From positions 1 to 64,000 of the forward strand of contig JAQUDD010000006.1 in the NCBI GenBank assembly GCA_028685875.1: DNA of 64,000 nucleotides. Reading direction: 5' to 3'. Both the position numbers and the translations under genes were made by a program. The notes under the pieces are model-generated. The model had not been told where the DNA came from. It saw only the letters and a list, made by a program, of their open reading frames with translations, and did no database searches. This DNA is from Candidatus Absconditabacteria bacterium. GTDB lineage: Bacteria > Patescibacteriota > Gracilibacteria > Absconditabacterales > Absconditicoccaceae. Positions 1 to 64,000 of the stretch are shown piece after piece (position 1 is the first letter of the stretch; the number at the start of each line of letters is the position of its first letter).

Positions 1-262
1 GAGCATTAGGGTTTTTTTGCTAGAGTTTCACATGTTTTTGTTTCTATAGTAAAAGGGGAAAAGTTCCCTTTAAGTATAGCTAGAATGCATGGATTTGTCA
101 AAGAAATGCAAGGGATTTTTTACTTTCTATCACCCAAGTGCTTTTCAATTCCTTTTCTTAATACTTGGGTTTGAATTTTGAAATTTATACTTTCTTTGCT
201 GAGCTTGTTTTTATGCGATAAATCCCTAGTCTTTTGTTCAGATTTATTTTCTTTGTTGTTCT
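1..262. other. Leading spacer, no gene recognised
   Basis: No reading frame that I can support. A short frame ending in TAG near position 49 could be the last codons of a gene cut off by the window edge, but it is too short to identify. AAAGGG...CCCTTT around 52-71 and ACCCAAGT (132-139) pairing with ACTTGGGT (163-170) are possible hairpins. Neither is followed by a convincing T-run, so I do not call terminators. Confidence 0.4.
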
Positions 263-1351
263 ATGCAATTATTGATTACCTGTCCCTTTGGACTTGTTTC
301 TTTACTTTCCAAAGAATTAAAAAAACTCTGATATACTGCCAAAGAGACCTTTTCTACGGCGTTGATGTTGGAGACAGATCTAGAGGGATTGTATCGTATA
401 AATTTGTGGTCTAGAATTGCAAATAAAGTGTACCTCATTTTGGGACAAGGAGAGATTCTAGATTTTGATCAGCTTTTTGATAAGGTGTGATCTTTATCTT
501 GGAGAGAATATATTAGCGATTTTAATACATTATCGGTGCAGGTAAGTACTAAGGATTCTCTTTTGTCTTTTGGAAGATCAATTCAATCTGTTGCTCACAA
601 GGCAATTTTAAACTCTTTAGGAGATTTTTCTTCATCTCGTTCTGGAATTTCAGAGGTTTTTCTCTATTTGGAGAAGAATCAAATGAGTATCTGCGTCAAT
701 ACTTCAGGTCCTTCGCTTCATCAGAGAGGGTGGAGAAAACAGACGGGGATCGCTCCTCTCAAGGAAAATATTGCAGCTGCAATCGTCCTATTTACGGGTT
801 GGAGATTTAAATCTCCTTTACGAGATCCTTGTTGTGGGTCGGGAACTATATTGATAGAGGCAGCCATGATTGCAAAAAATATTGCTCCAGGCATGCAGAG
901 AAATTTTGCATTTCAGTCTTTTGCTACTTTTGACGCTGAGCTTCGAGGAACCCTTGTTGAGGAAGCAACATCTAAGATCTACCAGCAGAATTATCTTTTA
1001 TATGGATCGGACCAGGATGCTACTCTACTCCAGATCGCTCAAGAAAATGCTCTTCGTGCTGGAGTTTCGGAGAGTATTCAGCGAACTGAGGGGAAATTTG
1101 AAGAGCAGCAAACTCCCTTCTCAGAGCAGTTTCGATTAATTTCTAATCCTCCTTATGGGAAGAGAATTTGATCGGAGGAGGATCTAGCTCCTTTGTATGA
1201 GAGCTTACTTCAGACTATATCTGTGCATCAGGGAGGAATTATTTCTTCTTATCCGTGATTGAAACAGCTTTTTTCCTCTAAGGAATTTTCTCATAAATCT
1301 TTGTATAATGGAGCAGATCTAGTGGACTTCTATCGAAAAAAGCCTTGCTAA
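263..1351 (+). CDS. RlmL/Trm11-like 23S rRNA guanine-N2 methyltransferase
   Basis: This is a predicted SAM-dependent RNA methyltransferase of the RlmL N-terminal half/YpsC type (COG0116), which modifies a guanine of 23S rRNA. It has 362 residues. The N-terminal part starts MQLLITCPFG and looks like a ferredoxin-like plus THUMP region. The methyltransferase domain shows DPCCGSGT near residues 188-195 (SAM-binding loop) and the NPPYG catalytic motif near 295. TGA codons at 329, 488, 1169 and 1256 are read as Gly; without them the THUMP half and the C-terminus would be lost. The ATG at 263 was chosen because the family-like sequence begins there. No clear Shine-Dalgarno is present. Family assignment is firm; the exact target base is inferred. 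Confidence 0.88.
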
Positions 1352-1382
1352 CTTTTAATCAGGTATAAAAATATTTGTTATT

Positions 1383-1979
1383 ATGTCTTCTTATCAGGTT
1401 ATTTATAAATCGGTTCGTCACGCTTATGCCAGAGTTAATACGGAAGGGCAATTGGTTTTGACGATACCTAAGAGATTGAGAGGAGATCAGAAATTTTTAG
1501 AACAACTTTTATCTAAAGGTGAATCTTTGCTTGCTCGTCATGCTAAGCGTAATCAAGTTACGAGTTTTAATGAGCAGGGTATTCAACTTTTTGGAGAGTG
1601 GATTGAATGGTCAGAATTTTCTTCTGATGGGAAACCGCTTTCTCAGTCAAGTTTAGACAAAAAACTGAAAGAAATTCTCTATGAATATGCGAAAGAATGG
1701 TTGGATATTTTTTCTCAGCAGCTCGGAGTTCCTTATCGTTCTTTACAGATTAGAAAAATGAAATCGAGGCGAGGATCCTGTTCCTCTGATCAAAAAATTG
1801 TCCTCAATCTTTCTTTGATTTATCTTTCGAGGGAATGTATTCAGTATGTGATTGCTCATGAAGCTGCACATTTAGTAGAAAAGAATCATGCTCCAGCATT
1901 TTGGAATGTTGTTGGGAAACTTTTTCCTCAGTACAAAAAAGTAAGAAAAGAACTTAAAAATTTACTTTTATTCTGTTAA
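1383..1979 (+). CDS. YgjP-like (DUF45/SprT-like) metallopeptidase
   Basis: A 198-residue protein of the YgjP/DUF45 family, a zincin-like group related to SprT and WLM proteases whose substrate is generally unknown. The zinc motif HEAAH lies at residues 159-163, followed by a downstream His (EKNHAPAFW) typical of the family. Upstream, the stretch RKMKSRRGSCSS matches the conserved K.k.rWGSCs region. It begins 31 bases after the methyltransferase on the same strand and may be co-transcribed with it. It has no in-frame TGA. Likely cytoplasmic, with no signal peptide. The call is strong for the family and open for the function. Confidence 0.85.
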   Translation: MSSYQVIYKSVRHAYARVNTEGQLVLTIPKRLRGDQKFLEQLLSKGESLLARHAKRNQVTSFNEQGIQLFGEWIEWSEFSSDGKPLSQSSLDKKLKEILYEYAKEWLDIFSQQLGVPYRSLQIRKMKSRRGSCSSDQKIVLNLSLIYLSRECIQYVIAHEAAHLVEKNHAPAFWNVVGKLFPQYKKVRKELKNLLLFC

Positions 1980-2063
1980 ATATCTCGGATTAAAGAAATA
2001 CCAAAGAATCTTTTGTGGATATCTTTAGGTCTCTTTATTATATGAAAATTTTTTATATGAAAA

Positions 2064-2789
2064 TTATTCCAAAAGTGCGTTTATTTCTTCAATTGTGCTT
2101 TCCTCTATGTTAGGGCTTGGTTCATCGAAAATGATTTCTTCTCCATTCCCTCATTCGATTGTGAGGTCATCATCTCTTCTCCATTCATCAAGATCTGGAA
2201 TATTTTCATCGATAGGGTAGAGGTTTTCTGAAGAGATAGGAAGTCCGTAGAGCTGTATCCATTCCTCTTTTGCTATGTCTATCTGGATACTTACCTCTTC
2301 TAACACGACAGTTAGGAAATAACTAATTTTTTCTTTGAGTGGAAGGTCTTTTGCTGCTTCTCGTATTTCAGCATCAACTCCTTTTAATGATTGTTCTACT
2401 CTTGCTTCTACAAATTTTTCAAATCCTGGTTGGTTTGCTACAAGTTGAAATTCTGCATCATTTTTATATTTGTCGCTGATTTCTACCACAAAATCCATTA
2501 TAGGATCTTTTACTGCATCTATCATCCAATAACTGAGATAGAAGAGCGTTGCAAGAGTGATTCCACTAATAACCACCCCAAAAATTGCTTTAGTTCTTGG
2601 TGCTTTGAAAAGGGCAATAATTCCTATAAGTAATGCAACTCCTAGTAAAGGAACTCCAATAAATACTCCAAAGATGGAAAGTGTAAGAAGCAATCCAATA
2701 ATGGAAGCGATTAATGCAAAATTCCCAAGTCCGTTTTTTTTCTTTGTTTCGGTCTGGGTTTCTATCACTTCATTGTTGATTTCTGTCAT
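2064..2789 (-). CDS. Hypothetical membrane protein with acidic C-terminus
   Basis: A 241-residue protein I do not recognise. Residues about 20-90 contain three hydrophobic stretches (around GLGNFALIASIIGLLLTL, FIGVPLLGVALLIGIIAL and the VVISGITLATLFYLSYWM region). A soluble, Glu/Asp-rich tail of about 140 residues follows. The start at 2789 (MTEINNEV) is preferred over a longer frame to 3044, because the extra N-terminus would overlap the neighbouring peptidase and is low-complexity. A TGA at 2151-2153 is read as Gly and the protein runs on to TAA at 2064. A DUF4190-like small membrane domain is possible for the first half. Confidence 0.65.
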
Positions 2790-2883
2790 ATTGATTTGTG
2801 ATAAAGAATAAAGATAGTTCCTATATAGCAAAAAGGGAGAAAAAAGCAAACTTTCTTTTTTTCTGTTTTTAATTTTTTTATAT

Positions 2884-4107
2884 TTATTGGATATGATAGA
2901 GGTAGAGGTGTTCTCTTTCCAAGAGTTTTGCAGTTTCGAGGACTTCATCAAAGGAAACTGATTCATACTTACTGAGCATATCTTCAAGTGTATCAATTCT
3001 TTGGTATTCAAGGTATTGCCCTCCCAGAAAGTCTGCCATTTCATCCGAAGTTTCTATCCCCATTTGTAGTTGCCCTTGTAAGTTTCCGAGTGCGTTTTCG
3101 AATTCTTCTAATCAGATTTTTCCTTTACTGATTTCTTCTATTTCTTCAAAGATTTTTGCTACACCAAAGTTGAATCTTTCTTTATCGATTCCTGCTCTGA
3201 TGACAAAGTCTCCTACTTCTTTCTTTGCACTATGTGCTGCTCCTATGTAGTAGCAGAGCCCATATTTAGATCTGATATTTTGGAAGAGTCTGGAAGACAT
3301 ATTCCCTCCAAGAATGGTTGCAAGGATCCTTGCTGCATATCTTTGTTCTTGTTCTCCTGTAAATCCTCTGGCTGCAATGATGAGGTGATTTTGTTCTGTC
3401 TTTTTTTCAAAGAAGGATTCTTTTTCTATGGGGAGATGATAATCAAAGTCTGGTCTCATGATTGTTGCCTCTTCTAAGAGTGACTTGAAATTCTTTTTGA
3501 TTTGTTCGATAAGTGATTCTTTATTGAGTATTTTTCCTGCAATGACAATAATTAGATTGTTTTTGGTATAAAGTCCTTGTTTGTAGGATATTAATTTCTC
3601 TTGGTTGAAAGAATTGATAGTAGCAATTGTTCAAATAATATCTCTTCCGTAGCTTGAATTTCCAAAGTATCGTTGTCTCCGTTTATTGTGTACTAACATG
3701 GAGGGATTATCTTCATACATTTTGAGTTCTTGAATGATAACTCCTTTTTCCTTTTCTATTTCTTCTGGGTCAAATTGTGCATGCATCATCATATCTGCAA
3801 GTACATCAAGTGCTTGCTCTGCGAAATTTGGTGCAGATTTTACATAATAAGAGACTCCGTGAGTTCCTGTGCTTGCATTGAATTCTCCTCCAAAACGGTC
3901 AATTGTTTCTGTTACTGCCTTTTGATTGGGATATTTTTTCCCTCCTTTAAAAAACATATGTTCTTGGAAATGGGCAATTCCATTTAACTGAGCTGATTCG
4001 TAGATGCTTCCTGCTTTACACATAATTTGGATGGTTAAGGAATTAGCTTCTTCCATGGGTGCAAAAATGCAAGTAATTCCTTCAATATTTTCAATACTGT
4101 AGTTCAT
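2884..4107 (-). CDS. M16 family zinc peptidase (processing peptidase-like)
   Basis: A 407-residue insulinase/pitrilysin-family metalloprotease of the single-chain mitochondrial-processing-peptidase-like type. The inverted zinc motif HFQEH is at residues 46-50, with the third ligand region EKEKGVIIQE near 118-127. The C-terminal M16 domain includes GGNMSSRLFQNIRSKYGLCY, the R..Y substrate-binding signature. TGA codons at 3631-3633 and 3112-3114 are read as Gly and join three fragments into one protein of family length. There is no signal peptide. Immediately upstream lie remnants of a second copy of this gene (see the pseudogene and acetyltransferase entries). Confidence 0.9.
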
Positions 4108-4111
4108 GATA

Positions 4112-4200
4112 TTCTTTAGAAGAGATAAATATTTCTTTCTATTGTTGCGTGCTAAGGCAGAAGGGTTGTCTTCATATATTTTGAGTTCTTGTATTTTGTT
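4112..4200 (-). pseudogene. Internal remnant of a duplicated M16 peptidase gene
   Basis: Read on the minus strand, this stretch encodes IQELKIYEDNPSALARNN followed by RKKYL. The intact neighbour has IQELKMYEDNPSMLVHNK and then RRQRYF at residues 125-146. No start codon or other peptidase sequence surrounds it; the acetyltransferase stop lies only a few bases upstream. It appears to be the leftover interior of a tandem M16 copy whose front was replaced. The similarity is seen directly; the duplication history is inferred. Confidence 0.7.
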
Positions 4201-4202
4201 TT

Positions 4203-4829
4203 TTATTCTTTTAACTTTTTCCCTGTCAAATATTCAAGATTTTCGGTTATTTTCTCAATATCCCGATTCCGCCACTTTAATTCTAAAAGCTCTTTAATCT
4301 TATTGTCAGAAAACCTCTTTCTTATCTCTCTTGCTGGATTTCCTCCAACTATTGCATAAGGTTCAACATCTTTTGTAACTGTCGAATTAGTCGCAATTAT
4401 TGCTCCATCTCCAATATGTATCCCTGGCATTATTGTCACATTTGAGCCAATCCGTACATCATTACCAATCACTATGTCTCCTTTTATTGGCAAATCCTCT
4501 ATTGTTGGTGTAACTCTCTCCCATCCGTGACCAAAAAGACTGAATGGATAGGTTGTGATTCCATTTAATTCATGATTAGCACCATTCATTATAAAAATCA
4601 CACCCGGTGCTATCATGCAAAATTTACCAATTATCAATTTATCTCCGATGAAATCATAATGATACTTTACGTTTCTCTCAAAATTTAAGGCATCTTCAAA
4701 ATCGTCATAATATGTGTAATCACCTACAATGATGTTTGGGTTTGTTATGATGTTCTTGAGAAAACATAGTCTCTTTTTTTGTCCGCTCAATGGATATTTC
4801 TCATCTTTATCTGGTCCTGTTTCTTTCAT
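4203..4829 (-). CDS. Vat/CatB-type xenobiotic O-acetyltransferase (hexapeptide repeat)
   Basis: A 208-residue left-handed beta-helix acetyltransferase resembling streptogramin A acetyltransferases (Vat) and CatB chloramphenicol acetyltransferases. Diagnostic stretches are IGKFCMIAPGVIFIMNGANH (the H is the catalytic-type residue), TYPFSLFGHGWE, IKGDIVIGNDVRIG and VGGNPAREIRKRF. It would use acetyl-CoA to inactivate an antibiotic in the cytoplasm. The start at 4829 (MKETGPDKDEKYP) aligns with Vat N-termini. The frame stays open to ATGs at 4847 and 4859, and the extension from 4859 begins MNYS like the M16 gene. It has no internal TGA, unlike most neighbours, which fits recent acquisition but is weak evidence alone. 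Confidence 0.88.
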   Translation of the reverse strand: MKETGPDKDEKYPLSGQKKRLCFLKNIITNPNIIVGDYTYYDDFEDALNFERNVKYHYDFIGDKLIIGKFCMIAPGVIFIMNGANHELNGITTYPFSLFGHGWERVTPTIEDLPIKGDIVIGNDVRIGSNVTIMPGIHIGDGAIIATNSTVTKDVEPYAIVGGNPAREIRKRFSDNKIKELLELKWRNRDIEKITENLEYLTGKKLKE

Positions 4830-5035
4830 AATTCAAGTATTTGTCATGCTATAGTTCATGAATTACTGATATAAATATATCTTTTTTGTTTGAAGAAATG
4901 AACATTAAAACTTCATTTTAAATGATACAAAAATCAAAGGAAAAAACTACCGTATTTTGGATTGTCACGATCTATCCGTCAAGTGCCCGACATATCGAGA
5001 CCAAGTGAGGTCAGGTCGTTTGCAATCACAAATTA

Positions 5036-6817
5036 TTATTCTCTGATAAACCCTCAACTCTGAATATCCCAGAGCTTGGCGTATTCTCCTTTCTTCAAGA
5101 GTAATTCTCCATGCGTTCCTGATTCTGTAATCTTTCCATCTTCGATCACGATGATTTTATCCATCTTCATAATAGTGGAAAGTCTGTGTGCAATCACGAT
5201 AACGGTTTTATTCTGCATTAAGCTTTCCATTGCTTCTTGGATCAACTGTTCACTCTCACTATCAAGTGCACTTGTTGCTTCATCCATGAGGAGGATCGGA
5301 GCGTTTTGTAAGATGGCTCTTGCAATTGCGACTCTTTGTCTTTCACCTCCAGAAAGTTTTATTCCTCTTTCACCTACGAGTGTATCATATTTGTGTGGAA
5401 GTTTTTCAATGAAGTCTGCACATCTCGCCATCTTTGCGGCTGCAATGATTTCTTCTTCTGTGGCGTTCGGCTTTCCGTAAATAATGTTCTCTTTAATTGA
5501 TCTATGAAAAAGAATGGGGTCTTGGGGAACCATCCCGATTTGTGATCTTAAACTATCTTGACTAACTTGGGAAATATCTTGCCCATCAACCAAAATTTTT
5601 CCTCCTTCTATATCATAAAATCTGAAGAGGAGTTTCCCGATTGTTGTTTTTCCTCAACCACTAGGACCGACGAGAGCTATTCTTTCTCCGGGCTTAATTT
5701 TGAGAGTAAGATTTTGAAAGACGGGATTCTTATTATCATAGCTAAAGTCTATCTGATCAAATAGGATATCTCCGTTGTCTACTTTCAGTTTTTTATTACT
5801 ATGATCTACTATGCTATGTGGAGTATCTAAAATTTCAATCATTTCTCAGATTTCACTCATTGATCTGAAGAAATTCCTGAAGATATGTCCGATGCCTCGC
5901 ATCTGTTCCATGAGCCTTAAGATATATGTTTGAAGGAGCACGATAACTCCTATTGAGATGATTCCTTGTCCTCGTAGGTTGATTGCAAGATAAATGAGTC
6001 CGATTTCCATAAGAACTGTAAATACTCCTGTTGATCATCGGATTCGCATCATTTTGTAGTACTGTGTCTTTCTTGCATTCATTGCTTCTTTTGTGAGATT
6101 CTCGAAGTTGCGAGACTCTCTTGGTAGGGAAGCGAAAGTTTTGATATTGTAGTTATTAGTGATATCATCAGAAAGTAGTCCTCATAGTTGAGAATCTAGT
6201 GCATTTGCTTTGTCTTGATAAGGTTGGATTCGCATATACAGTTTATATTGTATAGCAATAAATCCCACCATTCAGAAGAAGAAAATAATAGAAAACCGAA
6301 TATTTTCTATTCAGACAACTGTTAAAATTATTATACAGTCCAGTATAAATCTCATGATGTCGAACACTAAAATGTCGGTTACTCTTTCGTAGGCTGTTGT
6401 CATTTTTGTAACTTTTTTAATGAGAGAGCCTGTATAGTTATCACTAAAGAATTGTAATGAATGTTTTAAAAGATAATCAAAGGTTTGAGTATAGAGTTCC
6501 CTTTGTCAATCCATTTCTAATGCAATGAGAAAATAGTCAGTGATTCTTGATACAAGAACTGTGAATAATTTGATCCATAAAATGTAAAGAAGTATGGCTA
6601 TAGCATGTATTGCAATTTCAGGACTTGCCTGAAGTGTGTTAGAGAGTACATCAATGATATCTTTATAGAATATTGCTGGGAATAGTGTTGAAGCTGCTCG
6701 GAGTATTCTAAATATTAGGGTAAGTATAGTCTTTTTTGGGAATTTTTTGTATACTTCTCGAATGAAACTCACAATTCTCTTTGTTGAGATATTCGTATAC
6801 TTTTTTTCTGATTTCAT
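5036..6817 (-). CDS. ABC exporter, fused membrane and ATPase domains (MsbA/LmrA-like)
   Basis: A 593-residue half-transporter of the lipid/multidrug exporter type, with an N-terminal six-helix membrane domain (about residues 1-320) and a C-terminal nucleotide-binding domain. Walker A reads GPSG-(TGA)-GKTT: the variable P-loop residue is a TGA at 5654-5656 read as Gly. The Q-loop (VPQDP), signature LSGGERQR, Walker [13 protein letters not shown] and H-loop IAHRLST follow. Several further TGAs lie in the membrane domain, and a last one at 5054 precedes the true TAA at 5036. It would act as a dimer in the cytoplasmic membrane. The substrate cannot be predicted. Confidence 0.9.
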
Positions 6818-6904
6818 TTTCTAATCGTAAAAATAAAGTTTCTCTCTCTTTAATAAGAAATACTTCGTACTTTGTGACAGTAGTTATTGTATTCTTTTTC
6901 ATTA

Positions 6905-7465
6905 TTATTCTTCCCTTTCTTCTTTTTTGTGTTCTTGAAATCTTTCGATAGAGGTGATAATTTCTTGTTGAGCCTCTAAGATGCTTCCAAATCCCAACAC
7001 TTCAATTTTTTCATATTTGTCATGTTCGAGAATTTTTATCTGCTTAAACAGTAACAAAAGTTCTTCTTTCATGTGGTGTCCTAGATCGTCAATGTGATGG
7101 GTTTCGTCTCGTCTAGGATCTACATCTTCTGTGGGTACTGCGATGATTTTTGGATCATCTCCGGCATTGTCTTTGGTATATAAGATTCCTATTGCTCTTG
7201 CAGTTACTACACATCCCGTAAAAGTTGGATTTGTCATAATTAGACAAACATCAAGAGGATCTCCGTCTCCACAGAGCGTCTGTGGTACAAATCCATAATC
7301 ACAAGGATAGTACATACTATGGTGGATTACACGATCCAGTCTAAAACACCCTAATTCATGGTCATATTCATACTTATTATTTGATCCTTTAGGTACATCA
7401 ACTACTACATTGATGTGACATTGTTTCTTGTCTACAAAGGCTGGGATATCATTGATGAGATGCAT
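6905..7465 (-). CDS. ppa: Inorganic pyrophosphatase (family I)
   Basis: A 186-residue soluble family I pyrophosphatase that hydrolyses PPi to two phosphates and so pulls forward nucleotide polymerisation and aminoacylation. The active-site set is visible: KYEYD, YPCDYGFVP, and the DGDPLDVC signature with metal-binding aspartates, followed by KIIAVP and the HHIDDL region. Length and order of motifs are normal for the bacterial enzyme. It has no in-frame TGA. It sits 84 bases after trxB and 87 bases before the ABC exporter on the same strand, so joint transcription is possible. Confidence 0.95.
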   Translation of the reverse strand: MHLINDIPAFVDKKQCHINVVVDVPKGSNNKYEYDHELGCFRLDRVIHHSMYYPCDYGFVPQTLCGDGDPLDVCLIMTNPTFTGCVVTARAIGILYTKDNAGDDPKIIAVPTEDVDPRRDETHHIDDLGHHMKEELLLLFKQIKILEHDKYEKIEVLGFGSILEAQQEIITSIERFQEHKKEEREE

Positions 7466-7549
7466 GTTTTAATTTATAGATATATAAAAAGTTCAGCGAA
7501 AAAGTATAGAGATTCTGACTCATTAAATCAAGATAAATTCCCAATACTC

Positions 7550-8509
7550 TTATTTTTCTTTTTCTCTTTGTTCTTCCAAAATTTTTTCTGCTTCTAGTGC
7601 TGCCATACATCCAACCCCTGCTGAGGTAATTGCTTGTCTATAGACCTTGTCTTGAACATCTCCTGCGGCGAAGACTCCTTTTACACTAGTTTTTGGACTT
7701 CCTTTTTCTGTAATGATATATCCCTCTTGATCTACTGCTATTTGTCCTTGTAAAAATTCTGTGTTTGGCTGGTGACCAATCGCATAAAAAAGTCCTTTGC
7801 ATTCAAGAGTAGATTCTTCTTGGGTTTTATTATTTATAATCTTTAATTTTTCTAGAACTTTTTCTCCGATACATTCTAGTGCCTCTGTATTTCGCATAAT
7901 GGTGATTTTTTCATGTTTGAATACTCTCTCTTGCATAGCTTTGCTTGCTCTAAATTCATCTCTTCTTACAAGCATGATTACCTCACTTCCAAACTTTGTG
8001 AGATAAAGTGCTTCTTCACAAGCTACATCTCCTCCTCCGATTACTACTAATCTTTGTTCTCTAAAAATAGGTAGCCCTCCATCACATACTGCGCAGGCGG
8101 ATATTCCTCTTTGCCAGAGTTTATTTTCTCCGGGGATTCTGAGTCTTTTTGCTGTGGCTCCTGTAGCAACAATGAGACTTTTTGTCAGATACTCCTTTCC
8201 TCCTGCAATGATCTTAAAGGGATTCTTGTTTAGGTCTACACTTTCTACGGTGATTGTTTCTATTCTTGTTCCATGGTTAATGCTTTGTTGTCTCATTCTT
8301 TTCATAAGTTCTAATCCTCCGACTCCTTCAGGGAATCCAGGGAAGTTTTCTACTTCTGTAGTGGTCGTGAGTTGTCCTCCTGGTGGTACTCCTCATGCCA
8401 TAAATCCTTCCAGCATCAGGGGATTGAGGAGTGCTTTTGCCGCATAGATGGCTGCGGTATGGCCTGCAGGTCCCCCTCCAATTATTATGATATTTTCTAT
8501 TGTGTTCAT
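7550..8509 (-). CDS. trxB: Thioredoxin reductase
   Basis: A 319-residue low-molecular-weight thioredoxin reductase, a flavoprotein that passes electrons from NADPH to thioredoxin. The N-terminal FAD site is [14 protein letters not shown]. The redox pair is CAVC at residues 139-142. The NADPH fold shows [12 protein letters not shown], and the C-terminal FAD site is [12 protein letters not shown] single TGA near 8394, inside the N-terminal FAD domain, is read as Gly; under the standard code the first 65 or so residues would be cut off. ATG 8509 is the first start before the FAD motif. Together with the AhpC-type peroxiredoxin at 52.3 kb it suggests a thiol-based oxidative stress defence. Confidence 0.95.
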
Positions 8510-8677
8510 ACGGCTTTGCTTGTTTGAATAAATTTTTCTTTCACGTTCTTTAGGCTACTTATCTTAAAAATAAATGCAATATCTTTTGGATCGTTAGTAG
8601 TTATAAAAATCTGTTTTTTTTTGCTTTTTGAGATGTTTTGTAGTATAATCAATTATGTTTTATTTATTATTTGGATA

Positions 8678-9271
8678 ATGAAGAAGAAAATAGTTCTGTG
8701 TTTATCCCTTTCTTTATTCTTTGTATTTAATACGGTTTCTGCTGATTGTCAGGAGTCTTGTTCTCCTGTAGATGGAACTCTAGTTTGTACGTATATTCCT
8801 TCCGGTTGTAATGAAACTTCCAATACTCTTGGAGGTAATACGGAATCTCTTCATACAGGAGTTGTTTCGAATCGGTCTTGATACGGTAGGTCTCCACAAG
8901 AAATTCTTTTAACGGTTGTGGGAGAGGCGAATAAAGATTATAAAATTCAAGATACTGCTTTAGATGGTATTACTTCTCAAGATACAAGTTTTACAGCTGA
9001 TAAAAATTTTACACTTACCAATACTTTGGTTAATCTAAAAAATACTATTCATCCTTACTTGCAATGGGCAGTATATCTTGGTCTCAGTTTGGCGGTTATT
9101 CTCCTTATTTATAATGGATTTTTAATGGTTACGAATGTGATGCATGGGAATGGAGAATTTTCGAAACTCAAAAATAACTTTATTTATATTGCACTTGGGG
9201 TGATTGTCCTTACGGGATTCTATTATTTAATCGATATTATTGTGGCAGTAATTAATATGCTTCTAGGATAA
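8678..9271 (+). CDS. Secreted/membrane pilin-like protein (VirB2/TrbC-like)
   Basis: A 197-residue protein with an N-terminal signal peptide (MKKKIVLCLSLSLFFVFNTVSA), four cysteines soon after it, a polar linker, and two C-terminal hydrophobic segments (YLQWAVYLGLSLAVILLIYNGF and FIYIALGVIVLTGFYYLIDIIVAVIN). The signal plus paired helices resembles VirB2/TrbC pilins of type IV secretion. I cannot show homology from sequence alone. A TGA at 8879-8881 is read as Gly. It is followed 24 bases later by a related-looking larger membrane protein, so the two probably form an operon. The strict function is unknown. Confidence 0.65.
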
Positions 9272-9294
9272 TTTTAGTCTTTTGTTTTCTTGTG

Positions 9295-10206
9295 ATGAAA
9301 AAACTACTCTTTAGCTTTTTGGCTCTTGTTCTTTCCTTTCAGATTTGATCAGTATTTGCAACATCTGTTCCTAATTTTGATGATCACTTTGTAAAACCCC
9401 TCTCTAGCGATAAGAATCAGATTAATGTTTTTTCTGATGATAACGTGAATTCTGGTAGGAGCTTAAGGGATAATATTAGATATCTTTTTTATCCTTCAAC
9501 GGCTACTAACTGAGGAATCCTTGGTTCTATGACTAAAAGTATTGCTATAGGAGTGGTTATTCTTTTTATTGTGATTGCAGGATTCCAATTAATAGTAAGT
9601 GGTAAAAAACCTGAGAAAGTGAAGGAATCTTTTACTAATTTGGGATATATTGTTGTAGGAGCCCTCTTTATTTATGCTGCAGGTTGGCTCTTTGGTGATG
9701 TTCTTAATATGGATAGTATGACAGGAGTATCTGGAGTTGCTACTGCCTTATCGGCAGGACAAGGTTCTGCTGCTTTTGTAATGTTGTCTCTCCTTAAATC
9801 TGGAGCATTTTTCGTAGCCATCATTATGATTGTGGTAACTGGTTTTAGGGTGATGGCTGCAGCAGATGCTGATAAGTCTAAGAAACTTATTAGAGGAACT
9901 GTAAATGTTTTGGTTGCTCTCTTTATTATGAAAGGTGTAGACTTTGTGTATTACATTGCTGCTACACCAACTTTTGCTGCACAGGCTGCAGATCTTATTA
10001 TTACGGTTGCAAAATTCTTTGGATATCTCTATGGAGCTGGTGCTGTGCTTATGGCATTTTATGCTGGATTTTTGTATCTCACTGATGCAGGAGGAGGATC
10101 TGGAATGAAAAAAGCTACCAATATACTTGTAAATATGCTTGTCTCTGGATTGGTGCTCTTTGGCTTCTTATTGATTCTTTATCAAGTTTTTGCAGAATTC
10201 TCTTAG
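9295..10206 (+). CDS. Multi-pass membrane protein, tandem pilin-like hairpins
   Basis: A 303-residue protein with a signal peptide (MKKLLFSFLALVLSFQIG) followed by about six hydrophobic segments arranged as repeated hairpins separated by short basic loops such as GKKPEKVKE and DADKSKKLI. It looks like two or three VirB2/TrbC-like units in series, matching the style of the upstream gene. TGAs at about 9348 and 9511 are read as Gly; the first lies inside the signal peptide. A strong intrinsic terminator follows directly, so this gene closes a two-gene unit. A role in a type IV secretion or pilus apparatus is inference from architecture. Confidence 0.65.
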
Positions 10207-10232
10207 CATCTCTTATGTATCTTTTACCCTCT

Positions 10233-10264
10233 AAAAGTCTGGCAATATTCAGACTTTTTTGTTT
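10233..10264 (+). terminator. Intrinsic terminator after the pilin-like pair
   Basis: AAGTCTG pairs with CAGACTT across an 8-base loop and is followed by a T-run. It separates the pilin-like genes from the copper cluster. Confidence 0.85.
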
Positions 10265-10302
10265 TTCTAAAAAGCTCTTGTAATTATTAGGTATTTTCTT
10301 AT

Positions 10303-10336
10303 TACCTCTACCAGAGGTATACCTACTAGGGAGGTA
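10303..10336 (+). promoter_or_regulatory. Two abutting copper-type operator palindromes
   Basis: TACCTCTACCAGAGGTA (10303-10319) is a perfect inverted repeat with a 3-base centre. It is immediately followed by TACCTACTAGGGAGGTA (10320-10336), which keeps the outer TACCT/AGGTA arms. The pair lies 44 bases before the copA start. The arms resemble operators bound by CsoR-type copper sensors (TACC...GGTA). No regulator gene is visible in the window. The palindromes are seen; the regulator type is inferred. Confidence 0.65.
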
Positions 10337-10379
10337 TAAAAAAGTTATTTATTTATATTTACTATATACTACACATACT

Positions 10380-12653
10380 ATGAAAAAAACCTATACTGTT
10401 TCAGGAATGCATTGTGCATCCTGTGCAACACTTATTCAAGGAGAACTACAAGAAACTAGTGGAATAGCCTCTTGTGATATCAATGTGGCTAATCATAAAG
10501 CCATGATTACTTTCACAGATTCAGAGATTCCTGTAGAGGAGATGAATGCTCATCTCATAAAATTCTGATACTCTTTGGTTGATTCTCAACATTCATCTGC
10601 TGGTCATGGAGAGGAAATACTAGAGCATACTCATGACTATGAAACCGCTAAAAGAGATATGTATCTTTCCATTCCTTTTGTAGTGGTTTCCTTATTTCTT
10701 ATGGGATGGATGTTGGGTGCAGAATATGGAGTATTGGGTATTAGTCCAATGTCTGAGATGATGCATCATCTCGCTACGAGACGAATTCTCCCTCTGATGG
10801 CGACGATAGTGATGGTGGTAATTGGTCGTAAATACCTTAAGGCGGTTCGAAGTTATCTCCGTTATGGGAAGGCGACTATGGATACTTTAGTGGGAATCGG
10901 AACAGGATTTGCTTATTTTTACAGCCTTTTTGTTACTTTTTTTGGTGAAAGATTTTCTACTTATATTGATCCTGAGAGAGTCTTTTATGAGGCAGCTATT
11001 GTGGTGATTGGATTCATTTCGATCGGAAAATATATGGAACAGAGAACTATGTCCAAAACTGGACAAGCAATCAAAGCTCTCGTGAACCTACAAGTAAAGC
11101 GTGCTAGGGTTCTAAAAGACTGAAAAGAACTAGAACTCTCCATTGAAGAGGTGGGGATCGGGGATATATTACTTGTTCGTTCTGGGGAAAAGATTCCTCT
11201 GGATGGAGTAATTATCAAAGGTACTGCACATTTGGATGAATCTATGATTACAGGAGAGCCGCTTCCAGTCTCCAAAACACTAGGAGAACAGGTTATTGGG
11301 GCGACTTTGGTGGTGGATTCTCCTTTAGAAATTCAGACAACTGCAGTAGGATCAGAGACCTATCTTTCCAAAATTATCCAGATTGTTGATGATGCTCAAA
11401 ATTCTAAGCCACAGATTCAATATAAAGTAGATAAAATTATGAAGGTCTTTATTCCTGTGGTACTTTCTATTGCTATTGTTTCTTGTATTGTTCGATTGTT
11501 TATTGCTCCAAAGTTTATGCCTCAGTCGGAAGCAATTAGATATGCTATTCAAGCATTTGTGGGGGTATTAGTAATTGCCTGTCCTTGTGGATTAGGGTTG
11601 GCTACCCCAATGGCTATAGTAACCGGAATGGGACATGCTGCTAAAAATGGTATTCTTGCAAAAAATGCTGATGGGTTGATAAAATTGCGTAAGGTGAAGT
11701 ATGTTGCTTTTGACAAGACGGGAACTATTACCCAAGGAAAACCCACACTTACTGATACCTCTCTCGTTGCAGATATTCTCCGTGATGATGCTTTACAGAT
11801 TTTAGCTTCTCTAGAATCAACTTCTACGCATCCTATTGCTCATGCAATTTTTAGTTATGCCGAGGAACATGCTATTCCCTTATCATCTATTGATGATGCA
11901 AAAAATTATGCTGGGAGGGGACTCTCTGGGAAGATTGATGGCACAGAATATTTTGTAGGGAACCCTCAATTTGCTTCAGAATTTTGATTATCATTACCTA
12001 CTACCTATGAGGCATGGACGGAAGAGGGGAAAACCCCTTTGGTTCTTTTTACTGAAAATGAAGTGATTGCTCTCTATGCGGTTGCAGATACAGTAAAAGA
12101 AAGCTCTCTTCAAACTATTGCAACTCTGAAAGAAATGGGTATTGTTCCTGTGATGATTACCGGTGATAATGAGAAAACGGCTAGAGCCATTGCTGCCCAG
12201 GTTTGAATCGATCAGGTTTTTGCTCAGGTTAAGCCGGAAGAAAAGGCTGGTTGCATCACCACATTGAAGTCGCAGCTTACTAAAGGTGGCTTGATAGCTA
12301 TGCTTGGAGATGGTATCAATGATGCTCCGGCTTTGGCTACAGCAGATGTAGGAATTGCAATGAGTACGGGAACGGATGTAGCTATTGAAAGTTCTGATAT
12401 TACCTTGCTTCATGGAGATATTTCCAAACTTCTCAAGGCGATTAAGGTTTCTCATCTTACCCAATCAGCAATTAATCAGAATTTATTGCGAGCATTTGGA
12501 TATAATATTATTGGAATTCCTCTTGCAGCAGGACTTTTCTTTCCGTTTATGGGCTGGATGCTTAATCCTGCATTTGAAGGAATGGCTATGGCCTTTAGTG
12601 ACTTGACTGTGGTTGGAAATTCTCTGAGACTTCAGGCAAAGAAAATTACTTAA
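10380..12653 (+). CDS. copA: Copper-exporting P1B-type ATPase
   Basis: A 757-residue heavy-metal ATPase that pumps monovalent copper across the cytoplasmic membrane. An N-terminal HMA domain has the metal site GMHCASC (Cys 12 and 15). A His-rich linker follows, then the membrane domain with the CPC motif at residues 401-403. TGE (MITGEPLP), the phosphorylation site DKTGT (Asp 445) and GDGIND (643-648) are all present. TGAs at 10566, 11121, 11985 and 12204 are read as Gly. The last gives [16 protein letters not shown], the usual position of a conserved Gly. The tandem palindromes upstream suggest copper-responsive control. Confidence 0.95.
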
Positions 12654-12704
12654 TATTTTTAACCCTGGGGTCCTCTCTTCATCTTTCATTATTTAGCAAA
12701 TCTC

Positions 12705-14018
12705 ATGAAAAAAACGCTTAATATTCAAGGAATGCACTGTAAAGCTTGTGAAATTCTTATTACCAAGGAACTCGAAAAACAAAAAGTGCGTGTGGAAAAG
12801 ACTTCCTTTAGAAAAGGAACTATAACGTATGATTCTTCCTCAACAAGTTCAGATACGAAGGTTAAGAAAATTATTGAAGGGCTTGGATATAAAGTACTTC
12901 CTGAGGGAGTACATGTAAAAAAAGAACGTATTAGTTCCGAGGGACGATGAATACTTGTTGCATCTCTGTTTTTGTTTTTATTACTCTTATTCCTTTTGGA
13001 GCAGAGTAGTTTGATGACATTAATTCCTTCTGCAGGATCAAGTAATGTCTCTTTGTTACTTGTTGTCTTAATTGGCTTTATTGCTTCTATTTCCACTTGT
13101 TTTGCTGTTACAGGTTCTCTTGTTCTCGGGATTTCTTCCTCTTTGGCAGAGACTCCTGATTTTTCCAAGAAGAAAAATGTTTTCTTTCAGATTCTTTTTC
13201 AGGTCTGAAGAATTGGGGGATTCTTTCTTTTTTGAGGTTTATTAGGATGGCTCTGAAGTCTCTTTACGCTTTCTTCTACCTTTACCCTCGTTCTTAATAC
13301 TCTTGTGGTGATTATTCTGATCTATATGGGTCTTTATTTGCGAGGAGTTTTTCAGCATTTTAACATATTAAATTTTTCTCTTCCTAAAAAGCGATCAGAT
13401 TTTCTTTTTACTTCTAAGAGTAAGATAACGATTCCTCTTATTGGAGCATTAACCTTTTTTCTCCCTTGTGGATTTACCCAGGCAATGCAAATCTTGGCAA
13501 TTAATACAGGAAGCTTTTGGTGAGGAGGAATACTCATGGCTGCTTTTGCGTTTGGTACAGCTCCTATTCTCTTTCTAGTGGGAATTGGGAGTTCTTATCT
13601 TAATAAGGCAAATGTTTATCTTAAGAAAATTATTGGAAGTTTGATTGTGGCGACTGCTGTAATGATGGGAATCGGTGTGTATCATTTACTTCCTTCTTCT
13701 TTTCTTGGTTCTGCTTCTTCTTCTGTCCAAACATGAGATGAGGAGTTTATTGAAATTACTGTTGAGCACAATGGTTGGCAGATTGAGGAGGGAGTTCTTA
13801 CTATAAAAGCGGGGAAGAGCTATCGTATTTCGATTGTTCCTAATCGTAATGGGATTGGATGTATGTATACCTTACGTATTCCAAAACTTTCTAATGAAAC
13901 CCATCATGTGATTAAAGATCAGCCCATTGTCTATGAAATTGTGGATGCGCAAGCAGGAACATATCCTATGGTCTGTGGGTCAATGGGAATGAGTCAGGGA
14001 AGGATTGTGGTGAAGTAA
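12705..14018 (+). CDS. HMA - SafE-like membrane domain - cupredoxin fusion
   Basis: A 437-residue three-part protein. Residues 1-70 are an HMA metal-binding domain (GMHCKAC). Residues about 80-345 form a polytopic membrane domain of the sulfite exporter TauE/SafE or UreH-like family (COG2836), with motifs ISTCFAVTGSLVLG and LTFFLPCGFTQAMQ that each carry a cysteine. The C-terminal 90 residues resemble a cupredoxin, ending with Cys/Met residues (MVCGSMGMSQG) able to bind copper. Six or more TGAs (for example 12948, 13206, 13236) are read as Gly. It lies 51 bases after copA, so it probably shares its operon and helps handle copper at the membrane. Confidence 0.8.
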
Positions 14019-14080
14019 TATTTTAACTAAAACAAAAGTGCATCTTTAAAACAAAACGCACTTTATGTCATAAATAGTCT

Positions 14081-14435
14081 TTATTTTATTTCCAGAAATT
14101 TTTTTAATTCTTCTTCCTGTTTTTCGAGTTCTTCTTTTTCTTCTTTGTATTCTTTAAGAAATTCTTCTCTCTTTTCTTCATACTCTTTAAGAAGTTCTTC
14201 TTTTGAAACACTCGTCCTTTGAAGAAGAAGTTTTTATTTTCTTAACTGGGAGTATTGCGCCCAGCACAATTATTATGGCAATAGCCATAGCAATCGGACG
14301 GCTTCTTTCGAATATCATTATCCTGACTATAATTCCTGTTATAACAGGAGTTATCCATGGTTCAATCATCTCTTCAATTTTCTTAATTTTTTTCTCTTTA
14401 ACTCTTTTCAAGAGCATTTCTTTCATTGTTTCCAT
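14081..14435 (-). pseudogene. Small membrane/coiled-coil protein with an apparent frameshift
   Basis: From ATG 14435 an 82-residue frame encodes a basic N-terminus and a hydrophobic segment (AMAIAIIIVLGAILPV), ending at TAA 14187 in poor sequence. In another minus-strand frame, starting around 14210 with no start codon of its own, about 43 residues form an ideal Glu/Lys coiled coil (VSKEELLKEYEEKREEF onward) ending at TAA 14081. Together they look like one membrane-anchored coiled-coil protein split by a frameshift near 14205. A sequencing error, decay or programmed frameshifting would all explain it. No function is recognised. Confidence 0.45.
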
Positions 14436-14669
14436 TTTTTTATTCTTTAGAAGGTTATTACTTTTTATTTATATTTTCATATAAAATATGTAAATAAAAT
14501 TGGAAGTCAATAAAACTTTGTATATAAAAAATCAATAAGAATATTGGAACTAAAAAGATAAATCAGATTCTAATCAATGTAAATCAATACTCGGAAAATG
14601 TTTTACGTTGCATTCATAAAAAAGATAGGTATGATTCTCAAAGTCCTTTTTTTATTCATCGTCTATGAA

Positions 14670-15422
14670 ATGCAGTTTGCTAAAAGAGTATGAATATTTT
14701 CTCTTGCTTTATTATGAGGAACGCTGTTGCTTTCTTATGTGGATTATCTTTATGCTTCTCTTGTTCAGACGTATTGGGTATATAATTCCATAAATCAGAC
14801 GCGAGAGGTAGCTTCTGAGGAAGAATATTTGACGCATCCTGGGCAGGTATCTTTTTGAACAAAATTTGATTTCTTTTCTGATTTTTCTTTTCAGAAATTT
14901 TTAGATTCCTCGCATACGCTTTCAGATTTTTATGTTCCTAGTGATCTTCAATCTATTCATTCAGATTTTCTTTTTAATAGTGCTTCTAAATATCAGTTAA
15001 GGAACGAGGCAGCAGAAAAGTTTTCTCATATGGCGTGGGAGTTTTCTCATGCGTTTGATTTTAAAGCAAGATTATCTATAACCTCTTCGTATAGATCTTC
15101 AGCTTTTCAAAGGAAGCTTGCTTCTTCCTGCTCAATTACTCGTTGTGCGGAAGCAGGAACCAGTGAACATGAGGCGGGATTAGCAATAGATCTGGGAGTT
15201 AATGGAGGAAATATTCTCGCTGCCTGAGAGAAGTATTATCAGTGGTTAGCAGATAATGCACATTTACATGGATTTCATCAAAGTTACCAAAAGTGAATAG
15301 AAATTGATGGAAAGATAGTAGAGCCATGGCATTGGAGATACGTCGGTGTAGAATTAGCGACTCTTCTCTATCAAAACCAACAGAGCTTTACAGAATACTT
15401 CTATAGTCATTCTGACTTATAA
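14670..15422 (+). CDS. VanY-type D-alanyl-D-alanine carboxypeptidase (M15B)
   Basis: A 250-residue peptidase M15 protein anchored by an N-terminal hydrophobic segment (VGIFSLALLGGTLLLSYV). The zinc motif SEHEAGLAID (residues 165-174) and the second motif EPWHWRYVG (218-226) are the hallmark of VanY/LdcB-type enzymes, which trim the terminal residue of peptidoglycan stem peptides outside the membrane. Six or so TGAs read as Gly are needed, including two in the membrane anchor; ATG 14670 is the start that keeps that anchor. It lies 28 bases before grpE on the same strand. Substrate (D,D or L,D) cannot be decided here. Confidence 0.88.
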
Positions 15423-15450
15423 TTTTTATTTGATATTTTAGTGTAAGACC

Positions 15451-16065
15451 ATGAATTCTCATAAGAAAAAAGATCCAAAATCTCAACAAGACGATACGCA
15501 AGAACTTCAGGAAATGCTTGATCAAATCAATGCGGAGACGGAGGGAAAAGAAGAAGAAATTATAAAAAAATCTGAGGAAAATCAAAAAGTTCTTCTTCTC
15601 CAAAAGCAGATTGCAGAAAAAGAGGAAATTACCAAAAAGGCACAACTTGATTATATTACCCTCAAGACAGATTTTGATTTTCTGCTTCGTCAGAGCCAAC
15701 TTAAGGAAAAATCTATGACTCAAGATACTTTGGTCAAAGTGGTGAAGAAATTTCTTCCTTTTGTAGAGGATCTCAGAAAGTCCTTATTAAATCTTAGTGA
15801 GGACCAAAAGGGAGATACTCTTGGGAGGGGAGTACAAATGGTATACGATAAGTTTATTGTAGCTTTGGCTGACTTCAAGATCTATCCTATTGAATCTCTC
15901 TGATTGGAACCAAGCACCTTATTCCACGAACCTGTTAGTATTAAGGAGGTAAGCGACAAGAAGTTGAAAGGAAAAATTATAGAAGTATTTGAACAGGGAT
16001 TTTATTTGGATACAGGTTCAGAAAAAATTACCCTCTCTCCTTCAAAAGTGATTATTGGATCTTAA
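15451..16065 (+). CDS. grpE: Nucleotide exchange factor GrpE
   Basis: A 204-residue GrpE, the ADP-release factor for DnaK (dnaK is at 34.8 kb on the other strand). A long charged N-terminal coiled coil (residues about 1-95) leads into the conserved FLPFVEDLRKSL helix and the GVQMVYDKFIVALADF segment, then a C-terminal beta domain (EVFEQGFYLDTGSEKI). A TGA at 15901 is read as Gly; stopping there would remove the beta domain that inserts into the DnaK nucleotide cleft. No CIRCE-like element was seen upstream. Confidence 0.93.
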
Positions 16066-16080
16066 TATTTTTTAGGTAGA

Positions 16081-16109
16081 AAAAATCTGACTTTTGCGGT
16101 CAGACTTTT
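16081..16109. terminator. Bidirectional terminator between grpE and the minus-strand gene
   Basis: TCTGAC (16086-16091) pairs with GTCAGA (16099-16104), with A-rich and T-rich flanks on both sides. It can therefore terminate the converging transcripts of grpE and the 16122-17606 gene. Confidence 0.85.
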
Positions 16110-16121
16110 GTTGTATTTTTC

Positions 16122-17606
16122 TTATTTACAGAGATTTCCTTCTTTGAGCATTCTAAATATTTCGAAGAGTCTAATAGTTTTTTTGTAGTTGGTAAGTTCT
16201 GGATATTCTTCTTGAATTTTGCTGAAGTGTTTTTGAAGTTCTTCATATTCTGTTATGATACTTGATATTTCTTGGTTATCTGCAAGATGGGCAATGTTCT
16301 CTTCGATTGTGTTAAGTGCATACTCGGGAGAAATAGCTTGTTCGCTTTCTGTTCCAAAGCATAGATTTCCTAATTTTATTGCTACTTCTTCTACTTCTTC
16401 ATTTTTCATGCTTCTTCCATATACATTGATTGTTGCTTTTCCTACGTATTGTTCAGTAGTATTTACGAGTAGTCCATAATTGTTTTGTTTCTCAAAAGAG
16501 AAGTCTTTTATACTAATAATGGGAGGGAGTTCTTTTAAGAAATTATGGAATTCTGTCAGTCTTGAACTACTATTTTGTACTCCAATGGTATAGGCAAGCT
16601 GAGGAATATCTCTAAATTTTTCTCTAAAAGAATAGAAACATTCATTATCGCTTGTTTTTTCATTACATGGTACATTTTCTCTGATCGTTTCATTAAGTAG
16701 ATTATCATCAATAAGAGAATTTTCTTCATTCTTTTTGATTCGATTATAGAGCGTATATCCTATAATGATGTCATCTTCTATTTCTGTATTATTCTCGGAA
16801 AAGTCTGCTTTATATTGTTCCTTTAGCTGTTGGATTTCCTCCTGTTTATCTTCTTTAATGTTTTTGAAAAGGTAGTAGAAAAATTCGTTGAGCAGAGAAA
16901 TGTTATTTGCATTTGATGTTGTGGAGAGTTTATTTACCAATAACAAGAACCCTTGTTTGCTGGGTGCGGTGAATGATACATCAATAGGAATGATAAAATG
17001 CTCTTCATTTATGTCCTCAATATCCCCGATGCTAATATTGGTAATTTCGTTATAGTCGTTTCCTTCCCCTACACTTCTAAAGAAATCACTCCGAGTTTGA
17101 ATTAATGGAATGTCTTGAAAGGGATCTTCATTAAGATATCTTTCTCCCATAATGCTTACATCAATGAAATTGGTATAAGGATTTTTCCAAAGGTTGATGC
17201 TTGGAAGATAGATGTTACGTAGTAATATTTCGTAATATTGTTTTTGTTCCGTAGAAATTTTCTGAAATTTATTAAGTTCTTCCCTAAGGTCACTATTTAT
17301 TTCTAAAATTTGTTGGATGGTTTCTACTCTTACTCCATTATATTCTAGTTGTCCTATATTTGGGTTATATGCACTTGTATTGTGGAGTTGACTACTTTTG
17401 GAGTTTATTTCTTGGTAATTCTGATAGACAAAAATTCCGTATACGATGAGTGCAACTAAGCTGACTACTGCTATGATTCCTGAGGTAAGTGCTTGTTGAC
17501 GCGTCATTACTACGGTTGTACTTCCAGATTTCTTTTTGAATGCGCTGAAGAAACCAGATACTTTTTCTTCTATTTCTTTGAAACTACTATTTTCTGTGAT
17601 TTTCAT
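16122..17606 (-). CDS. Single-pass membrane protein with large extracytoplasmic domain, unknown
   Basis: A 494-residue protein I do not recognise. A cytoplasmic N-terminus of about 40 residues is followed by one transmembrane helix (GIIAVVSLVALIVYGIFVYQ). A coiled coil (ETIQQILEINSDLREELNKF) comes next, then a long Asn/Glu-rich domain with four cysteines in its second half. The membrane anchor plus coiled coil is reminiscent of PilO-like pilus alignment proteins, but the protein is more than twice their length and I see no sequence motif to support that. It lies 19 bases after the 17626-19347 gene, which has the same architecture, so the two likely act together. No in-frame TGA. Confidence 0.75.
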   Translation of the reverse strand: MKITENSSFKEIEEKVSGFFSAFKKKSGSTTVVMTRQQALTSGIIAVVSLVALIVYGIFVYQNYQEINSKSSQLHNTSAYNPNIGQLEYNGVRVETIQQILEINSDLREELNKFQKISTEQKQYYEILLRNIYLPSINLWKNPYTNFIDVSIMGERYLNEDPFQDIPLIQTRSDFFRSVGEGNDYNEITNISIGDIEDINEEHFIIPIDVSFTAPSKQGFLLLVNKLSTTSNANNISLLNEFFYYLFKNIKEDKQEEIQQLKEQYKADFSENNTEIEDDIIIGYTLYNRIKKNEENSLIDDNLLNETIRENVPCNEKTSDNECFYSFREKFRDIPQLAYTIGVQNSSSRLTEFHNFLKELPPIISIKDFSFEKQNNYGLLVNTTEQYVGKATINVYGRSMKNEEVEEVAIKLGNLCFGTESEQAISPEYALNTIEENIAHLADNQEISSIITEYEELQKHFSKIQEEYPELTNYKKTIRLFEIFRMLKEGNLCK

Positions 17607-17625
17607 GGTTTATTATTAGAAATAA

Positions 17626-19347
17626 TTAAAATTCATTAAACTCTTCAGGACTAGGTTCCTCGATATTCTCTTCTTCAATTCTGTTTGTTCGGCTTTCATT
17701 TTCTTCTGTACTAAATTCTTCAATTTCACTTTCTTCTGTACTAAATTCCTTGATTTCATTTTCTTCTGTGCTAAATTCTTCGATTATATTTTCTGTCTCA
17801 TAGTTATTTTCTCGATCGTTAAATTCTTGGGTATTTACTTCTTCGGTAATAAACTCTTGTAAGTCTTCATTTTCCCTATTATTTTCTTCTCCTGTAGGTA
17901 TCTCTTCGCTTCCTTCCTCATTCGTCGTATCCTTAGGTGTTTCAAAAGCTTCATCCAAAGCGATTAGACTATCAATATCAATATAGTCGAAAATTTCTCT
18001 TGTAGTGGAAGACTGAATTGGAAGAGAGAAGGTGTTAGTAGACGTATTTACATTGTAACTTATATTCCCAATCGTAAGTGTTCTATTAATGATGTCGATA
18101 GATTTAGTCTGAATATCTTCTCCGATAATAAAGAGCGATTGTTTGAGGAGATTAATAAGATTTGTTAGAATAAATATATGTGGATTTTTTATCTTTTTAC
18201 TTAAGAGGCTTGTTTCATCTTGTTTTAGAGTATTTATTTCTATCGTAAAGTTGATGTTTTTTGCATTATTCTCAAATCCATTAAACAAAATTGAGAAATT
18301 TGGAATATCACTTTGTTCAAGCATGATGTTAATATATCTCATAACCTTTTTGAACAGCGTTCTGTCTAAGGAAGCATCTTTTGCAATACTTTCATAATAG
18401 AGGTCAAAATCTCCAATGTTTCTACATTCTTCTCCTATTTCATAAGGATTAAGATAACACATAAACACATATTTAGAGATGTCATTTTCTCCTCTTTCAC
18501 TTAGAAAATAAAGAAATTCTTCCAGACTATTTTTATTGATCCCAATTCCGTTGCTGAGAATAGTTATTGCACTATCCATATAGGAGAATACTTTTACAGC
18601 TGTTGTAAACTTAATAATTTCTAGAGAATTTAATGACCTTTGGATTGAGGCAATTGCATTTTCTTCTTCGAGGATGCCTTTTATTTCTTGTGGGATGAAT
18701 CCAAAGGTTATAATCCCTTGTTTTATAGCATCAATTTCTGTTTTAGTATTATTAGTATTACTAATTAGATTTCTGATTTTTCCTTCCAAGAGATCCTTTT
18801 TTTCTACATAATCAATATCTGTTGCATTGATGATGGCATTAAGATTATTGCTATTTTCTCCATATATTATGGGTAATAGACTATAGGTATTTGCTTCGTT
18901 ATTCCCCATTATCTCCCTTCCTTTTGAAAGATATTTTTCCACATTGCTTAGTGCGTTCCCTTGTATTTCTGGAATGGGTTTACTTGCTTCGATGGTATAG
19001 AGATTCAAAGTATAGAGGATTACAATAAGGACGATACTTATAATTGTTATAAGAGATGCGACCATAAGTCGCCTAATATAAGAGGAAACAAATCTTTCTT
19101 TTACACCTTCTTTACTACTGCTTTCCTCTTCGCTGGGATTATCATTGAGGAAAAGGTTTTGGTTGTGGAGAGCGTTATTTTCTTCTATTTTTTCTATTCC
19201 CTCTAATTCTCAAATGTTATCGGTAGAAGAAAAGATCTCCTTGTCCAAGGTGCTTGAGTTAGGGCTATTACTATTATTTGTTTCTAGAGCAATGTCCCTT
19301 TCTATATTGGGTATTCCATTTTCTGAGATTTTTTTTACTTCTTCCAT
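17626..19347 (-). CDS. Single-pass membrane protein with acidic repeat tail, unknown
   Basis: A 573-residue protein. The ATG at 19347 gives a cytoplasmic Asn/Ser/Glu-rich segment of about 90 residues. A transmembrane helix (LMVASLITIISIVLIVILYT) and a mostly helical extracytoplasmic domain follow. The C-terminus is an acidic repeat with the unit EEFSTEENEI in several variants. A TGA at about 19208, in the cytoplasmic segment, is read as Gly; ignoring it would give a false start at 19065 just before the membrane helix. It pairs with the downstream gene of the same layout. No family recognised. Confidence 0.75.
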
Positions 19348-19593
19348 CTTTTGTTTTTATCTAGATACATAAAAGATTTTGTTATTTCCTCATTAATTAT
19401 AGCCAATAAGAATGATAATGTCAAAAAAAATCAGACTTTTCTTCTTTTTTTCTTCTTTTTTGGTTTAGGTATTTTTTCTTTATTTTTTCTCTTGAAATAG
19501 AGCATTGAGTGGTGGATTTGCTCTTGTTTTTTGCTTATATATTACTATTGTTGAGTAGATATAAAGCATTTTTTATTACTCAGATTTTTCGCT

Positions 19594-21519
19594 ATGACCT
19601 CTCTTAATTCAAATGAAGGAATAACTAATGACAAACAGTATGATGCGTCACATATTAAGGTATTAGAAGGGCTAGAACCCGTGAGACAGAGACCAGGAAT
19701 GTATATTGGTACTACGGATGTTAAAGGATTACATCATATGATCCAAGAGATTGTGGATAATGCAGTCGATGAGGCATTGGCGGGATATTGTACCCATATT
19801 ACCACGACTATGAATGAAGATGGAAGTGTGACGGTTCAGGATAATGGAAGGGGAATTCCTGTAGATGTTCATCCTAAGACAGGAAAATCTGCCTTGGAGA
19901 CTGTATATACTGTGCTTCATGCGGGAGGAAAATTTGATAAGTCGGTATATAAAGTATCTGGAGGACTTCACGGTGTAGGAGCGAGTGTAGTAAATGCACT
20001 TTCTACTCGGCTTGAAGTGCTTGTTCACAAAAATGGGAAAATCTGGAAAATGAGATTTGAAAGGGGGATTCCTCAAGGAGGCATTGAGGAGATTGGAGAG
20101 ACGGATAAAAACGGAACTACGGTTACTTTTTTGCCAGATCCGACTATTTTTGATGCAGTGGAATTCGTAGAAAGTACAGAACTACTCAGAATGAAGCAGG
20201 CTGCTTATCTTACTCCAGGTGTAACATTTACTTTTGTAAGTGAGAAAACGGGAGATAAAGAGAGATTTTATTATGAAGGAGGGATTAAAACCTGGCTTAA
20301 TAATTTGGTAGGGGAACAGCAAAGACTTTCATCTTCTCATTATTTCAAGGCGGAGGGGAAAAATTGTTTGGCGGAAATTTCCTTTCAATTCGTGGCAACA
20401 AGTAATGATCATACCCTTTCTTTTGTAAATAATATTCCTACTAGAGATGGAGGAGCACATGTCCTTGGGTTCAAGTCAGCTTTGCTTACCATCATGAATG
20501 AGATAGGTAAAGAGAAGGATAAAATTGATAAAAAAATCTGAGAATTTCAATATAGCGATGTTACTGATGGGCTTTATGGAATTATCACCGTAAAGATTCC
20601 CGAACCTCAGTTTGAAGGGCAAACGAAGGGAAGACTTTGAAATGCTTATGTAAGGACGGAAGTAGAAAAGATTGCCTATGATTATTTCAAAGAGGTTTTT
20701 GAACAGAATCCTGAGGAATTTGATAAGATCTTTGAGAAAATTGATTTGGCTGCGAGAGCAAGATTAGCAGCGAAGTTTGCCAAAGAAACTGTACTGAGAA
20801 AGAATGTCCTTTCTGGAGGGGTGCTCCCTGGGAAACTTGCTGATTGTAGCAAGAGAGGAAATAAAGGTACAGAACTCTATATTGTGGAGGGAGATTCTGC
20901 TGGTGGAAGTGCAAAACAGGGAAGAGATTCTAAATTTCAAGCGATCCTTCCTTTGAGAGGGAAAATCCTTAATACAGAACAGGCTTCTATCCAAAAAATT
21001 ATGGCTAATCAAGAGGTGAAAAATCTGATAACTGCGATTGGTACAGGAGTGAAAGATAATTGTGATCTGGAATCTCTCAGATATGAGAAAATCATTATCA
21101 TGACCGATGCCGATGTAGATGGTGCGCATATTAGAACTCTGCTTTTGACTTTCTTTTTTAGGTATATGAGACCGATGATTGAGGAAGGGCATGTCTTTGC
21201 TGCTTGTCCACCAATCTATAAATTTAGTAAGGGAAGCAAAGAAGTATATGTCTATGATGAGATACATACCCCTGAAATGTATGGATTTGGTGCAAATGAG
21301 AATATAGAGACGCAGAGATATAAGGGTCTTGGAGAAATGAATGCGGATCAGCTTTGGGAGACGACGATGAATCCGGAAAAGAGAATGCTCAAAAAGATTA
21401 CGGTAGAAGACGCAGAAGAAGCTGATAGATTATTCAGGATCTTGATGGGAGAGGATGTTCAGAGTAGAAAGCATTTTATTTTAACTCATGCGAAAAGTGT
21501 AAAGGAGCTGGATGTGTAA
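19594..21519 (+). CDS. gyrB: DNA gyrase subunit B
   Basis: A 641-residue type IIA topoisomerase ATPase subunit; with GyrA it introduces negative supercoils. The GHKL ATPase begins at [17 protein letters not shown], followed by [16 protein letters not shown] and [15 protein letters not shown]. The TOPRIM part has the [14 protein letters not shown] and [17 protein letters not shown] motifs, and the tail has [10 protein letters not shown]. TGAs at 20539 (residue 316) and 20638 (residue 349) are read as Gly. The second lies in QTKGRL-G-NAYVR, where Bacillus GyrB has KLGNSEVR, so the glycine is conserved. No Shine-Dalgarno precedes the ATG. Confidence 0.97.
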
Positions 21520-21581
21520 GAGGGGGTAAAAGTATAAAGGTTTGATACATTGCAAGGAGGGTATAAATCTTGGACAGAAGA

Positions 21582-21614
21582 AAAGAGCATTCTGTGTAGA
21601 AGCTCTTTTTTATT
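21582..21614 (+). terminator. gyrB terminator
   Basis: AAAGAGC (21582-21588) pairs with GCTCTTT (21602-21608) across a 13-base loop and is followed by T residues. It abuts the 3' end of cysS, which converges on it. Confidence 0.85.
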
Positions 21615-21615
21615 T

Positions 21616-23112
21616 CTATACTTTTTTTATCTCAAATCCTCCTGGAATATCCTTGATATCATATCCTTTTTCCTGAATTTGGTTTCTTAATTCATCGGCT
21701 AAAGTATAATTTTTCTCTGCTTTTGCGGTTGCGCGTTGATTGGCGAGGTCCATGATCTCTGCTGGGATTTCTGAGATCTCGCTACTGGAAGGTGTATTGT
21801 CTTCAAATAGTCAGATTTTTAAAATGTATTGATCCAGCCAAAGCACCACTTTCAGTTGTTCAATTGTTGGACTATTTACAAGAGTAGGAAGTAGGGCGAT
21901 GAGTTTTGGAGTATTAAAGTCATCTTTGAGTGCCTCGTCGATTGCGAGAATAGTTGTTTCTTGAGTTGGGAGTTCTTTAATTAAGTCTTGCAAAGTTGTT
22001 GGAAGAGAAAAAGAATTCGGATCCAAGCTGAGCTCTTTCACAGCTTTTTCTATCTTTTTTTGCAGATTCTTGCGAGTAGATTTTGCTTGATCCAATGCAT
22101 CTCGTGTAAAATTTTGGAAGTTAGCATACTGGGCCATAAAGTAAAAATATCTGAGATCCAGCGGAGAATAGCCTTTTGCCTCTAGGTCTTCAAGAGTGTA
22201 AGCATTCCCCAGGGATTTCCCCATTTTTCCTCCGTCTACTTGTAAGAATTGGTTATGTACTCGGTAATTTACTCGAGGATGCTTCTCATCATATCCAAAG
22301 GCAGATTCAGATTGAGCAATTTCATTGGGATGATGCACAGTAATATGGTCTGCACCTCCATGATGGAGATCAAAGCGTTTCCCAAGATATTCACTAGACA
22401 TTGCACTACATTCAATATGCCAGCCAGGAAATCCAATTCCTCGTGGGGAATCTCGTTCCATTTGTCTTTTTTCTTGCGTTGGGGAGAATTTCCAAAGTGC
22501 AAAATCTGTAGCATTCTTTTTTCCTCCCATCTCAACTCTTTCTCCTGCATTCAGATTTTCTATTCTTTTTTTATAGTTTGGTCCCATGAGTTTTCCATAC
22601 TCACGAACCTTTGAGCTATCCATATAGATCCCGTCATTTGGAATGGTGTAGGTATATCCTTTTTCTTCTAATGCTTGAATCATTTCAATTTGTTGCTGGA
22701 TATGGTCTGTTGCTTTTGGCATCACATCAAAACGTTCAATGTGCATTTTTTCGAGTCCGTTGAAAAATTCTTCCTCGTATTTTTTAGCTACTTCTCGAGC
22801 GGAGATCCCTTCTCTTTTTGCCCCTTTTTCAAGTTTGTCTTCTCCATGGTCTCCGTCATCGGTTAAATGTCCAACATCGGTTAGATTCATTACTGCCTTT
22901 ACCGGATATCCACAGATATATTTCAGTACATTTCTAATCAGATCTGCAGTGAAAAAAGCACGATAATTTCCAATCGTCGGTGATCGATACACGGTTGGTC
23001 CACAGGAATACATCCCGACAAACTCTGCCTGTTCTGATTCAAGTAAGGGGATGAAATTTTCTTTTTGATGTGTAAGCGTGTTGTATACTTGGAGTCTTCT
23101 TTTTTCAGGCAT
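21616..23112 (-). CDS. cysS: Cysteinyl-tRNA synthetase
   Basis: A 498-residue class I synthetase charging tRNA-Cys. Zinc ligands are visible at SCGPTVY, GWHIECSAM and DLHHGGADH. The KMSKS loop reads KMGKSLGN. The HIGH-like motif reads PTIGNYR, with Thr where the first His is usual. Conserved NLTDVGHLTDDGD and LHHGGADHITVHHPNEIAQS complete the catalytic domain, and a helical anticodon-binding tail follows. A TGA at 21811 is read as Gly and the true end is TAG at 21616, adding about 65 residues of the usual C-terminal domain. Confidence 0.95.
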
Positions 23113-23292
23113 ATGAGAAAACAGAAAAATAAATCTGACCTTGTTGTAGAGATTCTTTTTGGAAAGTCAAAGGATATGAAGGTAGATAAACAGATAAGAA
23201 GTCTGATAGATAAATGGGAGAGTAGGGGACTATATTTTACATAGTAAAGAGATGGGCATCTCTTACGGTGAATAGAGAGAAGGATTAAATGT

Positions 23293-23991
23293 TTAGTTGA
23301 ACATCTGATGCAAAAACGAGAGAGATAATCTCTGATCTAGAAAATAGGGAGAAGTGGCTATTGTCACTAAAGAAGCTGAGGTAATCAGCTTTTTTATTTT
23401 TGCTAAGCTATAAGAGAGACGGTTTCCCATCTCTGGAGCTCGGAAGTCTAGATCAATATCCAAGATATACGGCATATCTGGAATACTTAGTTCATCTAAA
23501 CTATATTCCGTTAAGATCATTTTCGCTTCAGAGATCAGCTGAGACTGCAATGCAGGCTGAATAAAATTTCCCACATTACATGAGCCATTGCTAAAGTGAA
23601 AGACATGCTGAGATTGATCCGCTGAGAGAATAGCAGTAGAAAGCTGATGCTGATTCCGATTTACGTCTGAATGCTGATCGATATGTAAGACCGGAAGGAA
23701 ACTCTTCGTCTGGAGATAGTGTTGATACCAAAAAAAGAGCGCATGATTATGATTATCGAAAATATAGACCGGAGGAAGATCGGTTGTTTGAAGTTGGAGA
23801 AAATATTTGAGTCCATGAAAATATTGTATATTTTCTGAACCCCCTGAACTGCTTTGCGTCTCCTCCCCCTTTATAAGGGGGATTTTTTCAGCAAAAGCAA
23901 AATGTTGTTCTTCAATGGTGAGCTTTTCTAGGTCGGAGACTTTGATGAGGGGGGCTACTCGAAGAGGAATTTCTGGATGGACGAATTGCAT
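23293..23991 (-). CDS. UPF0489 family protein
   Basis: A 232-residue protein resembling UPF0489, a family of unknown function. Conserved features are DNHNHALFFW, VLHIDQHSDV and YILDIDLDFRAPE, a pattern of His and Asp residues like that of arginase-type metal sites; a metal-dependent hydrolase fold is plausible. Residues about 36-53 (KGEETQSSSGGSENIQYF) coincide with a palindromic repeat in the DNA (TCCCCCTTTATAAGGGGGA) and look like an in-frame insertion. About 175 bases upstream, up to cysS, hold no gene. No in-frame TGA. Confidence 0.75.
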   Translation of the reverse strand: MQFVHPEIPLRVAPLIKVSDLEKLTIEEQHFAFAEKIPLIKGEETQSSSGGSENIQYFHGLKYFLQLQTTDLPPVYIFDNHNHALFFWYQHYLQTKSFLPVLHIDQHSDVNRNQHQLSTAILSADQSQHVFHFSNGSCNVGNFIQPALQSQLISEAKMILTEYSLDELSIPDMPYILDIDLDFRAPEMGNRLSYSLAKIKKLITSASLVTIATSPYFLDQRLSLSFLHQMFN

Positions 23992-24162
23992 ATTTGCATC
24001 AGTATTTTGGAGAAAGAATCATGGGTAGTAGTTTTTCATATTCTGATTATAGCTATTTTTGGAAAGGATGGAAGAGTTTTCGTTTAATTAAAGAGGAATG
24101 TATTTGAAATATGCCCCTATTTTACTACTATCATTTCTAAGAGCTTTATTTAAAGTTTTTTC

Positions 24163-27100
24163 ATGCAAAAACTTTTTTCTAGAATCAGATTTTTCTTGCT
24201 TTTTTCTCTTGTTTTACTCCTATGAGTTGTGAATTTTTCTTCTGCTAATTATGAGGAGTTTCTGAAAGAAATGGAATACGTGGGGATTGATATTGCAAGT
24301 TTTCGCCAAAAACAAGATATTTCTCGTTTTGAGATAGCGAGGCTTTTGAATGCAGTAGAATGTGAAAACTGTATTACGCCACCAGATTGGATGCTTCAGA
24401 AGTATACTCAGGCATATTGGACGACTTTTAGTACTTTGCCAGATAAGGATTTTGGGGATGTCTTTTTTCAATGAGCAACTTTTAATAGACAGTCTTACTA
24501 TTATTGTGTAGCATATGTAGGGGATCAAGAGTATATGAGAGGATATCCTTTAGCGACCTCTCCTCTCTGTGGGGGAAAGTTTTGTGGGCAGAATGCGAAT
24601 ACCAAGGCAGAATTTTTTCAGTCGGTGCTGAATATTATTGATGAACATATTATGACCAGATATAAAGCTGATTGGAAAGCAGTTCAGCAGTGGTTTAGGG
24701 GATTAAAAAAGGGGGAATATACCTACAATACGCTTTCAGAACAAGATATTGCTACTATCAATGCAGTAAGTCCTGTAACTGCCACTATTTCTTCTACCCA
24801 AGAATTTCAAGCTTGGCTTAAATACTGTATGTTTAATCTTCAGGCATGTGATTTTCAGACTTTTGGAGCTATTCTTCAGGGATTTTGGCCGATTAGTGAA
24901 CTTAATATTCTCGTAAGAGAGGGAGTGATTTCGGCAAATGATGCTCAGCAGGCTTATGCTACGATCAATGGAGAAGAGGTCTTACAAATTCTTTATTATG
25001 TCTATCGTAATTATAGTGGTTGTAGTTTTGATCCTGATTATGATTGTGATGGAATATTCAATCATTTAGATAATTGTCCTTATGCTTACAACCCTCGTCA
25101 GACAGATTTGGATGGCGATGGAATAGGAAATGTGTGTGATGATGATATTGATGGAGATGGAGAGAAAAATTCGATAGGTATCGTAGATGATAACGATAAT
25201 ATTATCATTGGGAAATGGGATGATACACTTGATCAGACTCCTTTAGGAGAGAGAAGAATCTGATTTTCATTTTTTATTCAGACGAGAAGTATTGATGCTG
25301 CTCCTAGTAGAAGAGTGCATCTTGCATTGATTACTGATACTACCCTGAGAAATATTCAACGGGATATGGGAGATGGAAAGACCTATACAACAACTCTTCC
25401 TACTCTCGCACATAGCTACGATCGTTCCTGACATTATACAATTAAGGCAATAGGAACGAATACTAAGGGAGAACAAGCTGAGGCGTCTACGAGAGTCTTT
25501 ATTGGACATGGAAATGAAGCTGCCTATGCTTTGCATATTGAGACAAACTTTAGTTTTAAAAGTCAGGGAGTAGAATATACCTTTACTCCAAAATATCAGG
25601 GACAGATTGATAAAATTATTTGGACGTTTGATAATGCTGATACTCAACAAGCGTCTCCTACTACTCAGATTAAAAAGGTGTTTCAACAGGATGGAATTCA
25701 TGGAGTTACTGCTAAAGCATATTATCAGAATGTTTTGAAAGCGGTAGCTGCTACTACGGTTCGTAGTTCTTCTAAGGCAGAGTATGTACAACTCACTCTT
25801 GATGAGGCTTCATTACAAGATCCCGTTAAGGTACAGACTAATTTGATAGGGAGAGTTATTCAAGATATTGAAGCTATACAGCGAAATCGGGGAGATGATA
25901 CTATTGATTCTACTACAGGACTTGTAGCTCAGCATCAATATCAGGATTCAGGTTTGAAAACATTAATACAGACGGTTCTTTTTGCTGACCAATCACAGTT
26001 TCAGAATATTGTTACCTTGTTTGTAGCTAATCCTTTTTCTCAGTATTCTATGGCACTTAATACTTCGGGAACAGAATTCTCTTATGCTCAATATCAACCT
26101 TTGGGGCTTTCTTTGTCTGTTCTTCCTATGAGTGTGTTGAAGAGTATTCAGTCTTTTACTACGTTTGAAGTGGGAAGCTGGAAGACCTTTTCTCATCCTG
26201 TATTGAAGGATATTCGTTTGGACCACAGTTATATTTCTGCTGGGCAGAAGACCGTGAATAGTTCCGTAGAGGTGAATAGGTGTGTGCATCTTACTAATCA
26301 AGGATCGTTGAGTATTTCTCCTTCTGATTTGTGTTTGGAGGCAAAGCAAAATACTACTTTGTCTCAGTTTACGTGTGATATGGATGAGGATGGAGTTCCT
26401 GATATTTGTGATGATGATATTGATGGAGACGGAAATAAAAATTTGATAGGGATTATTCGTTATGAAACAGAGGATTGTTCGTATACTGCAGATAATCTTA
26501 ATGTTGATCTTTTAAGACAGCATGTAGGTGTATGTAGTTTAGATAATTGTCCTTTTACTACTAATCCTGATCAGAGGGATCTAAATAATAATGGAATAGG
26601 TGATGTTTGCGATGGCTGGTTCATTGATATTTTAGTTCAAAATTCTACTCAACAAGGAACAATTGCGGATCAGGATGGTGATGGGATTCCCGATCAAGAA
26701 GATGCCTGTCCTACTATTCCTGGTTCTATACTCAATCAAGGATGTCCAGATTTTTCTCTTGTAGATGATGCATATTGTGAATCATGAGCTCCGGTTACTT
26801 GTGGAGATGGAAAGATAGATGCAGGAGAAACTTGTGAGAATTGTCCAGAAGATGTCGGAGTTTGTACTTCTACTTGTGGAGATGGAAAGATAGATGCAGG
26901 AGAAACTTGTGAGAATTGTCCAGAAGATGTTGGAGTTTGTATTTCTACCTGTGGGGATGGGAAGATAGATGCGGGGGAGACTTGTGCGAACTGTCCGGAA
27001 GATGTTGGAGTTTGTATTTCTATTTGTGGGGATTGAATTGTTGTCCCCTGAGAAACCTGTGAGAATTGTCCGGAAGATGTTCCTGTATGTGAAGAGGTCT

Positions 27101-28164
27101 TATCTACCTGTGGGAACGGTACAATAGATATTGGGGAGAATTGTCAAAATTGTCCTCAGGATGTTGGTGTATGTATTTCTATTTGTGGAGATTGAATTGT
27201 TGCTTCCTGAGAAACCTGTGAGAATTGTCCGGAAGATGTTCCTGTATGTGAAGGGGTCTTATCTACTTGTGGGAACGGAATATTAGATCTTTGAGAGGCA
27301 TGTGATGATGGAAATAATAATGGGAAAAATGGTAAATGTTCTCTCACTTGTAAAAATCTTTGACCAGATGTTCCTTTAACCTGTGGAGATGGGAAGATAG
27401 ATGCAGGAGAGACTTGTGCGAACTGCCCAGAAGATGTCCAAGTGTGTGCTACGAGATGTGGGAATGGGATAGTAGAACTTATGGAGGCATGTGATAATGG
27501 AACCAACAATGGTAAAGACGGGAAGTGTTCTCTTACCTGTGAGAAACTTTGACCAGATGCGCCTTTAACCTGTGGGGATGGGAAGATAGATGCAGGGGAG
27601 ACTTGTGCGAACTGTCCAGAAGATGTCCAAGTGTGTGCTACGAGATGTGGGAATGGAGTGGTGGAACTTATGGAGGCATGTGATAATGGAACCAACAATG
27701 GTAAAGACGGGAAGTGTTCTCTTACCTGTGAGAAACTTTGACCAGATGTTCCTTTAACCTGTGGAGATGGGAAGATAGATGCAGGAGAAACTTGCGCGAA
27801 CTGTCCGGAGGATGTCCAAGTGTGTGCTACGAGATGTGGGAATGGAGTGGTGGAACCTACAGAGCAGTGTGATAATGGAACCAATAATGGGAAGGATGGC
27901 GTGTGTTCACTTCGCTGTACCTTTGTTTCTTGTGGAAATGGAATTGTAGACTCCTGAGAGACCTGTGAAACTTGTCCTCAGGATGTGGGACGGTGTATCG
28001 TAGAGCAAAATTGTAATACTTGTCCCTGTCAGTATGCTGATTTTACTAGTGATCTTAGGGCAGGTGATATAATTAGAGCGGTGTTACAAGACGTACCAAG
28101 AAATGTATTTTATACTTATTCACCGCTGGTGAATCCTGAGAATTTTCTTGACTTTAATTTCTAA
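24163..28164 (+). CDS. Secreted Cys-rich surface protein with thrombospondin type 3 and PKD-like repeats
   Basis: A 1,333-residue exported protein. A signal peptide (residues 1-27) is followed by a region with SLH-like features (ISRFEIARLLNA, then KDFGDVFFQ). Calcium-binding thrombospondin type 3 repeats (DLDGDGIGNVCDDDIDGDG) lie near 290-350 and again near 734-850. PKD-like modules (GHYTIKAIGTNTKG) lie between. Residues about 876-1290 are Cys-rich repeats alternating CGDGKIDAGETCENCPEDV with CDNGTNNGKDGKCSLTCEKL, related to the DUF4215/Myxococcus cysteine repeat. Many TGAs fall in these repeats where sister copies have GGN Gly codons. Probably a rigid, calcium-stabilised surface fibre or adhesin; no enzyme domain seen. 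Confidence 0.85.
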
Positions 28165-28271
28165 TTTTTTAAATGTCTTCATTTTCTTCTAAAAAATTTG
28201 CAATTTTTCCTCTCTTCTTATATTCTTATTAAAGGAATACATCAGATGTTTTATTTTTATTTTGCATATTC

Positions 28272-28610
28272 ATGTTTTTAGAGTGGATGCTCCGGTTCTT
28301 TATTACTGTTTATGGAATCTTAGGATTGATTAATTTTGCTGCATATCTTCCCAAGATGAATGATTCGGACATTGAAATATTTAAGGCAAATCCTTACTCT
28401 TATATTTTCTGGATTATCTCTTCCATTATTTTCTTTATTTATGGATTGTTGGTTTTGAAAAATGTTCTTCTTCTTCTTTTGATAGCTATAGAACTTATAC
28501 TGATTATTATGTATTTTGTCTATTTCGTTTGTCAAAAGAAAAACCTTTTTAAGAAAAAATTTTCTCAACTTCTTAAAAAACAGAAAAACAGTAGGGCATT
28601 TTTTAAGTAA
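28272..28610 (+). CDS. Small membrane protein, unknown
   Basis: A 112-residue protein with three predicted membrane helices (MLRFFITVYGILGLINFAA, YIFWIISSIIFFIYGLLV, and NVLLLLLIAIELILIIMYFV) and a strongly basic C-terminus rich in Lys, so the C-terminus is likely cytoplasmic. It starts 107 bases after the large surface protein. An overlapping frame on the other strand exists but is Lys/Asn-rich and shows no protein-like pattern. No family recognised. Confidence 0.6.
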   Translation: MFLEWMLRFFITVYGILGLINFAAYLPKMNDSDIEIFKANPYSYIFWIISSIIFFIYGLLVLKNVLLLLLIAIELILIIMYFVYFVCQKKNLFKKKFSQLLKKQKNSRAFFK

Positions 28611-28900
28611 TTTTTGCATAGTATCTCTTCGGTAGAGGGAGAAATGATTATTTTTTTTGCTATTCAGCTTTTCTCAAATTCTCTCTTGCTTTTCCCCTAT
28701 CTCTTTCATATACTCATCTCAGATTTTGAGGTGAATTATGTTTCAAACTTCCCACTCATATGGCTTGAGTGAACACAAACAATATCAGATTTTTCTGCAC
28801 TTTTTTGAGGAGATTGGAGTAAGGATTTACCTTGCATCGCGTGGGATATGCTTCTTTTTTTGCAAGCGATCCTTATTTATACCTCATATATATTACTAGT

Positions 28901-30745
28901 ATGACCACAACTGACCAAAAAGTCCTATCTTTTTCTGAGCTTGGATTATCCAAAGAGATGCTTGCATCGCTCAAGAATAAAGGATTTGAAACGCCTTCTC
29001 CTATTCAGGAACAGGTAATCCCTCTTTTGATGACGGGAGACAAAAACATTATTGGACAAGCAGCAACAGGAACCGGGAAAACTGCAGCTTTTGGTATTCC
29101 TTTGATTGAGAGATTGACCCCAGCCAAGAGACCACAAGCAATTATCCTTACTCCAACCAGAGAACTTGCTATTCAGGTAGCAGAGGAAATCAATTCTTTT
29201 CAATCTGATACTAAAGAAAAGCTTTCTATTGTTTCCATTTATGGAGGACAGAGCTATGATATTCAACTTCGTGCTTTGAAAAAAGGCGCGGATATTATTG
29301 TAGGAACTCCAGGAAGAGTGATTGATCATCTCAATCGTAGAACTCTGAAGTTAGATGCGATTGAATATATGATCTTAGATGAAGCTGATGAGATGCTTAA
29401 TATGGGATTTATTGATGATATTGAGGAAATTTTTAAGCAGACTCCAGAACAAAAAAAGGTTCTTCTTTTTTCCGCAACTATGCCAAATGGGATTCTTAAA
29501 GTTGCTAAAAAATATATGGGAGATTATCAGCTGGTATCGGTGAAAACTGCACAGATGACGACTACACAAACTACGCAAATCTATTTTGAAGTGCGTGAGG
29601 GAGATAAATTTGAAGCTCTCTGTAGAATTATTGATATTGAGCCAGATTTTTATGGGATTGTGTTTTGTAAGACTAAATTGGATTGCGACTTTGTAACTAC
29701 TAAACTTAATGAAAGATGATATCAAGCACAGGGTCTTCATGGAGATGTGCAGCAGAAACAAAGAGAAAGAATTCTCAAATCTTTTAAAGATAAAAATGTA
29801 AAAATTCTGGTTGCAACCGATGTGGCAGCAAGAGGAATTGACGTGAATGATATTACGCATGTGATTAACTATTCCCTTCCACAAGACACAGAAAGTTATA
29901 TCCATAGAGTAGGAAGAACAGGAAGAGCTGGGAAGACAGGGAAGGCGATTACCTTTGTTACTCCTGCAGAATACAAGAGAATGGTCATTATTCAAAGAGT
30001 AACTAAGACAGATATCCAAAAAGGAGCTATTCCAGGAACAGAAGAAATTATGTCAGCAAGAAGAATTAAACTCAGAAGCGATATTGATGCTGTGCTTGCT
30101 GGAAAGAAATATGAACAATACAACGATGTAGCGGACTTTCTTTTGGAGAACAATAGTCCACAAGAAGTAGTGTCTGCCTTGCTCAAACTTAATTATCAAG
30201 ATGGGCTTACTCCCGATAGCTTCAAGAAAATTAATGAAGTATCTATTGATACAACAGGAACCAGTAGGCTTTTCATTGCCTTAGGAAGAAAGGATGGACA
30301 TGATCCACGTTCTTTGGTGACCTTAATTCAGACGGAAACTGATATTCCAGCGAGATTGATTGATGATGTGAGAGTGATGGAGGATTTCTCTTTTGTTACG
30401 GTCCCTTTTGCTGAGGCAGAAGTGATCTTGCATGTGTTCTCTAAACAAAAATCTAATGGAAGATCCCTCGTGAGTAAGGCAAAAGATAAAAATTCTGGCG
30501 GATCGAGGTCAGGAGGATATAGAGGATCAAGAGAGGGGGGAGAAAGGAGAAGTTATTGATCAAGAGAAGGAGGAGAACGCAGAAGTTATGGAAGTAGAGA
30601 GGGTGGAGATCGTGGTGATCGTAGAAGTTATGGAAATAGAGATGGCGGTGAGAGAAAAAGTTATTGAAGATCTCCAGAATCACAGGCGAGAAGGGACGAA
30701 AGAAGAGGATACCCTTCAAAGGGAAAGAGCGAAAGAAGGAGATAG
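28901..30745 (+). CDS. deaD: DEAD-box RNA helicase with Arg/Gly-rich tail
   Basis: A 614-residue ATP-dependent RNA helicase of the CsdA/DeaD group, likely acting in ribosome assembly and mRNA turnover. Motifs in order: Q-motif ([11 protein letters not shown]), [32 protein letters not shown], then ARGIDV and [13 protein letters not shown] in the second RecA domain. A DbpA-like RNA-binding domain follows, then an RGG-like tail of repeats such as [15 protein letters not shown] at 29717 yields [13 protein letters not shown], where the family has Gly. TGAs at 30557 and 30665 lie inside the tail, which ends at TAG 30743-30745. Start 28901 (MTTTDQK) matches family length. Confidence 0.93.
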
Positions 30746-30778
30746 AGAATATCTTAGCGTTTATTATATCATATAGAG

Positions 30779-30804
30779 AAAGAAGGCTTTTGTCTTCTTT
30801 TTTT
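30779..30804 (+). terminator. deaD terminator
   Basis: AGAAG pairs with CTTCT over an 8-base loop and is followed by a run of seven or more T. It lies 34 bases after the helicase stop. Confidence 0.7.
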
Positions 30805-30892
30805 ATTGCTATCGTTCGCGTAAAAAATATTATGAGAAAAAATCCTTTAAAAATAAAAATATGAAAGAATCAAGATTAAATTTAGAAAATAT

Positions 30893-30922
30893 AAAAAAGT
30901 CTGATTTTTGTCAGACCTTTTT
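30893..30922. terminator. Bidirectional terminator between deaD and nusA
   Basis: GTCTGA and TCAGAC pair around a short T-rich loop, with an A-run on the left and a T-run on the right. It can serve nusA on the minus strand as well as read-through from deaD. Confidence 0.85.
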
Positions 30923-30929
30923 ATTATAA

Positions 30930-31964
30930 TTAGATAATTTCTAGGTTCATCCCTACAATCTGGGAAGCGAGTTTGATGTTACTTGCTCCTTTTCCGATTG
31001 CGAGGGGTTTTTGTTCTTCCTCTACCTTAATTAATGCTTTTTTTCCATCAGGAAGGATCTCTACATTAATCACTTGTGCGGGTTTAAGCAGTTTTTTGAT
31101 GAATTCTGGAGTATCCTCATCGTACTCTATGAAATCGATCTTTTCTCCATCAAGGAGAGAAAGTACGGTATTGATTCTATCTCCTTTGTGCCCTACCATC
31201 ACTCCGACAGGATCGATTTTTTCGTCATTACTGCTTACGACAATCTTGGTTTTTCTTCCTGCCATTCTTGCTATCTTTTCGATATTTACTGTCCCGTCTC
31301 CAAACTCAGGAACGATCTTTTCAAGGATTGCTGTGATATATTCTGGACAGGTTTGTGAGATATCGAGGACGATACTTCCTGCGTCTTTGGTGATTCTCTT
31401 GAGGAATACAAAGATTTCTTCTCCGGATTCATAATTTCTATTTGGAGTTTGTCCCTCGGGTGGAAGTACCACGGTGGTTTGGTCGATGTCTAAGACGATG
31501 CTATCTCCATGTACTCTCAGTACTTTTGCTTTCAAAAGTTCTCCTTCTTTGTCTTGGAATTTCTCGTAGAATTTCTCTCTTTCGATATTCTTGAGACTCT
31601 GTTTGATGGTTTGTGCAGCAGCTTGTGCAGCGATTCTCGAAAGTTCCATAGATTCTGGAGTAACATTTCCGAGTAATTTTTCTCAGATTTTTACATCTTT
31701 TCTTACATTTTTTGCTTCTGCTAAAGTCACTTGTGTATCTGGATCTTCTATTTCTTCTACCACTTCCATTGCTTTATAGATTGCAACACTTCCGTCATCT
31801 TTGATATCTACGAGGATATCTGATTTTCTGAATTCTGGATAGTCTTTTTTGAATCCTGATTTGATACCGAGTTTAGAAATTTCTAGGATTTGAAAAGGAT
31901 CAAATTTATAATCTTCTACGAGTTGCATAATTGCTGCCTGAATAGCTTTTCCGTCAAGTTTCAT
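30930..31964 (-). CDS. nusA: Transcription termination/antitermination factor NusA
   Basis: A 344-residue NusA, which binds RNA polymerase and nascent RNA to modulate pausing, termination and antitermination. An N-terminal polymerase-binding domain (MKLDGKAIQAAIMQLVED) leads to an S1 domain (GELLKAKVLRVHGDSIVLDI) and two KH domains (VGVMVGHKGDRINTVLSLL and KPLAIGKGASNIKLASQIVG). The start at 31964 is preferred to an upstream ATG at 32018, because the extra residues are not NusA-like. A TGA at 31683 is read as Gly and joins the N-terminal domain to the rest. The C-terminal acidic repeats of enterobacterial NusA are absent, as is common. Confidence 0.95.
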
Positions 31965-32160
31965 CCAATGGTATTTAGTGGGTAAAGAAAAGAAAATACA
32001 AAAAAATCTGCTCAGCATTCTTTGTATGAATTATTAGCTTGTTTTCAATAGCTTTTTATCATTCTCTCCTCTATTTAATTGTAAATAATCTCTTGACTTA
32101 TTCTATAGTATTATTTATATATTGCTATTCTTTCTTTATCAGGAACACTCTTTCTTCTCT

Positions 32161-33000
32161 ATGGAAAATCTCTCTCCTTTAGTTTCGGTGCTTATCCCTA
32201 CCTATAATGGGGCTCCTTATATTGAGACTGCCTTACTTTCTGTTTTGAAGCAGGATTACCCTGACGTGGAGATTATCGTTAGTGATGATGCTTCTCTAGA
32301 TACTACGCTAGATACCCTAAAACTCATTAAGAGAGAGAACGATACAAAGGATCAGATTCGCATCTTGTTTTCAGATACTAATCAGTGAATAGCAAAGAAT
32401 ATGAATAAGTGACTGAGTGAAACAACAGGAAAATATGTCGCAATTTTAGATCAGGATGACGAATGGATTGACTCCACTAAGTTAACTAAGCAGGTGGAAT
32501 TTTTAGAAAATAACCCTGACTACTGACTGCTTGGAACTCAGAGGGAAGTTATCTTTAATGGAACCCCTTTGCCCTCCCCGCTTCCAACCACTGATACAGA
32601 GATTAGATCGGTTATTCCTAAGATATGCCCCTTTCAACACTCGAGTGTTCTCTTTAGGAATGATTTGCTTAAGGAGCTTTGATGATACGATGCTACCTAT
32701 AAATATGCGATGGATTATGATCTTTTTTATAGGTTTTTGAGAGAAGCAAAAGGTGCGAATTTAGACATCTTTTCTATAAAATATTATTTTCACAATATGA
32801 ATACCTCTTCCCAATTTACTTCTAAGCAAATAAGGGAAACACTGGATATTAAGCGAAAAAATAGAGATGATTTCCCTCTTAATTTTCTTCTCTTTTGAAT
32901 ACAACTTGGGAATTTATTATCAGTTAAATTTTTGGGACATTATGACTGGTATCAGAAATTGAAATATTGTGTAAAACGTCATGTAATTCAGCAGAAATAA
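32161..33000 (+). CDS. Family 2 glycosyltransferase
   Basis: A 279-residue GT-A fold glycosyltransferase transferring a sugar from a nucleotide donor, probably for surface glycan or exopolysaccharide. The N-terminal signature LVSVLIPTYNGAPYIETAL, the VSDDASLDTT motif and the metal-binding LDQDDEW are typical of GT2. At least six TGAs are read as Gly, including two in a row at 32680-32685, just before YDATYKYAMDYDLFYR (acceptor side). Without this reading the gene is in four pieces. ATG 32161 begins just before the GT2 motif; an ATG at 32122 would add 13 hydrophobic residues. Confidence 0.9.
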
Positions 33001-33065
33001 TCTTGCTAAAGAAAAAAGTAATAGTATACTAGAATCGTCTTTTTAGTTTATTACTAGTATTACTC

Positions 33066-33560
33066 ATGGGAACTGCTACATATCCAGAGAGATCAAAGAT
33101 CAGTTTTGTGGTATTTGGAGTTATTGTTGTGATGATTTTGACTTGGTTTGTGGGACTCTTTGATGAAGATAGCTCTAAAGAGAAAAAAGTTGAAAAACTC
33201 ACTCAGCAGATTCAACAGGAAATAGCACCAGAAGGGGAGGCCTTTGTGTTAGATTTGGATCGTGGTGATGCTATAGATATTGAGCTTAGTCAGGAAGTAC
33301 TTCCTACAGAGATCAAGACTCAGTCTTCTTCGTTTAAAGTATCTCTTTCTCAGCATGATGGAGAGCTTTTGGGAAGTATCTCTGCATCTGATAAAGAGGT
33401 ATTGAATGCCTACAAAAAGGCACTCAGACACTATGCTAATGCTGATATTCTCAAATCTACCAAACAAGGGTTTGTCTTTAGTGTAGAAGATGAAGAGGAT
33501 TTTGCTGTAGTCTATCAGCTTTTGAATAAGCCTGAACCTTCCTTCAGATATTTCTTCTAA
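33066..33560 (+). CDS. Membrane-anchored protein of unknown function
   Basis: A 164-residue protein with one N-terminal transmembrane helix (ISFVVFGVIVVMILTWFVGLF), an acidic linker, and a C-terminal soluble domain of about 100 residues (SSFKVSLSQHDGELLGSI onward) with a mixed alpha/beta pattern. It is not recognised. It stands between the glycosyltransferase and ybaB on the same strand, with 65- and 76-base gaps. No in-frame TGA. Confidence 0.65.
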   Translation: MGTATYPERSKISFVVFGVIVVMILTWFVGLFDEDSSKEKKVEKLTQQIQQEIAPEGEAFVLDLDRGDAIDIELSQEVLPTEIKTQSSSFKVSLSQHDGELLGSISASDKEVLNAYKKALRHYANADILKSTKQGFVFSVEDEEDFAVVYQLLNKPEPSFRYFF

Positions 33561-33636
33561 GTGTTCTGGTCTTGAAAGCATAGAGAGGAATCGTATAGTG
33601 GACGATGTATATTTTTAGTTAGTTATAGAAAAAATC

Positions 33637-34005
33637 ATGGGAATGTTTGATAAAATGGGGGATATGAAGAAAATGTATGATAAGTACAAACAACTGGAAA
33701 AGGTACTTAAAAATCTAGTGATTAGAGCTAAAGAAGGGAAATATGATGATTATGGAGAAGAGAAAGATGCGATTATCGTAGATATTTCTGGAGAGATGAA
33801 GTTAAAAGATTTACAGATCAATGATCTCTCGTTACTTGATCCGACTAAAAAGGTAGCTCTTGAGGGGATGCTTGTTTCTGCATTTCAAAAAGCCCAAACC
33901 AAGGCTCAGGAAATCGTAGCGGAAAAGACAAAAGAAATCCTTGGTGTAGATACTAATGATTTGGCAGGAATGCTTGGTGGAGGAGGAATGCCAGGATTGA
34001 GTTAA
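33637..34005 (+). CDS. YbaB/EbfC family nucleoid-associated protein
   Basis: A 122-residue small DNA-binding protein of the YbaB/EbfC family. It has the usual layout: an N-terminal helix rich in Met and Lys (MFDKMGDMKKMYDKYKQLEK), a three-stranded sheet (KDAIIVDISGEMKLKDLQIN), and a C-terminal helix with the AFQKAQTKAQEIVAEK motif. The tail is Gly/Met-rich (GMLGGGGMPGL). Family members form dimers that bind DNA loosely and condense it. In many bacteria it lies beside dnaX-recR, which is not the case here. Confidence 0.85.
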   Translation: MGMFDKMGDMKKMYDKYKQLEKVLKNLVIRAKEGKYDDYGEEKDAIIVDISGEMKLKDLQINDLSLLDPTKKVALEGMLVSAFQKAQTKAQEIVAEKTKEILGVDTNDLAGMLGGGGMPGLS

Positions 34006-34026
34006 TTTTCTTCTTTTAGGTGTAGG

Positions 34027-34053
34027 AAAAAGAGCAGTGATTTGCTCTTTTTT
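34027..34053 (+). terminator. ybaB terminator
   Basis: AAAGAGCA (34029-34036) pairs with TGCTCTTT (34043-34050) over a six-base loop, followed by T residues. Confidence 0.85.
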
Positions 34054-34441
34054 ATTGTATTATTTTTTTCTTCTTCATACTTTTTCTTCTTCATACTTTT
34101 TGATGACCCCAAAAAGTATGCAAAAAGGGTTTTCGAGATTTCAATAATGCTTAAGGCTTGCTGGTTATTGGAAGGGAAGATAGTAAAGCTCCTCGTTTCC
34201 CACTTCGTGGGTTCCCTGCTCGGAGCTTAGGGGTGGCTTGTTTTTTCTAGATTTGCTACGGATGCAAATCGTGAAATCTCGGGGTAGTCAATTACATCTG
34301 GGTGCTAAGCAATTTTTTATTCAGGCACCCGGGTGGTGACGGGTTGTCATGTTGAGCGAAGCGCTGCGCCCCGCACAAAGCTGCGGGGAAGAATCCAGAA
34401 ATAGGCTACTTCACATGCACTGGATCCTTCATTACATTCAG
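34054..34441. repeat. Spacer with palindromic repeat elements
   Basis: No gene seen. The stretch holds CCCACTTCGTGGG near 34199-34211. A composite element runs from about 34315 to 34440, with CCCCGCACAAAGCTGCGGGG and, on either side, pieces of the recurring motif GTCAT..TGAGCGAAGCG...GAATCCAG. Related sequences occur at 38.3, 39.4 and 43.8 kb. Confidence 0.6.
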
Positions 34442-34744
34442 GATGACTTTTGTTGATTACTTTGCACTTCTCATGAGCATGAGCCATACTCGTTGCCTGA
34501 GTTCATTTCTTTGTTCTGGAGTATCAATCTGGGTCATATTCAAAACTTAGAATATCTCTATCTTCTTTTAATGAATGATATCATAGAAAGAATTTCTTCT
34601 CCACAGTATCTTTGAATTGCTAAAATAAAGTCTTTATCTGAATACTTTGAAAAAATACATAGATCTTATATGTCTTATAAATCAGGAATTACTGGGGCTA
34701 CTATAAAAACTGAATATATAGTACTTCCTAGAATTGTTTTTTAG
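34442..34744 (+). pseudogene. Orphan 3' fragment of an unrecognised gene
   Basis: A frame without TAA or TAG runs about 100 codons from the edge of the repeat element to TAG 34742-34744, with two TGAs read as Gly. Its translation is protein-like (for example EPYSLPEFISLFWSINLGHI, later SYKSGITGATIKTEYIVLP), but no plausible start is visible. It may be the tail of a gene cut by the repeat. I do not recognise the family with confidence. Confidence 0.35.
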
Positions 34745-34773
34745 AAGAAAAGACATTATTGCTAGTAATTCAT

Positions 34774-34801
34774 AAAAATCCTCCCTATTGGGAGGATTTT
34801 T
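34774..34801. terminator. dnaK terminator (bidirectional)
   Basis: AAAAATCCTCCC pairs perfectly with GGGAGGATTTTT around a TATT loop. It is 22 bases beyond the dnaK stop and can work in both directions. Confidence 0.92.
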
Positions 34802-34823
34802 ATATTATCTCAAGTATCTCAAA

Positions 34824-36704
34824 CTATTCCGCTTCAACGACTTCTCCTTCAACAGGACCATCATCTTTTTTCTCTTCATCTGCTGGCTGTTCTGCCTGTG
34901 CAGTTTGCGCATATTTCTGGAAGAGAGGTTCAGATTCTTTTTGAAGTCTGTCAGCTTCATTCTTAATTTCCTCAACAGTTGCGTCTTCTTTGTCTTTCAT
35001 CGCTTTTCCATCAGCTACAAGCTTATTCAAGGTTTCTTTATCTTCTTCGGAGATCTTTTCTTTGTGTTCTTGTCCGAGTCCTTCGATCGCATAGATCAGC
35101 GTTTCTAGTCAGTTTTTTGCTTCTATTACTTCTTTTCTCTTTTTATCTTCTTCTGCGAATTTTTCCGCATCAGCTTTAGCTTGTGCGATTTCCTCATCAG
35201 AAATATTGGTCGATCCTTGGATTTGTACGGATTGTTCTTTTCCGGTGGATTTCTCTTTTGCCGTTACATTGAGGATTCCGTTCGCATCGATATCGAAGGT
35301 TACTTCGATCTGCGGTTGTCCTCTCCTCATCGGAGGGATTCCTTCGAGATTAAACATTCCGAGGGATTTATTATCTCTCGAAAATTGTCTTTCTCCCTGG
35401 GTTACATGCACAGTTACCGCGGTTTGATTGTCTGAGGCGGTGGTGTAAATGTTAGATTTTTTGGCAGGGATAGTGGTATTTCTTGGAATCATTGCGTGAG
35501 CGATCCCTCCCTCAACCTCAACAGCCAAAGAAAGCGGAGTCACATCGAGGAGGAGAATATCTTTCACATCTCCCTGGATAATTCCCGCTTGGATTGCAGC
35601 ACCTTGTGCCACAGATTCGTCAGGATTTACGGTAGCTTTTGGCTCTTTACCACATACTTCTTTTACGATAGCAGGTACTTGAGGCATTCTCGTTGATCCT
35701 CCTACCAAGATAATATCTTCGATTTCTGAAGTCTTGAGTCCACTATCTTTCAATGCTTTTTGTACTGGTTCTTTACATCTTTTAAATAAGTCTGAGCAGA
35801 GCGATTCAAATTTTGCTCTGGTCAGCACGACATCAAGATTTCTTGGTGTTCCATCTTCTCCTTGGGTAATGAAGGGAATAGACACGTCTACTCTATCCAT
35901 AGTAGAGAGCTGCTTTTTGGCTTTTTCTGCTTCATCTTTAATTCTTTGCATTGCCATCGCATTTCCGTGAAGGTCGATTCCTTCTTTAGCTTTGAATTCT
36001 TCTACGAGGTAATCCATAATTCTTTGATCCCGGTTAGCACCTCCGATTTCGGTGTCTCCCGCAGTGGAGAGTACTTGGAAGGTTCCTTCACTAGAGATTT
36101 CGAGGATAGTAACATCAAAGGTTCCTCCTCCAAGATCGAATACCACGATTTGTTCGTCTTTATTTTTCCCTTCTCCGTAGGCGAGCGCCGCCGCAGTCGG
36201 TTCATTGATGATTCTTTCTACTTTGAGTCCTGCGATCTCACCAGCGGCCTTGGTCGCATTTCTCTGGGAATCGTTAAAATACGCAGGCACGGTAATTACC
36301 GCTTGGGTAATTTTTTCTCCCAGATACTTTTCTGCATCGTCTTTGAGTTTCTGTAGGATGAACGCAGAGATTTGTTCTGGTTTATATTCTTTTTTGTCTA
36401 CTACGATGATTACTCCGCCGTCTTTCCCTTCTTTGGTTTCATAGGGCATTTTTTTAAGTTCGTCTTTGATTTCGGAGTATTTTCTTCCGATCCATCTTTT
36501 TACTTCGTAGACTACGTTTTTTGGCTCTAAAATAGCCTTTCTTTTTGCGAGATCTCCAACAAGCAATTCGTCTCCTTTGATATATACGATAGAAGGAGTG
36601 GTCCTATTCCCTTCTGCATTTGCGATTACTTCGGATTTATCTCCGAGCAAGTAAGAGACACATGAGTTGGTCGTTCCGAGATCAATTCCAATTACTTTTG
36701 CCAT
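34824..36704 (-). CDS. dnaK: Chaperone DnaK (Hsp70)
   Basis: A 626-residue Hsp70 that binds unfolded segments in an ATP-dependent cycle with DnaJ and GrpE. The ATPase domain starts [18 protein letters not shown] and contains [29 protein letters not shown] and [10 protein letters not shown]. The substrate domain contains [16 protein letters not shown] and the [20 protein letters not shown] region. A TGA at 35109 in the helical lid is read as Gly and links it to the acidic C-terminus ending at TAG 34824. dnaJ is not adjacent, and no CIRCE element was seen upstream. Confidence 0.97.
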
Positions 36705-36759
36705 GATGTAATATGTTTATAAAATAAATAAAGTCTGAATTACATTTTTTGATGATGTT

Positions 36760-36995
36760 GGCTTCGTCATTCCGAATGCCAATGAGGAATCTTTGTGGAT
36801 AAGGAATCCTTTTTTACAGAGATTCTTTTTTCTTTTAAAACCCCTCTTCCTTCCGCAATACTTGCGGAATTCCCTCTCCCCTTATCAAGGGAGAGCTATT
36901 TTCTCTCTGAGGAGGGAGGTGTCCGACTCCGCAGCTTGATGCGGGGGAACAGGACGGAGGGTTTCGTATCACTCAACCATCACTGGTGCTCAATT
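36760..36995. repeat. Repeat-rich spacer upstream of dnaK
   Basis: No gene seen between dnaK and the small membrane protein. The stretch contains CTTCCGCAATACTTGCGGAA, then CTCTCCCCTTATCAAGGGAG, and a second GC-rich hairpin around 36930-36950 (CCGCAGCTTGATGCGGG). The CTCTCCCCTT.TCAAGGGAG core reappears in frame inside the FkbM-type gene at 62.76 kb. Confidence 0.6.
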
Positions 36996-37077
36996 TAAGG
37001 ATTTTTTTTTAGATTGCAAGTTTTTTTATCACTTTTTTTATTTAGGTGCTATGATTTAGAAAATAGCAATTACAAAA

Positions 37078-37111
37078 AATAGATTTTCAAGAGTACTCTT
37101 GAAAATCTATT
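37078..37111 (-). terminator. Perfect 34-base palindrome, probable terminator
   Basis: The arms run from AATAGATTTTC to GAAAATCTATT around the centre AAGAGTACTCTT, with no mismatch. On the minus strand the palindrome is followed by TTTTTG, so it probably ends the transcript of the 37124-37387 gene. Its fully self-complementary centre would also suit a dimeric protein site. Confidence 0.7.
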
Positions 37112-37123
37112 CAAAATATGAGA

Positions 37124-37387
37124 TTATCCAGGATATTCCCTGTTAAATCTTGGTTTTAAGACCAGGTAGAGCAATGCTCCTAATACCAGTCCTAAAACAG
37201 CACCAGTTACCCACAATGGAATGGGCAGCTCATACAAGAATTGCATGATTTTCCCGTATCGAGCTAGTCCTGCAACAAAATTTGTCTTAAAGGTTTCTTG
37301 GATCACGAAACCTCCTACTCCACCTACTATTGGCATAAGAACTAATAATAATACGGCAAGTAATTGATTGAATGTTTTTCTTTTCAT
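37124..37387 (-). CDS. Small two-helix membrane protein, unknown
   Basis: An 87-residue protein with two hydrophobic helices (LLAVLLLVLMPIVGGVGGFV and LWVTGAVLGLVLGALLYLVL) separated by a short loop, and a basic C-terminus. No family recognised. A good sigma-70-type promoter lies 44-71 bases upstream and a terminator-like palindrome directly downstream, so it appears to be a single-gene transcription unit. Confidence 0.65.
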   Translation of the reverse strand: MKRKTFNQLLAVLLLVLMPIVGGVGGFVIQETFKTNFVAGLARYGKIMQFLYELPIPLWVTGAVLGLVLGALLYLVLKPRFNREYPG

Positions 37388-37430
37388 TTCTTATTTTTCT
37401 AAAGTTAGACATATTTGTTTTTACTTGCGT

Positions 37431-37458
37431 ATCATATTTAAAAGTAAAGCAAAGTCAA
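37431..37458 (-). promoter_or_regulatory. Sigma-70-type promoter of the small membrane protein
   Basis: On the minus strand, TTGACT (37458-37453), a 16-base spacer and TATGAT (37436-37431). This is a near-consensus promoter about 45 bases before the ATG at 37387. Confidence 0.7.
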
Positions 37459-37574
37459 CATCCCTTTCAAGGGAAGAAATAATGAAAAAGGGATCTGTCG
37501 ATTCTTATATGAGAAACTCATATGATGGACAGAAACCCTTTAGTTGTTACAGCGCCAATTCGGCGCTAAAAATT

Positions 37575-37901
37575 TTAGATCAGCAGTCCGATTATCGTTG
37601 ACCGCCTTTCTAAATACATGTTTTTGAGTTCTTTTAAGAAAGATTTTTTCCAATCTTTATTTTGAGGAGTATACAAAATATTCTCTTTATTCCGATGCTT
37701 TCCCAGCACAGGAGAAAATATTTCTTTCCTTTGAGTACTCAAATCTTTGATTCTTTCCATAAGTTTGCTTCCTACTTGGATGCCAATGCCTTCTCGGGAT
37801 TCATCGGCAGGTTGCCCCATTCGGAGGTGGTATTCCCCCTTCATCGCCTCTCAAGGAAGAAAGAAAAAAATAATGTTCCTTTTAAAAAACTCATCCAACA
37901 T
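37575..37901 (-). CDS. Hypothetical basic protein
   Basis: A 108-residue frame starting MLDEFFKRN at 37901, with one TGA at about 37849 read as Gly. Residues about 17-35 (EAMKGEYHLRMGQPADESR) overlap a repeat-like DNA stretch. The rest is basic and helical (SKLMERIKDLSTQRKEIF, DWKKSFLKELKNMYLERR). No family recognised. Support for its being a gene comes from a clear promoter placed 34-61 bases upstream. It could still be a remnant or a non-coding transcript. Confidence 0.45.
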
Positions 37902-37934
37902 ATCAAAGATCACTTTGCACTTTGTGCAGTGAAT

Positions 37935-37962
37935 TTTATAATAAAGAGTAAACAAAAGTCAA
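37935..37962 (-). promoter_or_regulatory. Sigma-70-type promoter (copy A of a duplicated module)
   Basis: Minus strand TTGACT (37962-37957), 16-base spacer, TATAAA (37940-37935). About 45 bases upstream it shares TAGCTATT, a T-tract and the approach to -35 with the promoter at 38216-38243. Confidence 0.7.
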
Positions 37963-38056
37963 GTAGAATCTCCAGCTCGAAAAAAAGTTATAAATAGCTA
38001 GACTTCGTTTTTCTGGATTGAGCATTCATTATCCCGGGGTCTTTTTTTAGCTAACG

Positions 38057-38209
38057 AAAAAGGGGCTCTTCGTATACAATATACTACTAAGACCCCTTGC
38101 TTTTGACCAGAAACGGTCGTCCCCTTAACAAAGGGGATACGTTAAAACAGCACATTTACCGTCACGATGTCAAAGAACCCTTTTTGATAACCTAAAAGAA
38201 CTCCTGACA
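38057..38209 (-). ncRNA. Candidate small RNA with promoter and intrinsic terminator
   Basis: No reading frame fills this stretch, yet on the minus strand a promoter (38216-38243) leads into about 150 bases that end in a strong terminator. There AAGGGG.CTT pairs with AAG.GCCCCTT, with an inner GTATA/TATAC stem (38060-38098), followed by T5. Inside, CCCCTTTGTTAAGGGG (38119-38134) and GACC/GGTC form further hairpins. It does not match 6S RNA, SRP RNA, tmRNA or RNase P motifs I know. Confidence 0.5.
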
Positions 38210-38215
38210 GCTTGG

Positions 38216-38243
38216 AGGATAATTATTTTACTTCTAAAGTCAA
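38216..38243 (-). promoter_or_regulatory. Promoter of the candidate small RNA (copy B)
   Basis: Minus strand TTGACT (38243-38238), 16-base spacer, TATCCT (38221-38216). The -10 is weaker than in copy A, while the upstream 45 bases are clearly similar to copy A. Confidence 0.55.
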
Positions 38244-38297
38244 GTCCAATCCGTCCTTGAAAAAAAAGTATGAATAGCTAGTCTAGTTGTATCGGAG

Positions 38298-38352
38298 AGA
38301 TTGTCATCCCGCAGCTTGTGCGGGGCAGGCTGTTGTAAAGCTCCCCGCAATG
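38298..38352. repeat. GC-rich palindromic repeat element
   Basis: CCCGCAGCTTGTGCGGGG followed by GTAAAGCTCCCCGCAATGA. It belongs to the same type as the CCCCGCACAAAGCTGCGGGG element at 34.37 kb and stands out from the AT-rich surroundings. Confidence 0.6.
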
Positions 38353-38389
38353 ATCTCTTTGTTTTTTGATTTCTATTTTAACCAGTTAT

Positions 38390-39382
38390 ATGCAATCCAA
38401 CCTGTATCTCTTCACGGGAGAGAATCAGTACGAACTTCATGCAGAACTTCAAAGGTGGAAGAAAAATTTTTCTCAAAAATTTGGGGCAGATGCCATTTTT
38501 TCTTATACCAGTGAAAATCGAGATGTGGGAAATATCAAGCAATCTCTCTTTGGTGGAGGACTCTTTGTGACTAAAAAATTGTTGATTCTTTCCGGGCTTC
38601 CTCTGGATAATGAGCAAACTAATAAACTCAGAGCAGAACAGTTGGAATCTCTTACAGAGGAGCTTATGGGAAATTCTTCGGGAATTCCGGTAGATACGAT
38701 TCTCATTTGTGTTTCCTACAAACCCGATAAGAGAGGAAGATTTTATAAGTGGATTAGCAAAGAGGGACAAGTAAAAAATTTTCCTTTACTTGATGTGAGA
38801 GCTCTTAGGCTCTTTATCAAGCAAGAAGCAACTGATCTCAAACTCTCGGATGCGGTTATTGATGCTTTGATCCGTAAAGTGGGGATTGATCAGTTTCGTA
38901 TCGTTTCTGAGCTAGAAAAATTGTATTTTTATCAGCAGAGCTATCCTGAAGTGCAGATTTCTGAGTCTCTTATTGATGAGGTGTGTTTTGGGATGACAGA
39001 GGCTGAGAGTTTTACCTTTTTTAATCATCTCTTTACTACTCCACAAAAGGCTTGCAAGATTTTGGAAGATATGCAATATCAAGGAGTCGATCGAAATCAG
39101 GCGATTGGGATGTTGTACTGGGGATTAAAGAACTATTTGACCGTAGCAGATTTCCTTTCTCAGGGAATTAGTGATAGTAAGGCGATTGCTAGCGAGACGA
39201 AGCAGAATCCCTTTTCTATTATGACGATATTGAAACAGGCTAAGGCATTAGAACAGCATCTTCCTGGATTGAAACAGTTTTACAAAAGGCTGATAGAAAC
39301 GGATTATGCTATTAAAACCTGAGCCCTTCCTGATAGCTATTTTCGACTTGTAGTCAAAGAGGAGGTCTTACAATTGGAATAG
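38390..39382 (+). CDS. holA: DNA polymerase III subunit delta
   Basis: A 330-residue clamp-loader subunit that opens the sliding clamp ring. It begins SNLYLFTGENQYELHAELQRW, the family's N-terminal pattern. The central part has GGGLFVTKKLLILSGLP and the C-terminal collar helices LYFYQQSYPEVQISESLIDE and YWGLKNYLTVADFLSQ. ATG 38390 fits the family start better than an upstream TTG. A TGA at about 39320 is read as Gly, giving 20 more residues to TAG 39380-39382. The sequence is divergent, as usual for HolA, but motif order and length agree. Confidence 0.82.
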
Positions 39383-39394
39383 TGGGGTTTCAAG

Positions 39395-39562
39395 ATGCTT
39401 TCTCCTCATCTTGAGGCCTGTGAAGGATCCAATGGCTGCAAACTGGATTCTTCGTTTCACTCAGAATGACGGCTATGTCATCTTGAGCTTGCGAAGGATC
39501 TAGATATAGGAAGAGCTGGATTCTTCGTTACGCCTTGCTCCACTCAGAATGACGAATTATTG
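39395..39562. repeat. Tandem copies of the GGATTCTTCG...CAGAATGACG repeat
   Basis: Two copies of CTGGATTCTTCGTT followed by a CACTCAGAATGACG end, and the inverted partner GTCATCTTGAGCTTGCGAAGG, lie between holA and the next gene. The same unit occurs inside elp3. No gene seen in 39383-39639. Confidence 0.7.
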
Positions 39563-39639
39563 GTTCGTAATGGCAGGATGTACTGCATTATTATGATCCT
39601 GAGTTCACTTAATCAGCGTTTTATTTCTTTCTCTAGCAG

Positions 39640-40218
39640 ATGAAAAAGTATGTAATAGGAATTCTCGCATTTGCTCTGCTCTGAGGAGGCGTGAGTTTTG
39701 GGTATTTGGAGGATAAGATTTATTGTCAATTTGAGGGAGAGCAATTAACGCTTTATCTTAAAGAGGAACCCAATACGAGAAAATGTGCCCAATATCTTAG
39801 TGCGATTGAGCAGCTTGCTCATCAAAAATATACGGATATTCTTCTCGTCTTGGAGTATATTAACCAAGGAACGGATCGTGTCTATCGAAATGAGGTATAT
39901 AAACTTGAAAAACAAAAATTTTTGCGTTTGGTTCAGTATAGGCAGACGTTTTTGAGTACGATTTCTTCTTTTGAAGAGAAGTTTTTTGTCAAATATCTGG
40001 AGAGTTTAATACCTTTTTTGACTCCTTATCTGAGTGAACTTTATGCTCAGTACCAGTCGTATTTACTTCCTGATTCCTCGGCAACCATGTTGCAGATTCA
40101 GGAATTAGAGCAACAGATTCGTGTAGTTGAGGATATTATGCATGCAGAGTCTTTGGAAGACATTATGGAAAATATTCCTGCGTATCTTTATTTTAGGCAG
40201 AATGTAGAATGAAAATAG
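39640..40218 (+). CDS. Exported helical protein, unknown
   Basis: A 192-residue protein with a signal peptide or anchor (YVIGILAFALLGGVSFGYL), whose Gly at 39682-39684 is TGA. The mature part is helical and rich in Gln, Leu and Tyr (EYINQGTDRVYRNEVYKLEK, ATMLQIQELEQQIRVVEDIM). It ends VEGK at TAG 40216-40218 when TGA 40210 is read as Gly, which makes it overlap the next gene by ten bases. No family recognised. Confidence 0.7.
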
Positions 40219-41021
40219 GAATCGTTAGTTCAGGGAATGAGACCCTTGCCTTATTCAAATTTTTGACGAGATATGAGCATGCATACTTGGTGTATCATGA
40301 TCAAATGCATTTCCCTTTTGGGACGAAGGATGTTGATTTTGTACTCACAGAAATAAAAAAAGGAATCTGATTCCTTCGTGATCAGGGAGCTGAGCAGATT
40401 ATTGTAGATCCGCTTTTTGAGCTTGTATTGCTTCAGGAGGAGGAAGGAAAGGACTATATCTTTCCTCTCTTTAGTACCTATCTTTTGCAGTATTGTTTTG
40501 CTTATTCTTTGGTGGGAAAGTTGGGCATTTTCTCTGATTTTGCTACAAAAGACTATGTTCAGCAAGTGTTAGCGCAGTTTGAGAAGCAGTATCAACTGAG
40601 CGAAGCTCAGCAGAGTGTTGCAAAATTTTCCTTTCCTTTTCAGTATCGAGTGAAATCAGCAGGTCCTCGGACTGCGGGAATTGCTGGGTTAGGTGTGCAT
40701 AATCCGTATGTGATTAGAACCTTGAAACATGATCTCAGATATTTTAAGGATGCATATGTTGACACCTTGATTCCGATGTCGTATCAGTATTTTAGGATGC
40801 AGAGGACTCTTAAGGCGTTTTTTACGTTCAACAAGACGAGATTCCATGATTTGAGCGTGCTTGAGTCTTGTTTTACTTCCTTAAGTTCTACTAAAGAGTC
40901 CTCGTATGCTGTGCAAGTTTGGACCAATCAGAATCCAAAATTTCTGCTCCAAGAAAAGGAGCTTATTCGACTCATGGAGAGAGGTAAACAGGTTCCTATG
41001 CTTATTGAGAAATTTGGGTAA
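40209..41021 (+). CDS. Hypothetical protein, faintly glutamate racemase-like N-terminus
   Basis: A 270-residue protein starting MKIGIVSSGNETLALFKFL and containing HFPFGTKD, which recalls the N-terminal motifs of the Asp/Glu racemase fold (GVFDSG.GG and FPYGTK). The two catalytic cysteines of MurI are not seen; the region where the first belongs reads IIVDPLFEL. Central KSAGPRTAGIAGLGVHNPYV looks conserved but I do not know it. A TGA at about 40368 is read as Gly. It overlaps the 3' end of the preceding gene, suggesting translational coupling. The racemase resemblance is weak and may be chance. Confidence 0.6.
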
Positions 41022-41162
41022 GCTGTTTCTTTGTAGGTTGTTAGTAAATTCCCTGTCACTCTGTGATATCCCCCCTCTCAGAGGGAACTCATATACTATT
41101 TTTGTGAGGGAGATCTATTTCATTGTCTAGGATTTCTAGAGTCTTTTTGGTTCAGCTTTTTT

Positions 41163-41597
41163 TTAGTTCTTTTCTTTATTTTGTCTGAGAAAGAAGGGAA
41201 AATGGGTTACAAAGAGTATCACGAATACCAAGAGCCAAGTAATCTCTGTAATGAGTGCTTGTTTGAATTCATAGTTTCTTTCTTTAGTTGCGTCTGCTAG
41301 TGCCTTTTCTTCACATAGTGCAATTTCTTCTTCTGTAGGTTTGGTAATGGTTGGGGTAGTATTGTAATCGGTATAGCTATTCCCATTAGTATCTACTCTT
41401 TCTGGGTAGGTAGAGATCTCCGTTGAACAGTTATCGTAGTTCCAATAATATCTTCCTTGGACATATTCTTCATCTGAGATAAGTAAGTGGTTAAGGCTAG
41501 AATACGCTAGCCATCCAAAGGATCCCACTATTCCTAGGGTAGCTACGATGGAGATTACGAGGAGGTAGAATTTTAAGAAGGTGTTTTTCTTTTCCAT
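41163..41597 (-). CDS. Two-helix membrane protein with extracytoplasmic loop, unknown
   Basis: A 144-residue protein starting MEKKNTFLKFYL at 41597; a longer start at 41630 is less likely. One membrane helix near the N-terminus (LLVISIVATLGIVGSFGWLA) and one near the C-terminus (ITEITWLLVFVILFVTHFPF) flank a loop of about 75 residues with two cysteines and Tyr/Asn/Thr-rich sequence (YYWNYDNCSTEISTYPERVD). No family recognised. The gap before it (41022-41162) includes a CCCCCCTCTCAGAGGG-type repeat. Confidence 0.65.
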   Translation of the reverse strand: MEKKNTFLKFYLLVISIVATLGIVGSFGWLAYSSLNHLLISDEEYVQGRYYWNYDNCSTEISTYPERVDTNGNSYTDYNTTPTITKPTEEEIALCEEKALADATKERNYEFKQALITEITWLLVFVILFVTHFPFFLRQNKEKN

Positions 41598-41695
41598 GAG
41601 AGAGGAGTAAAGAACTAAAACGCTTGTCATCTGCTTGTAGAAAACTATACTGAATGGGTTATTAAAAACAATCTTTTATTTTCTATGTATGAATT

Positions 41696-42403
41696 ATGAA
41701 TAAGTATTGAGCAATTGTTCTTTCTGTATTTATTTTAGTAGCCGGAGGAGTTGCCGTGTATTGGATTAAGTCATCCACTCCTTCACAAGTTATTTTGCCT
41801 TCTACTTTAAGTCAATCAGGGGAGCAAACTGAAACAGATCTTTCTCTGGAAAATGCTGTTGAGAATACTCAGGATTTAGTCTCTCCTCAAGATGAAACTT
41901 TGCAGTCTTTAGCTTGGGGATCAACCAGAGATCAAGTACAATCTGCACAAGGTACTTGGGGGGCTGATCGAGATAGAGAGGATGAAGAATTAGAGTACGA
42001 TAATTATGATATTGATGGAATTAGCTATGATATTACTTATGGCTTTCCTCAAGGATCTTTGGAATACTTTGTTGCTAAAGTAGATGGATTTTTTTGGAAA
42101 CATAGTGACTTTATCAACGCATTTACCACCATAGTGACCAATTATACTCAGCAATATGGAGATCCAACTATCAGTATTAGTGAGGGATATGAAGATGCTT
42201 CTACTTGGGAAAGTGGACTGGCTCAAGGGAAATTAAAGGTTGAATACTCTTGGTCAACAGAGACTTCTGATATTCAAGTAGTTTTGTATTCTGATCCAGA
42301 TTATGATGAGAGAGATAGAGATGCAGAGGTATTAGTACTTTCTCAGAGGAAGGGTAATGGTTATCCTTTGACTCGTTTTGAAGAGGACCTCTATAGATTC
42401 TAA
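41696..42403 (+). CDS. Membrane-anchored extracytoplasmic protein, unknown
   Basis: A 235-residue protein with an N-terminal anchor (AIVLSVFILVAGGVAVYWI) whose fifth codon is a TGA read as Gly, then a Gln/Glu/Ser-rich linker. A domain with acidic and aromatic residues follows (DREDEELEYDNYDIDGISYD, PQGSLEYFVAKVDGFFWKHS). The SLAWGSTRDQVQSAQGTWG stretch resembles the short repeated element seen in many small exported domains that begin with a W-G-...-V pattern. No firm family. A terminator follows at once. Confidence 0.65.
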
Positions 42404-42426
42404 GCTTTTCTTCTTCCTTTATTATT

Positions 42427-42453
42427 ACCCTTGAGACTGACTCAGGGTTTTTT
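42427..42453 (+). terminator. Terminator after the 41696-42403 gene
   Basis: ACCCTTGAG (42427-42435) pairs with CTCAGGGT (42441-42448), one mismatch, followed by TTTTTT. Confidence 0.85.
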
Positions 42454-42511
42454 CTGTGGTAACTTGGTGGCGAATTATTATACTTTCTCTTGTTTATTAT
42501 CTTTTGTTTCT

Positions 42512-44599
42512 ATGGATTTTTTTGTGCCTTTAGTGTATCAAATACTTTCTGAACTTCCTGATATTGATGCAGAGAGACTCAAAGCTTTGCAGAGACGTTT
42601 TTCCAAAGAACACAACCTGCGTACGCTTCCGAGTAAATCTCAGCTGCTTCAGGCTTATTTTTCTCTTGTTGACCAAAAAAAGATAGCAAAACATCCTGAT
42701 TTTGAGACTTTACTCAAAAAGAGGGCTATTCGTTCCCTTTCTGGTATTGTGTCTGTTCAGGTGCTTACTAAGCCACGAATGTGTCCAGCGTCTTGTATCT
42801 TCTGTCCCAATGATCCCACGATGCCCAAGAGTTATATTAAATCTGAACCGGGGGCAATGAGAGCTTTTCTCAATCAATTTGATCCGATCAAGCAAACCTA
42901 CAATAGATTGCAGTCTCTTACTCTTACCTGACATAATCCAGAAAAGATTGAGATGATCGTTCTTGGGGGTTCTCGAGATGCTTATCCTATGGACTATAAA
43001 ACAGATTTCATCAAGTCTCTCTATGATGCGTGTAATACCTTTTCTCAGCTTGAGATTAGAATGAAAAATCAGACTTCTTCTCTTCTTTCTTCAGAAGAAT
43101 CTAAATATGGCTTTGACGTTCTCAATACGCCAGAAATTCACTTTTCTTCAAGCTTAGAGGAAGCAATAGAAAATAATCAGACTGCAAAGCATAGAATCAT
43201 CGGACTTACGATAGAGACGCGTCCTGATCTGGTTACTCATAAGAACTGTCAATCTCGAAGAGAGCTGGGCGTGACGAGGGTAGAAATGGGAGTGCAATCA
43301 AGTGATGATGAGATTTTGGAGATGAATAAAAGAGGGCATGGGATTCAGAAAGTTAAAGAGGCGATGCATCTGATGCGTCAATATGGGTTCAAAATTTCTC
43401 TTCACTTGATGCCAGGGCTCTATGGTTCGACGGTAGCAAAAGATATTCAGACGTTTGCTGATGTTTTTTCTGATCCGTATTTTAAACCTGATGAGCTCAA
43501 GGTGTATCCTACTTCCGTCATCCCTGATACTGAGTTATATACACTGTATCAACAGGGGAAATATACGCCTATTACGAGTGAAGAAATTCTCCAAATTATT
43601 CGTGAAATCTTTCAGCATATTATTCCGCCCTATACGAGGATTAAAAGGCTGATTCGTGATATTCCTGCAACAGAGATTGCAGCGGGTTCTTCGATTACCA
43701 ATCTTTCTCAGCTTGCACATACGAGTTTGTTGAAAGAATATAGAGAGGCGCTGGACGTTCCCCTTATGAAGGGGGGAAGCGAAGCGGGGGATTCGAGACA
43801 CAGACTGGATTCTTCGCTTCGCTCAGAATGACAAACTGTTGAGGAACAAGGCGATAAATTGGATTGCCACGCCTTCGGCTCGCAATGACAAAAAGTTGAA
43901 ATGAATATTTTGTCATTCTGAAAGAGTGAAGCGATTGAGGAGTCCAGAAGTGATAAATTGGATTTTTCACTGCGCTCAGAATGACTATCTAGGAAGCAGG
44001 AAGTAGAGCACTTTTACACCCGTCTCTATGGGAAGTATCAGCTTTTTTCTGCTGAGGAATTTTCTGATTTTTCTTTACCAAATACTCCTTCTTCATCAGA
44101 AACGCAGACCTTTATTTTTTGAGAGAAGCCTGACCTGAAGTGATTTCGTCATTTCGTTTCTCTGGACACGAGGTCGAGAGAGGTGAGAAATAAGAAAGAA
44201 CAAACAAAATATCTCAATCTTGTAATTAGAAAGTATCAGAGCTCTGTTGGTCAGGAGTATTTCATCTCTTATGAAGATGAGCTGGGATATCTTTATGGAT
44301 TTACTAGGTTACTTCTTCCGTCTGCTGAACATATTCTTGAGTATCCTTGATTAGGTGCGGCTACGGCAATCATTAGAGAATTACATGTGTATGGAGAGCT
44401 TCAAAAAATTGGGGAGAAGTCGAATTCTGCGACTCAACATTCTTGACTGGGAAAAAAATTACTTCAGGTGGCAGAACACTTGGCAAAGAAAGCTGATTTT
44501 TCTCATATCTCTGTGATTTCTGGAGTGGGAGTGAGGGCGTATTATTTCAAACATGGCTATGCGTTGGAGGGTACCTATGTCAAAAAAGTACTCCTATAA
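42512..44599 (+). CDS. Elp3-family radical SAM/GNAT tRNA-modifying enzyme
   Basis: A 695-residue Elp3-like protein, which uses a radical SAM [4Fe-4S] cluster and acetyl-CoA to build the cm5U modification at tRNA wobble uridine. Cys 91, 95 and 98 (CPASCIFCP) form the cluster site. Conserved IIGLTIETRPD, GVTRVEMGVQS, MPGLYGST and RIKRLIRDIPATEIAAGS follow. The C-terminal acetyltransferase shows IRELHVYGEL, QHS-(TGA)-LGKKLLQVAEHLA and VISGVGVRAYY; the TGA at 44444 is at a conserved Gly. Residues about 415-491 are encoded by repeat DNA inserted in frame. The Cys cluster before REVR is replaced by FRHFVSLDTRSREVR. Confidence 0.9.
43758..43985 (+). repeat. Palindromic repeat cluster inside elp3, in frame
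   Basis: TTCCCCTTATGAAGGGG is followed by three to four units of the GGATTCTTCG...CTCAGAATGAC family in both orientations (for example 43809-43832, 43916-43945 and 43954-43985), the same as in the 39.4 kb spacer. The whole block keeps the elp3 frame, with four TGAs (43829, 43886, 43919 and 43982) read as Gly. No TAA or TAG occurs in that frame. Confidence 0.75.
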
Positions 44600-44648
44600 T
44601 ATCTTTCTTCTATGTTAGGTATTAAATTCACTAAAAAGCAACCAAAAA

Positions 44649-44683
44649 TGAGCGATAAATTGCTTCTCGTTTCGCTTTTTTTT
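44649..44683 (+). terminator. Weak terminator after elp3
   Basis: AGCGA (44651-44655) pairs with TCGCT (44672-44676), followed by eight T. The loop is long, so strength is uncertain. Confidence 0.5.
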
Positions 44684-44734
44684 GTGTTTTGGAATATACT
44701 TATAGGTGACTTTATACGTCCTTATTGTCTGAAT

Positions 44735-47700
44735 ATGAAGAAGTATATAGCTATTTTAATGACGTTTCTTTTGTGTTTTCAACACGTTCTGTTTCCTGTT
44801 ATTGCTGAGGAAGAGTTTATTTTTATGATTGCAGGAGATTTAGTGCAGTCCACAGAAGATTGAAATGGTATTATAGAAGATTGAGAGGAGATAAGTGAGG
44901 AAGAGATAAATGAAGAAGAGATAAATGAAGAAGAAATAAATGAAGAAGAAACAAGTGAGGAGGAAACAACTGAAGAAGAGATAAATGAAGAAGAGATAAA
45001 TGAAGAAGAAATAAGTGAAGAAGAAACAAGTGAGGAGGAAACAACTGAAGAAGAAATAAGTGAGGAAGAAATAGATGGGGAAGGAACAACTGAGGAAGAA
45101 ATAGATGGGGAAGGAACAACTGAGGAAGAAATAGATGGGGAAGGAACAACTGAGGAAGAAACAGGTGAAGGAGAAACAACAGCAGAGAACGAAGAAACAC
45201 TTCTTTTGGAAGAACTGGATGATATGTACCTCTCTCTTTCTTCTCTTAGTGGGTCGGACCTTTTCATTACGACTTGGCAGACGACTACTGCAAATGAAAG
45301 TATCAGTATCCCGACAGTAGGTGGGGGCTATAATTTTGAGATTGACTGGTGAGATGGAAGTACGGGAAGTTATCAATGAACTGCACCCGTGGTATCTCAT
45401 ACCTATGGAGAACTAGGAATTCATACGGTAATGATTCGTGGGCTGTTCCCAAGAATCTATTTTAACAATACTTGAGATAAGGATAAAATTTTAACGGTGG
45501 AGCAGTGGGGAGATATTGAATGGACGAGTATGGAGGGTGCCTTTTATGGAGCGAGTAATCTTGCAGTGTTAGCGACTGATGCTCCGCAGTTTAATACGGT
45601 ATCTACGATTAGTTTTTCTAATATGTTTCGTTGAGCTACGAATTTAACGGGAAACTTTAACCATTGGGATACGAGCAAAGTGATTAGTATGGGATGGATG
45701 TTTCAATGAGCGACGAATTTCAACCAGCCAGTAGGGAGTTGGGATACGAATAGTGTTACGAATATGTGGTATATGTTTTACTGAGCAACTTCTTTCAATC
45801 AAGCGATCGGGAATTGGGACACGAGCAAAGTGACGAATATGTCGTATATGTTTCAATGAGCGACGAATTTCAATCAGCCGTTGAGTGGTTGGAATACGAG
45901 TAAAGTGACCACCATGCAGAATATGTTTTATAATGCAAATAGCTTCAATCAGTCTTTGAGTGGTTGGGATACGAGTCAGGTGATGAGTATGGGATGGATG
46001 TTTCAATGAGCGACGAATTTCAATCAGCCGCTAAGTGGTTGGAATACGAGTAAAGTGACCACCATGCAGAATATGTTTTATCAAGCAAGCAACTTTAATC
46101 AAGATATTAGAAATTGGGATACGAGCAATGTGATAAGTATGGTGGAGGTGTTTCGTTGAGCGACTACCTTTAATCAGAACATAGGAGATTGGAACATCAG
46201 TAAAGTAACGAATATGAACAATATGTTTCGTGGGGCCACTGCTTTCAATGGAGCAGTCTGATCATGGGATACGAGTCAGGTGACGAATATGGGAGAGGTA
46301 TTTAATTGAGCAAGTAGTTTTAATCAAGATATTTCAAGTTGGGATACGAGTAAAGTGACGAATATGGGACGGATGTTTCAAGGGGCAAGTAGTTTTAATC
46401 AAGATATTTCAAGTTGGGATACGAGTAAAGTGACGAATATGGGACGGATGTTTAATGGAGCCATGAACTTCAATCAATCGTTAAGTGGATGGGATGTGAG
46501 TAGTGTGACTAGTATGACACAGATGTTTAATTGAGTACACCTCTCAACCTATAACTATAATGCAATTCTGGATGGTCGAAGTCAGCAAGGAGTAAGAAGC
46601 TGAGTGAGTTTCCACGGAGGAAACTCGAAGTATGGAGGCTGTGAAGTGAATGCTCAGCAGGGAATTGCAGGAAGAGCACTTCTTCAGAGTAAGGGATGGA
46701 CGATCACTTTTGATGGCTGAATTGAGGCCTGTTTCTGGCCCTTTGTCACGACCTGGCAGACCACTATGGCAAATGAAAGTGTCACGATTCCGACTATAGG
46801 AGCAGGATATGATTTTACCATTGACTGGTGAGATGGAAGTACAGGAAGTTATCAGGGAACTGCACCTGTAGTGTCTCATACTTATACTGAACTAGGAGTG
46901 TATACGGTAAAGATTAGTGGATTGTTTCCAAGAATCTATTTTAATAATACTTGAGATAAGGGTAAAATCTTGACGGTAGAGCAGCGGGGAGATATTGAAT
47001 GGAGGAGTATGATTGGTGCCTTTTATGGGGCCAGTAATTTAGCTGTCTTGGCGACTGATGCTCCGAAGTTTACTACGGTATCTAGTGTCAGCCTTCAATA
47101 TATGTTTTCTGATGCGACGAATTTGACGGGAAACTTTAACCATTGGGATACGAGCAAAGTAACGAGTATGGGTACGATGTTTGCAGGAGCAAGTAATTTT
47201 AATCAGCCTTTAAGTGGATGGGATACGAGTCAGGTAACGATTATGGGTAATATGTTTCGTGATGCAACTGCCTTCAATCAATCGTTGAGTTGATGGAATA
47301 CGAGCAAAGTGACAAATATGGAGGGTATGTTTAATGGAGCAAGTAGTTTCAATCAATCGTTGAGTTGATGGGATACGAGCAAGGTAATTACTATGGGTAC
47401 CATGTTTCGTCAGGCTAGTGCTTTCAATGGAGAAATCTGATCGTGGGATACGAGCAGTGTGACGAATATGGATAGAATGTTTACTAGTGCAAGCAACTTC
47501 AATCAGCCAATCGGGAATTGGGATACGAGCAAAGTGACGACTATGGCATATATGTTTCAATGAGCAACTACTTTTGATCAAGACCTCTCTTCACGAAGTG
47601 TGACAGGAGTGACGAATATGAACGATATGTTCCGTTATGTAAACCTTTCCACCTATAACTATAATGCTCTTCTAGATGGTCGAAGTAAGCAGGAAGTAAA

Positions 47701-50700
47701 AAGTTGAGTGAGTTTCCACGGAGGAACTTCCAAATATGGAGGTTGTGCGATCAATACTCAGCAAGGAATCGCGGGAAGAGCACTTCTTCAGAGTAAAGGA
47801 CGGACGATTAGTGATGGAGGAGAAGAAGGATGTGTCAGGCCGTTCATCACGACTTGGCAGACGACTACCGCAAATGAAAGTATTATGATTCCGACAGTAG
47901 GTGCGGGATATACTTTTATAATTGATCGATGAGATGGAACTACGGGAAGCTATAACGGAACAGCACCGAATCCTTCGCATATCTATCTTGAATCGGGAAT
48001 CTATACGGTGCAGATTAGTGGAAGTTTCCCAAGAATCTACATCAATAATGGGACCATGAAAGATAAGATCTTGACGGTAGAGCAGCGGGGAAGTGTAGAG
48101 TGGACAAGTATGGAGGGTGCCTTTTATGGAGCGACTAATCTTGCGGTATTAGCGACGGATGCACCAAGGTTTACCACTGTACCTACCGTTAACTTTAGTT
48201 CAATGTTTGCTGGAGCAACAAATTTAACGGGAAATTTTAATCACTGGGATACGAGTCAGGTGACGAATATGCAAAGTATGTTTCAATGAGCAACGAATTT
48301 CAATCAAGCGATCGGGAATTGGGATACGAGCAAGGTGACGACTATGCAGAGTATGTTTAATGGAGTAAGTAGTTTCGATCAACCGTTAAGTGGATGGGAT
48401 ACGAGTCAGGTAACGAATATGTCTTCTATGTTTTACAATGCAAGAAGCTTCGATCAACCGATCGGGAATTGGGATACGAGTCAGGTGACGACTATGTTCA
48501 ATATGTTTTTTCAAGCAACTACTTTTGATCAAGACCTTTCTGAACGAAGGGTGACGGCAGTGACGACCATGCACGATATGTTTCGTTATGCAAAACTCTC
48601 TACTTTCAATTACAATGCGCTCCTTGATAGTCGAAGTCAGCAGGGAGTACAAAGCTGAGTATCCTTTCAAGGAGGAGGTTCGAAGTATGGGGGTTGTGCA
48701 ATCAATGCTCAGCAAGGAATCGCAGGAAGAGCACTTCTTCAGAGTAAAGGACGGACGATTAGTGATGGTGGAGAAGAAGCATGTACTCTTATTACAGGAG
48801 TTCTATCCTACTCTCCAAGTACTCTTACTAATCAGGATGTACTAGTAACCTTAACACTTAGTGCCCCTGGAACTCTTCTTTCCTCAGGTCGAAGTGGATC
48901 TGACAAAATTTTTACTAAAACATTCTCAGAGAATGTCACAGGAGAACTGGTGGAATTTAGGAATTCTTTAGGTACTACTGGAAGTGCAGTAGTAATGATA
49001 AGCTGGATAGATAAGGTAGCACCAACGGGAAGCATAGCTTATACTCCAGCTACTATTACCAATGGAAATGTAATAGCAACGTTAACTACGAGCGAAAGAA
49101 TCTGAACTCCCGCGGGATGGACGAAACTCGATGATACTACTTACATAAAAGTATTTACTGCTAACGAAAGCGGAGTAGTGCTCTTGTATGATGAAGTAGG
49201 AAACGAGGGAACGGTAAGCTATGAAATCACCTGGATTGATAAGACAGCAATAGTTTGAACCATCAACTATTCTACTACGGGAAACACGAATGAAGATGTA
49301 ACAGCAACTATTAGCTTCAATAAAACAGGGGTAACGATCACGAACAACGGAGGAAATACAAACTATACCTTCACCGGAAATGGAAGCTTCATGTTTGAGT
49401 TTATGGATGCGTATGGAAATACGGGAAGTGAAACGGCAAGTGTGACACGGATTGATAAGAGTGTTGTGATTGGAACGATTAGTTACTCAACGACAGGAAA
49501 TACGAATGAAGATGTGATAGCAACTATCACGTTCAATAAAACAGGGGTAACGATCACGAACAACGGAGGAAGCGCAAATTATACCTTCATAGGGAATGGA
49601 AGCTTTACCTTCACTTTCACTGACGCGTATGGAAATGCCGGAAGCACAACTGCAACCGTAACTTGGATTGATAAGAGTGCAGTAGTTTGAACCATCAACT
49701 ATTCAACAACAGGAAATACGAGTGAAGACGTGACAGCAAGTATTAGCTTCAATAAAACAGGAGTGATAATCACGAACAACGGAGGAAGTGCTTTCTATGT
49801 GTTCACCGGAAATGGAAGCTTCACGTTTGAATTTGAAGATGCTTATGGAAACACGGGAAGCGCAGTCGCAAGCGTGAGTTGGATCGATCAAGATCTTCCA
49901 AGCGGAACTATTAGCTATACTCCCGATACTCCTACCAATGGAACGGTTGTTGCGGTTTTGAGGACGAATAAACCCATAGTGATCCCTGATGCTTGGACGA
50001 GACTGGATCCAACCACTTATGTGAGACTTTTCGCTGAGAATGAAACGGGAACCCTTCTTTTGGAAGATCTCTTAGGAAATCAGGGAAGTGTAGAGTACGC
50101 AGTAACGTGGATTGATCGTAGTCCCGTGATCGGAACTATTACCTATTCAACGACAGAGAAGACTGTTAATCCTGTTATTGTTACCATTAGCTTCAATAAA
50201 TCTGGTGTGATTGTAGATCCTCCTTATGAAGGAGGAGAAGGTGGTTCTGGTTGGTTTTATACATTCACCGGAAACGGAAGCTTTACCTTCACCTTCAGGG
50301 ACATCTATGGAAATACGGGAAGCACAACTGCAATAGTAAGCTGGATTGAGAGTTCTCTCCCGGGAATGGGAGGTGGAGGAGGTTCAACCCTCACAAAGGA
50401 TACTTGTTCGACTAATTCTTATGATAAGCGTTGTGCTCTCCCTCCGTATATGGGACATACTTCTCCTGATGATGAAAAGGCTTGATTTTCTCCTCCTTCT
50501 GAAATTGAACCTTTGTTGCAGAAATCGGTATATGCATGGTCCTTTGAACATGGATTAACTACTAGGCCAACTCTGGAGCTTGCGAGGTTTGGTGACAGCT
50601 TAACGAGAGCAGAAGCTGCAAAGATTATTAGTGTGTATGCTACGAAATTTTTGGGTAGGGCAATAGATCCTACCAAAACTGCCTGTCTGGGATTCTCAGA

Positions 50701-51028
50701 TCTCTGAGAAGTGAATCTTGAACTTCAAGGATATGTCATTCAAGCTTGTCAACTTGGTTTGATGGGGTACCGAGCAGATGGAATAAGTGTAAAATCCCAT
50801 TTTCTCCCTAATGATATGATTACTAGAGCTGAAGTAGGAACGCTATTTTCAAGACTCCTTCGAGGAAATATCTATGCAGGAATTGATGAATATCGATATC
50901 AAAGACATCTTTTGGCACTCAAAAAGAAGTCAATTATGAACCTGATTGATGCTCCATTGCTACCTGAGCTGAGAGAGCATCTTTATCTGATGCTCTATAG
51001 GCGATCACATGCAGACCAAACTCTATAA
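44735..51028 (+). CDS. Giant S-layer-anchored surface protein with DUF285 and Ig-like repeats
   Basis: A 2,097-residue exported protein. A signal peptide (residues 1-25) is followed by a Glu-rich low-complexity stretch (about 48-165). Three homologous blocks start near residues 175, 669 and 1035. Each opens with a PKD-like module carrying the WGDGST motif and continues with DUF285/BspA-type repeats (unit [16 protein letters not shown] plus a variable MF.GAT). Ig-like repeats (about 1352-1870, unit [16 protein letters not shown]) come next, then a C-terminal SLH domain ([32 protein letters not shown]) for cell-wall anchoring. Dozens of TGAs are Gly; sister repeats use GGN at the same place. 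BspA relatives mediate attachment, so adhesion is likely. Confidence 0.9.
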
Positions 51029-51032
51029 CCTT

Positions 51033-51066
51033 AAAAAGGACATCTTGAATGATGTCTTTTTTTTTG
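51033..51066 (+). terminator. Terminator after the giant surface protein
   Basis: GGACATC and GATGTCT pair across TTGAAT, followed by eight or more T. It lies just before the converging 51077-52048 gene. Confidence 0.88.
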
Positions 51067-51076
51067 GATAAGTTTT

Positions 51077-52048
51077 TTATCTTGCATTGTTGCTGAGATA
51101 TGCTTTGAGTTCATCTGCTGTGGAGAAATATTTTCCGACAGCGGTGCTATAGGACATCCATCCTTTGTCCGTTTTGTAGAGTGTGAAATCTTTGTAATAC
51201 TTAATTTGTATTTGATATGGTTCTGTTGATTCTATGGTGCTATGTGACCGGATAGGGAGCATAGGATTCCCGGAAGAGATGGTACTTTGCAATGTTTTGA
51301 GATTAGTGTATCTGATCGTTTTATTTTTCATTTGAGGAGAATATCGTTTGTTATCTTCAATATCGGTATAGTAGATTTTCCCATTTGGTGCGATATAGCG
51401 AAGTTCACTGGCATTATCAAATTTTCTAGTAGTATTATAATTACTTCTGATTACGACAGATCCGGGATTTTTGCTATCAATATATCTTTCAATATAGGGA
51501 GTCGCAATAAAATACATTTCTTCTTCGAAATTTGGAGAAGTGTATGCTTCTTGATCGGGAAGATAAGTAATGAGGTAGCTTTTCCCATTTGCAGCAAGAT
51601 AACTGTAGTTCTTCTGATCAGTGCTTGCAATGTTGTGTGTGGTTGCAGGGATGCTACTTGTAGAGGTGTTGGTCTTATCTAGTTCTTTATTGATCACTTC
51701 TAATATGTTTTGGATTGTGTCTTTCTCATCAATCAGTTTACTGATCTTCACTTCTTTTTCTAGGTTATCAAAGAAAATATCTATCTGACTTTTACTTCTT
51801 CCTGTTTCGGCTAGATATTCAAATATTCCACTTGTATCTTCATCATCAAGTAGTTCTTGAACATATTCGTCATCTATACTGTATCTTTCCAGAAATTCTT
51901 CGTACTGTTCCTGATTAAAAAGATCTTCGAGAATTGTTATTTCTTTGCTAGAGAACCCCTTATCTCCAGCCCAATCTGCTACAACTCCGTTTACAGTAGA
52001 GAACAATAGTAGGGGGAGGACAAGTAAGGATGAACGAAAATATTTCAT
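51077..52048 (-). CDS. Secreted protein of unknown function
   Basis: A 323-residue protein with a clear signal peptide (MKYFRSSLLVLPLLLFSTVNGVVA). It has an acidic helical N-terminal domain (EDLFNQEQYEEFLERYSIDD) and a Ser/Thr-rich linker. A repeated motif follows in the second half: YSYLAANGKSYLITYLPDQ and LRYIAPNGKIYYTDIEDNKR, then FTLYKTDKGWMSYSTAVGKY. These A.NGK.Y repeats may form small beta modules. No family recognised. No in-frame TGA. Confidence 0.75.
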   Translation of the reverse strand: MKYFRSSLLVLPLLLFSTVNGVVADWAGDKGFSSKEITILEDLFNQEQYEEFLERYSIDDEYVQELLDDEDTSGIFEYLAETGRSKSQIDIFFDNLEKEVKISKLIDEKDTIQNILEVINKELDKTNTSTSSIPATTHNIASTDQKNYSYLAANGKSYLITYLPDQEAYTSPNFEEEMYFIATPYIERYIDSKNPGSVVIRSNYNTTRKFDNASELRYIAPNGKIYYTDIEDNKRYSPQMKNKTIRYTNLKTLQSTISSGNPMLPIRSHSTIESTEPYQIQIKYYKDFTLYKTDKGWMSYSTAVGKYFSTADELKAYLSNNAR

Positions 52049-52252
52049 TTCTCAACAAAAAAATAAATGACTACTTTTATCTTGAATACAGAAATGTTGC
52101 TTGATTGCTAGTGGTCTTATCATAAAATGGATTGACATATATCCTATAATAATTTTGTTAGTTTTTTCTCAGCTTTTTTCTCTTTACTTTTGGCTAATGA
52201 TGGCTAGACTCTTTCTTGTCTTATGACTTTTATTTTGTATTGATTTATTTTC

Positions 52253-52876
52253 ATGAAAGATATTGAATATTTTTATCGAGATGAGGAAGTGCTTCATCTG
52301 GAAAGTACGGTGCCGAATCTCAAGTTATCTATCTATAATCCTGCTACTGATGTGGTAGAAGAGAAATTGATAGATGATTATACGGGGAAATGGTTGGTTT
52401 TGTTTTTTTATCCGGCAGATTTTACCTTTGTTTGTCCTACGGAGCTTAAGGATTTGGGCATTATTGTAGAGGATCTCAAAGAGGTCAACGCCGAAATTTT
52501 GACGGTTAGCACGGATACCGTGTTTTCTCATAAAAGATGGAAAGAAACCGAACAGCTTCTCAAAGATTTCAATATTCCTATGGTCAGTGATAGGAAGTGA
52601 GAGATCTCTGCTTCTTTTGGTGTGCTCAATGCTGAAACGGGGAATAGCGAGAGGGGAACCTTTATTATCTCTCCGGAGGGAGTGATTAAATCCGTTGAAG
52701 TAGTAACAGAACCAATTGGTAGAGCTTCCAATGAACTACTCAGGAAAGTGCGTTCTTTAGATTTTGTAAGAAATAATCCTGGTTCCGCTTGTCCAGCGAG
52801 CTGGAATGTGGGTCTCAAGACCCTAAAGCCTTCTCTTAAGATAGCGGGACATGTAGGAGAATCATTGAATGAATAA
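52253..52876 (+). CDS. ahpC: Peroxiredoxin, AhpC/typical 2-Cys type
   Basis: A 207-residue thiol peroxidase that reduces hydrogen peroxide and organic hydroperoxides. The peroxidatic Cys 61 lies in ADFTFVCPTEL. The resolving Cys 180 lies in GSACPASW near the C-terminus, as in AhpC. A TGA at 52598 gives SDRK-G-EISASFGV, matching the family's SDxxGxI..xYGV. ahpF is absent here; the trxB product with thioredoxin may supply electrons (inference). The terminator-like hairpin at 52896 follows. Confidence 0.95.
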
Positions 52877-52895
52877 CAGCTTTTGATCTTTTTAG

Positions 52896-52926
52896 AAAAA
52901 CTCCCGATTATCGGGAGTTTTGTTTT
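52896..52926. terminator. Terminator between ahpC and the 52947-55196 gene
   Basis: AAAAACTCCCGAT and ATCGGGAGTTTT form a nearly loopless perfect hairpin with A- and T-rich ends, so it is usable from both strands. Confidence 0.9.
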
Positions 52927-52946
52927 GCTTGTATTGTAGTTTCTCT

Positions 52947-55196
52947 TTATTGTTCCTCTGTTAGCATTTTTTCATATCTTTCAAATGCTGCTTTGCTGAA
53001 ATTGTAGAAGAAAGCTCTCGGGTTATTTGAGATATGAGCAATATCCTCTTTATTTTCTTCTGTTAAAGGTATTTCTAGTCCCCTGATAAGGAGGGTACTT
53101 TCTTCATTGATAACATAGTAGATCCTAGAAAGTGTATTTGTAGAGCTGGTATAGGTTGCAGTTAATTTGAATTCTCAGAGAGTGAAGTCTATCTTGAAGG
53201 TGTCGTCATCGTTTTCTATGTCTTGTATCACTACACTTGTTGCAAAGTAGTCTTTCATTCTTTCTGAAATAATAATTTTCTTTTCTATGTTTCTTTCTTC
53301 GACTTCTTCAATAATCTCTAGATTAAGTAATTCTTTTAGTATTGTTATTGAAGTATTTTTAGTAATGAGTCTTTCTTCTAGTGAGCTTCTGATATTTTCT
53401 TCTAAGTTTTTATCAGAGATACTAATGTCTTTTATTAGTTCATCTTCAATGGTTAGCGTATAGTTTATTCCTTCTTTGAAGAAATCTATTATCCATTCAT
53501 TACACGCAATCAAATTGATACTTCCTTGTGACTCTGCTATATCACAGAGGGTTTCTCTTGCTTGATCACTTGTACTTGTATGATAATATGCGAAATTCTC
53601 GTCAATAAGTGTTAGAAGCTGATTTAGTGTGAGTGTGTAGTTTTGTAGATGGATATCGATGACTTCATTTAGGATAGCTTCATTCACTATGTGGATGTTT
53701 TGTACATAGAGGAGTTCTTTATTTCTTATTAATGTAATGGAAGCTTTTACGCTTTGATTATCTACTTGTAAGATTGTATCGCTTAGGATCTCTGTTTGAA
53801 TGTTAACACTCTGTTCTTCTTCGTTGATGGTGTAGAGGAGTACCTTGAGACGATTCCCAACTCTTAGAATAAGTTCTTCTACGAGCTGTCCCATTGCTCT
53901 TTCCTCCTCAATAACTTCTACCACCTCTTTTTCTTGTATGAGGTTAGAAGTTCTTAATTGTTTTTCTAGTCCGGGAATTCAGAGGATACTATTCCCTTTA
54001 TTAATCGTCGTTATTCTATTGATGAGTTGATTAATTTCAGATTTATCTATAGTTTTGTTGTCATGTGTTTCTAGCTTATGTAATAAGAGATAATTATTGA
54101 AATAATAGAGCATATCTTTGTAGATACTATCGAGGTGTTTCCCTTCTCCATTATCTTTGCTGACGAGCTCTTGGACAAAGTCTAGATAGCTATTGATGTA
54201 TACTTTATTAAGTATTCCGGACAGTATGTTTCTGTAAAGGATTTGTTGTATGGATCAAAGTTTGTAGGCATTCAATTCTGCTGAAGAATAGACCTTTTTT
54301 GAAAAATATCCTCTATTAAGTTCGTTTTCTATTTCGAGAAAATTGCTGATAAGTGTGTATCTTTGATATTCTTCACTTGAACATTGGTACATAAGACTTC
54401 CTACCGCTGTTGTGGTGCTGTTGGTGTAGAGAGCATTTGTGTTAAGTAGCTTACATAAGGGTTCTTTGTCGTTGATATTTTGAAATATGGTACTTACCTC
54501 TTGTGGATACTGATTAAGGGGGTAGTACATTCCTCCTTCATAAAATTTCTCTAGTAGTTTATTACAGATGAGAGAAGAAATTTTAGTATTTGTTAAACAT
54601 TCAAGCTTAAAGTCTTTTAGGATTCCGTTAGGAAGTGGTAAACTACTATTATTATAGTATTTAGGGCTACTATTACTGGAAGCATAAATGAGTTCCTCAA
54701 GAAGGGTATGGATATCTTCTGCAGTGTAGTTCCCTTCGTTAAAATTTGTTATGTTAAATACTATCTTGTCTTTTTCGTTTCTAAAACTTTTGGGAAGAAT
54801 GAGATCTTGATAGCTAATGAGATTATTCCAAGATTCAAGATATCTATCAGTATGTATTAGGGTTCAAAAGGCCAAAATCACCTTAATTTGTTCTTCTTGT
54901 ATATTCGGGAGTCTTTGTTTGTACTGTAAAGTATAGGAATTGATAGTTGGTGAATCTTTGTCTACAATGCTTACCGTTAGTGAAGTTTTATGGTTTTGTA
55001 GATAATATCCTATGCCTAAACCTAGGAGTATTGCTCAAACAAATATTCCGTATTTAAATATAAAACGATGAATCTTTTTATATCCTTGAATGAGGGAAAA
55101 TTGTTTTTTATTGAAAAAGATATCCAAGCCGGGGGTAGTCTTTTCTTGTGCAGTGGTTTGTGTTTCTTCTGTTTGTAATTGTTGTTCTTCTGGCAT
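52947..55196 (-). CDS. Large single-pass membrane protein, unknown
   Basis: A 749-residue protein with a cytoplasmic Gln/Thr-rich N-terminus (MPEEQQLQTEETQTTAQEK) and one transmembrane helix near residues 50-65 (IFVGAILLGLGIGYYLQ). A long extracytoplasmic region with mostly helical, Asn/Glu/Leu-rich sequence follows (for example NTSITILKELLNLEIIEEVE). TGAs at about 55034, 54865, 54255, 53980 and 53175 are read as Gly; without them it is in five or six pieces. Its layout resembles the two unknown proteins at 16-19 kb. No family recognised. Confidence 0.75.
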
Positions 55197-55279
55197 GCGG
55201 GTATTTTAAAAAGGGAATGATAAATCTTCCCCTTTATTATACTTACTATGGAGTCTCTTGTCAAATTTCTCAGCTTTTT

Positions 55280-56632
55280 TTATTCTTTATTATCTTCTCT
55301 ATGTTCTTCTCTTCCCGTTTCCTTTTTATTATCCTCTTTTCTATATTTTATTTCTAATATTTCTAGGCTCTTGATAATTGCAATATCCTTGAATTTTGCT
55401 GACTGGAGTTTTTTGATCCATTTGAGTTTTTCTTCTTGAGATTCAGCCCTTTTGCTAATAAGCTGGCTAATGAGGTTAATTTCTTTTTCTATATTTTCGG
55501 GGATAATGGTTTCTTCGTTATCTATAGTAATTATCTTGTTCTTTCAAAAATAGAATAGGAGGCGATTGAGATTTTCTTCAGCATTTTGGTATAAATTAAA
55601 GAATCCTTGATATACTCTTCCTACGGAAAGATCTGCGATTGCTCGATCCGCCTCTCCAATTGCCTTAAAGCTGAGTCCTTTCGTATAGTCTACATTGAAA
55701 TAAATGGCTGCTAGAATTTCGGGATTTTTACTAATAAATGTTTGAAGCTGATTGAGCCAAAGTTCTTTTCTTTCACTATGATAGAGGTATTCTTCTCTGG
55801 ATTTTTCGAAACTATATGCTCCTTCATACCAAACCGTTGTGGTTCCTACTTCATCAATAATGATGGGTTTCCCTTTGGCTTGTATTCTTTCTAACGTTTT
55901 TCGCTCCGGATCCAAGAGAATCTCTTCTGGAGTGAGCCAGAGTCTATTGCTGTTAGCTTTTCCTCGATTGTAGAAAGTAAACCCCATGAGATCTACATAT
56001 TCATCTCCAGGATAATAGTCTTCTCGAATTCGGCATATATCCTGTTTTTCTAAGGTACTTCCTGGTTTACATTGTATGAGTTCAGCAGTTTGACTGGGTA
56101 TCCCTTTGCTCGTCATATCTCGGTGATTTACACTGAAATCAAAGAGAATATCCCCTTGATAGAGTCCGCTTATTCTGCTCAGATTCCATACATGGATTCG
56201 TGCTTTCTTAAAGTTTTCTGGGTCGCTGGATCGGGGATATCGTCCTCCATTCATTTCGTGCATGGTACGAAAGATTACTTTCAGATTTTTTTCTTTGATT
56301 TCTTTGAAGAAAGAGAGATATTGTTCATCAAAAGCTCCCTCGGCTACTTCTTTGGCACTATACATATTTGGGGAGATAGAGATGTGATAGACTCTATTGG
56401 TTCCTAGATGTTCTGCTATCTCCTCCAATTTCAAAAGGACATTATGATGTTCTCGGGGGTCAAAGATAAAACTGACAATCGGTAGATATACCCCCAATTG
56501 TTCTTCGATATTTTTAATATTTCGAACCGTATCGTCAAAAGATTTGAGCCCAAAATAATATGCATTACTTGTTCATCGTCCTAGGAGAGAGAGGAGAAGT
56601 AATAAAAAAAACTGTGTAATCTGTTTTTTCAT
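55280..56632 (-). CDS. Secreted glycoside hydrolase, GH26-like
   Basis: A 450-residue exported TIM-barrel glycosidase resembling GH26 beta-mannanases. The signal peptide (MKKQITQFFLLLLLSLLGR) is followed by a TGA-coded Gly. The catalytic acid region is FRTMHEMNGGRYPRSSDPENF, and the likely nucleophile is in IIIDEVGTTTVW. The barrel is about 300 residues, and a Lys/Glu-rich coiled tail of about 90 residues follows after a second TGA at 55544, ending at TAA 55280. It may cut mannan-type polysaccharide outside the cell. The substrate is inferred from family resemblance only. Confidence 0.75.
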
Positions 56633-56644
56633 ACAAGAGGAATC

Positions 56645-57130
56645 TTAATAAAAATATTTGATGGTTTCTGTAATGATATATCCCAACATAATTACGCTGA
56701 TGATTACTTTTAATAATACTCCGCTCACAAACCCGAGAAATGCTCCAACGGCAGCTTTAAAGGACTTTTTGATACTTTGTTGATGCAGATATTCTCCGAG
56801 AAATGCTCCCAGAAAAGGTCCAATTAATATTCCGATAGGTCCTAAAAAGATTCAAACAATGGTTCCTATAATACACCCTGTATTTCCTCGTTTTGTACCT
56901 CCGAATTTTTTTGTTCCTAGTATGGGTAAGAGATAATCAACGACGAGTAATCCTATATTGATCAGTCCCCAAATAACAAGAAAAAGAGTACTAAAAGGCT
57001 GATCCACCATAAAATGAAATATCAGCATTCCGATATATCCAAGCTGTGCACCCGGTAGTCCAGGAAGAATTGATCCAGCAATTCCTATGATACTGAGAAG
57101 AATTCCCAGTACTATTCCTGTAATCGCCAT
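56645..57130 (-). CDS. DUF456 family membrane protein
   Basis: A 161-residue protein with four hydrophobic segments and the DUF456 signature IGIAGSILPGLPGAQLGYIG near the N-terminus, then GTKKFGGTKRGNTGCIIGTI. A TGA at 56852 is read as Gly inside IIGTIVGIFLGPIGILIGPFLGAFLGE, a glycine-zipper-like stretch. Function of the family is unknown. It ends 13 bases before the GH26-like gene starts, on the same strand. Confidence 0.82.
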
Positions 57131-57321
57131 GATGAGACTCTCTTTGGAAGTAAAACACTGAATACAGTAGTCTAGTAAAAGTCAGAGGAAGTTCAATCTT
57201 TTCTCAGATTTTTCTTTTGTTCTTCTTACTCTTTTCTTAAAAAAAGTATCCTCTTTTTTGCAAAAAAAAGCTTTCCCTGTATACTTAAAAGGAAAGAAAT
57301 TTTACCTTTCGTGTAGAAGAT

Positions 57322-60300
57322 ATGGCTATAACGAAGCAAGAATGTTATACAACGTTAGCATCACAGTTTGTGAAGGACTTTTCTCAAATAGATAATCTTT
57401 CTAAGTTGACTACGGAAAGTCGAGGAGAGGACAAAAATGTTTGTGTGCAAGAATTAGGAGGAATTTTGGCTGTTCGTGATGCGTTGCATCTTATTCAATC
57501 TCAGGAAGGTGAATCTTCAGCTTCTGTGACTACTGAAATTCCAACACATTCTGCAGCAACTGGTACTGATCAAACTCAACAACAGACCCAAGTGCAAGTT
57601 CCTGTTTCTGCGGAGATGAGTAGTTTTTTTGGAACGGTTAAGCAGGTGAGCCTGATTGTTCTTTGGGTAATCCTTGCTTTGATACGGATTAGAATCTTAA
57701 TATATTTGATTAACAAGGCCTGTAGATATGGATATGCATTTTTTAATTCGCATAGAATTATTTTCCTCAAAGTTCTTCTTCCGAGAGGTGATGGAAAGTC
57801 TGATCGTGAACAAGAGAAAGAACTTGCAAAAGATATGAAGGAAAAAATCTGAAGAATGTCTCAGGTTTTCAATAACCTTCATAAGATGAATGAGGTAAGT
57901 ATGCGTGAAAAGGTGATGTGAAAATTTTTTGGGAAACAAAAGCTTGTTCTTCTCTATCAATATGAAAATGGTCAAATTAATTGTCTTATTGGTATCTATC
58001 CTGAATATCAACATATGGTAGAGAGTGCGGTAGCTTCGCAATATGCAGCTGCATCTATAGAAAGAGTAGCGAGACCAAAATATTTTACTAAAAAATATCA
58101 TGATATTGAGATTTTAGAACCTCAAAAAGATCCCCTCTATACGATTAAACTTTTTAAAAATATTCCAGATGATCCGATCAATAATATTCTTGATTCTGTG
58201 GGGAAGGTATCTAGTAGCGATACGGTTAGTATTTTGATGGTTATTAAACCAGAAAATGATAAGTTTAATAAGAGAAGACAGGTAGCAGCTGATAGACTCT
58301 ATAAAAACCTGAATATTTATGAGAGTCAACGGCGACATTGGAAGAATTTGCTTCGTCCATGGAAATTATTCTGATTTTTATTTCATGGGCCAAGTGATAA
58401 ACTTATTTCTAGTAAAAATGAAGAGGATAGAGTGACGATGGTACGTATGGTAAGAGCAAAGGAAGATAGTATGAACGCAATGGGTGAAGAAGCAGCGAAT
58501 CCTACTTTTCACGCAACGCTTTCTTTGATAGCCTCTTCTGATACTCCAGGGACTCCAAGAGAAATTTTGAATAATCTTGAAGCTGCTTATAATGTATATA
58601 CGGATGAATATAGTAATTCTTTGGCGTGTTCAAACACTAAGCATGATATCTTTGGATGGTTTTACCTTCCTCTCTGGAAGATAGCGATCAATATGTATTT
58701 GACGGGTTTTTTCTCAGATTATTGTTATTTTTCAACTAATGAATTAACTTCTCTCTTTCACTTTCCTGATGGAATGTATAATCGTAGTCCTGCTATTGAG
58801 TGGATGCAATATAAGGTGGTTGCACCTCCTTCAAATCTTCCTACTTTTGGTGATCAGCACTATATTGGTCGTGTGATTTCGGGAGTGGTTGCAGAAAATT
58901 ATAAGAAAGGAAATATTTCAGCGATTCTCAGGGATTACGAACATACACGAGCAGTAGGTTCTCGTATTGATACAGAAGAGGTTCTAGAACCCCTATCCAA
59001 GTTTAAGAAGTCAGAACTTGCTAATAAAGAAATTGTGGAGAAAGAGGGAGAAAAATTTGTTAAGACTAGCAAAGAGAAAACCGTTAGAGGATATAAAATT
59101 TTTAAGGATGGGGTCTTACTTGGGGTAAATATTTATAGAAATGTATACTCTCCTGTCTATATCAAGAGAGATGATAGAACTAGACATCAATATTGTATTG
59201 GGAAATCCGGTACGGGAAAGTCCGTCTTTCTTCAAACTCTTGCAAGACAAGATATTTGGAATGGAGATGGACTGTGTTTGATTGATCCGCATGGAGATCT
59301 TGCTGAAGATATGCTTGCTTATGTTCCAAAAGAGAGGGCAAAAGATGTAGTGTATTTCGAAGCGGGAGATGAAGAGAGACCTATGGGGCTTAATCTTTAT
59401 GAAATTGATAATCTTGATCAGGCAGATAGAACCGTAAATGATGCAACAGAAATTTTCCTTAAAATGTTTGGACCAGAAATTTTTGGACCGAGAATCCAGG
59501 AATACTTCAAATATGGAAGTCTTACCCTTCTTGAGGATTTTGAAGATAGACCCACCTTACTTGATGTAACTAGGCTCTTTACGGATGATGGCTATAGGGA
59601 ATTTAAGCTCAAAAAAGTAACTAATGCAGTCGTAAGAAACTGGTGGGAGAAAACGTATAATGCGATGGGAGATAGAGAAAAGCAGGAGATTATTCCTTAC
59701 TTCTCTTCTAAATTCGTATCCTTTAATACCAATAGACTTATTAGAAATATTATCGGACAAACGCACTCAGCTTTCAAATTTGATGAAATTATGAATAACA
59801 AAAAGATTCTTCTTATTAATCTTTCAAAGGGTAAAATTGGTGAAATGAATGCTCAGCTTCTCGGTATGATTATTGTGTCAAAGATCTATAATGCTGCGAT
59901 GGCGAGAGCGAGTATAGATGAAAAAGATAGAAAGGATTTCTATCTCTATGTTGATGAATTCCAGAATTTTGTTTCATGAACCTTTGCTGATATCCTCTCA
60001 GAGGCTAGAAAGTATAGACTTGGATTGATCATGGCGCACCAGTATATTGCACAGCTTGATCCGGCTAGAGGGCTAGGAGAGTCAGGAGGTGGAAAATCTG
60101 ATGTGAAGGCGGCGGTATTTGGTAACGTAGGTACGATGATGTCTTTCAAAGTCGGTGCTCCCGATGCTGAATTCTTAGAAAAGGAATATGCTCCCGTGCT
60201 TTGACCTCAGGATATTGTAGGGATTGCTAATTATAAAGCATATATTAAACTTAATATTGATAACTCAACTACGCGTGTCTTTAGTATGAATTCTATCTTT

Positions 60301-60561
60301 ACCAAAGATTACCAAAATAAAAAAATAGTTTCTATTCTGAAAGAGTATTCGGCGAAAAAATACGGAAGAAGAAGAGAATTTGTAGATGCTGAAACTAGAG
60401 CAAGACTTGGACTTGGGATTGATGAAACAGAGCTCCCAGAAGCTCCAGCAGACGCAGCAGTACCAGAAGCAGAACAAAATGTTGAAGCTTCTTCTGAGCC
60501 AGCAACAGTTTCCGTGGAACAGGAGAGTGTTCCTCAGAAAAATGCTTCTTCTGAGGAATAA
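57322..60561 (+). CDS. VirD4/TraD-like type IV secretion coupling ATPase
   Basis: A 1,079-residue P-loop ATPase with type IV secretion DNA-binding/TraD-like features. Residues about 1-100 are polar. A basic membrane segment (SLIVLWVILALIRIRILIYL) lies near 108-140, then a conserved unknown domain. Walker A is GKSGTGKS at 627-634 and is followed by DGLCLIDPHGDLAEDML. Walker B is FYLYVDEFQNF (Asp 878, Glu 879), followed by SEARKYRLGLIMAHQY. The tail is Ala/Glu/Pro-rich. TGAs at 57850, 57919, 58372, 59977 and 60202 are read as Gly. It may pump DNA or protein; related ATPases are widespread in CPR genomes. No relaxase or VirB4 is in the window. Confidence 0.85.
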
Positions 60562-60577
60562 TCTCTCTCCTCTATAT

Positions 60578-60606
60578 AAAAAAACTCCCTAATGGGGAGT
60601 TTTTTT
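60578..60606. terminator. Terminator between the VirD4-like gene and dnaG
   Basis: ACTCCC pairs with GGGAGT around a short loop, with A and T runs on either side. It overlaps the dnaG stop at 60605-60607. Confidence 0.88.
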
Positions 60607-62386
60607 ACTTCTTTCCAATTTGAATTTTTAATGTATTTAGTTCCATTTTTTCTTCATTACTCAGGTTTTGACTTTTCGTTCCTATTTTGAAGTATTCTTG
60701 GATATTGGGAGCGATCACTCTTTGGATAATTGCTTTCTTTGTTAAAGTATCTTCTACGTTATGTAATTCTTTTTCTCGTCGGAGCTGGATTTCGTTGATT
60801 TCCTCTTTTTCTGGGTCGGTAAGTTCTCCTCTGAAAACTCTCGCGAGGTAGCTTTGTGGAGTGGCGATGGTAATTTGCTTTGCGAAGGAGGTAAGCGTTT
60901 GCATGAAGTCGTCTAAGGAATCCCTCTGTCCTTCGGATATTTCCCCTTCAGAAGGGGAAAAACACTTGCTCAAAAAATTATCTTGAAAAAGCGAAGAAAA
61001 GAGGAGCTCTCTGTTTGGTTGATAATGTTCTGGTTGAGTTTGCTGTCTTTGTCTCTGTTGTTGTTTCAAAAAAATCTTTCCTTCTCCAGACTTATATTTT
61101 TGCAATTGGACATTGATGATCTCGGTAGCAAATCAGAGTTTTTCGGCTAATAGTCCTTTGTAGTGTTCTTGGATGGTCACATTCCCAACTGAGATAATTA
61201 GCTCAAACATTGCATTGATCAGCTTTTGTTTATCTATGGGGGAAGTCATATCGCTATTCGTTCTTATTTTCTCAAACATCACCAGAAACCCATCGTGCGC
61301 CTGTTCCAAAGCAGTTTCAAAAAGCTGTTTCCCATTCTCAAGATTTGCTACATCATCTATATCTTTACATCCTTCTGGTAAACTGATGATTTTTGGGAAG
61401 ATATCCTGATTGTAGCAGAGTTTCAATGCTCTAAAACTTGCCTGCTGTCCAGCTTTATCATTATCAAAGAGAAAATAGAAATTCTCGGTATGTCTTTTTA
61501 CTATTTTGATGTGTTCTTCACTGAGTGCTGTCCCACTGGTTGCTACTCCAATTGGGAAGTCAATTCTTGCAAGGGCAATCACATCCATCTGTCCTTCCAC
61601 GACGATCAGCTTTTGAAATTTGTTAATGTAGGGTTTAGCATGAGAGAGTCCATAGAGGATTTTTGACTTCTCAAAGGCTTTATGTTCCGTGCTGTTGAGA
61701 TATTTGGGTTGGTCCTCGGGATTGATGACTCTTGCACTGAATCCTACCACATTTTTCATTAGATCGTAGATGGGGAAGGTGATCCTATTTCTAAAAAATG
61801 CATAGACATCCCCGCTCAGATTTTTCTTTGCGAGGGAAGCTTGCACCATGTCTTCATCATTAAATCCCTTGTTTCTGAGATAACTGAGCAATTCATAGTG
61901 CTTATCACTAGCGTATCCTACGCCAAATTCTTTGATGATTGTAATATCTAATTTTCTGTTTTCTGTCAGATATTGCATTGCTTCGGGACTTTTCTCCAAA
62001 CTGTCCACAAAAAACTGCTGGGCAAGCTTGTGCATTCTCTTCATTTTTTCTTTTTCGTCTTTGCTATATTCTTGATAGGCAGTTGAAGTCTGATATTGTG
62101 CGATATCAATATGATTTTGCTCAGCGAGGAGTTTGACTGCGTCTCGGAAGTCTACTTTTTCACTTTCTTCTACGAACTTAAAAACATTTCCTCCTATTCC
62201 ACATCCAAAGCATTTGAAGATCTGCTTCTGAGGAGAAACCATAAAGGAAGGCGTTTTTTCATTATGAAAGGGACAGCAACCGGAAAGATTGCTCCCTGAC
62301 CTCTTGAGAGGGACATATCTCGAGATGACATCTACGATATCTACGCGGGAGAGAATTTCATCTATTATTGAATTGTTTACTGCCAT
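60605..62386 (-). CDS. dnaG: DNA primase
   Basis: A 593-residue bacterial primase laying RNA primers at the replication fork. The N-terminal zinc finger uses Cys 38, His 41, Cys 59 and Cys 62 (CPFHNEKTPSF and KCFGCG). The polymerase core includes VGFSARVINPEDQPKYLNS, and the TOPRIM domain has VVEGQMDVIALA and YFLFDNDKAGQQA. A TGA at about 61133 is read as Gly and joins the C-terminal helicase-interacting region. That region contains SPSEGEISEGQRDSLDDF, encoded by a palindromic repeat element in frame. Confidence 0.95.
60919..60965 (-). repeat. Palindromic element inside dnaG
   Basis: GGAATCCCTCTGTCCTTCGG, then ATTTCCCCTTCAGAAGGGGAAA. It keeps the frame of dnaG and resembles the elements at 36.85 and 62.75 kb. 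Confidence 0.65.
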
Positions 62387-62486
62387 GTAGTGAGGAGTTT
62401 GAAAGATTCGGAAACCTGCTTACAGTATAAGGATTTTTCCTTACAGTATCAAGGGAGAGATTTTTTTTCTTTTTTGAGTTGAGATA

Positions 62487-63167
62487 TTATTTTGTTACTT
62501 TCACTAGCAAAATACCCTGATTATACGGGCTTATCCATTCTTCTAGAGAAGGGAAATGTTGTCTCATCTTTTCCTTTAGTTCTTGATAGCGTTCGATCTT
62601 TTCTGGATCAAAAAGATGCACCTCCATAATCATCGCCCCAATCCTCTCAAAAATTTCTTCACCCCAGCTCTCTAGGACTTCAAACTCCATCCCTTCAATA
62701 TCCATCTTTACAACAATGTCCTCTAAAAATACCTCTTCTTTCTTCGCAAGCTCAGGATTCCCTCTCCCCTTCTCAAGGGAGGACAAATACTGCTTCATAT
62801 TCTTCATCTGCACCAGCATTTCTTCTCCTTGAGGATTGAGAAAAGAAGACATAGAACTGGATTGCATCGTTTTTTCTCTATTGATCAAAAATCTGATTTC
62901 TTCCTCTTTTGCTCCTATCCCAAAGGTATTCCAGATAATTTTTGGATCGTCTTTCAGACACTTCATTGCTTCTTCGATCAAAAAGGGGAGTGGCTCAAAA
63001 TAATGAATTTCTGCCTCACTTCCTATTTCCCTACACCACTCACTGAAATAGCCCATATGTCCACCGATGTCAAAAATTGTCTTTGCATTCAAAATCTCTT
63101 GTTTCATGCAAGCGTATTCTTCTTTTACAAAAATTTCGTAATGGAGTGCTTGATTATAGTCTTTCAT
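62487..63167 (-). CDS. FkbM-family methyltransferase
   Basis: A 226-residue SAM-dependent methyltransferase of the FkbM type, usually O-methylating sugars or glycolipids. The SAM loop is TIFDIGGHMGYFSEWC, the acidic loop IHYFEPLP, and the family signature VVKMDIEGMEFEVLES. Residues about 126-145 (YLSSLEKGRGNPELAKKEEV), just before the signature, coincide with the palindromic DNA element CTCTCCCCTTCTCAAGGGAG and look inserted. It starts two bases after the tatD stop, so it is in an operon with it. No in-frame TGA. Confidence 0.85.
   Translation of the reverse strand: MKDYNQALHYEIFVKEEYACMKQEILNAKTIFDIGGHMGYFSEWCREIGSEAEIHYFEPLPFLIEEAMKCLKDDPKIIWNTFGIGAKEEEIRFLINREKTMQSSSMSSFLNPQGEEMLVQMKNMKQYLSSLEKGRGNPELAKKEEVFLEDIVVKMDIEGMEFEVLESWGEEIFERIGAMIMEVHLFDPEKIERYQELKEKMRQHFPSLEEWISPYNQGILLVKVTK
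62742..62787 (-). repeat. Palindromic element inside the FkbM-type gene
   Basis: CTTCGCAAGCTCAGGATTCC followed by CTCTCCCCTTCTCAAGGGAG. It is almost the same as the intergenic copy at 36846-36894 (CAATACTTGCGGAATTCC, then CTCTCCCCTTATCAAGGGAG). Confidence 0.7.
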
Positions 63168-63169
63168 AT

Positions 63170-63973
63170 TTATTTTTCAACTAATGCAAAAAAGTTTTTT
63201 GCAATACTTTCTTCTCGTTCTTCTTTATTTTTTCCTATAAGTTTCGCGCTGTATTCATAGATGTAGTGAAGGTATGCTGGACTATTCATCTTTCCGCGGA
63301 ATTCTTGAGGTGGAAGATAGGGAGCGTCGGTTTCCATCAGTATTTTGGCGTTTTTTATTGCAAAAAAACTCTCTCTGGTCTCTTGGGCTTTAGGATAGGT
63401 GATCACGCCTGTGAACCCGATCCATAGTTGAGGAAACATCTTTTCAAGGATTCAGATTTCTTTTGGTCCGTATCCTCGACAATGGAAATATATCTTGAGT
63501 TCCGTAAACTTTTTCAAGACTTCTAGTGTTTCTTCGAAGGCGTCTCTCGAGTGAATGACAAGGGGAAGTCAGAGTTTTTTGGCGAGTTCTGCTTGAAGTT
63601 CTAGTATGTGTTGTTGGTCTTTAGCGGATGCATTATCTGGATAGTGAAGGTCAACCCCACATTCACCGATTCCTGCGATATGCTCTTTGTTCGCGATATA
63701 TTGGTGTTCTAGGTCTGTAATCATTTGGGGGTAATTACTTTGTTGTTCTGCTTTAACATCACAAGGATGATAGCCAATAGTTGCTTTTATTCTGAGCTCA
63801 GGAAATTTGTGTAGAGATTCTTGGGCGATCAAGATGCCTCTTTGATTATATCAGGTGTTTGCTCCGGCATTTATGAGATATTTTCCTCAACTTTCTTCAA
63901 AATGTTTCATATGTGTTTCTCGTTCAGGGAAAAGTTGTTCCTGATTGAGATGAGTATGTGCATCGATAAGCAT
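63170..63973 (-). CDS. tatD: TatD-family metal-dependent deoxyribonuclease
   Basis: A 267-residue TIM-barrel hydrolase of the TatD family, 3'-5' DNases involved in DNA repair and turnover. Metal ligands: His 6 and His 8 (DAHTHL), Glu in GIGECGVDLHY, His in LVIHSRDA, His in YFHCRGYGP, and Asp in METDAPYLPP. At least four TGAs (about 63888, 63849, 63569 and 63450) are read as Gly; under the standard code the first 45 residues with the metal-binding histidines would be lost. The start at 63973 gives the typical MLIDAHTHL N-terminus. Confidence 0.93.
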
Positions 63974-64000
63974 TGCTATTTTCCACAGTAAAATCTGATT

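Follow-up and report, generated by a model that had tools for sequence, protein, structure and literature searches.

The elp3 gene described here raises the question of how 228 bases of intergenic-type repeats can lie in frame inside a protein-coding sequence, and whether a genetic code in which UGA means Gly has anything to do with it. The window, a stretch of 64,000 nucleotides, belongs to a Candidatus Absconditabacteria genome (G000) of 1.03 Mb that is 99% complete and held in 16 contigs of a metagenome-type assembly. The product of 42512-44599 matches TIGR01211 with 479 bits, contains radical SAM and Radical_SAM_C domains in NCBIfam and Pfam scans, and matches solved Elp3 proteins; it is the only elp3 copy found in the genome. 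The gene and the parts of its insert are as follows.

42512-44599, + strand: elp3, radical SAM/GNAT enzyme, 695 aa, table 25, nine in-frame TGA
43758-43985, + strand: composite repeat insert, in frame, 228 nt (76 codons), missing from relatives
43760-43795, + strand: C-type hairpin end CCCCTTATGAAGGGGGGAAGCGAAGCGGGGGATTCG, read PLMKGGSEAGDS, the same end type as in the RimO DUF559 element of G000
43806-43833, - strand: CGTC-tagged REP of type A, tag on the complementary strand, read LDSSLRSE-TGA-Q
43859-43890, - strand: CGTC-tagged REP of type B, read LDCHAFGSQ-TGA-Q
43911-43946, + strand: type A REP in opposite orientation, pairing with 43806-43833, read ILSF-TGA-KSEA
43959-43985, - strand: type A REP unit, read LDFSLRSE-TGA

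The insert occupies codons 416-491, between Radical_SAM_C and the GNAT half, and has TGAs at codons 440, 459, 470, and 491 (43829, 43886, 43919, 43982) with no TAA or TAG in frame. The first-pass annotation, which had placed 228 bases of repeat units in frame between the radical SAM and acetyltransferase halves and counted four TGAs, was accurate on both points; five more TGAs lie outside the insert, so elp3 requires code 25 regardless of it. The units are also repeats genome-wide, since the 228-mer has 119 blast matches in the 1.03 Mb genome, but they do not form one family. Judged by its letters, the insert is several elements joined rather than a single repeat family: one hairpin end of a C element comes first, followed by CGTC-tagged REP units, at least four of them, in the order A, B, inverted A, A. 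It folds into a single nested hairpin (-84.3 kcal/mol, z -5.9), and 0 of 200 shuffles were as good.

A units have the letters TGTCATyCTGA...GGATCCA, and the related B units TGTCATTGCGAG...GCAATCCA; a YGTC tag is present in nearly all of the 64 type A and most of the 17 type B units. Their consensus, TGTC-ATTGCGAGCGAAGCGTGGCAAT-CCA, has a stem that begins with AT and closes ahead of an unpaired CCA tail. A terminal CGTC or YGTC tag (TGTC and CCTC being frequent forms), an AT-first stem, and a CCA tail define the REP superfamily described by Di Nocera et al. (2013, PMC3733652), two families of which are RPE-4 and RPE-6 of Rickettsia conorii. By tag, predicted stem, and tail, the A and B units are CGTC-tagged REPs of this RPE-4/RPE-6 superfamily, and the likeness to Rickettsia palindromic elements drawn in the first-pass annotation holds at that level. 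REP pairs are tag-facing in 6 cases, tail-facing in 11, and direct in 13. C units are GC-rich hairpin ends, CCCCCTTATGAAGGGGG...AGGGGGTTCG, and in the full form, of ~92 nt, an inverted copy lies opposite. Intergenic clusters of REPs occur twice in the window.

34362-34447, no strand assigned: intergenic CGTC-REP cluster
39437-39553, no strand assigned: intergenic CGTC-REP cluster

Elsewhere in G000, contig C11 carries long intergenic REP arrays with a spacing of ~96 nt (L098:5622-6637 and L098:14013-15462).

Does the altered code matter to such insertions? An intergenic A unit has on average 3.76 of its six frames open under code 11 and 5.66 under code 25 (41 distinct units); for B units the means are 4.50 and 5.58 (12 units). 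Eight of the nine A units inside genes of G000 are read in TGA-dependent frames, with seven in the LDSSLRSE-TGA-Q frame. A second sample, made up of sites from 14 other code-25 genomes chosen regardless of coding status, gave 8 of 10 TGA-dependent in-gene A units. Both samples together have 16 of 19, against ~34% expected (p ~8e-6, a rough value because it treats units as independent and REP units within one gene are linked). The TGA-bearing REP frames are therefore those chiefly found in genes, and they are open because UGA means Gly; as the favoured frame is closed under code 11 in 95% of type A copies, its use depends on the code, even should hydrophilicity lie behind the preference. On the other hand, insertion may proceed alike everywhere, with recoding irrelevant and the TGA frame used only for its hydrophilicity. 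The favoured A-unit frame does read as hydrophilic, and in-frame cases exist in code-11 relatives, which have fewer REPs and one clear in-gene case (AroE by eye, L200) that is TGA-free. REP coding share likewise shows no clear difference, at 12/94 in code 25 and 1-2/17 in code 11, where the sample is small (17 sites). Because the frame would be closed in code 11 for 95% of A copies, we consider this alternative unlikely, if still worth weighing. Recoding is not required, since code-11 relatives too have repeats and DUF559 elements in frame; as far as frame counts can tell, it is permissive, widening the choice of frames and shaping those used, and is not a precondition. The first-pass idea that recoding makes more repeat orientations tolerable as coding sequence is thus supported for the REPs by the added open frames and their use, and is limited by the code-11 cases and by the C-type part of the elp3 insert, which has one frame free of TGA.

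Mapping of the units across the genome, a check proposed in the first-pass annotation, covered 784 kb and 634 modelled genes, with the remaining 23% of the genome searched by blast only; genes were modelled with our own codon-usage caller, and surface repeat proteins were removed from the insertion count. These 784 kb of G000 contain ~29 insertions in ~24 conserved ordinary or housekeeping genes. Hosts assigned by NCBIfam are the synthetases LeuRS, MetRS, ArgRS, and LysRS, as well as UvrB, MnmA, RimO, RlmD, a RluA-family synthase, PrmC, CCA nucleotidyltransferase, TrhP, MurB, MurD, MurF, HemW, and ComF; ClpB/C and a MiaB-like gene are named by eye only. The sole LeuRS of G000 carries three C elements and one DUF559 element. 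Most REP units lie outside genes (12/94 inside), and 29 of 33 C clusters lie inside, near the genome coding fraction of 0.85, a few of them in surface proteins. One in-frame C-type element is in the window.

23837-23883, - strand: C-type element in frame in a UPF0489 gene (23296-24039, - strand), read IPLIKGEETQSSSGGS

Weaker C-type matches were seen at 50217-50247, within a BspA-like surface protein gene, and at 60934-60957, within the gene 60608-62242.

The dispersal of these insertions bears on whether elp3 is a decaying pseudogene or its insert an assembly error. A metagenome-type assembly in 16 contigs makes such a fault conceivable, but the frame is unbroken over 695 codons and the invariant Elp3 residues are kept in the protein alignment, the same phenomenon occurs in single-copy LeuRS and other essential genes, and similar in-frame insertions are found in independent assemblies; we regard this explanation as very improbable. 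Other relatives have different repeats, or DUF559, at the Elp3 linker or in the MnmA loop. Because hosts such as LeuRS are single-copy and essential, the products of genes with inserts are probably made and working. In MnmA, the loop after GHYAR is an insertion hot spot, with DUF559 elements in four genomes and REP units in G000 and G003 (loci L069, L070, L078, L089; L113:14336-15514; L230).

Some of these insertions bring a whole nuclease domain. G000 has two copies of DUF559, both within genes, RimO and LeuRS (L065, G000 C11:57302-57610; L086, G000 C11:17680-17991), and both are in-frame domains with palindromic terminal inverted repeats. In relatives, in-frame DUF559 is found in Elp3 (G006; code-11 G030, L341, and L314) and, with hosts named by eye, in MnmA (G009, G021, G023, G037), a Mur ligase (G001), Fmt (G019), LeuRS (G024, at the position seen in G000), RibE (code-11 G040 and G310), and TsaC (code-11 G233). 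The two riboflavin synthase copies (L090 in G040, L218 in G310) share one position in two code-11 genomes, and the code-11 Patescibacteria Elp3 copies (L341, L314; L066 in G030) occupy two sites, both unlike the SR1 linker. About 9 of 30 DUF559 copies in the code-25 family are in genes, against 4 verified among well over 100 in code-11 relatives, a comparison that is indicative only, resting on frame lengths read by eye and a Fisher test on hand-entered counts.

Most in-gene DUF559 copies have terminal inverted repeats on both sides, tipped with hairpins; these often far exceed what shuffled sequences give, but are weak in a few cases. The ends of the RimO element match the short C elements, which have these terminal inverted repeats in common with it, as is expected of a MITE family. 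The C elements thus appear to be short, non-autonomous relatives of an element with a DUF559 nuclease, and this element may be their autonomous partner. DUF559 identity tracks repeat-end type (Mantel r 0.43, p 0.0016, from few sequences and with phylogeny uncontrolled), and the RimO and LeuRS copies of the same genome are unlike in both DUF559 sequence and end type. Among solved proteins, the DUF559 profile is nearest to 3hrl (3e-32) and 3r3p (1.7e-5), the latter listed in its PDB entry as a mobile intron protein. The catalytic-type residues E, ExDGxxH, and D are invariant. We take 3r3p to be I-Bth0305I, the type member of the EDxHD homing family. This distant kinship with an intron-encoded homing nuclease is what would favour removal of the insert by RNA or protein splicing, as an intron or intein, but six DUF559-bearing loci gave no Rfam match, Pfam and NCBIfam scans gave no intein domain, and the frame runs open from end to end, something that would not be required of an intron; splicing is therefore hardly credible here. 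No target-site duplication was recognised by eye for the C family; relatives are too diverged for a comparison of the DNA. Site-specific DUF559 homing lineages were considered and set aside, as copies in the same host gene have 0.35-0.54 identity, not above the mean of 0.42 for others. As movers of the repeats, two candidates were likewise rejected: no RAYT or Y1 transposase (PF01797) was found in G000, and no REP unit adjoins any examined DUF559 locus, which speaks against DUF559 as mover of CGTC REPs.

The insertion itself is best seen by comparison with relatives, which are those in the collection named SR1, Absconditabacteria, Absconditabacterales, or Gracilibacteria, including RAAC1_SR1_1, and are mostly metagenome bins. 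Elp3 was present in 37 of the 41 genomes searched. A search for an empty site, also proposed in the first-pass annotation, was positive: the site is empty in the same-genus G003, G004, G005, and G007 and the same-family G019 and G020. Elp3 of the nearest species align to about residue 413 and again from 495-499, and the protein alignment has a gap of ~80 columns at the insert in all other Elp3 sequences. Linker length differs between relatives; G003 and G009 have other REP-encoded peptides in the same linker, G006 has a whole DUF559 domain there, and G023 has a PPPNPLPSKERG repeat slightly downstream of the site. AlphaFold models both flanking halves of Elp3 with high confidence, and 421-486 is the only long segment with pLDDT <50. 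A native, lineage-specific Elp3 domain or linker, to which variable linker length would lend some colour, has next to no probability. Empty sites and dispersal refute it: relatives without the 76 residues match on both sides, copies of the DNA units lie within unrelated genes and between them, and the model has no fold at the insert.

We therefore favour, with considerable confidence, the reading that the stretch is selfish palindromic DNA within an elp3 that still works, with its usable frames widened by UGA as Gly. Palindromic DNA would have entered the flexible linker after the species split from its same-genus relatives, and would now be translated as a disordered loop of ~76 residues. Both kinds of element, C and CGTC-REP, appear to have spread through the genome, and their mobility is suggested by the empty sites together with the dispersal. 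Copies in genes would persist where the surface loop of the host is tolerant, where their length causes no frameshift, and where they are read in an open, hydrophilic frame, presumably under selection for such frames; reading UGA as Gly would open the TGA-bearing REP frames (LDSSLRSE-G-Q and its partner strand). DUF559 may nick or cut DNA and in this way move both its own ends and the short C copies.

Several features have counterparts in known systems. Published CGTC REPs are mostly intergenic, mostly head-to-head dimers, listed from five phyla, and have no dedicated transposase known; some lie in frame in uvrB, tRNA synthetase, and pseudouridine synthase genes (PMC3733652). The units here are alike in tag, stem, tail, mostly intergenic location, and in-frame repair, tRNA-modification, and synthetase hosts, including uvrB. 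They differ in that their host is a code-25 Patescibacterium, outside those five phyla, in-gene type A units are mostly in TGA-bearing frames that the standard code closes, and one copy has a C-type end joined to it. Rickettsia palindromic elements, the longer RPE-1 type among them (Ogata 2000, 2002; summary in PMC10969869), are likewise selfish palindromes that lie in frame within a range of unrelated housekeeping genes. The same pattern is found here, with an empty site for elp3; in contrast, TGA as Gly opens more frames here and the C part has a relative that carries a nuclease. With the EDxHD homing endonuclease I-Bth0305I (PMC3943268) and the Vsr-like DUF559 protein VsrA (PMC12907096), the domain, a putative nuclease, shares a profile relation and invariant catalytic-type residues; unlike EDxHD homing endonucleases, DUF559 here is a short single domain, flanked by palindromic terminal inverted repeats and inserted in frame, and neither an intron nor an intein was found. 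RAYT/REP and other MITE systems also combine short palindromic elements with a possible autonomous partner with matching ends, whereas in G000, which lacks RAYT, the candidate partner is the DUF559 nuclease, for C ends only.

More tentatively, and with slightly more doubt than belief, we suggest that Patescibacteria have a class of selfish element in which an EDxHD/Vsr-like DUF559 nuclease between palindromic terminal inverted repeats inserts in frame and unspliced in conserved loops of essential genes and spawns short nuclease-less copies, and that recoding widened the frames for these and for CGTC REPs in UGA=Gly lineages. Such a DUF559-palindrome class was not found in the literature searched; searches linking DUF559 with palindromes, repeats, or mobility returned nothing relevant, and full-text searches for the repeat letters returned unrelated papers only. 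The findings tie a change of genetic code to how far proteins tolerate selfish DNA, and frame counts in recoded and standard genomes can test this link. Coding palindromes of the Rickettsia type now extend to recoded Patescibacteria, with four aminoacyl-tRNA synthetases and UvrB hit, and DUF559 is a candidate autonomous partner for one palindromic-repeat group previously without one. For the annotation of such recoded genomes, there is a practical warning here. In the window, a Glu/Thr-rich tandem repeat at 44870-45190 is near the start of a BspA-like surface protein of 2138 codons, and paralogues of this protein elsewhere in G000 have similar repeats.

Follow-up and report, generated by a model that had tools for sequence, protein, structure and literature searches.

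Palindromic insertions in dnaG and an FkbM-type gene

We asked what the palindromic DNA segments are that lie in frame within two neighbouring genes of a Candidatus Absconditabacteria bacterium, dnaG and the gene of an FkbM-type methyltransferase, and how they may have come to be there. The DNA analysed, a stretch of 64 000 nt here called the window, belongs to a genome of 1.03 Mb (16 contigs, 99% complete) whose genes stay free of stops only when TGA is taken as Gly (table 25). DnaG, matched in 54 of 59 relatives, is a single protein of 593 aa only under that table, as table 11 breaks it at 61130–61132. Upon alignment, 28 of 29 relatives were 12–13 residues shorter at the segment in DnaG and the nearest one, G005, was shorter by 7 residues, and 12–13 residues of the FkbM-type protein were missing in 10 of 10 relatives (8 of the 10 repeated), at a position immediately preceding the conserved KMDIEG strand. 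In each gene the segment is an in-frame insertion outside the conserved family sequence. The first-pass annotation had proposed that one element type lies in both genes and that relatives should have gaps at exactly these segments, and such gaps were found as described; the encoded peptides that it gave were also correct and in frame, and conservation of the segments within the DnaG or FkbM families was not seen in the 29 + 10 relatives.

Hairpins were likewise present where that annotation had placed them in dnaG, the FkbM-type gene and the spacer at 36838–36970, but the core CCCCTT(n)AAGGGG that it ascribed to all three occurs literally only in dnaG, the other two cores being CCCCTT(n)AAGGGA. 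The dnaG element comprises a hairpin at 60940–60960 (9-bp stem, 3-nt loop), a small stem and a tail of GGGATTCC, with the hairpin of the FkbM-type gene located at about 62764–62782. In the latter gene and in the spacer GGAATCCCTC and the hairpin abut, with a second small stem between them in dnaG. The annotation also placed the encoded peptides in probable surface loops, for which no structural support was obtained: the predicted fold of the FkbM-type protein alone had a mean pLDDT of 36, and its profile matched no solved structure (PDB chain).

Table 1. Coordinates of the two genes and of the palindromic elements located in the window.
Feature	Position	Strand	Basis
dnaG, DNA primase, 593 aa	60605..62386	-	Zn_ribbon_DnaG, DNAG_N, Toprim; genetic code 25
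FkbM-type methyltransferase, 226 aa	62487..63167	-	PF05050, 6.6e-12
dnaG miniature element, encodes FSPSEGEISEGQRDS	60917..60960	-	Insertion in alignment with 29 relatives
FkbM-gene miniature element, encodes SSLEKGRGNPEL	62754..62785	-	Insertion vs 10 relatives
Intergenic element pair, head-to-head, outer ends AACCCCTC / GGAGGGTT	36838..36970	.	By eye
Element in frame in UPF0489 protein gene (23293–24039), peptide PLIKGEETQSSSGGS	23837..23885	-	Palindrome contexts, frame check
Element in frame in elp3 (42431–44599), peptide PLMKGGSEAGDS	about 43755..43870	+	Palindrome contexts, frame check

A genome-wide element family located mostly within genes

The pattern CCCTTN{1,9}AAGGG was found at 51 sites in the genome, compared to 17 sites for the same pattern read backward as a control, and the palindromes are therefore not due to chance. 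Inspecting all 51 contexts (32 stretches and the window), we found 34 palindromes within 26 ORFs judged to be real, with the remainder being intergenic or chance-like, as assigned by eye. The host ORFs include LeuRS, MetRS, MurB, MiaB, the CCA-adding enzyme and Elp3. All 34 in-gene copies keep the frame without stops, using the three phases 20, 9 and 5 times, and 7 of them contain an in-frame TGA that requires the TGA=Gly code. A left or right motif in coding orientation accompanies 33 of the 34, as scored with a loose expression on the coding strand only. Read along the coding strand, most copies follow one order, namely the hairpin TCCCCCTTATGAAGGGGGA, then a variable small stem, GGGGGTTCGA, spacer sequence, AACCTCCCCTACCCC and another hairpin, or show part of this order; the dnaG copy contains the initial hairpin together with its small stem and tail. 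Within the 1.03-Mb genome, the exact 22-mer TCCCTCTCCCCTTNNNAAGGGA is present at two places only, the FkbM-type gene and the spacer. Copies in the UPF0489 and elp3 genes, the latter followed by CGTC-type REPs, came in addition to those listed by the first-pass annotation. These elements form a genome-wide family, mostly inside genes, which supports the earlier assignment of the dnaG and FkbM segments to one element type.

The window also holds two very large repetitive ORFs (24163–28164 and 44612–51028; 1333 and 2138 aa using table 25) with repeats of 75, 189 and 216 nt, probably encoding surface proteins. In a large surface-type repeat protein (L107), two repeat units each contain the palindromic element, which was thus either duplicated together with the repeat or inserted ahead of the duplication. 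In two genera, ComFC-like genes (L083 and L314) have palindromic elements at roughly corresponding positions, ahead of the VPSHR/IPSHR motif.

Insertions in other conserved enzymes

Eight ORFs of the same genome were aligned to PDB sequences, whereupon clear net insertions were found to coincide with the elements in MetRS (query 116–142), LeuRS and MurB (15 residues), as well as in MiaB (query 123–204 vs 11 residues of the PDB match) and the CCA enzyme (query 161–279). GatB had a gain of 6 + 3 residues, the alignment of Dtd was ambiguous, and ArgRS displayed no clear net insertion vs its best PDB match. LeuRS contained six extra blocks vs five relatives, with element sequence in five of the blocks and the DUF559 core in one.

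Other in-frame domains were seen in the LeuRS of many among 20 relatives (L168–L187), including PDDEXK_3 (G009 and G021, being PF13366 matches) and, by eye, NUDIX-like, hydrolase-like and ITPase-like segments, with ORFs of up to 1324 aa. From this survey only insert lengths and peptides were taken, since its hairpin search relied on a loose expression and its ‘core’ took in a domain common to more than half of the rows.

DUF559 nuclease domains adjoin the palindromes

The window's genome has only two PF04480 (DUF559) matches, of 111 bits each, both in frame: residues 504–606 of LeuRS and residues 158–260 of a MiaB/RimO-like protein. Both domains adjoin palindromes, the second having TCCCCCTTATGAAGGGGGA to the left and CCCTCCTTCAAAAGGAGGG to the right. 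The conserved acidic, Q, H and D residues of DUF559 formed invariant columns in 14 sequences. In relatives, the domain is embedded in MnmA of G048, G021 and G023 at the same loop (PDB alignment for G021), and it lies in frame in LeuRS (G024), Elp3 (G041 and G006), Tgt, Fmt and a Mur-ligase-like gene, several of these gene names being assigned by eye; the G006 unit occupies the same Elp3 region as the element in elp3 of the window. We collected 31 DUF559 loci, consisting of the best locus in each of 30 genomes (L108–L137) and the second copy of the window's genome (in L091). Eleven of the 31 were embedded on both sides, and loci classed by eye as gene-embedded numbered 10 of 20 where TGA=Gly applies vs 1 of 11 under the standard code (p=0.047).

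Searching within 150 nt of these 31 loci for G-rich perfect stems of at least 7 pairs, we found them upstream of 15/31, downstream of 10/31 and on both sides of 6. Hairpin density falls with distance from the DUF559 loci, with the dnaG/FkbM loci having 5 hairpins in 169 kb. Such hairpins were found in 0 of 30 ribosomal-S6 control loci and in 0 of 12 PDDEXK_3 nuclease loci, where the latter check covered stretch 1200–2150, with the flanks of L269, L271 and L275 missed or cut and these three loci thereby only partly covered. Among the best 80 DUF559 loci of the matches listed in a species-genome scan, which came from cyanobacteria, Clostridia, Proteobacteria, Actinobacteria, Leptospiraceae, Chloroflexi and others, a hairpin lay within 200 nt in 67, in contrast to none of the 30 S6 control loci, with 49 upstream, 51 downstream and 33 on both sides. 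For 77 of these 80, the other three having too short flanks, inverted flank similarity with a score of at least 40 was seen in 22/77 same-locus comparisons, compared to 14/770 for other-locus pairs and 0/64 for distal sequence; direct-orientation flank similarity was also frequent (17/77). Flanking palindromes of this kind are a feature of DUF559 ORFs across many phyla.

Full units and miniatures within one genome

One relative, G019, contains two DUF559 units, at C1:202163–202680 and near 36.3–36.8 kb of C2, which are 94.4% identical over 518–520 bp (520-column alignment). Their similarity ends at TTGTCTCCC and GGAGGACAA, with no homology between the two sites beyond the hairpin ends. Each unit has the layout hairpin pair, DUF559, hairpin pair, and contains a single long ORF, that of DUF559 with about 125 codons. 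The same genome has six ORF-less copies with 97–109 bp between the outer hairpins and both ends kept, the left ends matching closely in L313, L315 and L317, fairly in L314 and more poorly in L310 and L316. One G019 copy, located in a ComFC-like gene, is reversed relative to the coding orientation noted above. Flanks are A/T runs, and no target-site duplication was recognised by eye. The full copies are discrete duplicated units sharing their ends with the ORF-less copies, and the full and short copies represent an autonomous/miniature pair.

Origin of the dnaG and FkbM segments

Taking these results together, we consider it likely that a REP-like mobile element gave rise to the dnaG and FkbM segments as its miniature copies, and that its full form carries a DUF559 nuclease gene; this link to a nuclease-bearing mobile unit goes beyond the reading of the first-pass annotation. 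The full unit would be about 0.5 kb, with a G-rich hairpin and a second small stem at its left end, the inverted arrangement at its right end and, between them, a single ORF encoding a nuclease of the DUF559 family (Vsr-like PD-(D/E)XK). From the sequence associations we infer that DUF559 drives the mobility of the element, whereby it may nick or cut the hairpin ends and thus copy its own unit as well as miniatures in trans, presumably with low specificity for the insertion site. In reduced, gene-dense genomes one would then see the copies whose insertion was in frame and at a place where the protein tolerates it, with TGA=Gly perhaps enlarging the number of frames that stay open. The inserts probably end up in the protein and are not spliced out, since none of the copies in conserved genes interrupts the reading frame.

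Association of palindrome numbers with DUF559

The excess of CTCCYT..ARGGAG over control had a median of 9 in 36 DUF559-positive vs 1 in 23 DUF559-negative genomes (p=0.001), and within family f1 the medians were 16 in 20 positive and 1 in 16 negative genomes (p=5e-5). The same tests for PF01797 gave p=0.16 (all genomes) and p=0.04 (f1), all of these p-values treating genomes as independent with kinship ignored. G001 and G005 have DUF559 without an excess of the tested pattern, another palindrome version being present in G001. Palindrome number tracks DUF559, and REP transposases less so.

These numbers bear directly on the alternative that the palindromes are ordinary REPs moved by RAYT/TnpA-REP proteins, being HUH enzymes, with DUF559 ORFs riding inside REP doublets. 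Known REPs do form inverted pairs flanking RAYT genes and lie in part in frame in genes, in the literature (PMC6006769, PMC3733652), and PF01797 was matched in 19 of the 59 genomes, namely G019 and 18 others; the one Y1/RAYT-type gene of G019 could act in trans, and the presence of RAYT correlates weakly with the excess in f1. The genome of the window, however, is element-rich with no PF01797 match, and among RAYT-negative f1 genomes the excess was 7–27 in 10 of 11 that were DUF559-positive, compared to at most 6 in 15 that were DUF559-negative. As the excess follows DUF559 there, a role of RAYT as sole mobiliser was lowered in our assessment and we find this alternative unlikely. DUF559 could otherwise act as a homing endonuclease, cutting a specific empty allele and being copied in by repair, with the palindromes as by-products of the ends. 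Such an assignment of DUF559 to the EDxHD homing family is made in one source (PMC9403480), and the same MnmA loop is occupied in three genomes, and LeuRS in two. Within an identity matrix of 18 DUF559 sequences, the nuclease lineage was nonetheless not tied to one target site: MnmA copies were 36–54% identical and LeuRS copies 49%, as against 63–70% for copies from three genomes that sit in different genes (RimO-like, Mur-like and MnmA). That DUF559s of the same gene are not closest kin favours movement between sites over site-bound homing, the shared insertion loops then suggesting tolerance of the protein segment, and the two 94%-identical G019 units likewise lie at unrelated sites of one genome. 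With kinship not following the insertion site, homing too was lowered, and we regard it as rather improbable.

Two further readings concern only the inserts themselves. Locally arisen low-complexity loops, resembling each other by convergence, would agree with the differences between the dnaG and FkbM copies outside the hairpin and with part of the longer loop being present in the nearest DnaG relative, but DNA-level palindromes with tails are common to dozens of other inserted sites and the exact 22-mer is shared by the FkbM-type gene and the spacer, making convergence highly improbable. We hold it to be equally far-fetched that the inserts are removed at the RNA or protein level, as an intron, an intein or by translational bypass. 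Their location in essential enzymes, with as many as six blocks in LeuRS, would fit removal, but the uninterrupted frame of all 34 in-gene copies speaks against it, as do the lack of any Rfam match in 36500–64000 and of an intein domain in the Pfam scans made; a Hint splicing domain had no Pfam match in L094, with the LeuRS insert scanned using NCBIfam only.

Relation to known systems

DUF559 is described as a Vsr-like or EDxHD nuclease in two papers (PMC12907096, PMC9403480). With the mobile DUF559 unit as the likely source of the dnaG and FkbM segments, we compared it to known repeat systems. Rickettsia RPEs are reported to be short palindromic repeats in frame in unrelated functional protein genes (PMC10969869, PMC3733652). 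The present elements are alike in being palindromic repeats in frame in conserved protein genes, but differ from the RPE descriptions in their hairpin-pair ends, a full unit with DUF559 and a host with TGA as Gly, this comparison being one of description. With REPs, REPINs and REPtrons the unit shares a lone small nuclease gene enclosed by inverted palindromic ends, numerous copies devoid of the gene and some in-frame copies within genes, and REPs around HUH transposases are already known (PMC6006769, PMC3733652). Inverted palindromes on both sides were found here as well (33 of the best 80 loci listed; 22/77 by flank similarity; G019), but the unit has no Y1/HUH gene: its ORF encodes a Vsr-like PD-(D/E)XK nuclease and not an HUH tyrosine transposase. 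Furthermore, the hairpins are mostly of CCYCCCTT type and full units duplicate whole in G019. That genome, with 2 full and 6 miniature copies, also presents the relation of MITEs to an autonomous parent, in which a longer coding copy and the short ones have both ends in common.

EDxHD homing endonucleases (I-Bth0305I) and the Vsr-like VsrA belong to the same nuclease superfamily as DUF559 (PMC3943268, PMC12907096, PMC9403480). The DUF559 loci are unlike these in being palindrome-flanked, with no intron or intein seen and with a kinship that does not follow the site. Rpn (Transposase_31) is also a PD-(D/E)XK nuclease, of a different Pfam family from DUF559, and we know of no palindromic-end unit for it. 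It is linked to mobility in one paper (PMC5350276).

A search of open-licence PMC found no paper joining DUF559 and palindromic repeats. What appears to be new is a palindrome-ended unit, accompanied by miniatures, that has DUF559 as its sole gene, no such unit having been found in open-licence PMC. There seems to us to be an even chance that DUF559 proteins mobilise a bacteria-wide class of very small elements (~0.5 kb) whose ends are inverted palindromes and which differ from HUH, DDE, tyrosine and serine transposons. On this reading they would also be the enzyme so far lacking for many orphan REP-like repeats, among them the ones translated as part of essential Absconditabacteria genes. Many bacterial palindromic repeats lack a known enzyme, for which a nuclease bounded by its own palindromes, with coding and gene-less copies present together, is a direct candidate. 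The copies found in frame in genes for primase, tRNA synthetases and cell-wall enzymes would be a route from mobile DNA to protein sequence, and genes using TGA=Gly may be more tolerant of embedded DUF559.

CGTC-tagged REPs, reported in one source as intragenic in frame and without a dedicated transposase (PMC3733652), match a second repeat of the window, TGTCATTC...GAATCCA (e.g. 43801–43832), and not the DUF559-linked palindromes. This second repeat, (T)GTCATTCTGAGCGAAGCGAAGAATCCA-like, was seen at 34416–34447, 39439–39470, 43801–43832 and 43954–43985; it fits the description of CGTC/TGTC-tagged REPs in having an 8–9 bp stem starting with AT and a CCA tail, and copies of it lie in frame in Elp3 and, together with a palindrome, in MetRS (L105).
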